Below are positions 1 to 51,925 of a DNA stretch of 51,925 nt, one piece after another. The position numbers and the translations under genes were made by a program. Position 1 is the first letter of the stretch, and each line of letters opens with the position of its first letter. The notes under the pieces are model-generated. The model saw only the letters and a list, made by a program, of their open reading frames with translations, made no database searches and had not been told where the DNA came from. Origin of the DNA: Syntrophobacter sp. SbD2 (GTDB lineage: Bacteria > Desulfobacterota > Binatia > UBA9968); NCBI GenBank assembly GCA_945889495.1, contig CAMDBU010000020.1, forward strand, positions 1-51,925, written 5' to 3'.

Positions 1-130
1 CGGACCGACTGTTCGCCTCCGGTTGCTCTCCACCCCGCCTCGCGACGACGCAGTTACCTTCGGCTTCGGAGTTGTGGCTTACTCCGACACGGACTTTCAC
101 CGTGCTGATGTAGCGCCCTCACGGGCGCAC
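1..130 (-). mobile_element. Group II intron, 5' end (partial)
   Basis: Read on the minus strand from position 130, the sequence begins GTGCGCCC, matching the GUGYG 5' boundary of group II introns. It continues with CACGGTGAAAGTCCGTG and a stretch with AAGCC, CAACTCCGAAG and AAGGTAACTG, which I recognise as domain I of bacterial group II introns. The intron runs off the left edge, so the reverse transcriptase and domain V are not visible. A GCGCCC/GGGCGC hairpin lies at the boundary. The 5' exon side (131-158) is a palindrome with CCGGC/GCCGG arms, the target type preferred by class C introns. The class is inferred. Confidence 0.65.
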
Positions 131-185
131 TCATTCCGGCGAAGGCCGGTTTCCATCTTCGTCTTTAATAGTCGCCGGTAAAAAG

Positions 186-215
186 CCTGGATTCCCGCCT
201 GCGCGGGAATGACGG
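186..215. repeat. Dispersed palindromic repeat, copy 1
   Basis: Palindrome with core ATTCCCGCCTGCGCGGGAAT flanked by CCTGG and GACGG. Two further copies lie at 31724-31753 (inverted, different loop) and 31774-31803. A relative with CCGGC/GCCGG arms sits at 135-158 beside the intron. It resembles the dRS3-type intergenic repeats of other bacteria. No gene is seen between 131 and 285. Confidence 0.8.
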
Positions 216-285
216 AACCGTTCAGCGAACATAGTTACTGGATTCAATGGCACCCCTGCGACCGCGAATTCGCCACGGAGGCATC

Positions 286-1287
286 ATGACAAAATTCGTT
301 GCCGGCATCGCCGGATTTTTCTGGATCATCTTCGCGCCATCTCCCGCCCTCGCCCAAGCGCCGCTCAACAACATCCTCCTCGGCCATAGCGGCGGTGCCG
401 GCTCGCTCGGCAATCTGCGCCGGATCATCGAGCGCGACAAGATTTGGGAGAAGTACGGCCTCAGCGTCAAGAGTATTTATTTTAGCAGCGGCGGCGTGTT
501 GGCCCAGGCCATGGCCGGCGGCAACATCGCCGGCTCGGAATCCGAAGTGCCGGGCATGTTGAACCTGGCGGTCTCCGGCGTCCTCGACGTCAAACTGGTC
601 ACGGTGACGATCAATAAGATCGAACATGTGTTTATGGTGCGAAAAAGTATTACCAAGCCGGACGAGCTGCGCGGCAAACGCTTGGCGGTGAGCCGCATCG
701 GTTCGGCCTCGGACACCGTGACGCGCCTGGTGCTGAAATCCTGGAAGATCGATCCCGACAAGGAAGTGAGCTTGATGCAGTCCGGCAACACGCCGACGCG
801 CATGACCGCGCTGGCCGCCGGCCACATGGACGGCGCCCTGGTGAGCCCAGAGAGCGTGCACAAAGTCTTGGCCTCGGGCTGCTGCCGGATTCTCGCCGAC
901 CTTTCGGAACTGCCGATGGACTACGCGCGCTATGGCTATGTCTTTCCGACCGCTTGGATCAAAGCCAATCGCGAGACTTTGCGCCGGCTGCTGATGGCGT
1001 ATCTGGAAGGCATTGCAATTTTTCGCACTAGACCGAAAGCCGCTTACTTGGGACTGGAAGAGGAAGGCATCAAGGACCCAGCGATTCAAAAAGATATTTA
1101 CGAGCGGGCGCTAAAAAACATGCGCGAGTTTCCCGTGCCCGAGCCGGTGGGTATTCAAAGCGTGCTCGACTCGCTAACCAACCCCAACGGCCGCATCGTC
1201 AAACCGGCGGCGATCATGGACACCAGCCTGATGGAAGAAATCAAAAAATCCGGCTTCATCGACAAACTCTACGGCCGCGCGAGCTAA
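286..1287 (+). CDS. NMT1/SsuA-type ABC transporter substrate-binding protein
   Basis: This is a periplasmic binding protein of the NitT/TauT (NMT1/THI5-like) group, 333 residues. A signal peptide (residues 1-23, ending PALA before QAP) is followed by a family-type body with the segments DELRGKRLAVSRIG and AGNTPTRM-like repeats of the fold. The start is set at the second in-frame ATG because GGAGG lies 4 bases upstream and the signal peptide begins there; the ATG at 247 would add 13 residues with no signal character. The next gene is a close paralogue, and no permease or ATPase lies beside it. Ligand unknown; the family includes binders of sulfonates, nitrate, pyrimidines and aromatics. Confidence 0.85.
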   Translation: MTKFVAGIAGFFWIIFAPSPALAQAPLNNILLGHSGGAGSLGNLRRIIERDKIWEKYGLSVKSIYFSSGGVLAQAMAGGNIAGSESEVPGMLNLAVSGVLDVKLVTVTINKIEHVFMVRKSITKPDELRGKRLAVSRIGSASDTVTRLVLKSWKIDPDKEVSLMQSGNTPTRMTALAAGHMDGALVSPESVHKVLASGCCRILADLSELPMDYARYGYVFPTAWIKANRETLRRLLMAYLEGIAIFRTRPKAAYLGLEEEGIKDPAIQKDIYERALKNMREFPVPEPVGIQSVLDSLTNPNGRIVKPAAIMDTSLMEEIKKSGFIDKLYGRAS

Positions 1288-1314
1288 CTCAGAAAGGGAA
1301 GCTAAGAAACGAAA

Positions 1315-2310
1315 ATGAATTTCATCACAATGGTCTTCCTGCTCGCCAGTTCGATGGCTACCCATGCCAGCGCCCAGTCGAACCAAGTCGTCATCGGCTA
1401 CAGCGGCACCGGCCTGACCACCGATCTGCGTAAGCTCATCGACCGGGAGCACATCTGGGAGAGATACAACCTCAGCGTCAAGTCGGTCTATTTCAACAGT
1501 GGCTCGCTCATGGCCCAGGCCATGCTCGGCAACAGCATTACCGCTTCCGATTCCGACGTTCCCGCGGTCATGGGTCTGGTGGTCGCCGGCGTCATCGATG
1601 CCAAGCTCGTTGCCGTCAGCATCAATCGCTTGGAGCACTACTTCGTCGTGCGCAAAAACATCATGAAAGCGGAAGACCTGAAGGGCAAACGCGTTGCGGT
1701 CAGCCGATTGGGCTCGTCCTCGGACGTGGTTACACGCATGGTGCTACGCCAATGGAAGGTCGATCCGGAAAAAGAAATGACTTTTTTGCAAGCCGGCAAC
1801 ACGCCGACGCGGCTGGCCGCGCTCGTCAGCGGCAACGTCGACGCCGCCTTGATCGGCCCCGATAACCTTCACAAGATCGTCGCCACCGGCTGCTGCCGCG
1901 CCTTCGCCGATCTGTCGGAGCTGCCGCTCGATTACGCCCGTTTCGGTTTGGTCGTCAACACGGCGGCGATCAAGACCCAACGCGACCTGATGCGCCGCCT
2001 ACTGATGGCATTTGTCGACGGCATCCACGCCTACAAGACCAAACCCAAGCTGGCCATGGCGATCATCGAAGAAGGCGGCGTCAAAGATCCCGTCGTCGTC
2101 AAAGAGCTTTACGACCGCATCGCCAAGAGCTTGCGTGAGTTCCCCGTGCCGGAAGAAAAAGGCGTCCAAGGCGCCCTCGATTCGCTCACCCATCCGAACG
2201 CCAAGAATACCAAGCCGGCGGCCATGATGGATCCGAGCTTGATGGAGGAGATCAGAAAGTCCGGCTTCATCGACAAGCTCTACGGCCGGGCGCCACGCAA
2301 CGAAAAATGA
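1315..2310 (+). CDS. NMT1/SsuA-type ABC transporter substrate-binding protein, paralogue
   Basis: A second 331-residue periplasmic binding protein of the same family, 27 bases after the first. The two align end to end: both have QAGNTPTR or QSGNTPTR, a GCCR segment before ADLSELP, REFPVPE near residue 270, and a C-terminus built on SGFIDKLYGRA. A signal peptide ends at ASA before QSN. The tandem arrangement and high similarity point to local duplication followed by divergence, perhaps toward different ligands. The AAGGGAAG upstream is a plausible ribosome site. As with its neighbour, no transporter subunits accompany it here. It converges with the monooxygenase gene, only 3 bases apart. Confidence 0.85.
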   Translation: MNFITMVFLLASSMATHASAQSNQVVIGYSGTGLTTDLRKLIDREHIWERYNLSVKSVYFNSGSLMAQAMLGNSITASDSDVPAVMGLVVAGVIDAKLVAVSINRLEHYFVVRKNIMKAEDLKGKRVAVSRLGSSSDVVTRMVLRQWKVDPEKEMTFLQAGNTPTRLAALVSGNVDAALIGPDNLHKIVATGCCRAFADLSELPLDYARFGLVVNTAAIKTQRDLMRRLLMAFVDGIHAYKTKPKLAMAIIEEGGVKDPVVVKELYDRIAKSLREFPVPEEKGVQGALDSLTHPNAKNTKPAAMMDPSLMEEIRKSGFIDKLYGRAPRNEK

Positions 2311-2313
2311 TCG

Positions 2314-3330
2314 CTAACGTCTAAGCGCGGAAGCCGTGGCGCGCCAACCGGCTTGGTTCTCACCGGGCACCAGAGGGAAATAATAGCTCACTCGATCGAG
2401 CAGCCCGGAATATCTTTGTCGCAATAGCGCCGGCAGCTCCGCCCAGCTACCGCGCACGGCGAAACGGTCGAGCATCTCGTCGCTCACCAGCGCCGGCATG
2501 TCGTTCCATTTACCTTGCGCCGCCAGTGCTTTTAACCGATCGGCGACCGCGCCCCACCCTTCCAATTCGAACACCGGCCGGTAGGGCGGCGTGCTGGCGT
2601 AAAAGGCGATCTGCTGGCGCACTTCGGCTTCATACTTGGCCGCCTGCAACCCATCGTCGGTGGGAATGACGAAGATACTACTCGACAGCTCGATGGCCGA
2701 ACGATCGCGGCCCGACTTCGCCAGGCCGGTTTGAATATGCGGCAAAATCTTTTCCTCGATATAGCGCGTGGTGTGCAGCGGATGAACGTGAAAGCCTTGG
2801 CATAATTCGCCGGCGAGTTCGCACATGCGCCGGTTGACGCCGGCGACGAAGATCGGAATCTCGGAATATTCGTGCGGCGCCGGACTGAAGAACGGCGTCA
2901 TCAAAGTCAATTTGTAAAACTCGCCCTGGTAATTGAGCCGCGCGCGATTCTGCCATGCGTCCCAAACCGCGCGCACAGCCAAAATGTAGTCGCGCATCTT
3001 GTCCACCGGCCGCTCCCACTTGACGCCAAAGCGCCGCTCGTTATGACCTTTGACCTGCGTGCCGAGACCGAGAATGAAGCGACCGTTGGAATAGCGCGCC
3101 AAATCCCAAGCGATCTGCGCCGTGATCGTCGGACTGCGTGGGAAAGCGACCGCAATGCTGGTGCCGATGCTCAAATGCCGGCTATGCTCGGCGGCTAACA
3201 CCAGCGGCAAGTAGGGCTCATGGGAAGTCTCGAAGGTCCAGATGCCATCAAAGCCTAACTCATCGGCAAAGCGCGCCACCGCCGGCATCTGGCGGAGATC
3301 GTGAACCAACAAACTAACGTCGAATTTCAT
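2314..3330 (-). CDS. LLM-class (luciferase-like) flavin- or F420-dependent oxidoreductase
   Basis: A 338-residue member of the bacterial luciferase-like TIM-barrel family, which uses FMNH2 or reduced F420 to oxidise small organic substrates. Family marks are the N-terminal GFDGIWTFETSHEP strand-loop, the GTSIAVAFPRSP segment, and the DLARYSNGRFILGLGTQ region that typically lines the cofactor site. It resembles the subgroup annotated as F420-dependent oxidoreductases, but F420 versus FMN cannot be decided here. It may be transcribed with the decarboxylase/TctC operon upstream on the same strand, although a 117-base gap with a repeat separates them. The substrate is unknown. Confidence 0.8.
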   Translation of the reverse strand: MKFDVSLLVHDLRQMPAVARFADELGFDGIWTFETSHEPYLPLVLAAEHSRHLSIGTSIAVAFPRSPTITAQIAWDLARYSNGRFILGLGTQVKGHNERRFGVKWERPVDKMRDYILAVRAVWDAWQNRARLNYQGEFYKLTLMTPFFSPAPHEYSEIPIFVAGVNRRMCELAGELCQGFHVHPLHTTRYIEEKILPHIQTGLAKSGRDRSAIELSSSIFVIPTDDGLQAAKYEAEVRQQIAFYASTPPYRPVFELEGWGAVADRLKALAAQGKWNDMPALVSDEMLDRFAVRGSWAELPALLRQRYSGLLDRVSYYFPLVPGENQAGWRATASALRR

Positions 3331-3391
3331 GGTGAAATTTCATTTACTTCGAACCAAGAGCACAGCGAGCAATTTCGCCAGCCGATTTCCG

Positions 3392-3434
3392 ACTCCCTCG
3401 CCCGCGCAAGTGGGTGAAGGCTGGGGTGAGGGCA
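3392..3434. repeat. Short intergenic repeat of the GTGAGGG type
   Basis: Intergenic stretch with GTGGGTGAAGG and CTGGGGTGAGGGC, plus a CGCCCGCGC motif. It belongs to a commonly seen class of short non-coding repeats in GC-rich genomes and occupies most of the gap between two same-strand genes. No coding potential seen. Confidence 0.45.
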
Positions 3435-3447
3435 ACAACTTAAACGA

Positions 3448-4065
3448 TCAATGGCGCGGCCCCGGCAGCGGCACGATCCGCCGTCCTTCGAGCTTTTCGA
3501 TATGGCGCATGAAGCGGTAAAGATTCTCCACTTCGCCGTATTCGAAGGACGGCAGTCGATTCCAGCTTTTGAAATATTCTTCGCCGGCTTCGCTTTTGAC
3601 GCCGATCATCGACAGCGCCGGCCGCGCCAGCGCCGCTTGCAAACCGGCGCGAAACTCATCCAACGTCGCCGCCCACTGCGCATGCTTGACGCCAGCGCCG
3701 CGCGCCATCGCCATCAAGTCCGCGCCCGCGCTGGTGGCGGTGCGGCGCAAGCCGGAGGCTTCATAAATACCGTTGTCGAACACCAGCAGCGTCAGATTCG
3801 GCGGATTTTGCCAACCCAGCGTCGGCATGCCGCAGGCGTTCATCAACAGCGCGCCGTCGCCGTCGATGCCGACAATGCGCCGGTTGGGTAGCGCCATCGC
3901 TAGCCCAAGCGCGATGGACGAGACCAATCCCAAAGTGCGGCAGCGAAAATTAGCGTCGCCGGGGCGCAGCGAATTCCACTCCGCGGCGGCGCCGCCGACG
4001 GTGGTAATCACCAGCGCGTCGCCGATTTCCGCCGCGGCGATATTCAGACAATCGTATCGTTTCAT
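3448..4065 (-). CDS. ThDP-dependent decarboxylase, beta (PP-domain) subunit, sulfopyruvate/phosphonopyruvate decarboxylase type
   Basis: A 205-residue pyrophosphate-binding subunit of a two-chain thiamine diphosphate decarboxylase. The ThDP/Mg motif is visible as GDG (residues 69-71) with the partner Asn98 in FDNGIYEASG. Size and order match ComE-like sulfopyruvate decarboxylase beta or the C-terminal half of phosphonopyruvate decarboxylase. The start at 4065 is chosen because its ATG overlaps the stop of the alpha gene as ATGA and the family N-terminus begins there; the longer open frame upstream is a shadow of the alpha gene. The true keto acid substrate is not determined. Confidence 0.85.
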   Translation of the reverse strand: MKRYDCLNIAAAEIGDALVITTVGGAAAEWNSLRPGDANFRCRTLGLVSSIALGLAMALPNRRIVGIDGDGALLMNACGMPTLGWQNPPNLTLLVFDNGIYEASGLRRTATSAGADLMAMARGAGVKHAQWAATLDEFRAGLQAALARPALSMIGVKSEAGEEYFKSWNRLPSFEYGEVENLYRFMRHIEKLEGRRIVPLPGPRH

Positions 4066-4583
4066 CGGCGCATCGCCAAAACATCTTTGCTCATCAAGAC
4101 CGCCACCGGCCGGCGCGAGTCCACCGCCATGGTCACCGCGCCCTTGACGGTGGCGGTGATGTCGTCGCTTCGGCGCAGGACAAAATGACGAATGCCCAAG
4201 CCCTGCAATACCGGCTCGGTCACCGATCCCAACATGGAAAATCCCTCGTCGCCGATGTCCCCGGCGTAGTAAACCAGCAGCAGCAGCGGAATGTTGAAAT
4301 TGAGCGCGGTGGTGGTCAGTGCGTTGCAGCTGTTTAACAAGCCGCCGTTCTGCATGATGATGCACGCCGTCTTGCCGCCGATATAGGCGCCAGTGCAGAT
4401 GCCGATACCCTCTTCCTCGCGGCACAGAGTGACATGGGGCAATGTCGCGTCGTCGTCCACCGCGGCCAAAAGTTTGGACAGATTGACGTCGGGCAACGAG
4501 ACGATGAAATTCACGCCCGCCGCTTTCAAGGCATCGACGATCAGCCCTGGGCCGCTACTTTGATCGAGCAGCGCGCCAGTCAT
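4062..4583 (-). CDS. ThDP-dependent decarboxylase, alpha (PYR-domain) subunit, ComD type
   Basis: A 173-residue pyrimidine-binding subunit partnering the beta chain. The acidic triplet in CREEEGIGICTG should contain the Glu that activates the ThDP aminopyrimidine. PDVNLSKLL near the N-terminus matches the PDS-type opening of sulfopyruvate decarboxylase alpha chains. It overlaps the beta gene by 4 bases (ATGA) and the upstream TctC-type gene by 4 bases (ATGA), so the three genes should be translationally coupled. The active site would form at the alpha/beta interface. Coupling to a carboxylate-binding protein suggests that the operon imports and decarboxylates a 2-oxoacid or related acid; this is inference. 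Confidence 0.85.
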   Translation of the reverse strand: MTGALLDQSSGPGLIVDALKAAGVNFIVSLPDVNLSKLLAAVDDDATLPHVTLCREEEGIGICTGAYIGGKTACIIMQNGGLLNSCNALTTTALNFNIPLLLLVYYAGDIGDEGFSMLGSVTEPVLQGLGIRHFVLRRSDDITATVKGAVTMAVDSRRPVAVLMSKDVLAMRR

Positions 4584-5599
4584 TTAAGAACTTCTTTCAG
4601 CTTCGCCACTACGCCGGCCGGCGTCTTGAACAAGCGCGCGATGGTGCGCTGCAACTCGTCGCCGCTCATCGGATCGATGCCCAACCGCGATTTCTTGGTG
4701 TCAGCGAGAAATTCCGGATCTTTCATGGTGTCGGCAAAGGCCCGACGCAACGTATCCGCGCGCTCCCTGGCCGTGCGCGGCGGTAGGACGTAGGAATAGG
4801 TCATGTCGGCGACATCGTGAATGCCGGCTTGAATCAACTGTTTGGCGTCGTCGCTCTTCGCCATGCCGATGGCCAGCGGAATTTTCGGCAGCTCGCCGAT
4901 AGCTTGAGGCACGGTCTGCAAAACGACAATCGCATCGCCGCCATCGAGCGCCCGCGTCCAAGTCGCCTTGAGCGAGTCCCAAGTCCAACCGCAGACCCCG
5001 GAGAGTTCGCCGCCCTCGGCGGCCAAACGGACATCGGCAATGCCTTTGTAGCCCGAGACCAGTTGGATCGGCAGGCCCAACGCTTCTTTCAAGATCAGCG
5101 GCACATTATGGGTCGCTGAGCCCGGTCCGGTGGCGCCGAGTTTGACCGGCGTCTTCGACGCCGCCCATCTTTCGTAGCTGTTGATGCCGCTCGCCTTGGT
5201 CATGGCGCAGACGGCTTTATCTTTCACCGGTACGCCGACATGCTCGAACTTCGCGGCATCGAACTCGATGCCGGGCCAGCCGAGCAGTTGCTGCACGAAC
5301 AAGCCACCGTTGATATTGCCGAGGGTCAGACCATCCGGCTTGGCGACGCGAAAAACATGATTGGCCGCGACCAGGCTGCCGGCGCCGGTCATATTTTCCA
5401 CCACCACCGCGGGATTGCCGGGAATATGACGGCCGATATGGCGCGAGATCGCCCGGCTGTAGACATCGAAGCCGCCGCCGGCGCTAAAGCCCACCACCAA
5501 GCGCAAAGTCTTGCCGCGGTAGAAATTCTCCTGCGCCCCCGACGGCGCCGGCCAAAGTCCACTGAGCAAGATGAACAATAAAAAGTAACCTACAACCAT
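4580..5599 (-). CDS. TctC/Bug-type tripartite tricarboxylate transporter substrate-binding protein
   Basis: A 339-residue periplasmic binding protein of the TctC (Bug) family, which binds di- and tricarboxylates and related acids. After a signal peptide ending SGAQ come the family segments TLRLVVGFSAGGGFDVYSR, VVENMTGAGSLVAAN and ATGPGSATHNV. The ATG at 5599 is preferred over an upstream TTG at 5623 because GAGAGGGG precedes it at good spacing and the hydrophobic signal sequence starts there. TctA and TctB membrane partners are absent from the window. It is the first gene of a coupled operon with the ThDP decarboxylase subunits. Confidence 0.85.
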   Translation of the reverse strand: MVVGYFLLFILLSGLWPAPSGAQENFYRGKTLRLVVGFSAGGGFDVYSRAISRHIGRHIPGNPAVVVENMTGAGSLVAANHVFRVAKPDGLTLGNINGGLFVQQLLGWPGIEFDAAKFEHVGVPVKDKAVCAMTKASGINSYERWAASKTPVKLGATGPGSATHNVPLILKEALGLPIQLVSGYKGIADVRLAAEGGELSGVCGWTWDSLKATWTRALDGGDAIVVLQTVPQAIGELPKIPLAIGMAKSDDAKQLIQAGIHDVADMTYSYVLPPRTARERADTLRRAFADTMKDPEFLADTKKSRLGIDPMSGDELQRTIARLFKTPAGVVAKLKEVLK

Positions 5600-5764
5600 T
5601 AACGCCCCTCTCAGCGATGCCAATCAATCAACGACGATTGCCGCGAAACTATGCGAAGCCAGGAAAGCTGTCAACCAACCGGCGCCGGGGCGTTGAGTTG
5701 GCCGGTGCTTTCCGCCATATTTGGGCGCATTGGCGCGGGACCAAAAGAAGGAGCGACAAATTCG

Positions 5765-6754
5765 ATGTTCGACGCAATGAAGAAAAACTCTCTAACCTTG
5801 GTAATCGGCGCCGTCATGTTCCTGCTCACGGCCGGGCCATCGCGCGCCCAGGACAAGTCCGGCCCGGAAAAAGTCCGCATCGCCATTGCCACCAGCTCCA
5901 TGGCGTTTCTCGTGCCGTTCGTCGCCAAGGACCGCGGCTTTTATGCGAAGCATGGCTCGGAAGTCGAGCTCATCGTCATGCGGCCGAACATCGCCATGGC
6001 GGCGCTACTCGGCGGCGACATCGACTACGCCGAACTGATCGGCTCGATCATCCGCTCGGCGGCGCGCAACCTACCGGTGCGGGCGATCTCCACCAGCATC
6101 AAAGCGCCATTCTTCAGCGTCATCGGCCAGAATAAGTTTAAAAGCATCAAAGATCTCAAAGGCGCGGTCATCGGGCTCACCTCCATCGGTGGCACCAACC
6201 ACGTTAGCACCCGCATGACCCTGAAACAGTTCGGCATGGATATCGACAAGGACGTGAAGATCCTCGCCATCGGCGAGGAGAAGCTGATGGTCGACACCTT
6301 CAAGATGGGCCGGGTCGACGCCATCGTCGTCGCGCCGCCGTTTTCCGTGCAGTTAAAACGCGAAGGGTTTCCGATATTGGCCAACACCTCGGATCACGTC
6401 GTCATCCCGTTCTCCGGCCTGGGCGCCACCCAGGAGAAAATCAAAACCAATCGCGCCCAGGTGAAGAAAGTCTTGAAGGCCGAGATCGAAGCGCTGCGCT
6501 TCATCCACGGCAACGCGGCTGGGACCATCGAAGTCATCCGCAAGCGCTTCAACATGGACGAAAAACTCGCCCGCGAGTCCTACGACGCCGTGGTCAACTC
6601 CTTCAGCCGCGACGGCCGGGTGCCGCTCGACGGCGTCGACATCCTGCTACAAATCGAAAAGGACGCCAAGGTGATCCCAGCGACAGTCACGCCGCAAATG
6701 ATCGTCGAAGCGTCCTTGGCCGAAGAAGCGTTGAAAGAGTTGGGCGGGAAGTAG
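5765..6754 (+). CDS. NMT1-type ABC transporter substrate-binding protein
   Basis: A third NMT1/SsuA-like periplasmic binding protein, 329 residues, clearly diverged from the tandem pair at 286-2310. The signal peptide ends SRAQ; the body has VRIAIATSSMAFLVPFVAKDRGF at the first ligand-lobe strand and GVDIL near the end. The ATG at 5765 is preferred because GAAGGAG lies 11 bases before it; earlier in-frame starts lack signal character. It diverges from the TctC operon, so the 165-base gap between them likely carries both promoters, although I cannot identify clear boxes. No permease or ATPase follows. Ligand unknown. Confidence 0.8.
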   Translation: MFDAMKKNSLTLVIGAVMFLLTAGPSRAQDKSGPEKVRIAIATSSMAFLVPFVAKDRGFYAKHGSEVELIVMRPNIAMAALLGGDIDYAELIGSIIRSAARNLPVRAISTSIKAPFFSVIGQNKFKSIKDLKGAVIGLTSIGGTNHVSTRMTLKQFGMDIDKDVKILAIGEEKLMVDTFKMGRVDAIVVAPPFSVQLKREGFPILANTSDHVVIPFSGLGATQEKIKTNRAQVKKVLKAEIEALRFIHGNAAGTIEVIRKRFNMDEKLARESYDAVVNSFSRDGRVPLDGVDILLQIEKDAKVIPATVTPQMIVEASLAEEALKELGGK

Positions 6755-6772
6755 CCCGGCGAAGTTTTAAAC

Positions 6773-6804
6773 GATGGGTATCGCTTACGCTCCACCCATC
6801 CTAC
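6773..6804. repeat. Dispersed GATGGGTAT...ACCCATC repeat
   Basis: The motif GATGGGTATCGCTTACG followed by CTCCACCCATCCTAC is a short inverted repeat type seen in intergenic DNA of many bacteria. It follows the binding-protein stop and is non-coding. Confidence 0.4.
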
Positions 6805-6839
6805 TCCGGCTTCGCAGCCATGCTAGCAATCTATGTCAC

Positions 6840-6864
6840 GGCGTGAATGATTATCATTCACGCC
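6840..6864. terminator. Bidirectional hairpin between convergent genes
   Basis: A perfect 11-base inverted repeat (GGCGTGAATGA / TCATTCACGCC) with a 3-base loop lies between two convergent genes. There is no long T tract, but position and symmetry suit a bidirectional terminator. The centre also resembles a Fur box; that reading was considered and set aside. Confidence 0.5.
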
Positions 6865-6981
6865 CTGAAAACAAAAACTAACTCACTGATTTAACGCTGA
6901 ATTCGACCGGGCATCGCGCTGTCGAGGTGGGTAGCCCCCATTAATTCAATCGCCGCAACTTGGCATATCTAGCGCCAGCCG

Positions 6982-7533
6982 TCACGGCGCTTCGCGCTTA
7001 TCGCGCACCAATTGAATCTCTTCCAAGCAGCCGGCGCACATATAGGCGGCGTGGGGCAAGAAGATCAGCTCGTCGGTTTCGCGCGCTTCCATGCAGATGC
7101 CGCAGAGCCGCTCTTCGGGGACGCCGGCGGCGGCTTTCAATTTGGTTTCGCTCTCTTCGATATTTTCCTTGGTGAGGATTTCGTCGCAGGTACGCACGCA
7201 CTCGTTGCAGATATGCACCGACGGGCCGGCGATCAGTTTGCCTACTTCGTTTTGGTTCTTGCCGCAAAACGAACAGGTCAAGAGCTTGCTGTCATCGGTG
7301 AATTGGGGAATCTGCGACTCCCACTTGTAGCCGAAGGCGCGCTTCAAAGTTTCTTCTAGGGTGGAGCCGATTTGAAACAGCTGGCGGGCGATCTCGCTGC
7401 GCTTGGGCGTGGTTTTCGAATCGAGAAAGTTCGCCACCGCCCGCTGAAAGGTCTTGAGCGCCGCGCCATACTTCTGCCCGCCGATCAGGTCGGCGCACTC
7501 GACGAAACCGAAACCATTGGTCTTTGCCGCCAT
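6982..7533 (-). CDS. Stand-alone ClpX-type zinc finger protein with a second Cys4 site
   Basis: A 183-residue protein whose middle matches the N-terminal C4 zinc-binding domain of ClpX: Cys87, Cys90, Cys109 and Cys112 in [15 protein letters not shown] and ICNECV. No AAA+ ATPase follows, so it is not ClpX. A second CxxC pair set, Cys144/Cys147 (CGIC) and Cys166/Cys169 (CAGC), probably forms another zinc site. Residues 1-80 are helical and resemble a small TPR-like or tally domain ([16 protein letters not shown]). In ClpX this zinc domain dimerises and binds substrates and adaptors. This protein might therefore act as an adaptor or competitor, which is inference. AAAGGATCG precedes the ATG. Confidence 0.7.
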
Positions 7534-7640
7534 AACGATCCTTTCGCTGTCCGCCGTTCCTACTGCCTATGCCAAGTTCGGCACAAGTCCGACGGTAGCA
7601 CAAATTCCGCACTGGGACAGTAACCGCGGCGATTAGAATC

Positions 7641-8030
7641 TCATGGCAGCGCTTCTGGATCGGCGGCGAATTCGCTCAAGCGGTAACCCTCTTGGTACAG
7701 CCGAAAATAAAAAATGTAGCGCCCGCAGCTAACCACCTGAGAGTCCTGCTCGACCCCCGCCTGAGCCTTGGCGAAACAGGCGCGTACCTTGGCGTCAAAT
7801 AATCGCGGAAAGATATTTTCAAACTCAATAGCGTCGCGCGGTCGGCTATCGAACAGAAATGGCAGCTGCGTCATGCCAGCCACCGCCTTAGCATCGTTAC
7901 GCGCCAGCGCCGCTTTGAAGGCGGCGAAAAACTCAGCAAAATTTGCCGCCGCCTCGACTGACAAGACCGCGAAGAAGAACAGAGCTCCGGCCCCAAGCGC
8001 GGCGGCGAGAAACTGGCAGAGCCGTTTCAC
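7641..8030 (-). CDS. Small exported protein, function unknown
   Basis: A 129-residue protein with an N-terminal signal peptide (KRLCQFLAAALGAGALFFF, cleavage after VEA). The mature part is helical, with two cysteines (CFAKAQ and VSCGRY) that could pair, and an F/Y-rich end. I do not recognise the family. The start is GTG, overlapping the stop of the ankyrin gene as GTGA, so the two are translationally coupled and probably act together outside the cytoplasm. Confidence 0.65.
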   Translation of the reverse strand: MKRLCQFLAAALGAGALFFFAVLSVEAAANFAEFFAAFKAALARNDAKAVAGMTQLPFLFDSRPRDAIEFENIFPRLFDAKVRACFAKAQAGVEQDSQVVSCGRYIFYFRLYQEGYRLSEFAADPEALP

Positions 8031-8875
8031 CGCCGCGCCTCGCGCTGTAACTTTTCCAAGAGCTCCACCACCGGCTTATAGTGTGAAGTGTTCCATCGGG
8101 TGCGGCTATGCTGCAACTTGGCCAGATCGAGCGCCGTCGATCCCTTGGGAATCTCTTCGCCTTTACCGAAGGCCGCCGAAACGATCGACGAACGATACCA
8201 GGTCGTTTCCATCGTGCGCGCCGATAGGTTCGCGCCATGACTGACCAACATTTCGATACTGCTGTTATTGCCTGCCAGGGCGGCAAAGTGGAGCGGCGTG
8301 AGACCGGCGTGGTTCCTGACGTTGACGTCGATACCGGCGGCGAGGAACTCCGGCTTGGGGTTGCGGTGCAGCGGCACATTGCCCTCGGGATCGCGCAGGT
8401 TGATCTCGGCGCCGGCGGCGATCAAGATCGGTAACAACTCGCGGCTCGCTTCAAAGATCGGCGTCCAGCCCCGGCTATCGGGCGGATTGACTTTAGCGCC
8501 GGCAGCGATCAACTCGCGAGCGCAGGGCGGACAATCGAAGCGCGCGGCGAAATGGAGCGGCGTCAGCGCTTCTGCAGCCAGCGCATTGACATCCACGCCG
8601 GCCTTGAGCAGCATGCGCACGAAGCGCAACCGCTCGCTACTGTAAACTTGCACCGCGTAGTGCAAAAGCGTTTTGCCGTCACCGTCGCGCGGCAGCGGCT
8701 TGCCGGCTTTGCGCAGTTCGGCCAGCATCGACTCGACTTTGGCGACATCGCTGGCCGCAAAGGCATCGCGAAAGATCAGTACGTCATCGTCGATTACGAC
8801 CCGCATCGGCGCCGGCGATGCGCCGGTGAGGCTAAGCGATAACAAGCCACTGAAGAATAGTTTTTTCAGTTGCAT
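8027..8875 (-). CDS. Exported ankyrin-repeat protein
   Basis: A 282-residue protein with a signal peptide (LFFSGLLSLSLTGASPA) and about five ankyrin repeats. Recognisable repeat cores are GKTLLHYAV, LTPLHFAARFD, GWTPIFEAS, NVPLHRN and LTPLHFAALAGN, each followed by helical residues and an AGA(E/K)(V/I)N-type turn. Two repeats (the third and fourth) are shortened. Ankyrin arrays bind protein partners, and here the site would be the periplasm. The likely partner is the small exported protein encoded by the overlapping gene downstream. Many bacterial exported ankyrin proteins serve as immunity or stress proteins, but nothing here fixes the role. Confidence 0.8.
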   Translation of the reverse strand: MQLKKLFFSGLLSLSLTGASPAPMRVVIDDDVLIFRDAFAASDVAKVESMLAELRKAGKPLPRDGDGKTLLHYAVQVYSSERLRFVRMLLKAGVDVNALAAEALTPLHFAARFDCPPCARELIAAGAKVNPPDSRGWTPIFEASRELLPILIAAGAEINLRDPEGNVPLHRNPKPEFLAAGIDVNVRNHAGLTPLHFAALAGNNSSIEMLVSHGANLSARTMETTWYRSSIVSAAFGKGEEIPKGSTALDLAKLQHSRTRWNTSHYKPVVELLEKLQREARR

Positions 8876-8908
8876 GGTTCTAACGGTGCAGGCAGCCGGT
8901 CACTTCGG

Positions 8909-9634
8909 CTAGGAAACTAACAACCGACCGTAGCCAGCTACCGGTCCGTTGAAGCCCAGAATGCGCAGCGCTTGCCAAGTCCAGGCCTGCGTATTGGTCA
9001 CCACCGGCTTGCCAAATTCGCGCTCTACTCGATCAATGATCGAGGTGATGCGCCATTTGTTACACGGCATATAAAGTCCATCGGCTTCGGGATGGTCGCG
9101 CAACAGCGCCGCGGCGAGATCGTAGCCGGTCTGCGGCGCCAGCTTCCATACGGTATTGGAATTGTCATAGCCCAAACATTTGTGCGCCACGACCTCGATG
9201 CCGTCGCCGTTCAAGAACTTAATCAGCCGCGCGTCCTGCGCCTCGGCGAACGGCGACGCCATCACCACCCGCTTCATGCCGAGCGCGCGGTGCGCGCGAG
9301 TCACCGCGGTCAGAACCGTCGAAGCGGCCACCGGCGTGATGCCCTTGACCATATCAAGAATCAAGCGGTCCGACCCCGGTCCTTTGTATGAAAGAAACAA
9401 CTCGCCGGTGATCATCAAAAAGTCCAGCGGCTGGCGCGCCAAATCGCCGACGATGCCGGCGAACTTCTGCTCCACCCGCGCAAACTCACTGTCGACATAC
9501 TGCGCGACATCGAGATCGCGCCCGACGATACGAATATCCTTCGGCAGGATCTGGTAAACATCCGCCAGGGTTTCGTCGCTAAAATTGGGCGAGATCAAGC
9601 CAATCGTTTTCAATGAAAGATCCCATCGCACCAC
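8909..9634 (-). CDS. Asp/Glu racemase superfamily protein, arylmalonate decarboxylase/maleate isomerase-like
   Basis: A 241-residue member of the superfamily containing maleate cis-trans isomerase, Asp/Glu racemase and arylmalonate decarboxylase. The second catalytic cysteine is present (Cys191 in YMPCNKWR). At the first catalytic position (MITGELF, around residue 76) there is no cysteine, as in arylmalonate decarboxylase, where a glycine sits there. The C-terminal VAGYGRLL matches the GYGRL ending of that enzyme. Racemase activity by the two-cysteine mechanism is therefore unlikely, and a decarboxylase or isomerase role is possible. The called start is GTG; a repeat overlaps this end, so the true start is uncertain by a few codons. 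Confidence 0.75.
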   Translation of the reverse strand: MVRWDLSLKTIGLISPNFSDETLADVYQILPKDIRIVGRDLDVAQYVDSEFARVEQKFAGIVGDLARQPLDFLMITGELFLSYKGPGSDRLILDMVKGITPVAASTVLTAVTRAHRALGMKRVVMASPFAEAQDARLIKFLNGDGIEVVAHKCLGYDNSNTVWKLAPQTGYDLAAALLRDHPEADGLYMPCNKWRITSIIDRVEREFGKPVVTNTQAWTWQALRILGFNGPVAGYGRLLVS

Positions 9635-9707
9635 GAAGATACGAAGGACACGGAGGGTTCGGATAATCTATTCTCCGAACTTCGTGACCTTCGTGTCCTT
9701 CGTGGTG
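9629..9707. repeat. Inverted pair of CTTCGTGTCCTTCGTGGTG-type repeats
   Basis: Two arms in opposite orientation: CCACGAAGATACGAAGGACA at 9631-9650 and its imperfect complement at about 9682-9707 (CGTGACCTTCGTGTCC then TTCGTGGTG). A short spacer with the inverted flanks GTTCGGAT/ATCCGAAC lies between and around the arms. This belongs to a known style of dispersed intergenic repeats. It separates two same-strand genes and overlaps the 5' end of the AMDase-like gene. Confidence 0.7.
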
Positions 9708-9718
9708 AATATCCGAAC

Positions 9719-10468
9719 TCAGAACATGTAAGTCCCGCTATTGATATTGTACGACTGTCCGGTGATGAACTTGGCCGCGTCGCTGGCGAGGAAGGTGATC
9801 GAGCCGGCGATGTCTTCGGGTTCGAGGACATGCGGCAGCGGCGTCGCTTTGAGCCGCTCCATCACTTCTTCCTCGGAGCGGTGCTGGCGCGGCATGGAAG
9901 TATTGGCCGAGCCGGGGCAGATGGCGTTGACCGTGATGCCATCCGGGCCAACTTCGCGGGCGAGCGCTTTGACGAAGCCCATGACCGCGGCTTTCGACGC
10001 CGCGTAGTGGGAGAACTGGCGCATGCCGTAGTGGCCGATGCCCGAGGCCAAGGAAATAATCCGGCCGCTCTTTTGCGCGCGCATGGCGGGAACGAACTCG
10101 CGGCAGCAAAGAAAGTTGCTGCCGACATTTATATTGATGGTCCGGTCCCAATCTTCTTCAGTCAGATCGACCACCGAAGCTTTCGGGAAATAAATCCCCG
10201 CGACATTGACCAGAATATCGGCGCGACCGAAGCGCTCGAAAGCACTCTTGGCCATGCGCTTTACCGAAGCCTCGTCGGCGACATTCACTTCCACCGCCAG
10301 TGCTTCGGCGCCCAACGCCTGTAACTCACCCGCCACCGATTGGGCCTTTTCTCCCTGCAAGTCGGCGACGACTAGCTTAGCCCCTTCGCGTCCCATCATC
10401 AGCGCCGTCGCCCGGCCGATGCCCTGGGCCGCGCCGGTTACCACCGCAACTTTATCTTTGAGTTTCAT
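9719..10468 (-). CDS. SDR family oxidoreductase (3-oxoacyl-ACP reductase-like)
   Basis: A 249-residue classical short-chain dehydrogenase. The NAD(P)-binding TGAAQGIG motif is at residues 11-18, followed by the NVAG structural motif. The catalytic tetrad is visible as Ser in SLASG and Tyr/Lys in YAASK. Its length is normal for FabG-like enzymes, but classical SDRs act on many alcohols and sugars, so no substrate is claimed. The start at 10468 overlaps the stop of the next SDR gene as ATGA; a longer open frame upstream is a shadow. The two SDRs form a coupled pair, and the AMDase-like gene lies downstream. Confidence 0.85.
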   Translation of the reverse strand: MKLKDKVAVVTGAAQGIGRATALMMGREGAKLVVADLQGEKAQSVAGELQALGAEALAVEVNVADEASVKRMAKSAFERFGRADILVNVAGIYFPKASVVDLTEEDWDRTININVGSNFLCCREFVPAMRAQKSGRIISLASGIGHYGMRQFSHYAASKAAVMGFVKALAREVGPDGITVNAICPGSANTSMPRQHRSEEEVMERLKATPLPHVLEPEDIAGSITFLASDAAKFITGQSYNINSGTYMF

Positions 10469-11208
10469 GGCATCACCACCCCACCGTTGACGTGAAAAGT
10501 CTGTCCGGTAATCGCCGCGCTCTCCGGCGTCGTGAGAAAATAATACATCTCGGCCAAATCCTCCGGCAGCGCCGTGCGCCCGAGCGGGATCTGCGACCAC
10601 CAGCGCTGTTTGCGCGCCTCGGGCGATTCTTTTTCCATCACCCTTGGGGTATCCGTCGGTCCCGGCGCCACGGTGTTGGCAAGCACCAGATCGGGTGCCA
10701 GTTCCAGCGCCAATGACTTGGTGAAGGTGATGATGCCCGCCTTGGCCGCGGCGTAGGGAGTGCGCAGCGCCGAGCCGGTGACGCCGTAGTTGGAAGCGGT
10801 GTTGATGATCCGGCCGCTTTTTTGTTTTTTCATGATCGGCGCCACTTCGCGGCACATAAGAAACGTGCCCTTCAAGTTAGCGTCCATCACCCTTTGCCAT
10901 TCGGCCCAGGTGAATTCTTCGATGCGCTTGGTGTACGCGCTGCCGCCGGCGATGTTAGCCAGCACGTCGATGCGGCCATGACGCTTGGCAACTTCAGCGA
11001 CCACCGCTTTGACCTCCGGCGCTTTGGCCACGTTGATCTTCACGGCATCGGCCTTGCCGCCGGCCGCGACGATTTCGCCTTTGACCCGCTCCGCCGCGGC
11101 GCCGTCGTAATCGGCGATGACGATTGTCATGCCAGCCGCGGACATACGGTGCGCCACCGCGCCGCCGATGCCGCCGCCCCCGCCAGTAATCAATGCTACT
11201 TCATTCAA
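10465..11208 (-). CDS. SDR family oxidoreductase
   Basis: A 247-residue classical SDR, first gene of the coupled pair. The cofactor motif TGGGGGIG is at residues 8-15, the NIAGG motif follows, and the catalytic YAAAK motif with its upstream serine (TASNYG) is present. The start codon is TTG, chosen because a strong GGAGG lies 7 bases upstream and no ATG is in frame nearby. With the second SDR it may catalyse consecutive oxidation or reduction steps in the breakdown of a hydroxy acid or similar compound; this is an inference from neighbourhood only. Confidence 0.85.
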   Translation of the reverse strand: MNEVALITGGGGGIGGAVAHRMSAAGMTIVIADYDGAAAERVKGEIVAAGGKADAVKINVAKAPEVKAVVAEVAKRHGRIDVLANIAGGSAYTKRIEEFTWAEWQRVMDANLKGTFLMCREVAPIMKKQKSGRIINTASNYGVTGSALRTPYAAAKAGIITFTKSLALELAPDLVLANTVAPGPTDTPRVMEKESPEARKQRWWSQIPLGRTALPEDLAEMYYFLTTPESAAITGQTFHVNGGVVMP

Positions 11209-11391
11209 TGTGGTTCCTCCTACCGACGCGGGACCATGAAAGCCATTTCGTGCTATTACGAAAAGCCCGCGCCGATAACTTGCCTATATCACGATTATGA
11301 GAATCGGCAATCCTTGCGGCAGGATTCCAGCGCGGATTAGCTAACCAGCAACCAGCCGCGATTGTAGATGGGAACTGAATTGGGTCGAAGC

Positions 11392-12207
11392 TTAGGAGCC
11401 GCTCTCAGCCACTGGCGCCGGCGGTTCGACTGGGCGCACCATCAGCATGGTCATGGCGCGGTGCACCATCTTGCGCTCGGTGGCGAATTTGAGTTGCTTG
11501 ATCGCCTGCTCGATGTCGAACCAGCGGGCATCGTCGGACTCATGGTCGTGATCGCGCACGTCGCCGCGCACGTAGCGCATCAGATAAAAATGCACCCGCT
11601 TGTAAATCCGGATCGGCTCGCCGTCCTTGGCCTTGTCGCGGTAGGAGTAACGAATATCGCCCAGCTTACGCACCAGCTTGCCTTCGAGGCCGGTCTCTTC
11701 GCGCACCTCGCGTAGCGCGGTCTCCTCGACCCGCTCGCCTTCTTCGACATGGCCCTTGGGCAGGCCCCAGCTGTTGCGCACATGGATCAGCGCGACTTCG
11801 AAGCTGGCGCCGCTCTTGCGGTAGATCACGCCGCCGGCCGAGACCTCTTTGACCGTGCGGATATTTTCTTCCTGGGGCGGCGGCTTGGCGAGCGCCTGAT
11901 CGCGTAGCCAGGTAAGATACTCGGCGCTGCCCTCAACGATCGGCACGGCGATGATTTCCGGGACTGAGTAGCTGTGCAGCTCTTTGACGCGCTTTTCCAG
12001 CGCCGGGAACAGCTGGCGGCGGGTTTTAATAATTAGCAGCTCTTCGTCGTTCTGCTCGACCTTGCCCTGCCAGCGGTAGACCGACTGAATCGAGCGCACC
12101 CGGTTGACGCAGGCGGCCAGCTGCTCGCCGACCAGGGTCTGAGCCATGCGGTCGGCTTCATCCCCCGACCCCACCGTCACATATACCACCAACAATTCCG
12201 ACATCAT
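11392..12207 (-). CDS. CutA-Nudix hydrolase fusion protein
   Basis: A 271-residue two-domain protein. Residues 4-108 match CutA (the CutA1 divalent cation tolerance family): LVVYVTVGSGDEA, ACVNRV, SVYRWQGKVE and the KTRR and IIAVPIVEGS segments. Residues 119-260 are a Nudix hydrolase with an exact Nudix box (G152 to L174: G, five residues, E, seven residues, REVREETGL). This box type binds Mg and cleaves nucleoside diphosphates linked to another group; the surrounding GGVIYRK and WGLPKGH resemble Ap4A- or 8-oxo-dGTP-acting enzymes. The two domains are normally separate genes. The start at 12207 (ATG) is preferred over TTG at 12213. Confidence 0.85.
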   Translation of the reverse strand: MMSELLVVYVTVGSGDEADRMAQTLVGEQLAACVNRVRSIQSVYRWQGKVEQNDEELLIIKTRRQLFPALEKRVKELHSYSVPEIIAVPIVEGSAEYLTWLRDQALAKPPPQEENIRTVKEVSAGGVIYRKSGASFEVALIHVRNSWGLPKGHVEEGERVEETALREVREETGLEGKLVRKLGDIRYSYRDKAKDGEPIRIYKRVHFYLMRYVRGDVRDHDHESDDARWFDIEQAIKQLKFATERKMVHRAMTMLMVRPVEPPAPVAESGS

Positions 12208-12349
12208 CGACAATCTTAAACTTCGCCGCAGGGGCAGTCAATCAAGGGGAAGGCGTGAGCCATGAGGCGCGAGGGTAACTGCCGGGTGATTTATTCGCTA
12301 GACATTTCGCCGCCGTTTCAATATCTATTGCACTTACAAGGAGACACTC

Positions 12350-13843
12350 ATGGCACAAAGCAATTTCACTGTCGTCGAAGCCACCGTCGACGACATCCAC
12401 GCCGGCTACAAGTCCGGCCAACTGACCTGCCGACAGGTGGTGCAGGCCTATCTCGACCGCATCGCCGCCTTCGACCAGCAGGGACCCAAGATCAACGCCA
12501 TGATTACCGTCAGCGCCACCGCCTTGGCGGAAGCCGACCGGCTCGACGCGGCCTATAAATCGGCCGGGCCGGTGGGGCCGCTGCACGGCATTCCGGTGAT
12601 CATCAAGGACCAGGCCGATGTCAAAGGCATGCCGACGACCTTGGGCTCGCTGCTCTTCAAAGACTACTATCCCGACCGTGATTCCTTCGTGGTGGAGAAG
12701 TTGAAAAACGCCGGCGCGGTGATCCTCGGCAAAGCGACTTTGGGCGAGCTCGGCGGCGGCGATACCCATGGCTCGCTGTTCGGCTCGACGCGCAATCCCT
12801 ATGACCCCGAACGCACCGTCGGCGGCTCGTCGGGCGGTTCGGCCGCCGCGGTAGCGGCCAACTACGCCACCCTCGCGGTCGGCCAGGAGGGTTTGGCGTC
12901 GATTCGCCGGCCGTCCACTTGGAACTGCATCGCCGGCATGCGCCCGACCGCGGGATTAGTCAGCCGCGGCGGCGTCTACGGTTGCTGGCCGGAACTGTTC
13001 GGTTCGCTGGGGCCGATGGCGCGCACGGTCAAAGACCTAGCGCTGCTCCTCGACACCATGGCCGGCTACGATCCGGAAGATCCGATCACCGCCCGCGGTG
13101 TCGGCAACGCCCCTGATACCTTTGGAAAATTTCTCCAGAAAGACGGCTTGAAGGGCGCCCGCTTCGGCGTTCTGCGCGAGTCCATCGGTTTGAACTCGGA
13201 GCCCGACTCGGAGGATTTTAGAAAGATTCAGGAGGTCTTCGACAAAGCGATTGGCGAACTCAAAGCCGCTGGCGCCGAGCTGGTCGATCCCATCGTGATT
13301 CCCAAGCTCAAGGAATTGCAGTTGAAGCGCTCAGGCGGCCCGAGCGACACCGACGCGTCGTTTAAGAATTATTACGGCCGCAGCGCCAACCCGCCGTTCA
13401 AATCGCCCCAGGAAGTGGCCCAGCACCCGGACTTCGCCAAGGTGGTCAAGCGCTCGCGCGAGCGCTTCATGCGCAACCCCGACGCCGCCAAACACTACGA
13501 AAGCCTGCGCGCCCAGGACGAGCTGATGACCAATTATTTAAAGGTCATGGCCGATTATCGACTTGACGCTATAGTCTACAAGTCGGTGGAGCATCAGCCG
13601 ACCTTGATCAAGGACGGCATCGCGCCGCCTTTCACCGATCAGAAAGGCGCGCCGCATTTGAATACGTTCCTGGTCTACGTGCCGACAATCACGGTACCGG
13701 CAGGCTTTACCCGCGACCGATTGCCGGCCGGGCTGTGCTTCATCGGCCGGCCCTACGACGACGGCAACTTAATCAAGTACGCCTACGCCTACGAGCAAGC
13801 GACCCATCATCGCAAACCGCCCGCCAGCACCACGGCGTTGTAA
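12350..13843 (+). CDS. Amidase signature family hydrolase
   Basis: A 497-residue amidase signature enzyme, which hydrolyses amide bonds with a Ser-cisSer-Lys triad. The triad is visible as Lys86 (IIKDQ), Ser160 (GGSSGGS) and Ser184, with the 24-residue spacing known from fatty acid amide hydrolase. The usual GGS before the nucleophile is LAS here (EGLASIR), which may alter the oxyanion loop. AAGGAG sits 7 bases before the ATG. The C-terminal part (TVPAGF, GLCFIGRPYDD) is family-typical. It is not GatA of the tRNA amidotransferase, as no gatB or gatC is nearby. Substrate unknown. It converges on ftsZ with a strong hairpin between. Confidence 0.9.
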   Translation: MAQSNFTVVEATVDDIHAGYKSGQLTCRQVVQAYLDRIAAFDQQGPKINAMITVSATALAEADRLDAAYKSAGPVGPLHGIPVIIKDQADVKGMPTTLGSLLFKDYYPDRDSFVVEKLKNAGAVILGKATLGELGGGDTHGSLFGSTRNPYDPERTVGGSSGGSAAAVAANYATLAVGQEGLASIRRPSTWNCIAGMRPTAGLVSRGGVYGCWPELFGSLGPMARTVKDLALLLDTMAGYDPEDPITARGVGNAPDTFGKFLQKDGLKGARFGVLRESIGLNSEPDSEDFRKIQEVFDKAIGELKAAGAELVDPIVIPKLKELQLKRSGGPSDTDASFKNYYGRSANPPFKSPQEVAQHPDFAKVVKRSRERFMRNPDAAKHYESLRAQDELMTNYLKVMADYRLDAIVYKSVEHQPTLIKDGIAPPFTDQKGAPHLNTFLVYVPTITVPAGFTRDRLPAGLCFIGRPYDDGNLIKYAYAYEQATHHRKPPASTTAL

Positions 13844-13886
13844 GCGCCGCATTGATAAAGACTTCGCGGCCAGCGCGGTGAATTAC

Positions 13887-13920
13887 CCGTCCGTCCGCAG
13901 CGGGACCCGCGGACGGACGG
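13887..13920. terminator. Strong hairpin between amidase gene and ftsZ
   Basis: A perfect 12-base stem (CCGTCCGTCCGC / GCGGACGGACGG) with a 10-base loop lies between the converging amidase gene and ftsZ. There is no T tract on either side. Position and strength suit a bidirectional transcription stop ending the dcw operon. Confidence 0.6.
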
Positions 13921-13950
13921 CACACCGGGGGAGGCCGATGTCGCAGATGG

Positions 13951-15192
13951 CTAATCCATCTGTCGTCGGAGGAACGTCGGGATGTCGTATTTGTCGTCGT
14001 CTTCCGGATTGGCCGACAACGAGAAATTATTTTTGTTCATGGTCAAGGTCTCGACATCTTCGCTGCCCGCCTTCTTGCGCTGCCAGGTCGGCGCGTCGAG
14101 ATCGTCGACGATGGTACCCAAGTGAACGACCTTCTTGTTCTTCGGTATCGCGCTGGCGATGCTCGCCACATTATTACTGGTCAGCGCCGCCGGCACTTGG
14201 ACCTGCACCGGCGCCGATTTTTTCTCTTGTTTTTCTTCGCCGAAACCGGTGGCGATCACCGTGATGCGGATCTCATCGGCCATGTTTTCGTCGATCACCG
14301 CGCCGAAGATAATATTGGCGTCCTCATGGGCCTCTTCTTGAATCATCGACGCCGCTTCGTTGACTTCGTGCAAACATAGATCCGGCCCGCCGGTGATGTT
14401 GATCAACACGCCGCGCGCGCCTTGGATCGAGATATCTTCGAGCAGCGGGCTGGAGATCGCCTTTTGCGCCGCTTCGATGGCGCGGTTCTCACCGCTCGCC
14501 GAGGCCGCGCCCATCAGCGCCAAACCCATCTCCGCCATCACCGTGCGCACATCGGCGAAATCAAGGTTGATCAGCCCCGGCGTGATGATCAAATCCGAGA
14601 TGCCGCGCACCGCTTGGAGCAAGACATCGTCGGCTTTGTGAAACGCTTCGATCATGGTCGTGGTCTTGGCCGCGATGCTGAGCAAGCGCTGGTTGGGGAT
14701 CACGATCAAGGTATCGACGCTTTGTTTTAACTCTTCGATGCCCTCTTCCGCCTGGCGTTGGCGTTTCTTGCCCTCGAAGATAAACGGCTTGGTGACCACG
14801 CCGACGGTCAATGCGCCGACTTCCCTGGCGATGCGCGCCACCACCGGCGCGCCGCCGGTGCCGGTGCCGCCGCCCATGCCGGCGGTGATGAAGATCATGT
14901 CGGAGCCTTCGAGGTACTCCCTGATCTGTTCTTGATCCTCCAACGCCGCCCGCCGGCCGATCTCCGGGTTGGCGCCCGCGCCCAAGCCCTTGGTCACCAA
15001 GCCGCCCAGTTGTACCCGAACTGGCGCTTGGCTCGCTTCCAAGGATTGCGCGTCGGTATTCGCCACCATGAAATCGACCCCGGTCAACCGGGCACCGATC
15101 ATGGTGTTGACCGCGTTACCGCCGCCGCCACCGATGCCGATGACTTTGATGCGCGCGGTCATGCTGTTTTGCCGCTCCAATATTTCAAACAT
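13951..15192 (-). CDS. ftsZ: Cell division protein FtsZ
   Basis: A 413-residue tubulin-like GTPase that forms the cytokinetic ring. The N-terminal [14 protein letters not shown] segment and the tubulin signature GGGTGTGG (residues 107-114) bind GTP. A variable linker of about 50 residues follows the core, and the protein ends with the conserved tail DIPTFLRRQ, which binds FtsA and other membrane tethers. The ATG is preceded by a strong GGGAGGAGGAGAG site. It is the last gene of the dcw cluster, separated from ftsA by 168 bases of structured DNA, so it may have its own expression control. Confidence 0.99.
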
Positions 15193-15275
15193 ATACTCTC
15201 CTCCTCCCCCAAATTTAGAAACTTAAATCCCCGTTCAAATCGAATCAATCAGAAATTTCGTCTGCTGGGTATGAA

Positions 15276-15350
15276 CCCCGCAGACGACCAAAGGGGATGC
15301 TCGCCCCCTTTGGAAACCCCATTTAGCTGTGCCCGCAGCAAGCTGCGGGG
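15276..15350 (-). promoter_or_regulatory. Structured ftsA-ftsZ intergenic region, possible attenuator or leader
   Basis: Three pairings can be drawn. One is a 9-base stem (15288-15296 with 15305-15313, CCAAAGGGG/CCCCTTTGG). Another is a hairpin at 15332-15349 (CCCGCAGC/GCTGCGGG). The third is an 8-base long-range pairing of 15276-15283 with 15343-15350 that excludes the hairpin. Mutually exclusive stems just upstream of ftsZ suggest control of ftsZ read-through or translation. No clear promoter boxes were identified here. Confidence 0.4.
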
Positions 15351-15360
15351 AGTATTAGGT

Positions 15361-16587
15361 TTAAAAAAACTCACTGAGCCAATCCGACATGCGATGCTTG
15401 ACCTTGGCGAGCATCTTATCGTCGCGCGGCCGAGCCACGCCGCGCTCCAAGCCCTTCATGCCATGAAGCACCAAGCCCACCGCGGCGGCGTGAATCGGAT
15501 TGTTGACCACGTCGACCAGGCCGCCCACTTGCAGCGGCACGCCCAAGCGCACCGGCAAGCCGAAGGAGCGCTCGGCCATCTCGACGGCGCCGGGCAGCAG
15601 CATGGCTCCACCGGTGGCGACGATGCCGGAAGCGAGCGAACCGTCGAAGCCCGACTTGGCGATTTCTTTCTGGACCAGTTCGAATATCTCGTCCATGCGC
15701 GGTTCGATGATCTCGCAAAGAATTTGCCGCGACACCGTGCCGGCTTCCTTGCCGGCGATGCTCGGCACCTCGACCCGCTCGGCGTCCATGGCCATGGCCG
15801 CCTTGGCGTAGCCGTAGCGCTGCTTGATGCGCTCGGCGTCATTGAACGGCGTGCGCAGGCCGGCTGCGATATCGTTGGTCACGTGATTGCCGCCGATGCC
15901 CAGCACCGCGGTATGTTTCACCGTGCCGTCATGGAACAGCGTGATGTCGGTGGTGCCACCGCCCATGTCGACCAGCACCACGCCCAACTCGCGCTCCTCA
16001 TCGGTGAGCACCGCCTCGGCGCCGGCCAATGAGGTGAGCACGATCTCGGCGACGTTGAGGCCGCTGCGGTTGCAGCACTTGACGATGTTCTGCACCGAGG
16101 TCACCGCGCCGGTGACCACATGGACCTTGGCTTCCAGACGCACGCCGGACATGCCGAGCGGCTCTTTGATGCCGTCCTGTTCGTCGATGATGTAATCCTG
16201 CGGCAGCACATGGAGTACTTCGCGGTCCATCGGGATCGCGACGGCTTTGGCGGCGTCGATCACCCGGTCGAGATCGCGCTGGGCGACTTCTTTGTTTTTC
16301 ACCGCGACGATGCCATGGCTGTTGAAGGACTTGATATGGCCGCCGGAAATGCCGGCGAACACGGTGTGAATTTCACAGCCGGCCATCAGCGCCGCTTCCT
16401 CGACGGCGCGCTTGATCGCGCTCACCGTGCTCTCGATGTTGATCACCACGCCCTTGCGCAGGCCGCCCGAGGCGTGACTACCGACGCCGATGATGTCGAC
16501 GCCGCGCGCGGTCATCTCACCGACCACGGCGCAGACCTTCGACGTGCCAATATCCAAACCCACCACGATGGAATTTTTCTTCGCCAT
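15361..16587 (-). CDS. ftsA: Cell division protein FtsA
   Basis: A 408-residue actin-like ATPase that anchors FtsZ to the inner membrane and recruits later division proteins. The phosphate-1 region is VGLDIGTSKVCAVVGE near the N-terminus, and the phosphate-2 region is VVLVDMGGGTTDI around residue 205. The 1C domain lies between them. The last residues (HRMSDWLSEFF) form the amphipathic membrane-targeting helix. The gene starts 6 bases after ftsQ ends, with AGAGGGAT as ribosome site. Length and order are normal. Confidence 0.98.
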   Translation of the reverse strand: MAKKNSIVVGLDIGTSKVCAVVGEMTARGVDIIGVGSHASGGLRKGVVINIESTVSAIKRAVEEAALMAGCEIHTVFAGISGGHIKSFNSHGIVAVKNKEVAQRDLDRVIDAAKAVAIPMDREVLHVLPQDYIIDEQDGIKEPLGMSGVRLEAKVHVVTGAVTSVQNIVKCCNRSGLNVAEIVLTSLAGAEAVLTDEERELGVVLVDMGGGTTDITLFHDGTVKHTAVLGIGGNHVTNDIAAGLRTPFNDAERIKQRYGYAKAAMAMDAERVEVPSIAGKEAGTVSRQILCEIIEPRMDEIFELVQKEIAKSGFDGSLASGIVATGGAMLLPGAVEMAERSFGLPVRLGVPLQVGGLVDVVNNPIHAAAVGLVLHGMKGLERGVARPRDDKMLAKVKHRMSDWLSEFF

Positions 16588-16593
16588 ATCCCT

Positions 16594-17442
16594 CTATCGG
16601 CCGGCCTGGTTTTGCGCCGCCGGCTCCTCCATTTTTCTCGGGCGCACGCGCGCCACCACTTGATCGCGAAAACTCATGTCGAGGGACGCGAAGCGCTCCT
16701 CGTTGCCTTTCCAATAGGCCAACAGCCGGTCCAACAGGACGAGCTTTTCCTCCCAATCGCCCCAACCCAAACGCCAGGCCACCGGCAACTTGGTCGGATA
16801 AACCACCAAACGGTCGGCCGCTTCGAAGTGAATCTCCGACAGCGTGTGCGAACGCGCCGCCAATAGATCGACCAAGCGCACGGCGTCGCGGATGCGCTTG
16901 CGCGCCGCCAGATCGCCATTGAGTAGCGCTTCGGCGTAGACACCGGTGAGCATGGGAAACTTGATGCTCTCGCCGGGCTCGACTTCCTTGAAGACCACGC
17001 CGTCGGCATCGATGTAGAAAAGCCGGCCGGCGCCGACGATCGCTTTGGGCTGGTGCTCCTCGACCTCGATCACCACCCGGCGCGGGAAATCGCGGCGCAC
17101 CAGCACCTTGCGCACCCAAGGATGCTTGGCGATTTTTTTCTCGATCGCCACCGCGTCGACGCTCCAGATGTTCATGCCTTTGCGCAGCCCGGCGATGGCG
17201 ACGATCTCGTCGCCGCCGACCTTGTCGCCGCCGCGAACTTCGAACTGGCGCACGGCGAAATAACGATTGTCGGCGATGAAATCCCGGGTCGAGCGAAACG
17301 CGATCGCCACCGGACCGCTCAACCGGTAGAGTAACCAGCCGCCAACCAGCGCTAGCGCTACCACGCCGGCAATGAGCCATCGGCGCCGGCCGCTTTGCTG
17401 GTCGCGTTTGCGATTATCCCGTCGGTAAACTTTCAGTTGCAT
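16594..17442 (-). CDS. ftsQ: Cell division protein FtsQ
   Basis: A 282-residue bitopic membrane protein. A basic cytoplasmic N-terminus (KVYRRDNRKRDQQ) precedes one membrane helix (WLIAGVVALALVGGWLLY), then the POTRA domain (FAVRQFEVRG to VEVEEHQP) and the beta domain that binds FtsL/FtsB. The ATG at 17442 is chosen because the family N-terminus begins there, 10 bases after the murB stop; the earlier in-frame start lies within murB. It couples FtsA/FtsZ to the periplasmic synthases. No ddl gene lies between murB and ftsQ, unlike in many proteobacteria. Confidence 0.93.
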   Translation of the reverse strand: MQLKVYRRDNRKRDQQSGRRRWLIAGVVALALVGGWLLYRLSGPVAIAFRSTRDFIADNRYFAVRQFEVRGGDKVGGDEIVAIAGLRKGMNIWSVDAVAIEKKIAKHPWVRKVLVRRDFPRRVVIEVEEHQPKAIVGAGRLFYIDADGVVFKEVEPGESIKFPMLTGVYAEALLNGDLAARKRIRDAVRLVDLLAARSHTLSEIHFEAADRLVVYPTKLPVAWRLGWGDWEEKLVLLDRLLAYWKGNEERFASLDMSFRDQVVARVRPRKMEEPAAQNQAGR

Positions 17443-17452
17443 ATTAGTTCGG

Positions 17453-18403
17453 CTAACGCTCCGGCCACTCGCCGACAAATTTCACTTCAGGAATCAAATC
17501 GATATTGAAACGGCGCCGCACCTCGCTCTGGGCGAGCTCCATCAATTGGCGCACCTCGGTAGCCTTGGCGCCGCCCAGATTGACGATGAAGTTGGCATGG
17601 CGCAGAGCGATCTGCGCCTGGCCGATGCGCTGGCCCTTCAAGCCGGCGGCCTCGATCAAGCGGCCGGCGAAATCTCCCGGCGGATTGCGAAACATCGATC
17701 CCGAGTTGGGCAATCCCGACGGCTGGCTGCTCTTGCGCTTGCCGACCAGCTCGGTCAATTTTGCGTTAACCTGGGCCGCCTCTTCGCGGCGCAAACGGAG
17801 CGCCACCCGAGTCACCACCAGGCCGACCGGCAGATGGGAATCGCGATAGCTGAATGTCATCTGGACGCGCGACAAGCGCACAGCTTCGCCAGCGAAATTA
17901 ACCGCCTCGACACCCTCGACGACTTTTTCGAATTCCGAGCCGTAAGCGCCAGCGTTCATCACCAGGGCGCCGCCGACGCTGCCGGGAATCCCTTCGGCGA
18001 ATTCCAAACCGGCGTAGCCCTTGCGCGCCGCCTGGCGCACCAGCTGGGTCACCGCGTAGGCGGCACCGACTTCGACTTCAACCTGGTCGCCGGTTTCGCG
18101 CCAGTCGATTTTCTTAAACTCGCCGGTCAAACGAATCACCGCGCCGCGCACGCCGCGGTCGCTGATCAACATGTTGCTGCCGTTGCCCAAAAGACAGATC
18201 GGTATCTGATGACGGCCGAGGGCGATGAGTACCTGCGCCAACGCCGCGCCGTTGTCGATCTCAATGAAATAATCGGCCGGCCCGCCGATCTTCATCGAGG
18301 TGTAACGCGCCAGTGGCTCGTCGAGCCGAAGCCGCACGCCGGCCAGCGCCGAGAGGTCGTGAACTAATAGTAAATCTTCGCTTGCTCGTGCCATTGCCAA
18401 CAT
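17453..18403 (-). CDS. murB: UDP-N-acetylenolpyruvoylglucosamine reductase MurB
   Basis: A 316-residue FAD enzyme that reduces UDP-GlcNAc-enolpyruvate to UDP-MurNAc with NADPH. FAD-binding segments include YTSMKIGGPADYF, LLGNGSNMLI and GAYGSEFE. The catalytic serine lies in NSGSMFRNP. The short type II form, without the extra Tyr loop, is likely from its length and motifs. The ATG at 18403 overlaps the murC stop by one base (TGATG); a longer open frame upstream is a shadow of murC. Confidence 0.97.
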   Translation of the reverse strand: MLAMARASEDLLLVHDLSALAGVRLRLDEPLARYTSMKIGGPADYFIEIDNGAALAQVLIALGRHQIPICLLGNGSNMLISDRGVRGAVIRLTGEFKKIDWRETGDQVEVEVGAAYAVTQLVRQAARKGYAGLEFAEGIPGSVGGALVMNAGAYGSEFEKVVEGVEAVNFAGEAVRLSRVQMTFSYRDSHLPVGLVVTRVALRLRREEAAQVNAKLTELVGKRKSSQPSGLPNSGSMFRNPPGDFAGRLIEAAGLKGQRIGQAQIALRHANFIVNLGGAKATEVRQLMELAQSEVRRRFNIDLIPEVKFVGEWPER

Positions 18404-19773
18404 CACTTCAACGCCTCGACCAGGGCTTCGCCGACCCGGTAAATATCGCCGGCGCCGAGCGTCAGCGCGACGTCGCCAGCTTGCAGCCGGTGAGCCAGCT
18501 GCCCGACGATGAGATTTTTGTCGGCGATATATTCGACATCCAAATGGCCCTGGCGCTTGAGCGCCTGGTACAGCGCTTCGCCGGTGGCGCCGGCGATGGG
18601 ATCTTCGCCGGCCGGGTAAATCTCGGTCAGCACCAAACGGTCGGCGCCTTCGAAGGCGGTCAGGAATTCTTCGAACAGATCGCGCGTACGCGTATACCGG
18701 TGCGGTTGAAAAATCACCGTCAACGGCCGCTTCCAACTGTCGCGAATGGCGCCGATGGTGGCGCGAATCTCAGCCGGGTGATGGCCGTAGTCGTCGATCA
18801 CCATGACGCCCTTGGGCTCGCCTTTGATTTCGAAGCGGCGATGAATGCCGCTGAAGGCTTCCAACGCTTGGGCGACATGTTCGAACGGCACTTCCAGTTC
18901 ATGGGCGACGGCGATCGCCGCCAGGGAATTGGTCGCGCTATGTTTGCCAGGCGAGCGCAGATGTAATTTTCCCAACGCCTTGCCGGCACGTAGGGCGGTG
19001 AACTCGACGCCGGCCGGACTCATTTTCAAATCCTTGGCCGAGAATTCCGCTTCCGGCGACAGGCCGTAGGTGGTGAAACGCTTGCGCACCTTGGGCAACA
19101 GCCCGCGCACGTTGGCGTCGTCGACGCATAACACCGCGACGCCGTAGAACGGCACCTTGTTGATGAAGGTGAGAAAATTTTCGGTCAAGCGCTCCATGGT
19201 GCCGTGAAAATCCATGTGTTCTTTGTCGATGTTGGTCACCACCGCGATGGTCGGCGCGAGAAACAGAAAACTGCCATCGCTCTCGTCCGCCTCGGCGACC
19301 ATGATATCGCCCTGGCCCAACTTGGCGTTGCTGCCGAGCATATGCAGCCGGCCGCCGATCACTATGGTCGGGTCCAGGCCGGCGGCGCTCAACACCGCCG
19401 AGACCAGCGAAGTGGTCGTCGTCTTGCCATGACTGCCGGCCACCGCGACGCCGAACTTCATGCGCATGAGCTCGGCCAGCATCTCGGCGCGCGGAATCAC
19501 CGGGATATGGCGCCGGCGCGCTTCCAAGACTTCCGGGTTGGAATATTTGACCGCCGTCGAGATCACCACCACCGACGGATTGGCGGCGATATTTTCTTCC
19601 TGGTGGCCGACGAAAATCTGCGCGCCGAGCGAACTCAGGCGTCGAGTCGCTTCGCTGGCTTGCAAGTCCGAACCGCTCACCCCGTAACCGGAATTGAGCA
19701 ACACCTCGGCGATGCCGCTCATGCCGATGCCGCCAATGCCGACGAAGTGAATTTTATGTTTCTTCTGCAACAT
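18403..19773 (-). CDS. murC: UDP-N-acetylmuramate-L-alanine ligase MurC
   Basis: A 456-residue Mur ligase adding L-Ala to UDP-MurNAc. The UDP-binding opening HFVGIGGIGMSGIAEVLLN is typical of MurC, and the ATP loop GKTTT is at residues 116-120. The central ATPase and C-terminal amino-acid domains are complete (DDYGHHPAEI, FQPHRYTRT). It follows murG by 21 bases and overlaps murB by one base. Confidence 0.99.
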   Translation of the reverse strand: MLQKKHKIHFVGIGGIGMSGIAEVLLNSGYGVSGSDLQASEATRRLSSLGAQIFVGHQEENIAANPSVVVISTAVKYSNPEVLEARRRHIPVIPRAEMLAELMRMKFGVAVAGSHGKTTTTSLVSAVLSAAGLDPTIVIGGRLHMLGSNAKLGQGDIMVAEADESDGSFLFLAPTIAVVTNIDKEHMDFHGTMERLTENFLTFINKVPFYGVAVLCVDDANVRGLLPKVRKRFTTYGLSPEAEFSAKDLKMSPAGVEFTALRAGKALGKLHLRSPGKHSATNSLAAIAVAHELEVPFEHVAQALEAFSGIHRRFEIKGEPKGVMVIDDYGHHPAEIRATIGAIRDSWKRPLTVIFQPHRYTRTRDLFEEFLTAFEGADRLVLTEIYPAGEDPIAGATGEALYQALKRQGHLDVEYIADKNLIVGQLAHRLQAGDVALTLGAGDIYRVGEALVEALK

Positions 19774-19794
19774 GAAATTTCTGTAACCACGTAA

Positions 19795-20862
19795 CTACGC
19801 CCGCGCTAAACCGTAACAAGCATCGACGATGCGCGCCGCCGCATCCGGCCGGCCCAACGCGCGCGCCGCCGTCGCCATGCGCGCGAGCTTTTGGCGATCG
19901 GTGAAATAACCGCGAATCCGCTCGGCCAATAGTTCACCGGTCAACTCACGGTCTAAAATCAACTCCGCCGCGCCGCGCCCTTGTAGCGACTCGGCGTTGC
20001 CGCGCTGGTGATCGTAAATCGCAAACGGATAGGGCACCAAAATCGCCGCCTTGCCGAACACCGTCAACTCGGCGATGGTCATGGCGCCGGCGCGGCATAA
20101 CACCAAATCGGCGCCGCCATAGGCCTGGTCCATGCGCTCGATGAACGGCGTCACCTGCGCTTCGAAGGACAGCGCGCCGTAGGCTTGCTTGATCGCGTCG
20201 AAATCCAACGATCCGGTTTGGTGCGTGATGGAAATTTTGTCCTTAAGATCACCGAGCAGCTTCAACGCCTCGACGACGGCGTAATTGATCCGCCTAGCGC
20301 CGGCGCTGCCGCCGAAAACTAGCAGGGTGAATTTGTCGCTGCGCGCCACTTGCGGCACCTCGGTCCAGCGCACCGGGTTGCCGGTCTCGGTGACCCGCGC
20401 GCCGGGGAAAAAGTTTTTGCTCTCGCCGTAGGCGGTAAACACCCGGTCGACCCAGCGCGCCAGCAACTTGTTGGTGAAACCGGGCCGGAGATTTTGCTCC
20501 ATGATGGCGCAGCGCATCCGTCTGAGCTTGGCAGCTAATAAAACTGGACCCGACGCGTAGCCGCCCAGACCGATGACGCAATCGGGACGGAAGGCGCCCA
20601 AGATCGCCAGCGACCGCCACAGGCTCGCCGGCACGCCGTAGAGCGCGTCGACCACGCCGCGCACACCGCGCCCCTTCATGCCTTTGACCGTGAGAGTTTC
20701 CAGTTTGAATCCTTCTTTTGGTAACACGCGATACTCGATGCCCTGTTCGGTGCCGATGAAAAGTATTTCCGTCTTGCCATCGCGCCGTTGAAACTCCCGC
20801 GCCACCGCCAGCCCGGGAAACAGGTGGCCGCCGGTGCCGCCGCCGGCGAAAATGATCCGCAT
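19795..20862 (-). CDS. murG: UDP-GlcNAc:lipid I transferase MurG
   Basis: A 355-residue GT28 glycosyltransferase that adds GlcNAc to lipid I on the inner face of the membrane, giving lipid II. The N-terminal G-loop GGTGGHLFPGLAVA and the donor-binding loop FGGSAGARRIN are clear. The acceptor-side GGYASGP loop is also present. It starts one base after the ftsW stop. Length and order are normal. Confidence 0.98.
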   Translation of the reverse strand: MRIIFAGGGTGGHLFPGLAVAREFQRRDGKTEILFIGTEQGIEYRVLPKEGFKLETLTVKGMKGRGVRGVVDALYGVPASLWRSLAILGAFRPDCVIGLGGYASGPVLLAAKLRRMRCAIMEQNLRPGFTNKLLARWVDRVFTAYGESKNFFPGARVTETGNPVRWTEVPQVARSDKFTLLVFGGSAGARRINYAVVEALKLLGDLKDKISITHQTGSLDFDAIKQAYGALSFEAQVTPFIERMDQAYGGADLVLCRAGAMTIAELTVFGKAAILVPYPFAIYDHQRGNAESLQGRGAAELILDRELTGELLAERIRGYFTDRQKLARMATAARALGRPDAAARIVDACYGLARA

Positions 20863-20863
20863 G

Positions 20864-21958
20864 CTAAACCCGCCGGCGCGACAGGCTCAGCAAGATGCCG
20901 GCCTCGGCGAGATTGATCAGCATCGCCGAGCCGCCGTAGCTGATGAACGGCAGCACCAGCCCCTTGGTCGGCATCAGCCCCATCACCACACCCATGTGAA
21001 TCAACGCTTGCAGCCCCAAGAGCACGGTCAAGCCGAAGGCTAAATACTGATCGAAGGGCTCTTCGATGCGCGAAGTGAGGCGCAAGCCGCGCGCGATGAT
21101 CACGCCGAAGAGTGTTAAGACCGCCAGCGCGCCCAACAAACCCAACTCCTCGCCGATCACCGAGTAAACGAAATCGGTGTGCGCCTCGGGGAGATAAAAT
21201 AATTTTTGCCGGCTCTCGCCCAAGCCGCGCCCCCATAACTGGCCGGAGCCAAACGCGATCAACGATTGCACGACGTGAAAGCCGCTGCCCGACGCGTCGC
21301 TCCAAGGGTCCATGAAACTGAGCAAGCGGCGCATGCGGTACTCGGCCTTGGTCATGACATAGATGAGCAGCGGCAACGCCAGCAGAGCGGTGCTGAGCAA
21401 GTGGTGCAGGCGCACGCCGCCGATGAACAACATCGAGTAGAGCAGCATGGTCAGGATCAAGGCGCTGCCGAAGTCGGGCTCGAGTAGCAGCACGCCGGCG
21501 AACAGGCCGGTGACGATCATGTGCGGCAGGACGCCGATGGTAAAGGTGCCGATCACCGATTCCTTCTTGGCGATGGAATGGGCGAGATAGACCACGATCG
21601 CCAACTTGGCCAACTCCGAGGGTTGGAAGGCGAAGCCGGCCACAGCGATCCAGCGGCGCGCACCGCCGCGGCTGGCGCCGATGCCGGGGATTAGCACCAG
21701 GATCAACGCCAACAAGGTCAGCGCCAACAACGGATAGGCGAAGCGGCGGTACTGGTGGGACGGGATCAGCGAACAGACGATCAAGGCGATCACGCCGCCG
21801 CCCATGGCGAACAATTGTTTGCGGAAAAAGTAAGTGCCGTCGGCGTAACGCTCCTGGGAATAGAGATAGCTGGTGCTGAGCACCATGACCACGCCCATGG
21901 CGACCAAGCAGATCACCGCGAGCAAGATCCATTTATCGACGGCCAATGCGTCTCTCAT
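20864..21958 (-). CDS. ftsW: Peptidoglycan glycosyltransferase FtsW
   Basis: A 364-residue SEDS-family membrane enzyme that polymerises lipid II at the septum together with FtsI. About ten hydrophobic segments are visible. SEDS landmarks include GARRWI after the fourth segment, the ALLLEPDFGSAL-type segment (LLEPDFGSALIL) and FISYGGSAMLINLAEAG near the C-terminus. It lies between murD and murG, which supports FtsW rather than RodA. The start overlaps the murD stop as ATGA. Confidence 0.97.
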   Translation of the reverse strand: MRDALAVDKWILLAVICLVAMGVVMVLSTSYLYSQERYADGTYFFRKQLFAMGGGVIALIVCSLIPSHQYRRFAYPLLALTLLALILVLIPGIGASRGGARRWIAVAGFAFQPSELAKLAIVVYLAHSIAKKESVIGTFTIGVLPHMIVTGLFAGVLLLEPDFGSALILTMLLYSMLFIGGVRLHHLLSTALLALPLLIYVMTKAEYRMRRLLSFMDPWSDASGSGFHVVQSLIAFGSGQLWGRGLGESRQKLFYLPEAHTDFVYSVIGEELGLLGALAVLTLFGVIIARGLRLTSRIEEPFDQYLAFGLTVLLGLQALIHMGVVMGLMPTKGLVLPFISYGGSAMLINLAEAGILLSLSRRRV

Positions 21959-23289
21959 AGCGCCTGCACCAGGGTTTTAAATAATCTGCCGCGCTCGGCG
22001 TAGTTGCGAAATTGATCGAAGCTCGAACAGGCCGGCGATAAGAGCACCACGTCGCCGGGCTGGGCGTGAGCCGCCGCGTCACTCACCGCGGCAGCGAGAT
22101 CTCCGACCACAATCGTGCTCGTGAGATGCCCCAAAGCGGCGGCGATGGTCTGCTTGGCCGCGCCGAACAGCACCAAGCGGCACACCGATTTTTGCACCAG
22201 TTCCGCCAGCGGGCCGTAGTCGCCGCCCTTATCGACGCCGCCGGCGAGCAATAGCACTGGCGCGGAAAAACTCGCGAGGGATTTCACCACCGCACCGACG
22301 TTGGTGCCCTTGGAGTCATTGTAGTAGCGAACGCCGTCTTTCTCGCGCACGAATTCAAGACGGTGTTCAAGTCCGGGGAAATCCTCGAGCGTTTGTTCAA
22401 TCGCTCGGCGCGAAACACCGGCACACTTGGCCGCCCCGATGGCGGCCATGATATTTTCCACGTTATGCACGCCCTGGATTTTGGCGTTGGCTAGGGAGAA
22501 CCGTTCTTCCAGCGCGCCGTTGCGCCAGACCACTTCGGTTGCCGTGGCGAACACACCGTCGGCGATCTCATCGAAGCCGAAGGACACCACCTTTGCCGCA
22601 ATCCGCTCGCGCATGGCCCACACCAACGAATCGTCGCGGTTGAGGATGGCGAAATCCGAACTTAGCTGCGCCGCGAAGATGCGCTCCTTGGCCTGGCAAT
22701 AGTCGGCGAAGCTCGAGTAGCGATCCAAGTGATCTTCCGTCAGATTGAGTAACAGCGCGATGCGCGGGCGAAACTCTTCAACCCATTCCAACTGAAAACT
22801 ACTGATCTCGACCACGCCCCAGTCCCAACTCTGATTCACCGCGCCGATAAACGGCGCGCCGAGATTGCCGCCGAGAAAAACTTTCTTGCCGTCGGCTTCA
22901 ATCATCTTGCCGATCAAAGTGGTGGTGGTGCTCTTGCCGTTGGTGCCGGTAATCGCCACCAGCGGCGCCGGGAAATGGCGAAAGGCAAGCTCGATCTCGC
23001 TCAAAACCGGTATCTGCCGCGCCACCGCTTGGCGCAGCAAGAGATTGTCCATCGGCACGCCGGGGCTCGGCACCAAGTAATCGATGCCGTCGAGCCAGGC
23101 GGTTTCCTCGCCGCCCAAATGATAAACCAACGGCAAATCGCCGAGCACGGCGATTTCATCGCCCAGCTCGGCGGCGCCACGCAGATCGCTAAGCGCCACT
23201 TGCGCTCCTTGCCCGGCGAGAAAGCGGGCGCAGTCCCGCCCGGTGCGCGCCAGGCCGATGACCAAAACCTTTTTGCCTTTGAGTTCCAT
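21955..23289 (-). CDS. murD: UDP-N-acetylmuramoylalanine-D-glutamate ligase MurD
   Basis: A 444-residue Mur ligase adding D-Glu to UDP-MurNAc-L-Ala. The ATP-binding GTNGKSTT is at residues 115-122. The N-terminal Rossmann-like region VIGLARTGRDCARFL and the YNDSKGTN motif, characteristic of MurD, are present. It starts 15 bases after the mraY stop and overlaps ftsW by 4 bases. Normal length. Confidence 0.99.
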   Translation of the reverse strand: MELKGKKVLVIGLARTGRDCARFLAGQGAQVALSDLRGAAELGDEIAVLGDLPLVYHLGGEETAWLDGIDYLVPSPGVPMDNLLLRQAVARQIPVLSEIELAFRHFPAPLVAITGTNGKSTTTTLIGKMIEADGKKVFLGGNLGAPFIGAVNQSWDWGVVEISSFQLEWVEEFRPRIALLLNLTEDHLDRYSSFADYCQAKERIFAAQLSSDFAILNRDDSLVWAMRERIAAKVVSFGFDEIADGVFATATEVVWRNGALEERFSLANAKIQGVHNVENIMAAIGAAKCAGVSRRAIEQTLEDFPGLEHRLEFVREKDGVRYYNDSKGTNVGAVVKSLASFSAPVLLLAGGVDKGGDYGPLAELVQKSVCRLVLFGAAKQTIAAALGHLTSTIVVGDLAAAVSDAAAHAQPGDVVLLSPACSSFDQFRNYAERGRLFKTLVQAL

Positions 23290-23304
23290 TTAACATCGTC
23301 GAAC

Positions 23305-24381
23305 TTATCTGAGCTTCAACGTGCTCAGGCCAATGACCGCGAAAATGATCGAGAGTATCCAAAAGCGCACGATGATCTGCGGCTCCTTCCAGCCCTTGAG
23401 CTCATAATGATGGTGAATCGGCGCCATCAGGAACACCCGCTTGCGGCGAATCTTGTAGGACGCCACTTGGAAAATCACCGACATCGCTTCCATGACGAAG
23501 ACGCCGCCGATAATCACCAGGAGAATTTCGTTTTTGGTCATCACCGCGACGATGCCGAGGGCCGCGCCCAAGGACAGCGAGCCGACATCGCCCATGAACA
23601 TCTGCGCCGGATAGGCGTTGTACCAAAGAAATCCCAAGCCGGCGGCCACCACCGCGGCGCAGAACACCGTCAGCTCGCCGACCCCGGCGACGTAGGGGAT
23701 CTGCAAATACTCGGCGAACTTCAAATGGCCGGTGGCGTAGGCAACGATGGCGTAGGCGGCGGCCGCGACCATCACCGGCCCAATCGCCAGGCCGTCAAGA
23801 CCGTCGGTAAGATTGACCGCGTTGGAGGCGCCGACGATCACCAGCATGGCGAAGGGAATGTAGAAGATATCGAGATTGATGCGCAGGGTTTTGATAAACG
23901 GGAAAGCGATCTCGGTGCTGAAACGCGGCTGATAATAAAGCGCCACGGCGACCGCGAAAGCCACCGCCAATTGGCCCAAAAGTTTGGCGCAGGCCGGCAA
24001 ACCCTTACTGTTTTTGCGCGTCAGCTTCAAATAATCGTCGGCGAAGCCAACTACGCCGGTGCCAACGGTGGCAACCAGCGCCAGGAGCACATAGCGATTG
24101 GTGATATCGGCCATCATCACGGTGGAAATCAGCAGGGCCAAAATAATTAGCGCGCCGCCCATGGTCGGCGTGCCGGCTTTGACCGCATGGGACGCCGGAC
24201 CATCGTCGCGAATCTGTTGGCCGATCTGTTTCTCGGTCAGCATGCGAATCAACCAGGGGCCGAGCAGAAAGGAAATCATCAAGGACAACAGCGCCGCCAT
24301 AGCGGCGCGAAACGTAATGTAACGAAACACGTTGAAGCCCGAGTAGCTGCTCTGTAGTGAAGTAAAAAAATGGTACAGCAC
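23305..24381 (-). CDS. mraY: Phospho-N-acetylmuramoyl-pentapeptide transferase MraY
   Basis: A 358-residue polytopic membrane enzyme that transfers phospho-MurNAc-pentapeptide to undecaprenyl phosphate, making lipid I. The catalytic aspartates lie in FADDYLK and in [10 protein letters not shown], and the APIHHHYE loop is diagnostic. About ten membrane segments. It stands 9 bases after murF in the usual murF-mraY-murD order. Confidence 0.99.
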
Positions 24382-24390
24382 AACGTTTTC

Positions 24391-25791
24391 CTAGGCCACG
24401 CCCTTGAGTTCTTGTAAGACCTTTTCCATTTTCATGCCGCGCGAACCTTTGACCAAGAGCCAATCGCCGCGCCGCAGCTGTGGGCGCAAGCGCGTGGCGA
24501 TGTCGCTATGGTCGTCGCCGACCACCACTTGTGCCGCGCTCATGCCGGCGCTGAGCGCGCCGCGCCGCACTTGGGCGGCTTGCGCGCCGAGCAAATAAAG
24601 TTGGTCGATCTTGGCCCGCGCCGCGACCCGTCCGAGCTCTCGATGGGCCTTGGCGCTCTGGCTGCCGAGCTCGAACATATCGCCCAACACGGCGGTCTTT
24701 TTGCCCCGACCGCCGATCAGCGCCAAAGTTTCCAACGCCGCCTGCATGGAGCCAGGGTTGGCGTTGTAGCTGTCGTTGAGCACGCCGACGCCACGCCAGG
24801 TTTCGTGCTGCATGCGCATGGTGTACGGCTGGGCCCGCGCCAAGCCGCGCCGCACCGCGGCTAAACTCACGCCGGCACCGAGCGCCAAGGCGGCGGCGCC
24901 GAGCGCGTTGGTGACGTTATGACGGCCGAGATAGTTCAAGCGAATGCGCGCCCGCTGCCGGCCATGCTGAAGTGTGAACGTCATGCCGTGAGCGGCATGC
25001 ACACGCAACGACGCCGCGCGCAGTTGGCCGCCGGTGCCATAGGTTAATTTCTTGCCGGCGAATTTAGCGCCCAAGCGGCGCACCCAGGGATCGTCAAGGT
25101 TGACCGCGATCGTTCCGCCTGGGCGCACGCCGCGATAAAGCGAACCCTTCTCGCGCGCCACCCCGGCCAAGCTTTTCAATCCCTCTAAATGGGCCGCGGC
25201 CACACTGGTGATCACCCCCAGGTCGGGATCGGCGATCTCGGTCAAGCGCGCGATCTCGCCGGGATGGTTGGTGCCGAGCTCGACCACGGCGACTTTATGT
25301 TTTTTGGTCAAGCGTAAAAGCGTCAGCGGCAAGCCCACTAGATTGTTGAAGTTGCCTTCGGTTTTTAACACCGCGCCGCGGAGTGGCACGCCGTCCAACT
25401 TACCCTCGGCCAAGATCGCCGCGACCATTTCCTTGGTCGTGGTCTTGCCGTTGGAGCCGGTGATCGCCAGCACCTTGAGGCCGAGCTGCTCGCGCCGAAA
25501 ATGGGCCAAGTCACCAAGCGCGCGCAGGGTGTCGCCGACCTTGACCGCGGTGGCGTTGCCCAGTTGAGCTTTCGGCACCGAACGATGGACAATCACGCAG
25601 GCCGCGCCCTGGCGCACGGCATCGCCGACGAAACGATGGGCGTCGTGGCGCTCGCCTTTGAGAGCGACGAAGATGGAATTTTTTTTGACCAGCTTGGAGT
25701 CGGTCACAATCTCTCCGTAACGCGCCCGTTGGCCAGGAAGAGTCGCTGTGCCGGCGGTGGCCGCGAGAATTTCATTCAATGTCCAACCCAT
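24391..25791 (-). CDS. murF: UDP-MurNAc-tripeptide D-alanyl-D-alanine ligase MurF
   Basis: A 466-residue Mur ligase that adds D-Ala-D-Ala to the UDP-MurNAc-tripeptide. The ATP loop GSNGKTTTK spans residues 112-120. The N-terminal UDP-binding domain (DSKLVKKNSIFVALKGE) and the LNDSYNANPGSM motif are typical of MurF. It begins 11 bases after murE ends. A ligase making D-Ala-D-Ala itself is not encoded in the window. Confidence 0.98.
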   Translation of the reverse strand: MGWTLNEILAATAGTATLPGQRARYGEIVTDSKLVKKNSIFVALKGERHDAHRFVGDAVRQGAACVIVHRSVPKAQLGNATAVKVGDTLRALGDLAHFRREQLGLKVLAITGSNGKTTTKEMVAAILAEGKLDGVPLRGAVLKTEGNFNNLVGLPLTLLRLTKKHKVAVVELGTNHPGEIARLTEIADPDLGVITSVAAAHLEGLKSLAGVAREKGSLYRGVRPGGTIAVNLDDPWVRRLGAKFAGKKLTYGTGGQLRAASLRVHAAHGMTFTLQHGRQRARIRLNYLGRHNVTNALGAAALALGAGVSLAAVRRGLARAQPYTMRMQHETWRGVGVLNDSYNANPGSMQAALETLALIGGRGKKTAVLGDMFELGSQSAKAHRELGRVAARAKIDQLYLLGAQAAQVRRGALSAGMSAAQVVVGDDHSDIATRLRPQLRRGDWLLVKGSRGMKMEKVLQELKGVA

Positions 25792-25802
25792 GCCTGGTTA
25801 AC

Positions 25803-27332
25803 TTAACCGTTGGCGCGCCCGGCCATCGCCGCCCGCGCCACCTCCCGATCGTCGAAATGAATTTTCGTCTGGCCCAAAATCTGATAATCCTCATGGCCCT
25901 TGCCGGCGATCAGCAGCGCGTCGCCGGTGCTGGCCAACGACAGAGCCAATTCAATCGCCGCGCGCCGGTCGGCTTCGACAAAATAGCCGCGCTTCACTTC
26001 CGCGCCAGCACTAGCGCGATCAAGTTTCGCGATTCCCGCTTGGCGCACGCCGGTTTCGACTTCGGCCAGGATCGCCAACGGATCTTCGGTGCGCGGGTTG
26101 TCGGAGGTTAACACCGCGACATCGCTCAAGCGCCCGGCGATCTCGCCCATCAACGGCCGTTTGCCGCGGTCACGGTCGCCGCCGCAACCGAACACGGTCA
26201 ACAATTTTTTGTCCGTCAACTGGCGCACCACCCGAAGGGCTTTCTCGAGCGCGTCGGGCGTATGGGCGTAATCGACCAGCACGGCGACGCCCAAATTGTT
26301 GTCAACTTTTTCCAACCGCCCGGGCACGGCGGCTAAACGCGCGATGCCACGTTGGATAACCCCGTCGGCCAATCCCAGGGCGCAGCCGACGCCGATGGCG
26401 CCCAAAATATTTTGCAAATTCACCGAGCCCACCAGCGGCGAGCTGATTTTCAAACGCCGCTCCTTGGCCTGGACCTCGCCGCGAATGCCACCGACATCGG
26501 TGACCACTTGTAACGGCCGCACATCCCATGGGCCGCTCTCGCCGTAACTCCACACCGCCAAACCTTGAGCCTGGCAGGTGGCGATCAGAGATGTCGCGCG
26601 CTCATCGTTGCCGTAAATCACCGCCGCCTTGTTAGCCTTCACCGAGGCCGGCAAATAATCGTCGAACAAGCGCCGCTTGGCGGCGAAGTAATCGTCCATG
26701 TCGCGATGATAGTCGAGATGATCGCGCGACAAATTGGTAAACACGCCGACATCGAACTCCAAACCGCGCACCCGCTCTTGAGCCAGCGCATGGGAGGAAA
26801 CTTCCATCGCCACCGCTTGCACGCCGTTGGCCGTCATGGTGGCGAGCAGCTCCTGCAAGTCGAGGGACTCCGGCGTGGTATGGTGCGACGGGATTTCCCG
26901 GCCGCGATAGCGATAGTTGATCGTGCCGATCACGCCGGGTTCGAGACCGGCGGCGTGCAAAATCGCCTCGACTAAGTAAGTCAAAGTCGTCTTGCCGTTG
27001 GTGCCGGTGACGCCGACCAGGCGCAGATTGCGGCTCGGCCGACGATAAAAGTGCGCCGCCCATAGTCCCATGGCATGGCGGACATTTTTCACCCGCACCA
27101 TCGCTGGCGCTTGGGGCCAGGTGCCGGGGTGCGACCAGACCACCGCGGCGGCGCCGCGCTTGACCGCTTCGCCGATGTAATCATGGCCATCGGCCTTTTC
27201 TCCCGGCACGGCGAAGAAAACTTTGCCCGCCGCCGCCTGGCGCGAGTCGTAGGTCAAGCCCGTTATTTCCTGCTCCAGATTGCCGTCGCTCTGTTCGACC
27301 TCCTGCAGCGTTAAGAACTCGCGGACTCGCAT
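25803..27332 (-). CDS. murE: UDP-MurNAc-L-Ala-D-Glu:meso-diaminopimelate ligase MurE
   Basis: A 509-residue Mur ligase adding the third residue of the stem peptide. The ATP loop TNGKTT is at residues 111-116. The DNPR motif at residues 411-414 is the known marker for meso-diaminopimelate specificity, so the wall is of the DAP type usual in Gram-negative bacteria. The N-terminal UDP-binding DSRQAAAGKVFFAVPG is typical. It starts 4 bases after ftsI ends. Confidence 0.99.
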   Translation of the reverse strand: MRVREFLTLQEVEQSDGNLEQEITGLTYDSRQAAAGKVFFAVPGEKADGHDYIGEAVKRGAAAVVWSHPGTWPQAPAMVRVKNVRHAMGLWAAHFYRRPSRNLRLVGVTGTNGKTTLTYLVEAILHAAGLEPGVIGTINYRYRGREIPSHHTTPESLDLQELLATMTANGVQAVAMEVSSHALAQERVRGLEFDVGVFTNLSRDHLDYHRDMDDYFAAKRRLFDDYLPASVKANKAAVIYGNDERATSLIATCQAQGLAVWSYGESGPWDVRPLQVVTDVGGIRGEVQAKERRLKISSPLVGSVNLQNILGAIGVGCALGLADGVIQRGIARLAAVPGRLEKVDNNLGVAVLVDYAHTPDALEKALRVVRQLTDKKLLTVFGCGGDRDRGKRPLMGEIAGRLSDVAVLTSDNPRTEDPLAILAEVETGVRQAGIAKLDRASAGAEVKRGYFVEADRRAAIELALSLASTGDALLIAGKGHEDYQILGQTKIHFDDREVARAAMAGRANG

Positions 27333-27336
27333 GCCA

Positions 27337-29283
27337 TCACCCTTGCAGGTTCACCACCACCACTTGGTCTTCGGAACGGCGCTCGCCCGGCGCCGGCATC
27401 TGCTTGATCACGTAACCGTTGCCCTGGACCTTCAACGTGATGTGCAACGATTGCGCTTTTTCCAAAGCCTCGCGCATGCTCAAGCCATGAAAGTCCGGCA
27501 CCGCGTCTTCCTTGATGGCGGCCAATTGCACACCCGGCCGTTTGAGCAACCGCGGCAAGGACGGCTCGGTTGGGTTCGGCGCGGTGGGGAATACCGCGCC
27601 CTCGCGCGGCGCCACCGCCAACCGACGTAGCGCGCCCTGGGCGATATTTTTAAACGCCGGCGCGGCGACCACGCCGCCGTAAACATTGCCCTCCGGTTCG
27701 TCGATCAAGACCAATGACACCAGACGGGGATTTTCCGCCGGCACGAAACCGACGAAGGAACCGACTCGTTTTTTCGAGTAGACGCCGTGCTCGGCCTTCT
27801 GCGCCGTGCCGGTTTTACCGGCGACATCGAAGCCGTCAACCTTGGCGGCCACGCCAGTGCCCCCTTCGGTGGTGACGTCGCGCAGCATGGAGGCCAATAG
27901 CTTGGCGGTCTTTTCCGAAATCACCCGGCGCACGATCTGCGGCTGGTTCTCGACCAACACTTGTCCCTGGGGGCTAATTATTTTGCGCGTCACATAGGGG
28001 CGCATGAGAAGGCCGCCGTTGGCCACCGCGGCGTAGGCCATCACCATCTGCATCGGCGTGGTCGAGATGCCCTGGCCGAAGGCGTGGGTCGCCAGATCGA
28101 TGGCCGCCCAACTTTCCGGCTTGCGCAATAAGCCCGGCACTTCGCCCGGCACATCAATGCCGGTGACCCGGCCAAAGCCGAACTTGTCGATGTATTTGAA
28201 GTACCGTTCCTTCTTTAATTTTTCGGCGACCTTGGTGAAACCGATATTGCTCGACACTTGGAGAATCTTGGCGAACGGCAACCAGCCCTGCGGATGGGTA
28301 TCGTGAATCACCCGGCCGGCGTAGTTATACTTGCCCATCTCGCAGTAGAATAAATCGTCCTTGCCGACCACGCCCTCTTCGAGCGCCGCCGCCGCGAGAA
28401 TAGTTTTAAAAGTCGAACCGGGCTCGAAACTATCGGTCACCGCGCGGTTGCGCCGCTGATCGGCGCTCTGCTGCGACGCTTTGTTGGGATCGAAGGTCGG
28501 ATAATTGGCCAGGGCCAAAACTTCGCCGGTGGCCGGATCGACGACGATGGCGACGCCGGCCTTGGCGCGATGCTTGTGCACCGCCGCTTCCAATTCTTTT
28601 TCCGCCAAATGCTGGATCGACGTGTCGAGGGTCAACTGCACGTCGCTGCCCGGCGGCACTTGCAGCCCTTCGACGCCCTCGACCAACACCCGGCGACCGA
28701 GCGCGTCCCGTTCGGAGACCGAGGAACCGGCGGCGCCTCGGATGTAGTCGTTGTATTGCAGCTCGATGCCTTCGAGCCCTTCGGAATCGCGATTGACGAA
28801 ACCTAAAATCTGCCCGGCCAACGCGCCCTGGGGATAGTAGCGAGTCGGCTCGAAATACATGCCGATGCCGTCCAACCGCAGCGCTTGAATTTGTTCCGCT
28901 TCCGCCGGCGACACCTGGCGCTTGAGCCAGACAAACGGCTTGTTGGCGGCGAGCTTGTGCTCGACATCGGCGGCTTTCAAATGGAGAATCCGCGCCAGGG
29001 TAATCTTGGCTTCGGCGGCATCGCGCAGCCGGTGCGGCCGGACATAGACCGATTGCGATTCTAAGCTCAACGCCAAGGGTTCGTTGGCGCGGTCGTAGAG
29101 CGCGCCCCGCTTGGGCAGGACGATCCATTCTTTCAAATGTTGGCGCTGGCCCAAGCGCATCAATTTGTCGCCTTGAAACACTTGCAGATAAAACGCCCGG
29201 CCGCCGACGATGGCGAAGACCAGTAGGAAGACGACTTTCACGCAATTGACGCGCAGCTGATTGCGTTTGAGCGAACGTCTCAT
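27337..29283 (-). CDS. ftsI: Septal penicillin-binding protein FtsI (PBP3) with C-terminal PASTA domain
   Basis: A 648-residue class B penicillin-binding protein that crosslinks septal peptidoglycan with FtsW. One N-terminal membrane helix (residues about 14-30) is followed by the pedestal domain. The transpeptidase motifs are STFK (Ser290-Lys293), SSN (344-346) and KTG (490-492). One PASTA domain follows (about 597-648, PDFHGLSMREALEKA), as in many deltaproteobacteria and Gram-positives but not E. coli. The start at 29283 is set by the ATGA overlap with ftsL and the basic-plus-helix N-terminus; the longer open frame upstream is a shadow. Confidence 0.97.
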   Translation of the reverse strand: MRRSLKRNQLRVNCVKVVFLLVFAIVGGRAFYLQVFQGDKLMRLGQRQHLKEWIVLPKRGALYDRANEPLALSLESQSVYVRPHRLRDAAEAKITLARILHLKAADVEHKLAANKPFVWLKRQVSPAEAEQIQALRLDGIGMYFEPTRYYPQGALAGQILGFVNRDSEGLEGIELQYNDYIRGAAGSSVSERDALGRRVLVEGVEGLQVPPGSDVQLTLDTSIQHLAEKELEAAVHKHRAKAGVAIVVDPATGEVLALANYPTFDPNKASQQSADQRRNRAVTDSFEPGSTFKTILAAAALEEGVVGKDDLFYCEMGKYNYAGRVIHDTHPQGWLPFAKILQVSSNIGFTKVAEKLKKERYFKYIDKFGFGRVTGIDVPGEVPGLLRKPESWAAIDLATHAFGQGISTTPMQMVMAYAAVANGGLLMRPYVTRKIISPQGQVLVENQPQIVRRVISEKTAKLLASMLRDVTTEGGTGVAAKVDGFDVAGKTGTAQKAEHGVYSKKRVGSFVGFVPAENPRLVSLVLIDEPEGNVYGGVVAAPAFKNIAQGALRRLAVAPREGAVFPTAPNPTEPSLPRLLKRPGVQLAAIKEDAVPDFHGLSMREALEKAQSLHITLKVQGNGYVIKQMPAPGERRSEDQVVVVNLQG

Positions 29284-29645
29284 GGCAGTATGGTGACCTG
29301 GCCCTTCTGCGGCGCCGTCAAGCCCAACCGGCGGCGCGCCATCTCTTCGATGCGGTCGCGGGTCGTCAAGGTAGCGAGTTCGACTTTGAGTTCGCGATTT
29401 TCCTGCTCCAAACGGCTTTGCAACTTGCTCGCGGTCGACAACACGTAACCCATATGCACCACCTGCAAGCGTAGCCACACATGCCCCAAGATCACGCCCA
29501 GCAATGCCAACACCAATGCCGCCACGCCCAGGTAACGGCGCCGGCGCGCCGCCTGCTCGGCGCGGCTGCTATGGACGCGCTTGGGCAGCGCGATCTGCTG
29601 GTTGTCAAGTTTGGCCGCAGTGGCCATGGCTACACCCTCGCTCAT
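29280..29645 (-). CDS. ftsL: Cell division protein FtsL
   Basis: A 121-residue bitopic protein, weakly conserved in sequence but placed between rsmH and ftsI as usual. A basic cytoplasmic stretch (RAEQAARRRRYLG) precedes one membrane helix (VAALVLALLGVILGHVWL). A coiled coil of about 40 residues follows (LQSRLEQENRELKVELATL), then the RIEEMARRRLGL segment typical of FtsL/DivIC. It should pair with FtsB and FtsQ to control FtsW/FtsI. It overlaps both neighbours by 4 bases (ATGA). Confidence 0.9.
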   Translation of the reverse strand: MSEGVAMATAAKLDNQQIALPKRVHSSRAEQAARRRRYLGVAALVLALLGVILGHVWLRLQVVHMGYVLSTASKLQSRLEQENRELKVELATLTTRDRIEEMARRRLGLTAPQKGQVTILP

Positions 29646-30568
29646 AGGCGCTCGACCGCGCGCAACTTGGCGGAACGGGCGCGCGGGTTGGCCGAGATCT
29701 CAGTATCGCTCGGCACCACCGGTCTTTTGGTCAACAGTTTCACTTTCGCGCTCCAGCCGCATTGGCAGACCAGTGCCCGCGGCGGACATAAACAAGCTCG
29801 ACTCCATTTGCGAAAAGCATTTTTCACCAGCCGATCTTCCAACGAATGAAAAGCGATGATCGCTAAACGCCCGCCCGGCCGCAGCAGCGCGAAACCATCG
29901 GCGAGAAACTTCTCTAACTGGTCGAGCTCGCGGTTGACGGCAATGCGCAAGGCCTGAAACACCTGGGTCGCCGGATGATGATCGCGGCGCCGGCCGCCCT
30001 TGGCGCCCTCGACCAAACGCGCCAAATCGTCGGTAGTCTCGATGGGCCGCGATTTTCTTTCGGCAGCGATGCGCGCGGCGATGCGCCGCGCTTGCGGCTC
30101 CTCGCCATAATCACGAAATATCCGCGTTAGCTCCTCCTCTGACGCGCCGTTGACCAGGCTGCGAGCGTCGAGTGTTTGGCGACGATCCATGCGCATATCC
30201 AACGGCCCGCCCGAACGAAAACTAAAGCCGCGCTCGGGCGCGTCGATTTGCCATGACGAAACCCCTAAGTCCAATATGATTCCGTCCACCCTGTCCCAAC
30301 CGATCTCGTCCAACACTTCGCGGACATCGGCAAAACTAGCCTGCCGGGTAATCAACCGGGCGCCGAACTCGTGTAAACGTTGTCCCGCCGCGGCGAGCGC
30401 CTGATCGTCGCGATCCAACCCCAACACCAAGCCATCGGGAGCGCTGGCTGTAAGAATCGCTTCGCCATGGCCGCCGCCGCCCAAGGTGCCGTCGATATAG
30501 CGCCCGCCCGGCTCAGGCTTGAGCAGATCCAGCGCTTCGCGCAGCAGCACGGAGACATGGGCAAACAC
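29642..30568 (-). CDS. rsmH: 16S rRNA (cytosine-1402 N4) methyltransferase RsmH
   Basis: A 308-residue SAM-dependent methyltransferase (formerly MraW) acting on C1402 of 16S rRNA in the ribosomal P site. The opening HVSVLLREALDLL, the SAM-binding DGTLGGGGH and the DLGVSSWQID motif are diagnostic. The start codon is GTG, four bases after the STAS gene stop. In the usual dcw order it follows mraZ directly; here a STAS gene lies between them. Confidence 0.98.
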   Translation of the reverse strand: MFAHVSVLLREALDLLKPEPGGRYIDGTLGGGGHGEAILTASAPDGLVLGLDRDDQALAAAGQRLHEFGARLITRQASFADVREVLDEIGWDRVDGIILDLGVSSWQIDAPERGFSFRSGGPLDMRMDRRQTLDARSLVNGASEEELTRIFRDYGEEPQARRIAARIAAERKSRPIETTDDLARLVEGAKGGRRRDHHPATQVFQALRIAVNRELDQLEKFLADGFALLRPGGRLAIIAFHSLEDRLVKNAFRKWSRACLCPPRALVCQCGWSAKVKLLTKRPVVPSDTEISANPRARSAKLRAVERL

Positions 30569-30571
30569 GGG

Positions 30572-30934
30572 TCAGTGGCTCGTGCCGTCGCCCTCCCAAT
30601 CGTCTTCAAAACTTTCGATGGCGTCCTCGAGGGAATGGTATTCCTCGAAGAAGCGATCCATGCCGACGACCTTGAAAATGTCGCGCAGGAAGGGGCTCAT
30701 GCCGGACAGCTTCAAATCGCCGTTGACATTGCGCAGCGCCTTGAGACGCTCGAGCAAAACCCCGATGCTCAGGTAATTGATATGGTCCACCGACCTAAGG
30801 TTGAGCACCACCTTGAGCCGATCATGCTCGATAAACGAGCCGATGGTATCCTTGATGCGGATCATTTCTCGGAAATCGATATCGCCGCTGACATCAATCA
30901 CAGAGATATCTTGAATCGCTTTACGCGCCAGCAT
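30572..30934 (-). CDS. STAS-domain protein (anti-sigma factor antagonist-like) inside the dcw cluster
   Basis: A 120-residue single STAS domain of the SpoIIAA/RsbV type: beta strand DISVIDVSGDIDF, then LKVVLNLRSVDHINYLSIGVLLERL, ending in an acidic tail (EDDWEGDG). In classical antagonists the loop is D-S-S-G, with the second serine phosphorylated by the anti-sigma kinase. Here the same place reads N53-Y54-L55-S56, so the normal phospho-site is a leucine with a serine one residue later. Regulation may differ or be lost. GGAG stands 8 bases before the ATG. It is co-transcribed with mraZ and rsmH, which suggests a link between a partner-switch signal and division. No cognate kinase or sigma factor is in the window. 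Confidence 0.85.
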   Translation of the reverse strand: MLARKAIQDISVIDVSGDIDFREMIRIKDTIGSFIEHDRLKVVLNLRSVDHINYLSIGVLLERLKALRNVNGDLKLSGMSPFLRDIFKVVGMDRFFEEYHSLEDAIESFEDDWEGDGTSH

Positions 30935-30975
30935 CCACTAGTCTCCTTTCGACCCGATCCGTTATTTCCGTCCCG

Positions 30976-31428
30976 CTAAAAGCCGATGTCGCTCAAGAAT
31001 TCCGGATCCTGCATGAGCTTTTCTTCCGCCGCGCCATGGACCTTGTTCCACACCCCTTGGTCCCAAATGCGAAATTTTTCCAACGCCGAAACCAGTGCAA
31101 CATCGCGCTTGAGGTCGGCGTACTTGCGCAACACCGGCGGAATCAAAATCCGCCCATGGGTGTCGAGCGCGCACTCGCAGGCGCCGCCGAGGTAATAGTT
31201 TTGGAACAGCACCATGCGCGAATCGAACTTGGGCTTCTTGAGCACCTCTTCTTCGAACTTGATCCACGCTTCCATCGGATAAACATCTAGACAACGCATG
31301 CCGTCGACGATAAAGTTGGTAACCATGATGCGGTCATCGCCCTTAGCAACCACCACATCGCGGAACTTGGACGGGATGCTAATTCGCCCTTTGGGATCGA
31401 TTGTATGTTCGTAGCTGCCGTGAAACAT
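30976..31428 (-). CDS. mraZ: Transcriptional regulator MraZ
   Basis: A 150-residue protein with two tandem AbrB/SpoVT-type half domains (HTIDPKGRISIPSKFRD and ALDTHGRILIPPVLRKY), forming the ring-shaped DNA-binding regulator of the dcw cluster. The ATG at 31428 (MFHGSYEHT) is the family start; the longer frame opens at a GTG within the operator and is rejected. No clear Shine-Dalgarno site precedes this ATG. Its binding boxes are visible at 31463-31487, just downstream of the -10 box, so autoregulation is expected. Confidence 0.97.
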   Translation of the reverse strand: MFHGSYEHTIDPKGRISIPSKFRDVVVAKGDDRIMVTNFIVDGMRCLDVYPMEAWIKFEEEVLKKPKFDSRMVLFQNYYLGGACECALDTHGRILIPPVLRKYADLKRDVALVSALEKFRIWDQGVWNKVHGAAEEKLMQDPEFLSDIGF

Positions 31429-31462
31429 ATTGGCCCATATTTTGGGATTTTGCGGGAAATAA

Positions 31463-31516
31463 TCCCACTCTAACCCACCAGAGGCCACTTATAGCTTCCT
31501 ACCGAAAAGCTGTCAA
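31463..31516 (-). promoter_or_regulatory. dcw promoter with MraZ operator
   Basis: On the minus strand TTGACA (31516-31511) and TATAAG (31493-31488) are separated by exactly 17 bases, a near-consensus sigma-70 promoter. Immediately downstream are three MraZ boxes repeating every 10 bases: TGGCC (31487-31483), TGGGT (31477-31473) and TGGGA (31467-31463). This matches the known TGGGN, five-base-spaced repeat bound by MraZ; the first box is degenerate. Bound MraZ would cover the start site and repress. Confidence 0.85.
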
Positions 31517-31981
31517 CAACAAATCACTTTAATTGCCGTGATTTGTTGGTATTTTTTGGCGCATTTGCGGCGTGGTGGAAACTCCAGCGGCAATCGCTGA
31601 AACCCAAGCCTGAGTTGTCAGCCCACTTCATGCCAATTGAAGCGCGTTGGCACCGCAAAGCGGACGAAAACGCAGTGCATCTCCTTTTAAAATACCAGTG
31701 AGAGCAGGAAGGTCCCGTTTGTTCCGTCATACCCGCGAAAGCGGGTATCCAGGCTAATTCAACGGTGAACAAACCTGGATTCCCGCCTGCGCGGGAATGA
31801 CAGATCGAGTAAATGAGCCTGGGGAGGGTATTCGGCTATTTTCATTATCCATGAGCGTGCGCAAAGACATGAAACACCCTGTGGTATTAGTTGAAGCGAC
31901 CAGCCGAAAGTTGTGTGGGAGTTTAGCAGACTGGCAAGAACCATCCCTGGCGACGCGGTTTGTCGCCAGGTGTGTCAAAGT
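31517..31981. other. Intergenic region without gene; two palindromic repeats
   Basis: About 465 bases between the dcw promoter and the 3' end of rnpB. Two copies of the dispersed palindrome lie at 31724-31753 (arms ACCCGC/GCGGGT, inverted) and 31774-31803 (core TTCCCGCCTGCGCGGGAA). Short open frames here show no start site or family features. I see no other supported gene. Confidence 0.7.
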
Positions 31982-32350
31982 GGGCTAAAGCGGATCGATA
32001 AGCCGGATTCTGTAATGGCCAGCAATAGCGGCCACAGCGATCATTCATCTAATCCCTTGATTGCTCAAGGGCTCAAGCGACCATACCCGAGGGCTATGGG
32101 CGGACCACCCAACCCTCCTATTTGGTCTTGCTCCGGGTGGGGTTTGCCATGCGTTCGCCATCGCTGGCGAACCGGTGAGCTCTTACCTCGCCTTTTCAAC
32201 CTTACCGGCCGCCGAAGCGGCAGGCGGTATGTTTTCTGTGGTACTTTCCCCCGATCGCTCGGAGCCGTCGTTAACGGCCACCCCGTCCTATGGAGTCCGG
32301 ACTTTCCTCCTCCGCTTGCGCGGAGGCGATCGCTTGATCCACTTTAGCCC
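31982..32350 (-). ncRNA. rnpB: RNase P RNA (type A), rnpB
   Basis: The catalytic RNA of RNase P, which trims tRNA 5' leaders. On the minus strand the 5' part carries the universal GAGGAAAGTCCGGACTCC (about 32309-32292), the middle GGAAAGTACCACAGAAA, and the 3' part ACAGAATCCGGCTTATCG. The ends form helix P1: 15 bases at 32350-32336 pair with 31996-31982 with one G-U pair, which sets the boundaries. Length about 369 nt is normal for type A. It lies just downstream of the zinc-ribbon coiled-coil gene, a frequent arrangement. Confidence 0.95.
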
Positions 32351-32498
32351 ACGCTGGTTGGTTAATCCGCGGCGGCGCTGGCGCGCCTGGTTAGACAGCA
32401 ACTAACTCTACCGCGTTCTCACCGCGGTTGAACGTTACGTGAAGATGTTTAGTGAAGCAACCAAGGTTGCCGCTGAGACTGGCTGGCGCGCCAGAGCG

Positions 32499-33230
32499 CT
32501 AGGCGCTCTTGGCTTCGTCGAGTGGCACCGGTTTGACGTAAACGATGCGCTGACAGCTCGGGCAGTTGTGGATTTTTTCGCTGCGAATGATCTCGTTGCC
32601 CATCTGCGGCGGGATGTTCATAAAGCAGCCTTGGCAGATGCCGCCGGCGATCTCCACCACGGCGTTGCCGCCGCGGCGGGAAAAAATCAGTTCGTAGCGC
32701 GAGATCAGGTCGCGCGCGACATTGGCGGCAATGCTCTGGCGCTGGGATAGTTTCTCGGCCACCGCTTGATCGATGTCATTGATTTGCCCGCCGAGTTCCT
32801 GCTGCTGTTTCTGCCAGGCTTCCTGAAGCGCCACCATCTCGGCCTCTTTGGCGGCTCGGCTCGCCTTGATGGCGTCGATCTCCTGCATGATCTTGATCAG
32901 TTCCTCTTCAAGCTCACCGTTGGCCTGGCGCATCATATCGATCTCGCGCTGGAGCGCCTGGAGCTCCTTGGCGTTCTTGATGCGATTCATACGCATGCGC
33001 TTGTCCGTCGCCTTTTTGCCTTCGTCCTGAAACACCCGGTCCTTTTCAGCGCGCAGCTTTTCTTTTTCGGCGGCGGCCACGGCGAGCGTATCCACTTCCT
33101 TTTGCTTGGCTTGGAGCTCGCGCTCTTTGGCTTGGAGTTCGTCGAGCAGACTTTGTTTCAGCCCGGCCTGCTCTTTGATCTCGCGATCGACGGTTTGCAG
33201 AGAAGCCAAGACTTCAATTTGCGCGTGCAA
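32499..33230 (-). CDS. Coiled-coil C4 zinc-ribbon protein (CdsZ-like)
   Basis: A 243-residue protein. Residues 1-185 are almost entirely a charged long coiled coil (LQAKERELQAKQKEVDTLA, ELQALQREIDMM), and the end is a C4 zinc ribbon (GGICQGCFMNIPP ... NCPSCQRIVYV). It belongs to the widespread family with a zf-RING_7-type ribbon, often next to rnpB. Its molecular job is poorly defined, with proposed nucleic acid or secretion-linked roles in some species. The start codon appears to be TTG with a GGGGG upstream. The stop codon lies inside a small hairpin (AGAGCGC/GCGCTCT, 32493-32509). Confidence 0.85.
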   Translation of the reverse strand: MHAQIEVLASLQTVDREIKEQAGLKQSLLDELQAKERELQAKQKEVDTLAVAAAEKEKLRAEKDRVFQDEGKKATDKRMRMNRIKNAKELQALQREIDMMRQANGELEEELIKIMQEIDAIKASRAAKEAEMVALQEAWQKQQQELGGQINDIDQAVAEKLSQRQSIAANVARDLISRYELIFSRRGGNAVVEIAGGICQGCFMNIPPQMGNEIIRSEKIHNCPSCQRIVYVKPVPLDEAKSA

Positions 33231-33253
33231 TTTCGAATCCCCCGTTCAGATAA

Positions 33254-33281
33254 AAAAATGCACCCAGTTGGGTGCATTTTT
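33254..33281 (-). terminator. Rho-independent terminator
   Basis: A perfect 12-base inverted repeat (AAAAATGCACCC / GGGTGCATTTTT) with an AGTT loop. The A and T runs give a U tract in either direction. It lies between the M48 protease gene and the zinc-ribbon gene on the same strand and should end transcription from the M48 gene. Confidence 0.85.
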
Positions 33282-33455
33282 AGACTGTCAATGCTGATTA
33301 ATGAAAAAATGTTTAGGTGCTTTTCTGATCACTCCGGCAACGATCCCCTGAGTGAAATTCTTATATAAAATCGCGACCTTTGTCAAAGCGCCGGCGGCCG
33401 TCGGAACCACCCAACGGCTTCACCACAAGCTCAGCTGAGGCGTAGCAGCACAGCG

Positions 33456-34655
33456 TTAGCGCGTCGCCGGCCGCAGCCGTTGCAGCTGCTGGCCCATACT
33501 GTTGGTGGTGCGAATCAGATCGCCGAACCAGACGATCAATTCGTTGACCCTTGTACCGTTGCTGGCGGTGATCTCCGACCAGGAGCGTCCGCGCTGGTAA
33601 TCGTCGGCGATCTGGCGTAGCGAGCCACGGCCCAGCTCACTGACGCCGCGCAGCCCAGCGTACTGGCCGTAACCGGTTTGCAGTTGCTGGCGCTCCTGCA
33701 CGATCGCCTGCGGACTCAGACGTAGCTCACGAGCCAAGGCTTCGACCACCGCGCGCTCGCCGTTGGGTTGCTCGACTGCTCGATTGATCGCCTCCATGCG
33801 CTTGAGCAGTTCGCGCTCGGACTTGGCCGCCGGCGTATCCAATGACTCTGGCGACGGTAGAGTTTCCAGCCGGGCGTTGCTCGGCTGATAATAGGACAAC
33901 GCTTCGGGCAAGAACGAGCGGATGTTCTGTACCCGAGTCTCATAGCCGGGATGGGTCGAGAGAAATTCCGGCGGCCGGCCACCCTTGGCGCCATCTTTTT
34001 TTTCACCCGCCTCCATGCGCTGCCACAAATCGACGGCGACGCGCGGGTCGTAGCCCGCCTTGGCCATCAGGATCAACCCGATGCGATCCGCTTCGGTTTC
34101 TTGGGAGCGGCCAAAAGGCAGCGCCACGCCGACGCCGCCGACGATGCCATAAGCTTGCAACACTTGATTGGCCATGGCGGGATTTTTACCCAACGCGACG
34201 CCGAGGCCGACGCCACCCAACTGCAAGAGCAAACCTTGGCTCATGCGCTCGGCCGGATGGCGCGCCAAGGCGTGGGCGACTTCATGGCCCAAGACCACCG
34301 CTAATCCAGCTTCGTCCCGCGCCGGACCAAAGATGCCGGTGTAGGCCGCCACCTTGCCGCCCGGCACGGCGAAAGCGTTGACCATCTCCGGATCGTTGAT
34401 GACGGTGAATTCCCACTTGTACTCGGGCTTATTGGCCACCGCGGCGATGCGCTCGCCGACTTTGCGCACGATCCGTTCGGCCTCCGGGTTGCGCGTGATC
34501 ACGCTATCGCGCAGCACATGCTTGTAGGCATCGTCGCCGAGCGCGGTTTCCTGTCCTTCCGAGACCAAGATCACCTGGCTGCGGCCGGTATAGGGCGCCG
34601 AGGAACAGCTCCAAATGAACAAACCAAGATAGACTAAGGTAAATAATTTTTTCAT
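33456..34655 (-). CDS. M48-family metalloprotease, probable lipoprotein
   Basis: A 399-residue zinc protease like the BepA/LoiP group, which checks outer-membrane assembly. A lipoprotein-like signal ends at Cys17 (FIWSC). The zinc motif HEVAH is at residues 124-128, and the third ligand is in the ETEADRIG motif downstream. Unlike BepA, the region after the peptidase domain (about 260-399) has no obvious TPR; it is helical with a QQLQ-rich end. The ATG at 34655 begins the signal peptide; the longer frame lacks signal character. It is followed by a clear terminator, so it is probably monocistronic. Confidence 0.9.
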   Translation of the reverse strand: MKKLFTLVYLGLFIWSCSSAPYTGRSQVILVSEGQETALGDDAYKHVLRDSVITRNPEAERIVRKVGERIAAVANKPEYKWEFTVINDPEMVNAFAVPGGKVAAYTGIFGPARDEAGLAVVLGHEVAHALARHPAERMSQGLLLQLGGVGLGVALGKNPAMANQVLQAYGIVGGVGVALPFGRSQETEADRIGLILMAKAGYDPRVAVDLWQRMEAGEKKDGAKGGRPPEFLSTHPGYETRVQNIRSFLPEALSYYQPSNARLETLPSPESLDTPAAKSERELLKRMEAINRAVEQPNGERAVVEALARELRLSPQAIVQERQQLQTGYGQYAGLRGVSELGRGSLRQIADDYQRGRSWSEITASNGTRVNELIVWFGDLIRTTNSMGQQLQRLRPATR

Positions 34656-34765
34656 AGACACCCCAGCGGCACACAACCTGATGCAAAGCAAGCGTTTAGG
34701 ATTAAGAGACACAATGAATTCACCGCCCCAAGCCTTAGACGCCGGGCCAACCTGGAACCGCCAAG

Positions 34766-36145
34766 CTACAAGGCCATTTTCCCCGGATTGAGAATGTTAT
34801 TGGGATCGAGGGTTTGCTTGATCTGGCGCATGACTTGTAAGCCGTAGCCATGTTCCTCGGCCATCAGCGGCGCCAGCTTGACGCCGACGCCATGGGTGTA
34901 TTCCATGGACCCACCCATTTGTTGCACCATGCGGAGCAGCTCTTCGATCGCCTCTTCCAAAGCCAACTGCGCATCGGCGACGGCGCCATCTTCAGCCGCC
35001 AGCCGCATGGAGAAAAGTTCCGGCTGCACCCAGAGCCCACTTTCCTGCAAACGCACGCCATGGCGCTCGGTGATCTGGCGCGCGGCGCGGCGAAACGCCA
35101 GTACCGCGGAACTTGGCAACGCGACATGAATCCAATCGCGGTAAATACCGTCCCGGCCGCGCTCGCGCCGCTGGCGCCGGTTGCGCGCGAAGCGCCGCGC
35201 GATCTCATGACGCTCGCGCCAGAATTCTTCGGCATCGCTGCTCGGCAGCTCCTTGGCGCCATGGCTCAGACATAGCGCCGCCGCTTGCCGCGCCTCGATG
35301 GTGGTCAGTTCTTCATTGCCCTCGAAGACCAAATAAAGCAGCGCGCCGTCATGTTTCTCGGCATCGTCGCCGAAATCGAGCAGCGCCGGCCGCAGTCGGC
35401 GCTGAAACATTTGTTGGATCGCGCCGTAGCCCTGCTCGAACGATGCGAAAAGAAAACCGCCAAAGCGCCGCGCTTCCGGTTTGGGAAAGATCCGAATCGT
35501 CGCCTCGGTGATGATGCCGAAGCAGCCCTCACCGCCGATGAGAAGAAAATTGAGATTCAACCCAGCCGAATGTTTCTGCACCGGCCGCGTGCGCATCACT
35601 TCGCCGTTGGCCATGACCGCTTCCAGGCCCAACACCTGCTCGCCCATGGAACCGTAGATCCCAGCGCGGTAGCCGACACTATTGGTCGAGATCGCCCCGC
35701 CGATGGTCGCCACAGGCACCGTCCAGGGATCATGGCCCAAGATAAAGCCATGCTCATTGAGCGCCAGATCCACCGTCTCGAGCACCGCCCCGGCCTGAAC
35801 CTGGGCGGAACGAGACTCGGCATCGATGTGGAGAATTCGATTCATGCGCCGCAGGTCAACCACCAGACCGGGTCTGATCGACAACGCGCCGCCCATCAAA
35901 CCCGATCCCCCGCCGAAGGGTACGATGGAGAGTTTTTCTTGATTGGCGAAACCGACTAGCCGCTGCACTTCTTCGGTCGACAGCGGCGTCACCGCGCATA
36001 GCGGCGCTGCCAGCTCGGGCCGATGGCGCGGATGGAACCGGCCCTCGCTGAGGGCATCCCAGGAGAGCTCGTCCAAGTAATCCGACTCGGTCGAAATCCG
36101 CTCCGAGTCGATGATCTTGGCGAGTTTTTCTTGCAATGGGTTCAT
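34766..36145 (-). CDS. FAD-linked oxidase, GlcD/D-lactate dehydrogenase family
   Basis: A 459-residue vanillyl-alcohol-oxidase-type flavoprotein. The FAD-binding PFGGGSGLMGGA and IGGAISTNSVGYRAGIYG segments are clear. The C-terminal cap ends TLDPNNILNPGKM, as in glycolate oxidase GlcD, D-lactate dehydrogenase and alkyl-DHAP synthase. The substrate is most likely a D-2-hydroxy acid, oxidised to the keto acid. No glcE or glcF partner is adjacent, so it may act alone. The exact substrate is not determined. Confidence 0.88.
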   Translation of the reverse strand: MNPLQEKLAKIIDSERISTESDYLDELSWDALSEGRFHPRHRPELAAPLCAVTPLSTEEVQRLVGFANQEKLSIVPFGGGSGLMGGALSIRPGLVVDLRRMNRILHIDAESRSAQVQAGAVLETVDLALNEHGFILGHDPWTVPVATIGGAISTNSVGYRAGIYGSMGEQVLGLEAVMANGEVMRTRPVQKHSAGLNLNFLLIGGEGCFGIITEATIRIFPKPEARRFGGFLFASFEQGYGAIQQMFQRRLRPALLDFGDDAEKHDGALLYLVFEGNEELTTIEARQAAALCLSHGAKELPSSDAEEFWRERHEIARRFARNRRQRRERGRDGIYRDWIHVALPSSAVLAFRRAARQITERHGVRLQESGLWVQPELFSMRLAAEDGAVADAQLALEEAIEELLRMVQQMGGSMEYTHGVGVKLAPLMAEEHGYGLQVMRQIKQTLDPNNILNPGKMAL

Positions 36146-36229
36146 AAGTTTGCGGCAATGCTATGCCTCAAACTATAGCGCAATCGCCAAATCGGTTCGA
36201 CAGAGCGAGACAACCCGCCGCTCGCAGAT

Positions 36230-36667
36230 TCAATAGGACGGAAACATGCAGCTGCCAGCGCCGTCGGGACACAAACTGGACGCCGCTTCGAGTGGGATCT
36301 TATGCGTGCCGGCGAGATGATCGAGGTGACCAACCCGGCTGACGAAACCTTCATTGTGCAGCAGGCAAAAGTACGGCGCGTTGACCACCACGGTCGGCGG
36401 CAGTACATAGGCTGGCGCGTAGGACGAAATCACCACCACCGGTGGATATTGCGGCCAATAAGAATAAACCGGCGCCTGATAATAATAGGGATAAGCGCCA
36501 TAACCATGGCGCTGGACAATCACCCGGTTAGCGCCACCGCCGGCGAAGAACGTCACGCCGGAATGAGCCCGCGGCGCCACGATGACGCGGCGCTGATCCG
36601 CCCCAGCCTCGGGTTTCAACACGAACACGAGAGTTAACATGGCTAGCGCGGTCAAAATCGTTTTCAT
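36230..36667 (-). CDS. Small exported Tyr/Pro-rich protein with Cys/His end motif
   Basis: A 145-residue protein with a signal peptide (ILTALAMLTLVFVLKPEAGA). The middle is rich in Tyr, Pro and Val (GYGAYPYYYQAP, YWPQYPP, YVLPPTVVV). The C-terminal third has a Cys/His arrangement (YFCLLHNEGF, then GHLDHLAGTH) like a C2H2-type zinc finger, plus two more cysteines near the end. GGAGG precedes the ATG at 36667. I do not recognise a characterised family; it may be a small envelope protein. Confidence 0.6.
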   Translation of the reverse strand: MKTILTALAMLTLVFVLKPEAGADQRRVIVAPRAHSGVTFFAGGGANRVIVQRHGYGAYPYYYQAPVYSYWPQYPPVVVISSYAPAYVLPPTVVVNAPYFCLLHNEGFVSRVGHLDHLAGTHKIPLEAASSLCPDGAGSCMFPSY

Positions 36668-36805
36668 AGGAATCCTCCAGGCGTGTCGACCCATAGGTTA
36701 GACGTTGGCACGGGCCAAATCTTAGCAGCCCAGCCAACCGCGCCAAGCGATCGCCGCCGAATTGCGCCCGCACCGACCTCGGAGTAAGGTCAGCGGCAAT
36801 TCATA

Positions 36806-37672
36806 ATGCTGGCGATCATCTTCGGCCTACTGGCCTCCTTCTGGTTTGCCCTCTCCATGGTGCTCATCAACCGTGGCGTGTTGGTGATCGATTACTTCCG
36901 TGGCCTGCTCACTAATCTCGGCGTCAACGCGCTGTTTCTCTGGCTTTATATTTGGCTATTCGTCGACCGCGTCGAGCTTTGGCTGCCGGCCAATTTGATT
37001 TTCGTCCTGGTCGGAATTTTCGTTCCCGGCGTGGCGCGCTTCTTTATGTTCAAAGGCATGGAGCGCTTGGGCGCGTCGATCACCTCTTGTCTAACCAACA
37101 GCACGCCGCTGTTCGCCACCGTGTTCGCCGTGGCCTTTCTCCAAGAACACCCAAGCCAGACCAATCTCCTCGGCACCTTTTCCATCGTCGCCGGCATCGT
37201 CGCGCTTAATTGGAAAGGCACGACGAAAACCTGGCGCAGCCGCGATCTCTTATTCCCGCTAGCCTCCGCCTTCCTGTTCGCCGGCCGCGACAACATGGTC
37301 CGCTTCGGCCTGCTGCACATCCACTCGCCGCTAGTCGGCGCCACCATCGCCGCCACCACGTCGTTCGTCACCATGACGCTGCTGTACCAGCTGTTCGAAG
37401 AAAAAAAGCCGCTGCAAGCAACCGCAAGAAAAGGCTTCCGACTCTTCGCCGCCGCCGGCTTCCTGAACTTCCTTTCCTATGCCTTCGCCTACACCGCCCT
37501 CAGCATGGAACGCGTCTCCATCATCTCGCCGCTGATCAACGGCTCGTCGCTATTTGTCCTGCCGCTATCGGCGTTGCTGCTCAAAGACGTCGAGAAACTC
37601 ACGGCGCGAAAAATCGGCGCCACGGTGCTGGTGATTATCGGGGTGCTTTTGATTTCGTGGGAGAAGATGTAG
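36806..37672 (+). CDS. EamA/DMT-family membrane transporter
   Basis: A 288-residue protein of the drug/metabolite transporter superfamily with ten predicted membrane segments in two EamA repeats (the second begins near residue 148). Typical segments are FFMFKGMERLGASITS and YTALSMERVSIISPLING at the repeat ends. The substrate cannot be read from sequence. Its last 118 bases occur again, diverged, at 38318-38435, on the other side of a toxin-antitoxin pair. This makes its 3' end the likely point where the following island joined the chromosome. Confidence 0.88.
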   Translation: MLAIIFGLLASFWFALSMVLINRGVLVIDYFRGLLTNLGVNALFLWLYIWLFVDRVELWLPANLIFVLVGIFVPGVARFFMFKGMERLGASITSCLTNSTPLFATVFAVAFLQEHPSQTNLLGTFSIVAGIVALNWKGTTKTWRSRDLLFPLASAFLFAGRDNMVRFGLLHIHSPLVGATIAATTSFVTMTLLYQLFEEKKPLQATARKGFRLFAAAGFLNFLSYAFAYTALSMERVSIISPLINGSSLFVLPLSALLLKDVEKLTARKIGATVLVIIGVLLISWEKM

Positions 37673-37727
37673 CAAAGAATGGCGAACGTCCATTGACACT
37701 CCAGTATGGCCACATTAGGATTTTAAC

Positions 37728-38012
37728 GTGAAATTTGAATTTGCCCGTGAGAAGGATGGCAAAGTTCATTTTAGGAAACGCCACCCTGACATCGCTGTGC
37801 GGGAAGTCAAGGAATTGTTCCGTTTTAGGATGGCTATCCAGCCAGCGTATGGTGGCGCCTTAAAGGGAATCGGCCACACACGTTCGCGCCGATTCCTCGT
37901 GGTCATCTTCAAATGGGGCAGAAATAAAGACTACGTCTTCATCATCACAGCCTACTCCGCGAAACGGGCGCATGTTGAGGTTTATCTAAAAACGGTTGGA
38001 GGAGTTCCATGA
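37728..38012 (+). CDS. BrnT-like toxin
   Basis: A 94-residue protein resembling BrnT/RelE-fold ribonuclease toxins: KFEF opening, FRKRHPDIAVREV helix, GHTRSRRFLVVIF strand and the ending VFIITAYSAKRAHVEVYL, which matches the ITAR.A...E pattern of BrnT. It overlaps the next gene by 4 bases (ATGA), toxin first and antitoxin second, as in brnTA. The region is visibly more AT-rich than its neighbours, suggesting transfer. RNase activity is inferred from the family. Confidence 0.65.
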   Translation: MKFEFAREKDGKVHFRKRHPDIAVREVKELFRFRMAIQPAYGGALKGIGHTRSRRFLVVIFKWGRNKDYVFIITAYSAKRAHVEVYLKTVGGVP

Positions 38013-38278
38013 AAAAGAAGTGCAAGAGATGCCGTTCGGAACTGTATCAAGCAGAAGATTTGAAATGGTTCTGTCTCTCCTGTTTGGCTGCGGAGATTGA
38101 AGCACGCGACGAGAAAAACAGTGTTAAAGGAAACTGGAGTGTTCTTGAACCGGAGACCAAAGCCGTAACCCTGCGATTGAGTGAGCAGGATATTGCCAAA
38201 GCCAAAGCACGCGCTAGGAAGCTAGGAACACCGTATCAGACGCTATTGAAAGGCTTCATTCACCAAGCCTTGTCTTAA
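38009..38278 (+). CDS. CopG/BrnA-like antitoxin with N-terminal zinc ribbon
   Basis: An 89-residue protein. The C-terminal half (VTLRLSEQDIAKAKARA, TPYQTLLKGFIHQAL) matches the ribbon-helix-helix region of CopG/BrnA antitoxins. The N-terminus carries Cys5-x2-Cys8 and Cys22-x2-Cys25, a small zinc ribbon not usual in this antitoxin family. It is coupled to the BrnT-like gene by ATGA overlap. It should bind the toxin and its own promoter. The ribbon could add metal or redox control, or strengthen DNA binding; that is inference. Confidence 0.7.
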   Translation: MKKKCKRCRSELYQAEDLKWFCLSCLAAEIEARDEKNSVKGNWSVLEPETKAVTLRLSEQDIAKAKARARKLGTPYQTLLKGFIHQALS

Positions 38279-38317
38279 TTAGAACAGCGACCGACTTCTT
38301 TGTACGACCATCGTCGT

Positions 38318-38435
38318 TCATCCTGCCGCTATCCGATTTGCTGTTGAAAGACGTCGAAAAGCTCACGCCACGGAAATCGGCGCCACGGTGCTGGTTATAC
38401 TCGGCGTGTTTTTGATTTCGTGGGAAAAGATGTAA
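38318..38435 (+). pseudogene. Diverged second copy of the EamA gene 3' end
   Basis: This stretch aligns with positions 37555-37672, the last 118 bases of the EamA transporter gene, including TCCTGCCGCTATC, AATCGGCGCCACGGTGCTGG and TTTGATTTCGTGGGA, and ends at the same codon position with TAA in place of TAG. One base is missing (CACGCCACGGAAATC against CACGGCGCGAAAAATC), breaking the frame, and several substitutions are seen. It has no start and is non-functional. It flanks the toxin-antitoxin pair as a direct repeat. Confidence 0.85.
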
Positions 38436-38475
38436 CCAGATAGTAATGTCAAACGGACTCAATTAGAGGGCTTCA

Positions 38476-40926
38476 GTGAGCGATCGTCTCCTACGCAATC
38501 TACAACCGGTGCTTGCCTTTCTGGTCGTCGGAGTGATCCTCAACTTCACCGTAGAATACGCCGCGCCGCAATTGAACGAGCTGCTCAAGGAGTCACGGTA
38601 TTTGATCCCGACCGTCGCAGCCTCTTGCGTGATAACTCTTTTGGCTTGGTACGCCTATCGGGAGCAGCACGAGCGCAATCTCAAGGCTGAGTTCGCCCTC
38701 TTCACCACTAGCGAACTGCTCAAACCGGAGGACGTCGGATTTAAAAGCTGCGCTCCCGGCGATGAAGTGCCGGGAAACATCAGGCCCTATTACACGACTT
38801 ACATTCCACGCACCGCGATTCGCTACGACGAACGCCATCACGACAAGCCCAGCCGCACTTACCGCGAACGGGACTTGGTCGCGGAGTTGGCGGAAGGCAC
38901 CAGCTTACTCTTGATCGGCAATCCCACCGACGGCAAGACTCGCACGTTGTACGAAGTGGTTCGGCGGCTGGAAAATTTTATAGTGATACGAACCAGGTCG
39001 AACCGCGCGCCCTCGGACGACGCGCTGCAACTGCTGGCCAACAAAAACGTCGTCTACCTGCTCGACGACTTGAATACTTATACCGACGTGCGGCCCGATC
39101 CGAACGAAATCTATGACAAGATTTTGCGAACGAAAGCGCGCTGCGCGCTAGCGGCCGCCTGTAGAAACGGGCCCCAGCTTGCCGCGCTCAACACGCCCCG
39201 ATCAGCGATTCAGAGACTTTACGAGTCTTTCGCTTTGCAGTTGCAGTTGACCAAGGCGAGCAAAGAACAAGAAAACCAGCTGATACAGGCCGTCGGTCAG
39301 GTCGCCGACGGTGCCGTCACCACCCTCGGCTCCATCTGCATGGCCGGGACGCTCAGGGACATGCACATCCGTTTCACCCGCGACGGCCTGGCTAAGGAAG
39401 TGCAGGCATGTCATATGGCGATCCAATTATTGGCTACCGGAAACGTTATGCCGTTCACCCATCGCCGCATCCAGGGCGTCTTGGCCGATGTGTTTCAACG
39501 ACCGTTGAGTTCGTCGCAAGTGCGCGACGCCCTGGCTACTCTGGAGCAGGATGGCTTTTTGCGGTCATCGGCTGAATCCGATCCGGTGATTATCGGCGAT
39601 GAAGCGTACTTCGTCGGACCGACTGCCCGCCCATTCTATCTCCGCAACCGCCCAGCGGAAAGCGACCTGCCGCTACTGAGCAGCACACTGAAAAGACTTG
39701 ATGACGCGGAGGGCCTGTTTTACTTGGCGCTGTCTCGCGGCGAGCAAGGTGAAAAGGATAACTTTGCCTTCGAAATCGATCATTACGACCAGCTCGCATC
39801 CCATTTCCAAAACCACCAGGATTTAGCCTCGCGCCAATGGGTTGGCTGGTCACTCTACAACAAGGGTTTCAGATTGGGGCAGCTCGGCCGTTCAAAGGAC
39901 GAGATCGCCTGCTACAACGAAGTCGAGAATCGCTTCGACTCCGCACCAGCGTTAGAATTGTGCGAGCAAGTGGCGAAAACGCTCAACAATAAGGGCGTCG
40001 CATTGAGGCGAATAGGGGAATCTGAGAATGCCATTGCCTGCTACAACGAAGTCGATAAGCGCTTTGGATCTACGCCAGAATTGGACGTACGTGAGCAGCT
40101 CGCTAAAGCGCTCTTCAACAAGGGGATCACATTCGCACAGCTCAATCGGCCCAAGGAGGCCATCGAATGTTACGATGAATTAGACAGGCGTTTTGGCTCC
40201 GCGCCAGAGTTAGTGCTGCGCGAGCAAGTAGCGAAAGCGCTTAACAACAAGGGCATCACATGGGAAAAAATTCGGCGCCACGTCGAAAACGAAATCGCGT
40301 GCTTCGACGAGGTCGACAAGCGCTTCGGCTCTGCGCCAGAGTTAGTGTTGCGCGAGCAAGTAGCGAAAGCACTTTTCAATAAAGGCGTCACATTCGGGCA
40401 ACTTGACCAATCTGAGAACGCCATTAACTGCTACGATGAGATCGACAAGCGTTTCGGCGCCGCGCCAGAGTTAGTGCTGCGTGAGCAAGTAGCGAAAGCG
40501 CTTAACAATAAAGGCGTTAGATTCTCACAGCTCGGCATTCCCGGAAACGCCATCAACTGCTTCGACGAGGTCGACAAGCGTTTTGCCTCTGCACCAGATT
40601 TAGTGTTACGCGAGCAGGTCGCAAAAGCGCTATGCAACAAAGGGGTCACGTTAGGTTCTATCCCTGGCCGATCTGAGGACGCCATCGCTTGTTACAACGA
40701 AGTCGACAAGCGCTTCGGCTCTGCGCGAGAGTCGGTGCTGCGCGAATCAGTTGCTACCGCGCTCCACAACAAGGGTGCTAGATTAATACAGATATGTTGC
40801 TTCGATGACGCGACGATCTGTTTAAAGGTCATCATCGAACGTTACTCTGAATCCCAAGAGCCAGAATTAATGAAGATAGTTGAACTTGCGCACGATGCTC
40901 TGAAGAGGACCGCGAGTAGGACATAA
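38476..40926 (+). CDS. Membrane-anchored P-loop (STAND-like) NTPase with eight TPR-like repeats
   Basis: An 816-residue protein. Two hydrophobic segments (residues about 11-28 and 43-60) anchor the N-terminus. Walker A is GNPTDGKT (148-155), and Walker B-like VVYLLDDLN lies at 192-200, followed by an Arg-containing AAACRNGP segment like sensor 1. Residues about 327-380 look like a winged helix (SSSQVRDALATLEQDGFL). From 454 to the end are eight TPR-like units of 43-44 residues with the consensus VAKALNNKGV..AI.CYDEVDKRFGSAPEL. NTPase, winged helix and repeats is the STAND plan, known in many bacterial defence proteins. The start is GTG with AGAGGG upstream. Function unproven; adjacency to three toxin-antitoxin pairs supports defence. 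Confidence 0.75.
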   Translation: MSDRLLRNLQPVLAFLVVGVILNFTVEYAAPQLNELLKESRYLIPTVAASCVITLLAWYAYREQHERNLKAEFALFTTSELLKPEDVGFKSCAPGDEVPGNIRPYYTTYIPRTAIRYDERHHDKPSRTYRERDLVAELAEGTSLLLIGNPTDGKTRTLYEVVRRLENFIVIRTRSNRAPSDDALQLLANKNVVYLLDDLNTYTDVRPDPNEIYDKILRTKARCALAAACRNGPQLAALNTPRSAIQRLYESFALQLQLTKASKEQENQLIQAVGQVADGAVTTLGSICMAGTLRDMHIRFTRDGLAKEVQACHMAIQLLATGNVMPFTHRRIQGVLADVFQRPLSSSQVRDALATLEQDGFLRSSAESDPVIIGDEAYFVGPTARPFYLRNRPAESDLPLLSSTLKRLDDAEGLFYLALSRGEQGEKDNFAFEIDHYDQLASHFQNHQDLASRQWVGWSLYNKGFRLGQLGRSKDEIACYNEVENRFDSAPALELCEQVAKTLNNKGVALRRIGESENAIACYNEVDKRFGSTPELDVREQLAKALFNKGITFAQLNRPKEAIECYDELDRRFGSAPELVLREQVAKALNNKGITWEKIRRHVENEIACFDEVDKRFGSAPELVLREQVAKALFNKGVTFGQLDQSENAINCYDEIDKRFGAAPELVLREQVAKALNNKGVRFSQLGIPGNAINCFDEVDKRFASAPDLVLREQVAKALCNKGVTLGSIPGRSEDAIACYNEVDKRFGSARESVLRESVATALHNKGARLIQICCFDDATICLKVIIERYSESQEPELMKIVELAHDALKRTASRT
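39970..40749 (+). repeat. Tandem 129-132 base coding repeats (TPR-like units 2-7)
   Basis: Six consecutive coding units of 129 or 132 bases. At the DNA level several share long near-identical stretches such as GCGCCAGAGTTAGTGCTGCG and GAGCAAGTAGCGAAAGCGCT. The most similar are units 3 to 6, which implies recent duplication or gene conversion. The flanking units 1 and 8 are more diverged. Confidence 0.85.
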
Positions 40927-41095
40927 TGCTTCGTAATTTAAACTGCGGATAACTAAGAACGCGCAGCCATTCCTCAATAGTGAGGAAAACCAGTGCGACG
41001 ATCCTGCGGCTTTGCCAAAGCGGAACCAGCTTGGAGGACACTCCCGCGAACAGCAACGCCGAAACGAGCGCATTGGTGTCCAGGACGACACGCAC
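40832..41095 (-). pseudogene. Truncated PIN-domain (VapC-like) toxin
   Basis: The first 54 or so residues match PIN-domain toxins: RVVLDTNALVSALLF with the catalytic Asp6, then LTIEEWLRVLSYPQFKL with the conserved acidic pair. Intact family members run about 130-140 residues with two more conserved aspartates. Here family similarity stops near position 40933, and the rest of the 87-codon frame reads antisense into the end of the NTPase gene. The 3' half seems to have been lost when that gene arrived. The start is GTG, overlapping the antitoxin stop by one base (TAGTG). It is probably inactive. Confidence 0.75.
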
Positions 41096-41328
41096 TACCG
41101 CGTCCTAGCCCAGCGGATGGCGGCTGTGACATCTTTCTCGGTGAGGTCAAGAGCTTTCATCTTGCTCCGAACGCTTTCGACCCGCACTCCGACGCGGCGC
41201 TTAACGACCGGACGCAGCACGATCTCCTCGCCGCGAATACTCACTTCGAAATAATCGGTTTGCGGCAGCTTATCGACGATCGCCTTGGGTAAAGTGATCT
41301 GATTTTTGACGGTTTTTTTAGCGAGCAT
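41095..41328 (-). CDS. AbrB/SpoVT-type antitoxin of a PIN toxin pair
   Basis: A 77-residue protein with an AbrB-like swapped-hairpin fold: KTVKNQITLPKAIVDKLPQTDYFEV, then IRGEEIVLRPV. The C-terminal tail (RSKMKALDLTEKDVTAAIRWAR) is typical of the part that wraps the toxin in this family. It overlaps the PIN gene by one base. With its toxin truncated, it may now persist as a DNA-binding remnant or an anti-addiction gene. Confidence 0.8.
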   Translation of the reverse strand: MLAKKTVKNQITLPKAIVDKLPQTDYFEVSIRGEEIVLRPVVKRRVGVRVESVRSKMKALDLTEKDVTAAIRWARTR

Positions 41329-41358
41329 ATTCGGATTCCGTGGACTCAGTAGACCGTT

Positions 41359-41682
41359 TTACAGAACCGTTGCGATCTCGCCCGGGCGCCGACGGCGCAC
41401 TCGCACGGTGACGTCGATCCGATCGCCTAACCGATTGATAATCCCCATCAACCGCTCGACGCTCATGCGCCGAAAATCGGCATTTCGAATACGCGAAAAA
41501 TCGCCAGCGTCGATACCCGTACGATCTTGCGCCTGCCGAACCGTGAGACCCAGACCATCGATTATTTTGATGATCCGCGTCGCCAGAATCGCTTTCAACT
41601 GACGCACATCAGCGTCATCCATGCCCAAATCCCGGTAGACATTCCCACTACCTCGGATGACTTCGAGCTTATCCTTTTTCAT
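41359..41682 (-). CDS. HigA-like XRE-family antitoxin
   Basis: A 107-residue protein with a helix-turn-helix of the XRE type (GLTVRQAQDRTGIDAGDFSRIRNADFRRMSVERL) and a basic C-terminal end (VRVRRRRPGE). It follows the toxin gene with a 4-base ATGA overlap, the toxin-first order of higBA modules. It should neutralise the Gp49-like toxin and repress the pair's promoter. Confidence 0.85.
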   Translation of the reverse strand: MKKDKLEVIRGSGNVYRDLGMDDADVRQLKAILATRIIKIIDGLGLTVRQAQDRTGIDAGDFSRIRNADFRRMSVERLMGIINRLGDRIDVTVRVRRRRPGEIATVL

Positions 41683-42041
41683 CGCAACATCTCCTTCAAG
41701 CGCTTCAACCGGTCTTTGATCAACTCGATCTCATGCCGCGGCGTCTTTATCCCTTGCGTCGATTTTTTCTGAAATGCGTGAATGACCCAGAGGTCATCGC
41801 CGAGCTGCACCGCGTACACGACCCGAAACGCATTGCCGCGAAACGGCAAGGCGATTTCAAACACTCCCGAACCGATTCCCTTCATGGGCTTGGCGATAGC
41901 CGCCTTGCCGCCCTCAGCGGCCACGCTCAGCGCATCGATCATAATCTCGCGAGCAACTTCCGGAAAGGCATCGAATGCCCTTCGCGCAGATGCCAACCAA
42001 GAGATCGGTCGAATCAGTGGCATAAGTTCCGACTTGCTCAA
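41679..42041 (-). CDS. HigB-like (Gp49/RelE-superfamily) toxin
   Basis: A 120-residue toxin of the phage-derived Gp49-like group: WLASARRAFDAFPEVAREIM near the start, KPMKGIGSGVFEIALPFRGNAFRVVYAV in the centre, and WVIHAFQKKSTQGIKTPRHEIELI at the end, which holds the basic residues typical of ribosome-dependent mRNA cleavage in this fold. Full length and in frame. It precedes its XRE antitoxin. The pair closes the right side of the island. Confidence 0.87.
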   Translation of the reverse strand: MSKSELMPLIRPISWLASARRAFDAFPEVAREIMIDALSVAAEGGKAAIAKPMKGIGSGVFEIALPFRGNAFRVVYAVQLGDDLWVIHAFQKKSTQGIKTPRHEIELIKDRLKRLKEMLR

Positions 42042-42239
42042 CTCATGTTGGCAGAACTACCAACAGCTGTCAAATTTCAACAACCTTCGGCGTCCACGGT
42101 TCGTGGCGCCGGAAACACCAAGTGAGCATTTCTACGACGATTGCCGTTCGAATCTCCGTAATGAATAGCGACAGGAAAAGAGAACTGATCTCAGTAACAA
42201 TCAGTTGAGAAGGCCCTATGAAAGCCGGCGGGCGATGCT

Positions 42240-42965
42240 TCAATGCACCGTCGGCCCGCCGTCGTCGTCCTTGCCGCCGGGTAACACTTGAAAGCGCTTT
42301 TTCAGCCGGGCCAGACGGCGGCGGTCTTGATAGATTTTGAACTGCTCCCAGGGATTGATACCGCCACCGCGCAGGTAAATGTAGCCGAACACCATGCCGC
42401 CGAGATGAGCCAGGTGGGCGATGCCGCTTTGGCCTGAGGTGACCGCGGAATACACTGCGATGGCGCCGATGATCCAGACAAAATGCTTCATCTTGATCGG
42501 GAACAAAAAATAAAAGTACACGACACGGTCCGGGTAGATCAGGCCGTAGGCGAGCAGCAGTCCATAGACGCCGGCCGATGCGCCAATGCTTGGGCCCAAC
42601 TGGCCGGGCAGGAACACCACATTCAAGATTCCGCCACCGATCACCGTGACGAAAAAATATTTGAGAAAGAATTCCTGGCCCCAGCGCCGTTCGAGGTCGC
42701 CGCCGAACATCCACAACGCCAGCATGTTGAAGAGCAAATGAAACAGCCCGCCATGGAGAAACTGGTAGGTGAACAGCTGCCAGAGATAAAACTGGTTGAG
42801 CACCCAATGCGGCACCAGGCCGAGATAGGCAGTCAGCGGCAAATGGACGCTGATGTCATTGACGGTCTGAACGACGAACATCGCGACGTTGACGATCAGA
42901 AGAAACTTCACCGCCGGCGTCACACTACCACCGCCGAAACTCATCTGTCGGGTTTGATATTGCAT
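42240..42965 (-). CDS. Rhomboid-family intramembrane serine protease
   Basis: A 241-residue membrane protease with six or so hydrophobic segments. The catalytic dyad is Ser130 in GASAG and His187 in LAHLGGMVFG; the oxyanion residues are in HLLFNML (His76, Asn80). A short cytoplasmic C-terminus is basic, then ends in GGKDDDGG. It cleaves membrane-spanning substrates; no partner is indicated. It lies just outside the toxin-antitoxin island and starts with ATG. Confidence 0.93.
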   Translation of the reverse strand: MQYQTRQMSFGGGSVTPAVKFLLIVNVAMFVVQTVNDISVHLPLTAYLGLVPHWVLNQFYLWQLFTYQFLHGGLFHLLFNMLALWMFGGDLERRWGQEFFLKYFFVTVIGGGILNVVFLPGQLGPSIGASAGVYGLLLAYGLIYPDRVVYFYFLFPIKMKHFVWIIGAIAVYSAVTSGQSGIAHLAHLGGMVFGYIYLRGGGINPWEQFKIYQDRRRLARLKKRFQVLPGGKDDDGGPTVH

Positions 42966-43045
42966 TGCGCTTAAGTTTAACCGTTAGTCGCCACGGTTAA
43001 AAGCCGGGAGGGCAACCACAGGGAGTTGCCCCTACAGGTCCGAAT

Positions 43046-43131
43046 CTATTTTGTGTTCTTTGCGTTCCTTGCGGTCAATATTCCGATCCGAATCTTCTAC
43101 TCTGTGATCTCTGTGCCCTCTGTGGTGAGAA
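43046..43131. repeat. Intergenic repeat of the CTCTGTGxxCTCTGTGGTGA type
   Basis: The gap before livF holds TTTGTGTTCTTTGCGTTCCT and, further on, CTCTGTGATCTCTGTGCC followed by CTCTGTGGTGAGA. Both are short tandem 9-base-like periods (CTCTGTG...). They belong to the same style of dispersed intergenic repeat as 9629-9707 and 44662-44754. Non-coding. Confidence 0.5.
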
Positions 43132-43148
43132 CATCTTCTTCCCGAGCC

Positions 43149-43850
43149 CTACCCGCCCAAGTACGCCTGGCGCACCAGATCGTTACCTGCCAGCTCGCTG
43201 GCCGGGCCTTCGAGAATCACCACGCCGGTCTCGAGCACATAGCCGCGGTGCGAGATCGCCAGCGCCATGGCAGCGTTTTGCTCGACTAACAGCACCGTCA
43301 CGCCTGCTCGATTGATCGCCTGGATATTTTCCAGGATCTGCTCGACGATTTTCGGCGCCAGTCCCATGGACGGTTCGTCGAGGAGCAGCAGCTTCGGCTT
43401 GGTCATCAGAGCGCGGCCGATGGCGAGCATTTGCTGCTCGCCGCCGGACAAGGTGCCGGCGGACTGTTTTTGCCGCTCCTTCAAGCGCGGAAACATCTGG
43501 TAGACGAAATCCAACTCGGCGGCAAGTGTGTTTTTCGCCCGCGTGTAGGCGCCGATCTGGAGATTTTCCAGCACCGTGAAACGGGGAAAAACTTTTCTGC
43601 CCTCCGGCACATGGGCGACGCCGCGCCGGACGATCTCGTGGGGCTCGACCGCGCCCAGGGATTCGCCGTCGAGCTTCACCGCGCCGGCACGCGGCCGCAG
43701 CAAACCCGAGAGCGTTTTCAAGGTCGTCGTCTTGCCGGCGCCGTTGCCGCCGAGGAGCGTGACCAGCTCGCCCTGGGCGACGTTGAACGTCACGCCTTTG
43801 AGCGCGTGGATCGCGTCGTAGTAAACGTGGATGGCGTCAACGCTGAGCAT
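43149..43850 (-). CDS. livF: Branched-chain amino acid type ABC transporter ATPase LivF
   Basis: A 233-residue ABC ATPase. Walker A is GGNGAGKTT (34-42), the signature is LSGGEQQML, and Walker B is LLLLDEPSMGLAP, with the SMGLAP sequence typical of LivF. It energises uptake with LivG through LivH and LivM. The substrate need not be leucine; many relatives carry urea, amides or aromatic acids. It overlaps livG by 14 bases. Confidence 0.92.
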   Translation of the reverse strand: MLSVDAIHVYYDAIHALKGVTFNVAQGELVTLLGGNGAGKTTTLKTLSGLLRPRAGAVKLDGESLGAVEPHEIVRRGVAHVPEGRKVFPRFTVLENLQIGAYTRAKNTLAAELDFVYQMFPRLKERQKQSAGTLSGGEQQMLAIGRALMTKPKLLLLDEPSMGLAPKIVEQILENIQAINRAGVTVLLVEQNAAMALAISHRGYVLETGVVILEGPASELAGNDLVRQAYLGG

Positions 43851-44622
43851 TTTTCAACCAATCGCCAGTGCCTAAGTAAGCTTCGATCACCCGCGGGTCC
43901 CGGCGCACGGCATCGGGCACACCCTCGGCGATTTTTTCACCGTAGTCGAGCACATGAACGCAATCCGACACGCCCATGACTACGCGCATGTTGTGCTCGA
44001 TCAGTAGAATCGCCTTGACGTAGCGTCCCATGAGATCTTTGAACAAACCCATCAGCGACTGCGCTTCGCTGGCGTTCATGCCCGCCGTCGGTTCGTCGAG
44101 CAAAAGCAGCTGCGGCGCCGCCGCGAGGGCGCGGGCGATTTCCAAGCGGCGCTGTTCGCCGTAGGAAAGCTGCTGCGCCCATTCGTTTTCCCGGCCGGTG
44201 AGGCCGGTGAGCTCGATGAGCTCATGGGCGCGCCGGCGCGCCGCCTTTTCGCCGGCGTGAAATTTTTTCGAGGCGAGAAAAATATCCACCAAGCTCGAGT
44301 CCAGCCGGGTGTGCATGCCGACCAGCACGTTGTCGAGCACGCTCATATGGCCGAACAGGCGAATGTTTTGAAACGTCCGGCTGATGCCGGCGCCGGTGAT
44401 CGACTCCGGTTTCATTCCGACCAGCGAGCGCGCTTGGAAACGAATCTCGCCCTGGTCCGGCCGGTACAGGCCGGTGAGCGTGTTGAACAAGGTCGTCTTG
44501 CCGGCGCCGTTGGGACCGATGAGCGACGCGATCATGCCCTCTTCGATATTCATGCTCACCAGCGACAGCGCCTGCAAGCCGCCGAAGCGTTTGGAGATAT
44601 CGCGGAGTTCGAGCAATGCCAT
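43837..44622 (-). CDS. livG: Branched-chain amino acid type ABC transporter ATPase LivG
   Basis: A 261-residue ABC ATPase of the LivG type. Walker A is GPNGAGKTTL, the signature is LSYGEQRRL, and Walker B is LLLLDEPTAGMN. The extra NVLVGMHTRL region before the signature is characteristic of LivG. The ATG at 44622 (ALLELRDISKRFGG) is the family start; the longer frame upstream covers repeat DNA. It is the partner of LivF. Confidence 0.92.
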   Translation of the reverse strand: MALLELRDISKRFGGLQALSLVSMNIEEGMIASLIGPNGAGKTTLFNTLTGLYRPDQGEIRFQARSLVGMKPESITGAGISRTFQNIRLFGHMSVLDNVLVGMHTRLDSSLVDIFLASKKFHAGEKAARRRAHELIELTGLTGRENEWAQQLSYGEQRRLEIARALAAAPQLLLLDEPTAGMNASEAQSLMGLFKDLMGRYVKAILLIEHNMRVVMGVSDCVHVLDYGEKIAEGVPDAVRRDPRVIEAYLGTGDWLKNAQR

Positions 44623-44661
44623 GATTAGTCTTGATCCAGCGGATCGGAAGAAGAATTCTCC

Positions 44662-44754
44662 CGCAAAGGCGCAAAGGCGCAAAGGGTTAAGAAAGATTTC
44701 TCCCTTCGGTCGAAATCACTCCGATTCCGACCTTTGCGCCTTTGCGCCTTTGCG
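44662..44754. repeat. Exact 24-base inverted repeat of the CGCAAAGG type
   Basis: CGCAAAGG in three tandem periods at 44662-44685 and its exact complement at 44731-44754, facing each other across about 45 bases that include GGTCGAAATCACT. It lies between livG and livM and could form a large hairpin in the liv mRNA. It is a further member of the dispersed intergenic repeat style in this window. Confidence 0.85.
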
Positions 44755-44758
44755 AGAG

Positions 44759-46015
44759 TCACTTCTTCGCCCCCTGCTTGGGCGGCAGGATACCCTGCGG
44801 GCGGAAGATCATCATCAATATTAAGATCAAACCGAAGATCATGCGCTCGTACTTGGCCGGCTCGAACTGCGCCGGCAGATTGGCCAGCGACAGATCGCCC
44901 AAGAGCGGGATCGACCACACCGCGCCCGATTGACGCAGGCCGTTCAACCACAGCGACAACCCCTTGAGCAATTGCAGATTGAGAATTGTCACGCCGGTGG
45001 CGCCGAGGATGGCGCCGGGCACCGAACCCATGCCGCCCAATATCACCATGGCGAGCACGCCGATGGATTCCATGAAAGTAAAACTCTCGGGATTGATAAA
45101 CACCTGCTTGGCGGCGAACAACACGCCGACCGCGGAGGCGAAGGACGCGCCGACGGCGAAGCCGAGTAATTTCATGCGCACGACGGGAACGCCCATGGCC
45201 GACGCCGCGATCTCGTCCTCGCGGATCGCTTTCCAAGCGCGGCCCACCCGCGAGTTCTCGAGTCTTTGAGTAACCAGAATGATGACGCACACCAGCAACA
45301 AGACGAGAAAATAGAAATACATCGGATAAAGCGCCGCGTCGCTCACCTGTATGCCGAAGAACTCCAACAGCGGCTTGAAAAATAGCGGCGGCTTGGAGAT
45401 CGGCGAGATGCCCCTGGGGCCGTTGGTCAGATTGATCGGCTTGTCGAGATTGTTGACCAGCGCGCGCACCACTTCGGCGAAGCCAAGCGTCACGATGGCC
45501 AGATAGTCGCCGCGCAGTCGGAGAACTGGCAATCCGAGCAACGCGCCGGCGGCGCCACCAACGACGATGCTGAGCAGCAGAAAAACAAAAAACCAATTGG
45601 CCGACAGCGGAAACCAGCCGCCCATGATTGCAGGGACGAAGTTATTGGCTTGCGGCGATCCAAACACCGCCCACAGATAAGCGCCGATGGCGTAGAAGGC
45701 GACGAAGCCCAAATTGAGCAAACCGACGAAGCCGACGACGATGTTGAGTCCAAGCGCCAGGGCGACGAAAATGCCGATCTGAATGGCGATCTCGAAATAG
45801 TAAGCATTGGAAAAACCCAACACCGGCAACAGCACCAGCAACACCAGGCCGCCGAGCAAAAATTTCACCCGGTCACTGATGTGAACGTAGTAGAGCAGCA
45901 GCAGCGACGCTTCGACGAGCAGGAACGCCAGCACCGATTGCGGAAAGATGTAGGCCAGCGCGCAGCTCACCGCGATATACAGACACAGCCCTGGCACCAC
46001 CAGCGCGGCACTCAT
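44759..46015 (-). CDS. livM: Branched-chain amino acid type ABC transporter permease LivM
   Basis: A 418-residue membrane permease. It has ten or more hydrophobic segments; an N-terminal portion (about 100 residues) precedes the family core (GLNIVVGFVGLLNLGFVAFYAIGAY). The EAA-like loop is SRVGRAWKAIREDEIAASAMGV. The core forms the channel with LivH. The start overlaps livH by 4 bases (ATGA). A C-terminal ILPPKQGAKK ends the protein. Confidence 0.92.
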   Translation of the reverse strand: MSAALVVPGLCLYIAVSCALAYIFPQSVLAFLLVEASLLLLYYVHISDRVKFLLGGLVLLVLLPVLGFSNAYYFEIAIQIGIFVALALGLNIVVGFVGLLNLGFVAFYAIGAYLWAVFGSPQANNFVPAIMGGWFPLSANWFFVFLLLSIVVGGAAGALLGLPVLRLRGDYLAIVTLGFAEVVRALVNNLDKPINLTNGPRGISPISKPPLFFKPLLEFFGIQVSDAALYPMYFYFLVLLLVCVIILVTQRLENSRVGRAWKAIREDEIAASAMGVPVVRMKLLGFAVGASFASAVGVLFAAKQVFINPESFTFMESIGVLAMVILGGMGSVPGAILGATGVTILNLQLLKGLSLWLNGLRQSGAVWSIPLLGDLSLANLPAQFEPAKYERMIFGLILILMMIFRPQGILPPKQGAKK

Positions 46016-46980
46016 GCCTTGCTCTCCCGCACTGCTTCGCCGAGCAAACCCTTGGGCCGAAAGATCAGGATCACGATCAAGACGACGAACGCGACCACAT
46101 CCTTGTACTCGGCGCCGAAGGCGCCGTCGGTGAGGATCGACAGATAGGACGCCGCGAAGGCTTCCAGTAAACCCAGCAACATGCCGCCGACCATGGCGCC
46201 GGGGATGTTGCCGATGCCGCCCAACACCGCCGCGGTGAAAGCTTTCATGCCGGGGACGAAGCCGGAGTAGGGATTGACCAGGCTATAGTGAATACCGAAC
46301 AGCACTCCGGCCAAGCCGCCGAGCGCGCCGCCGACAAAAAATGTCAGGGCGATGACACGATTAACCGGCACGCCCATGAGCGAGGCGGTGTCGGGATCCT
46401 GGGCCACGGCGCGGATCGCCATGCCCATGCGCGTGCGGTTGACGAAAAAATGCAGCCCCAATAGCGTCAAGATCGCCGTGACGATCACCAGCAGCGATTT
46501 CACCGGAATGGTCAAAGAGGCCGTGATCGGCAGATTGCGATCGAGAAAATCGAGAGTCGGGTAGTTGAGATAAAAAGTATTGCGCCACAGGCTTTCGAAC
46601 AGACGCAATGCGTCTTGCAGAAAGAACGACGCGCCGATGGCAGAGATCAAGGCGACCAAGCGCGGTCCGCCCATGAGCGGCCGGTAGGCGATGCGCTCCA
46701 AGGTCATCGCCGCCAAGCCGCTAATGGTCATGCCGGTAACGATGACCAGTAACAGAATCAGCGCCGGATGGAGCGTCGCCAACAAGCCGGCGCTTTGCAG
46801 CAGCAGCAGCACCTCGACGCCGACGAAGGAGCCGAGAACAAATATCTCGCTATGCGCGAAGTTGATAAACTCCAAGACGCCATAGACCATGGTGTAGCCC
46901 AAGGCGATGAGCGCGTACATGAAACCCAACACGATGCCGTCGAGCAAAACCTGGGGAAGAATTTCGAGCGCGATTTCCAA
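46012..46980 (-). CDS. livH: Branched-chain amino acid type ABC transporter permease LivH
   Basis: A 322-residue membrane permease with eight or so hydrophobic segments. Family core sequences are GYTMVYGVLEFINFAHSEIF near the start and RTRMGMAIRAVAQDPDTASLMGV as the ATPase-contact loop. The apparent start codon is TTG, with GAAGGG upstream. It heads the livHMGF operon; no livK binding protein precedes it, so the binding protein must be encoded elsewhere or recruited from the orphan binding proteins. Confidence 0.9.
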   Translation of the reverse strand: MEIALEILPQVLLDGIVLGFMYALIALGYTMVYGVLEFINFAHSEIFVLGSFVGVEVLLLLQSAGLLATLHPALILLLVIVTGMTISGLAAMTLERIAYRPLMGGPRLVALISAIGASFFLQDALRLFESLWRNTFYLNYPTLDFLDRNLPITASLTIPVKSLLVIVTAILTLLGLHFFVNRTRMGMAIRAVAQDPDTASLMGVPVNRVIALTFFVGGALGGLAGVLFGIHYSLVNPYSGFVPGMKAFTAAVLGGIGNIPGAMVGGMLLGLLEAFAASYLSILTDGAFGAEYKDVVAFVVLIVILIFRPKGLLGEAVRESKA

Positions 46981-47111
46981 GCAGTTGTGAACCCTTCAGG
47001 GACCGCATGCTAACAAATAGTTATCGGCCTGGCTACCCGCCGGTTGGCAAAGTTAGCCGTTTTAACGCCATCCCGGACACAGCACCCTGAAAACCGGCCA
47101 GCGTAAATTAG

Positions 47112-47139
47112 TTGGAATGAGCGACGGTTGACGTATAAT
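47112..47139 (+). promoter_or_regulatory. Putative promoter of the AsmA-like gene
   Basis: TTGGAA (47112-47117), a 16-base spacer and an exact TATAAT (47134-47139). The ATG at 47138 lies inside this -10 box, so the translation start should be the ATG at 47162, about 16 bases after the predicted transcription start. Confidence 0.6.
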
Positions 47140-47161
47140 GGCTATCGATAGGCAGCCAACC

Positions 47162-48730
47162 ATGTCAGACGCCGCAACCACACCGGTCCTCGCGCTCCCC
47201 GCTGGCGCCAACAAGCTCAAGAACGGCTTGCTCATCGGCGGCACCATGTTCGCCGTGCTGCTCGCCCTGGTGCTGGTGGTGCCTCACTTTATCGATCTGG
47301 GCCGGTTCAAGGCGACCTATTTGCCGCTCATCGAAGACGCCTTGGGCCGGCGCGTCGATGTCGGCGAAGTGCATCTCAGCCTGGTGCCGACGCCGTCGAT
47401 CCAATTGTCCAAGCTGCGCGTCTCCGACACCCAGGCCTTCGCCGACAACACATTCTTTGCCGCCCAGCAGGTCGAGCTCAAGCTCAAATTTTGGCCCTTG
47501 CTGCGTGGCCGTTTCGAAGTCACCGAGCTGGTGCTCGACAAGCCGGTATTCAATTTGTTGAAACAACCGGACGGCAGCTTCAACTACTCCGACCTGGCCA
47601 ATAAGAAAACCGCCAGCGCGCCGCGTCGCGAGGTGAGAAAGAAACCTGACGCCGGCAAAAAAGCTGAACCGGTGCCGCTGGCGCTGCCCAGCCGCATGCG
47701 CATCCGCGACGGCGAGCTGAATCTGGTCACCAAGGGACAAACCCCGGTGCGCATCAAAGGCATCGAGCTATCGCTGCAAGAAATGTCCGGCGCCGCGCCG
47801 TTTCCGTTTCGCGCGTCGTTTTTGTACCCCGGCCTCAAAGCCGTGGTGCTCGAAGGACAGTTGAATTACCAGGAAGACAAAGCGCTGCTCGAGCTCAAGA
47901 ACAATCGTTTGAAGCTCCTCGATCTAAGCTTTCCGGTCCAAGGCAGCGTCAGCAACCTCGCCACGACGCCCAAGGTCAACGTGAGCTTGAGCAGCGACCC
48001 GGTGGACGCCAAACCGATCTTCCAGATTCTCTCGGTCTTCGGCCTCGCCCCCGGCGAGACTGAGATCTCCGGTCCGATGGCGCTCAACATGTCGGTCACC
48101 GGGCCGTCCAACGCCCTGGTCACACAGATCCGCGGCGTTTTCAAAAACGTCAACGTCAAAGGCAAGCGCGCCTTGAAAGGCAACTTGACCGGCGAGGTCA
48201 ACATCCGCCTGCCCTTGGGTGGCGGCCGGATGAGCCAACGATTGCAGGGTAACGGTAAACTAGTCGCCCGCGACGGCGAGCTGACCAATGTCAACTTGAT
48301 CAAAAAAATTCACCGCGTCACCGGCATGATCGGCTTGTCCCAGGACCAGCAACGAGAAGCGACGACGTTCAAGACCATGGAAGGCGACTTCACCATCGGC
48401 GGCGGCGGCGCCGACTTCTCGCGGCTCTATCTGGTCAACCCGCAGATGGAAGTCACCGGCAGCGGCACCATGACCATCGACCAACCAACGTTGAACATCG
48501 CCCTCAACACCGCGCTATCGCCCCAAGCCTCGGCCCAGACCGGCCGAGGCCGCACCGTGACCTTCCTCAAGGACCGCCAAGGCCGGGTCATCGTCCCGCT
48601 CAAAGTCACCGGCCCGTTGGAAAACCCAACGGTGAATCTGAACGCCGAAAAGCTCAGCGAAGCCGGCCTACCCAAAGCGATCGAAAAAGGCGTCGGCGCG
48701 TTCTTCAAAAATCTTTTCCGCGGGCGGTAA
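47162..48730 (+). CDS. AsmA-family envelope protein
   Basis: A 522-residue inner-membrane-anchored protein. One membrane helix (GLLIGGTMFAVLLALVLVVPHF) is followed by the AsmA start (DLGRFKATYLPLIEDALGRRVDVGEVHLSLVPTPSIQLSKLRV) and long beta-rich repeats. The C-terminal AsmA_2-like part (VTGSGTMTIDQPTLNIALNTAL) is also present. AsmA-like proteins are chorein-type groove proteins thought to help move or balance phospholipids between membranes of diderms. The start at 47162 is chosen because the upstream ATG falls inside a promoter -10 box. The gene has its own promoter. Confidence 0.85.
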   Translation: MSDAATTPVLALPAGANKLKNGLLIGGTMFAVLLALVLVVPHFIDLGRFKATYLPLIEDALGRRVDVGEVHLSLVPTPSIQLSKLRVSDTQAFADNTFFAAQQVELKLKFWPLLRGRFEVTELVLDKPVFNLLKQPDGSFNYSDLANKKTASAPRREVRKKPDAGKKAEPVPLALPSRMRIRDGELNLVTKGQTPVRIKGIELSLQEMSGAAPFPFRASFLYPGLKAVVLEGQLNYQEDKALLELKNNRLKLLDLSFPVQGSVSNLATTPKVNVSLSSDPVDAKPIFQILSVFGLAPGETEISGPMALNMSVTGPSNALVTQIRGVFKNVNVKGKRALKGNLTGEVNIRLPLGGGRMSQRLQGNGKLVARDGELTNVNLIKKIHRVTGMIGLSQDQQREATTFKTMEGDFTIGGGGADFSRLYLVNPQMEVTGSGTMTIDQPTLNIALNTALSPQASAQTGRGRTVTFLKDRQGRVIVPLKVTGPLENPTVNLNAEKLSEAGLPKAIEKGVGAFFKNLFRGR

Positions 48731-48842
48731 GCAAAATTTGTATTAGCTTCTATAGGTCAATCAGAATCGCCTTTAACTTAGCAAGTAGGTTAGGAAGGAT
48801 AAGGGGGGGGGGGAGATTTTACTTTCTGACTATCCCAAACCA

Positions 48843-50216
48843 TCACTCCCGCGCCGCCGGCGGCGGCAAACTCAAAATCAAACTCTGCAAACTTTTCCCC
48901 TCCAGCGCTTTGGTCACCGACAGTTCCACCGCGCCAAGCAGCTCGTCGATCTCGTCCTCTTCCGGGCTGCGATCTTCCGGCGCTTTGGCTTTCTTGCCGG
49001 AGTTGCGCACGCAATCGAGGATGTCTTTGATGCCGATGGTCTCCGGGTCGCGACCCAAAACGTAAGTCTCGCCGTCGTTGACCGGCAGTACCAGGCGGTT
49101 GTCGGCGAACATATCCAAGAATTCTTTGACGATGCCCGCCGGGATCTGCAAGTGGGTCGACAGTTCGGTGACGGTCATCGGATCGAGGCCGTAGTAAAAG
49201 TTTCGCCCGACCAAGTGCAGCGCGTGCAGCGCCAACTTCTCCCGACCGGCTGGGCTCTGCGCCAATAACTGGCGGTCGCCGTGGAAAAAATAAATATGCT
49301 GGTGCGAATAGGCCACCTGGGCGCCGAGCAAGACGATCACCCAGCCGATATGCAGCCAGATCAAGAACAACAGCAGAATCGCGAAGCTCGAATAGATCGC
49401 GTAGTACTGGGTCGACGAAGCGACGAACTTGGCGAAGCCCCACCCGACCGTCTGCCAGAGAACCGCCGCCACCAAGCCGCCGATCACCGCCGAGCGAATC
49501 CGCACCCTGGTGTTGGGAATGAAAATGTAGACGAAGGTGAACGCGCCCCAGAGCGTCAAGTAGGGCACCAGCCGCAGCATGAACAGCAGCGCCTGGCCGA
49601 GAGTATCGAGCGAGGTGAGCGCGCCCACGACGGTGTTATTTTGCAGCGTCGCGGTGATCGTCACCGCGGCGAACACCAACACCGGCCCGACCAGGATCGC
49701 GCTCAGATAATCGCTGAACTTGCGCGCCAGCGTGCGCGCCGAGCGCACCCGCCAGATGCGGTTGAACGCTTCCTCGATGCTGCCCATCAACGACAACACG
49801 GTGACGAACAAGGTGACCAGGCCGATGGTGCCGAGCGCGCCGGCGCTCATCTTGTCGACGAAGCCGATCAGATAGACGGTGATCTCCCGGCCTTTGTCGC
49901 CCAGCGGCGCCAGCGCCTCGGCCAACGCCGGCTCCATGCGATTGTGTACGCCGAAAGCTTTGAGAATCGAAAACAGCACCGCCAACAGCGGCGCCAAAGA
50001 CAGCAGCGTCTTGAACGCCAGCGCCATGGCCTGGAGCTTGACCAGATTTTGAAAAAAATCCTGCCACACCATAACGACGATCTTGAGCGCGCCATGGAGC
50101 CAACGCTTGACCCGCGTCAGCTCGTCGAGCTCAGCGTCCATCACCCGCTCGACCACGCGGTCGCGCATCTGCTGCATCGAGCGCTTGGGTTTGGGCGTGG
50201 CGCGGCTGTTAGCCAT
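48843..50216 (-). CDS. YihY/BrkB-family membrane protein with C-terminal winged-helix-like extension
   Basis: A 457-residue protein. Residues about 45-330 are the six-helix YihY/BrkB (formerly misnamed RNase BN) domain: WQDFFQNLVKLQAMALAFK, FNRIWRVRSARTLARKF and the VRIRSAVIGGLVAAVLW stretch. Residues about 330-425 form a soluble extension resembling a winged helix (MTVTELSTHLQIPAGIVKEFLDMF), and the protein ends in an acidic stretch. Function of the family is not established; it is proposed to act in envelope or transport. Eleven G residues lie at 48803-48813, between this gene and AsmA. Confidence 0.87.
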   Translation of the reverse strand: MANSRATPKPKRSMQQMRDRVVERVMDAELDELTRVKRWLHGALKIVVMVWQDFFQNLVKLQAMALAFKTLLSLAPLLAVLFSILKAFGVHNRMEPALAEALAPLGDKGREITVYLIGFVDKMSAGALGTIGLVTLFVTVLSLMGSIEEAFNRIWRVRSARTLARKFSDYLSAILVGPVLVFAAVTITATLQNNTVVGALTSLDTLGQALLFMLRLVPYLTLWGAFTFVYIFIPNTRVRIRSAVIGGLVAAVLWQTVGWGFAKFVASSTQYYAIYSSFAILLLFLIWLHIGWVIVLLGAQVAYSHQHIYFFHGDRQLLAQSPAGREKLALHALHLVGRNFYYGLDPMTVTELSTHLQIPAGIVKEFLDMFADNRLVLPVNDGETYVLGRDPETIGIKDILDCVRNSGKKAKAPEDRSPEEDEIDELLGAVELSVTKALEGKSLQSLILSLPPPAARE

Positions 50217-50323
50217 AAATCGAAATTGTCAGCGGCGGGAAAGTTGCTCGAAGTCTACCAGCTTTGCTGAACGCCGACAAAGGATTTTCACCGCTTCATT
50301 GACAATCTAAAACCACGCTCGCT

Positions 50324-50434
50324 ATGCTCACGCGCAACATGTCTGACCCATCGTCACAAAATGAACCGCGCCGCGGCCTCAATCTCGCCGGTCTGGTGGG
50401 TCTGACTTTTTTTTGCGTCGCCGGTGGTGCCTAT
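50324..50434 (+). pseudogene. Amino acid permease (APC family) gene cut by an insertion sequence
   Basis: The frame opening at 50324 or, more likely, ATG 50339 reads RRGLNLAGLVGLTFFCVAGG, the start of an APC-type permease (first membrane helix with FFCVAGG). The insertion sequence begins right after codon 32 (AGGAY), and the frame soon ends at 50479 inside it. The rest of the permease gene should lie beyond the right edge of the window. Confidence 0.7.
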
Positions 50435-51922
50435 CAGCCCGTGGTGAAAGTCGAGAATAAAGTGGGTGATCCGTGGTGATGAAGATCGACACTAACGACA
50501 TAACGTACTAAAGTTTTCTGCATGGCGATGGGAAAACGAAGACACGAAGAGCAGCGAGGGATGTGGGTTGCGGTGAGCGAGCTACCGAAGTCGGTGAGTC
50601 ACCCATTCTACGCGAAGCTTAATCGGCTGTTGGGCGAGCACGGGTTCGACGAGTTCGTGGAGCAGCAGTGTCAGGGATTTTATGCGAAGACGATGGGGCG
50701 GCCGAGTTTAGCGCCGGGGCAGTATTTTCGTTTCATGTTGCTTGGCTACTTCGAATGTCTGGACTCGGAACGTGCGATGGCGTGGCGCGCAGCGGACTCG
50801 TTGGGAGTGCGTGGGTTTCTTGGACTGGCGCTGACCGAGGCGGCGCCCGATCATTCGACCATCTCGCGGACACGGCGATTGATCGACCTGGAAACCCATC
50901 GCACGGTGTTCACGTGGGTACTTCAGTGTCTGGGGATAGCGGGGCTGATCAAAGGGAAAACGCTGGGGGTCGATGCGACCACGCTCGAAGCGAACGCGGC
51001 CATGCGCTCAATCGTGCGGCGCGACACCGGGGAGACGTATAACGAGTTTTTGACCAAGCTGGCGAAGGCCTCTGGCATAGAGACCCCGACGCGAGAGGAT
51101 CTGGCGAAGTTGGATCGTAAGCGTAAGAAGAAAACGTCGAACCAGGACTGGGAGCATCCGTACGACCCGGATGCACGGATCGCCAAGATGAAGGACGGGC
51201 GCACGCATTTAGCGCACAAAGCCGAGCACGCAGTGGACTTGGAGACCGGTGCCATCGTGGCGGTCACGCTGCAAGAGGCCGATCAGGGCGACACCACCAC
51301 GATCCAGACGACGCTGCCCGAAGCGATCGAGCAGTTGGAAGCGGTGGCTGCGATCATCGACGATAAGGTAAAGACCGGCAAGGAAGTGGTCACCGACAAG
51401 GGCTATCACAGTAAGCAAACCGTGCTCGATATGCAGAACGTAGGACTGCGCACCTACATCAGTGAACCGGACCGGGGTCGGCAACATTGGATCGATCAGG
51501 AGGCTGAGCGCGACGCGGTGTATGCCAATCGGCGGCGCATTCGGGGCGAGCGCGGCAAGCAGTTGATGCGGCGACGCGGCGAGTTGTTAGAGCGACCCAA
51601 TGCGCACCTCTACGAGACCGGCGGCATGCGCCGGACTCATCTGCGCGGGCACGAAAATATTCTCAAACGGCTGCTCGTGCATGTGGCGGCGTGCAATCTG
51701 GGCCTGTGGATGCGCACGTTGACCGGGATTGGAACCCCACGCGGCCTGCAGGGCCGTCTAGCCGCGGTATGGGCTGATTATTTTACGCTGTGGGTGCTAC
51801 GGCGCGACCGAGCAACCGCTATTTGCTGCCGAGGCCTCGCTCTGGGACTATTTGCGATCCAAAGTCGCCGCTTCGCACTGCCCCCGTGCGTTTTGTAAAA
51901 TTTGGACTTTTACCACGGGCTG
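50435..51922 (+). mobile_element. Complete insertion sequence (IS1182/IS5-like, DDE transposase)
   Basis: The element starts CAGCCCGTGGTGAAAGTC and ends with the imperfect complement of this (GACTTTTACCACGGGCTG), giving terminal inverted repeats of about 18 bases with two mismatches. CTAT precedes the left end and CTA follows the right end before the window stops, consistent with a 4-base target duplication. Length 1488 bases with a single transposase gene. Confidence 0.85.
50522..51898 (+). CDS. DDE transposase
   Basis: A 458-residue transposase of the IS1182/IS5-like group. Catalytic acidic residues are visible as Asp in GVDATTLEANA, Asp in VTDKGYHSK and Glu in RTHLRGHENILKRL. The N-terminal region (LPKSVSHPFYAKLNRLL, FRFMLLGYFECLDSERAMAWR) is a family-type DNA-binding part. 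The frame is uninterrupted, so the copy is probably active. The C-terminal tail runs close to the right inverted repeat. Confidence 0.93.
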   Translation: MAMGKRRHEEQRGMWVAVSELPKSVSHPFYAKLNRLLGEHGFDEFVEQQCQGFYAKTMGRPSLAPGQYFRFMLLGYFECLDSERAMAWRAADSLGVRGFLGLALTEAAPDHSTISRTRRLIDLETHRTVFTWVLQCLGIAGLIKGKTLGVDATTLEANAAMRSIVRRDTGETYNEFLTKLAKASGIETPTREDLAKLDRKRKKKTSNQDWEHPYDPDARIAKMKDGRTHLAHKAEHAVDLETGAIVAVTLQEADQGDTTTIQTTLPEAIEQLEAVAAIIDDKVKTGKEVVTDKGYHSKQTVLDMQNVGLRTYISEPDRGRQHWIDQEAERDAVYANRRRIRGERGKQLMRRRGELLERPNAHLYETGGMRRTHLRGHENILKRLLVHVAACNLGLWMRTLTGIGTPRGLQGRLAAVWADYFTLWVLRRDRATAICCRGLALGLFAIQSRRFALPPCVL

Positions 51923-51925
51923 CTA

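Follow-up and report, generated by a model that had tools for sequence, protein, structure and literature searches.

Toxin-antitoxin pairs behind ordinary genes with a spare gene tail on the far side: a putative insertion scar at an eamA locus of Syntrophobacter sp. SbD2

The stretch of DNA analysed here, hereafter the window, spans 51,925 nucleotides of contig CAMDBU010000020.1 of the Syntrophobacter sp. SbD2 assembly (GCA_945889495.1). It contains a complete gene for an EamA-family transporter of 288 amino acids (36806-37672, plus strand; Pfam EamA, E = 3.6e-23), 81% identical at the amino-acid level to its orthologue in the congeneric genome G001. The last ~127 bases of this gene recur at 38309-38435, directly behind a putative toxin gene and a CopG-type antitoxin gene. 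Both copies lie on the plus strand and were delimited by alignment and by an EamA-tail profile. Copy 1 is the 3' end of the complete gene (37545-37672), whereas copy 2 (38309-38435) is a displaced, 5'-truncated 3' end that includes the stop codon and carries a 1-nt deletion. From position 37557 onwards, 98 of the 115 aligned bases are identical, and the BLAST E-value between the two tails (2.8e-32) leads us to reject chance similarity. A profile of the EamA tails of nine genomes matches 38309-38434 over profile positions 38-164 (E = 6e-31), so that homology begins near 37545 in the first copy and near 38309 in the second; the two tails are 764 bases apart. The diverged repeat with its lost base had already been described in the initial annotation, which had also seen no integrase, and both observations hold: Pfam matched no integrase family among the ten ORFs scanned around the site. 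No transposase was found among the same ten ORFs, and ARAGORN detected no tRNA in the window.

The putative toxin gene (37728-38012, plus strand) is separated from eamA by a 55-nt spacer, starts with GTG and encodes 94 amino acids. It comes first and overlaps by 4 bases the antitoxin gene (38009-38278, plus strand, 89 codons), the C-terminal part of which matches the CopG_antitoxin family (PF12441) at 29 bits, just above the cut-off of 28; the match of the antitoxin to NCBIfam BrnA is weak and below the cut-off. The N-terminal part of the antitoxin (38009-38090), which precedes the CopG-type part, features a CxxC...CxxC pattern that appears zinc-ribbon-like by eye and is also present in the full-length homologues. 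To our knowledge, such an N-terminal part is unusual for this class of antitoxins. The putative toxin has no match in Pfam, PADLOC or PDB, and its best NCBIfam match (E = 0.1) is at chance level. The family is conserved in relatives, homologues 72-87% identical to it occurring at four further loci. For four homologues, Pfam gave no match even at an E-value of 10, the BrnT profile included. The AlphaFold2 model of the toxin (pLDDT 45) is too poor for a structure search. The description of the two genes as a BrnT-like/CopG-like pair therefore stands for the antitoxin, with PF12441 above cut-off, and lacks a usable profile match for the toxin; the label BrnT-like we take to be a family resemblance seen by eye. 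In the BrnTA family, the toxin gene comes first and overlaps a CopG-type antitoxin gene. The putative pair in the window is likewise arranged toxin first, with an overlapping CopG/BrnA-type antitoxin gene directly behind, but differs from BrnTA in that the toxin does not match the BrnT profile, while the antitoxin matches PF12441 and carries the CxxC...CxxC N-terminus. Downstream of the antitoxin gene, a 24-nt tail (38279-38302, plus strand) leads into a novel joint.

Several accessory genes fill the remaining spacer. A gene for a TPR protein of 816 amino acids (38476-40926, plus strand), with a weak nSTAND3 match below the cut-off, starts 40 nt behind the displaced EamA tail. It is followed on the minus strand by an 87-residue PIN_3-like toxin ORF (40832-41095) just below the Pfam cut-off, a MazE/AbrB-type antitoxin ORF (41095-41328) with a weak match below the cut-off, and the Pfam-supported genes of a HigA-like HTH_37 antitoxin (41359-41682) and a HigB-like toxin (41679-42041; Gp49, PF05973). 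The conserved far border of the spacer is a rhomboid-family gene (42240-42965, minus strand), assigned through the Pfam Rhomboid match of its G001 orthologue. Two paralogous genes in tandem lie at 247-2292, the left end of the window, and share 68% DNA identity over 919 nt.

The window genome (G000) is a draft of 5.64 Mb in 239 contigs, with four congeners among the 97 genomes searched. In G001, the gene order is eamA, the toxin-antitoxin (TA) pair, an EamA tail (5341-5473), a HigBA pair on the opposite strand and another, longer EamA tail (6272-6461), so that the module matching the HigBA genes of the window sits between two displaced tails. The joint is common to the two genomes: the 24 bases behind the antitoxin agree at 21 of 24 positions with G001, compared with 9 of 24 in G003. 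The insertion is therefore older than the split of the two lineages or was passed on with its joint. Empty sites were identified in G004 and G017, in which eamA has a single tail and is followed by the rhomboid gene after ~160-190 nt, a spacer too short to hold the TPR gene of the window. G010, from the same family, has a TPR-like gene behind eamA and no second EamA tail; its eamA contig is identical (4014/4014 bases) to the metagenome-assembled genome (MAG) Deltaproteobacteria bacterium NC_groundwater_353. In G003, the contig starts inside the antitoxin gene, the end of which precedes the rhomboid gene with no EamA tail between them. The opposite border is affected as well. In G001 (locus L040; contig C14, 9522-11830), 217-nt, 91%-identical copies of the 3' end of the rhomboid gene enclose a Fic gene (E = 1e-18 for Pfam Fic, with SoFic as the best PADLOC match). 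Judging from these arrangements, the insertion at eamA is probably old, and modules appear to have accumulated behind the gene. In the eamA-rhomboid spacer, small modules thus collect at both borders, and a duplicated gene tail accompanies several of them.

The TA pair occurs once in the window, and its toxin was found in 7 of the 148 genomes searched, the window genome included, with two of the matches being weak. Direct repeats flank three of seven further loci at which the pair or its antitoxin occurs. The G013 pair is flanked by the end of what appears by eye to be a DUF420-like membrane gene (63 nt, 89%), the pair on contig C630 of G017 by the end of a gene read by eye as HTH, with two extra copies, and a truncated antitoxin on C76 of G010 by a 146-nt repeat (73%). 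Flanking repeats were not found at the remaining four loci, three of which are cut by a contig end or truncated. L072 (G013) and L073 (G009) carry the pair or what is left of it, and just downstream of the antitoxin a short sequence looks by eye like the opening codons of a livH-type permease gene; it may be a fragment of a gene that once adjoined the pair and was carried along with it.

The frequency of this layout at other toxin genes was assessed in a survey of the window genome covering 30 of its 44 PIN-domain loci and all 9 Gp49/HigB loci, from which two loci with too little flanking sequence were removed, leaving 37. Loci were scored as flanked when the 1.5 kb on either side shared a direct repeat of at least 45 nt (70% identity, E = 1e-6). 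Flanking repeats were present at 12 of the 37 loci, compared with 4 of 86 short ORFs (Fisher P = 9e-5) and 7 of 240 random positions (Fisher P = 1.5e-7); the short ORFs, of 80-200 codons from 400 kb of the genome, may include TA genes, and two of the four that are flanked represent one locus. With a laxer cut-off, the numbers were 12/37 toxin loci, 7/51 short ORFs and 14/240 random positions. In G001, where 15 of the 18 PIN loci were sampled, 3 of the 15 are flanked, as against 0 of 70 short ORFs (P = 0.005) and 21 of 240 random positions (P = 0.16); given how often random positions are flanked in this genome, enrichment there holds against the short ORFs only. None of 15 loci sampled from the 23 PIN loci of G028, a single-contig genome of the same order, is repeat-flanked. 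PIN-domain matches number 44 in the window genome (5.6 Mb), compared with 18 in G001 and 23 in G028.

Seven of the 12 flanked loci in the window genome (L137, L138, L148, L149, L152, L159 and L161) read as a complete gene, a TA pair and a displaced 3' tail. The others comprise a 5'-end copy (L129), an almost full-length gene copy (L157) and three unassigned loci (L127, L144 and L150). In G001, the gene-TA-tail layout is found at two of the three flanked loci, L221 (luciferase-like gene) and L237 (Thy1 gene). Targets vary (EamA, rhomboid, hydrolase, Thy1 and other genes), as does the orientation of the TA pair relative to the target. Repeats range from 55 to 343 nt, with one of 1127 nt, and are imperfect (74-93% identity), copies differing at ~6-26% of positions. 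Repeat-flanked cargo consists of TA, PIN, HigB and Fic genes, not restriction-modification genes. From this survey, it appears that small TA pairs in the window genome often sit directly behind an ordinary gene, a spare copy of whose end lies beyond the pair.

A scan of 837 genes (at least 100 codons; 921 kb), with paralogues near full length excluded, revealed three genes with displaced 3' ends besides those of the window and L040, and five with displaced 5' ends, some of them in related neighbouring genes. Between such gene-end copies, cargo other than TA genes includes, by eye, a CinA-like gene, a gene for a large protein and one for a small membrane protein. Gene-end duplication is therefore not limited to 3' ends or to TA cargo. 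Two further arrangements in the window genome are worth recording. At L188 (C40, 4324-9833), a full hydrolase copy (~80% DNA identity), the full target gene and a displaced 338-nt tail lie in a row. At L092 (C15, 4525-5701), an insertion on the 5' side, copies of the 5' end of a luciferase-like gene (235 nt including upstream sequence; 89%) flank a small Cys-rich ORF, which seems antitoxin-like by eye and received no Pfam confirmation.

The origin of the two copies was examined by comparing them with alleles of other lineages. According to the initial annotation, a downstream copy closer to the allele of another lineage would indicate homologous exchange. This expectation is not borne out at eamA: over 116 bases and among the alleles sampled, the downstream tail is closest to the resident gene (85.2%), followed by G010 (80.0%), the G001 gene (79.1%) and the G001 copy (78.3%). 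The test is blunted because G001 shares the junction and because site patterns suggest later gene conversion. Among the tails of the window and G001, 8 sites group within a genome, 4 by copy across species and 0 crosswise, and these 12 sites suggest one old insertion followed by gene conversion between the tails. Four more pairs were set against sequences from relatives, and in three of them (C40, C43 and the rhomboid pair of G001) the copies are likewise closest to each other. The exception is C74, where the complete gene shares 88.7% with G001 and slightly less, 87.2%, with its own displaced tail; this tail adjoins the gene that follows the single-copy orthologue in G010, as expected if the displaced tail is the native end. 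G003 was considered as an empty site for C74 and rejected, since only a 265-nt tail of the esterase-like gene is present there (L199; C488, 2852-3116). This tail lies beside the conserved neighbour, with other genes behind, and is perhaps another displaced tail. In G001 (L195; C22, 4452-5658), the esterase-like gene of C74 is split into two pieces ~125 nt apart, perhaps a trace of insertion or excision. The displaced tail of C133 shares 88.1% with another gene of a tandem array, compared with 84.8% with its neighbour, and recombination between paralogues is an alternative in that setting.

Differences between copies were also counted by codon position in 16 pairs; L129 (frame not found), L127, L144, L150, L157, L225 and the G013, G017 and G010 pairs were left out. 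They amount to 80, 51 and 198 at the first, second and third positions, respectively, so that third positions account for 198 of 329 (60%). Working EamA orthologues of the window and G001 give 49, 21 and 97 (97/167 = 0.58). With the constraint estimated from these orthologues, a plain duplicate in which one copy decays is expected to show a third-position share of ~0.42. The difference between 60% and 42% over the 16 pairs corresponds to P = 7e-11, a rough value, since every pair was judged by a rate ratio taken from one gene, independence of sites and loci was assumed and the pairs were chosen for a clear gene end. P stays below 1e-6 when any one of the first 13 pairs is left out. In the window pair alone, 10 of 16 differences fall at third positions, which does not differ significantly from decay (P = 0.085). 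Some displaced copies carry frameshifts or stops, which speak for decay after arrival. Private changes at first and second positions are mostly on the displaced copy, with parsimony leaving most sites unpolarised and the codon positions of L138 set aside. Behind the stop codon of the displaced tail, the sequence does not significantly resemble the spacer that follows eamA, either in the window or in relatives. Overall, the differences between copies look more like those between working alleles of sister species than like those of a decaying duplicate. These counts would most naturally mean that, while they diverged, the two copies spent much of the time as functional alleles in related lineages, and that recombination later brought them together.

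With moderate confidence, we interpret the repeat as the scar of the insertion of a TA cassette at the 3' end of eamA by one-sided homologous recombination with DNA from a relative. DNA from a related lineage, carrying the eamA 3' end and the TA pair, would recombine homologously within eamA on one side. On the other side, the incoming DNA would be linked to an internal point of the resident eamA with little homology between the two, as in homology-facilitated illegitimate recombination. The resident tail would be pushed downstream in a 5'-truncated form, and eamA would stay whole because the incoming DNA supplies the gene end. Alternatively, a small circle made of the gene tail and the TA pair may have entered through one crossover, yielding the same final structure. 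One-sided recombination would also stack newer cassettes nearer to the target gene, and gene conversion may later have acted between the two eamA tails. The cassette would be retained by addiction, as its loss through recombination between the repeats would be punished; the frequency of TA modules as cargo would fit such a role. One-sided recombination accounts for the complete gene, for the locus-specific 5' truncation of the displaced copy and for the allele-like copies. On the side of the presumed homologous anchor, the complete target gene lies directly beside the cassette, as the model needs. Ku was not found in the window genome, which is 95.6% complete, making classical non-homologous end joining unlikely for the second joint. 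A donor arrangement was not found in the genomes searched, and we infer a donor lineage from the pattern of the copies.

A plain long target duplication, in which the TA pair inserts by a transposition-like step with widely staggered breaks, the end of the host gene is copied on both sides and one copy decays, is a possible, though rather unlikely, alternative. The geometry is that described for restriction-modification genes (PMC3874152, PMC1643837), the private first- and second-position changes fall mostly on the displaced copy, and the copies are closest to each other in the window and in three of four other pairs. Such an origin is at odds with the third-position share of 0.60 in the 16 pairs, where ~0.42 is expected (P = 7e-11 under rough assumptions), with the spread of repeat lengths from 55 to 343 nt (one 1127) and with the lack of a transposase among the ten ORFs scanned. 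If the gene tail and the TA pair were duplicated in tandem within the genome and the second TA pair was then lost or replaced, a joint between the TA tail and the gene interior would also arise, and G001 does have two tails in a row. Nevertheless, we hold it to be improbable, as loss of the second TA pair is required at each of several loci, the pair is present once in the window with the next gene 40 nt behind the displaced tail, and the differences between copies are allele-like. Both plain target duplication and tandem duplication are weakened by these data.

Site-specific integration at gene 3' ends by a tyrosine recombinase, with the integrase since lost, would explain that the gene is recreated at insertion. 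Integrase-type integration was rejected as very unlikely: no integrase was found among the ten ORFs scanned, the targets are many and different, and the repeats are imperfect and of many lengths, with neither a fixed target nor an identical core. The proposal of the initial annotation, integration at a gene end or exchange with a foreign allele, is thus retained in part. The insertion layout that rebuilds the gene 3' end recurs at other loci, and the codon pattern of the 16 pairs fits exchange with a diverged allele, but varied targets and repeats of 55-343 nt (one 1127) argue against the action of an integrase. An assembly artefact, conceivable in a draft of 239 contigs that is probably metagenomic, can scarcely be entertained and was rejected, since the joint has an identical layout in the separate genome G001, 12 of 37 loci are affected, and copy differences of ~6-26% are not made by misassembly.

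Insertion with long target duplication has reportedly been described for restriction-modification genes of Helicobacter pylori (by Nobusato et al., in 2000, as cited in PMC3874152, PMC1643837 and PMC3031569). The arrangement reported here is similar in that an addiction-type unit lies between direct copies of host sequence that are variable in length, ~100 bp, with no known mobile element. A TA-less relative with a single copy of the target, by which long target duplication is recognized, is represented by both G004 and G017. Here, however, the inserted units are type II TA pairs, together with a Fic gene, and not restriction-modification genes. In addition, they are more often located behind gene 3' ends, affect about one third of the loci tested in one genome, and feature copies that differ like alleles of sister species. 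Restriction-modification genes are described to insert with long target duplications of variable length, of the order of 100 bp (PMC3874152, PMC1643837). A limited literature search returned no report of long target duplication for TA modules; the signature is known for restriction-modification genes, and its frequency at TA modules here looks new.

Similar geometries have been described in other settings. In Vibrio cholerae, PMC5361080 describes the sequential displacement of T6SS effector genes in arrays of immunity genes, proposed to occur via homology-facilitated illegitimate recombination. Those arrays resemble the present loci in the upstream homologous anchor, the downstream illegitimate joint, the old 3' end pushed back and the stacking of modules; in contrast, the end displaced in V. 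cholerae is that of the effector gene itself, while at the present loci it comes from unrelated genes, which remain complete. Homology-facilitated illegitimate recombination, with one homologous and one illegitimate end, has been observed in the laboratory in transformable bacteria and in E. coli conjugation (PMC5361080, PMC3240628), whereas here it is deduced from scars. Transposed Arabidopsis genes are also found between long direct repeats of host sequence, for which insertion of a circle was proposed (PMC2869330); the likeness lies in moved genes between long direct repeats, and the differences in the eukaryotic host and the gene classes involved. Direct repeats around variable segments are generally not uncommon: they surround 10-18% of such segments in three species, but most of these repeats are shorter than 30 bp (PMC2884548).

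How acquired TA systems become fixed in a population is described as not yet understood in the review PMC2654758. The question addressed here is how chromosomal TA modules enter new places without a mobile element and are then retained. A single genome offers about a dozen scars in which both copies of the target can be read, along with modules stacked behind one gene and relatives that retain the empty site, so that sequence comparison could reveal where the insertions came from, in which order they occurred and how old they are. As a tentative and rather doubtful generalization, type II TA pairs in this bacterial family may move as integrase-free cassettes, made of a gene 3' end and a TA pair, that rebuild the gene of a relative, displace the old tail and become fixed by addiction, while the repeats let cassettes pile up or leave as circles. 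If this is true, ordinary gene ends would be docking sites for selfish TA modules.
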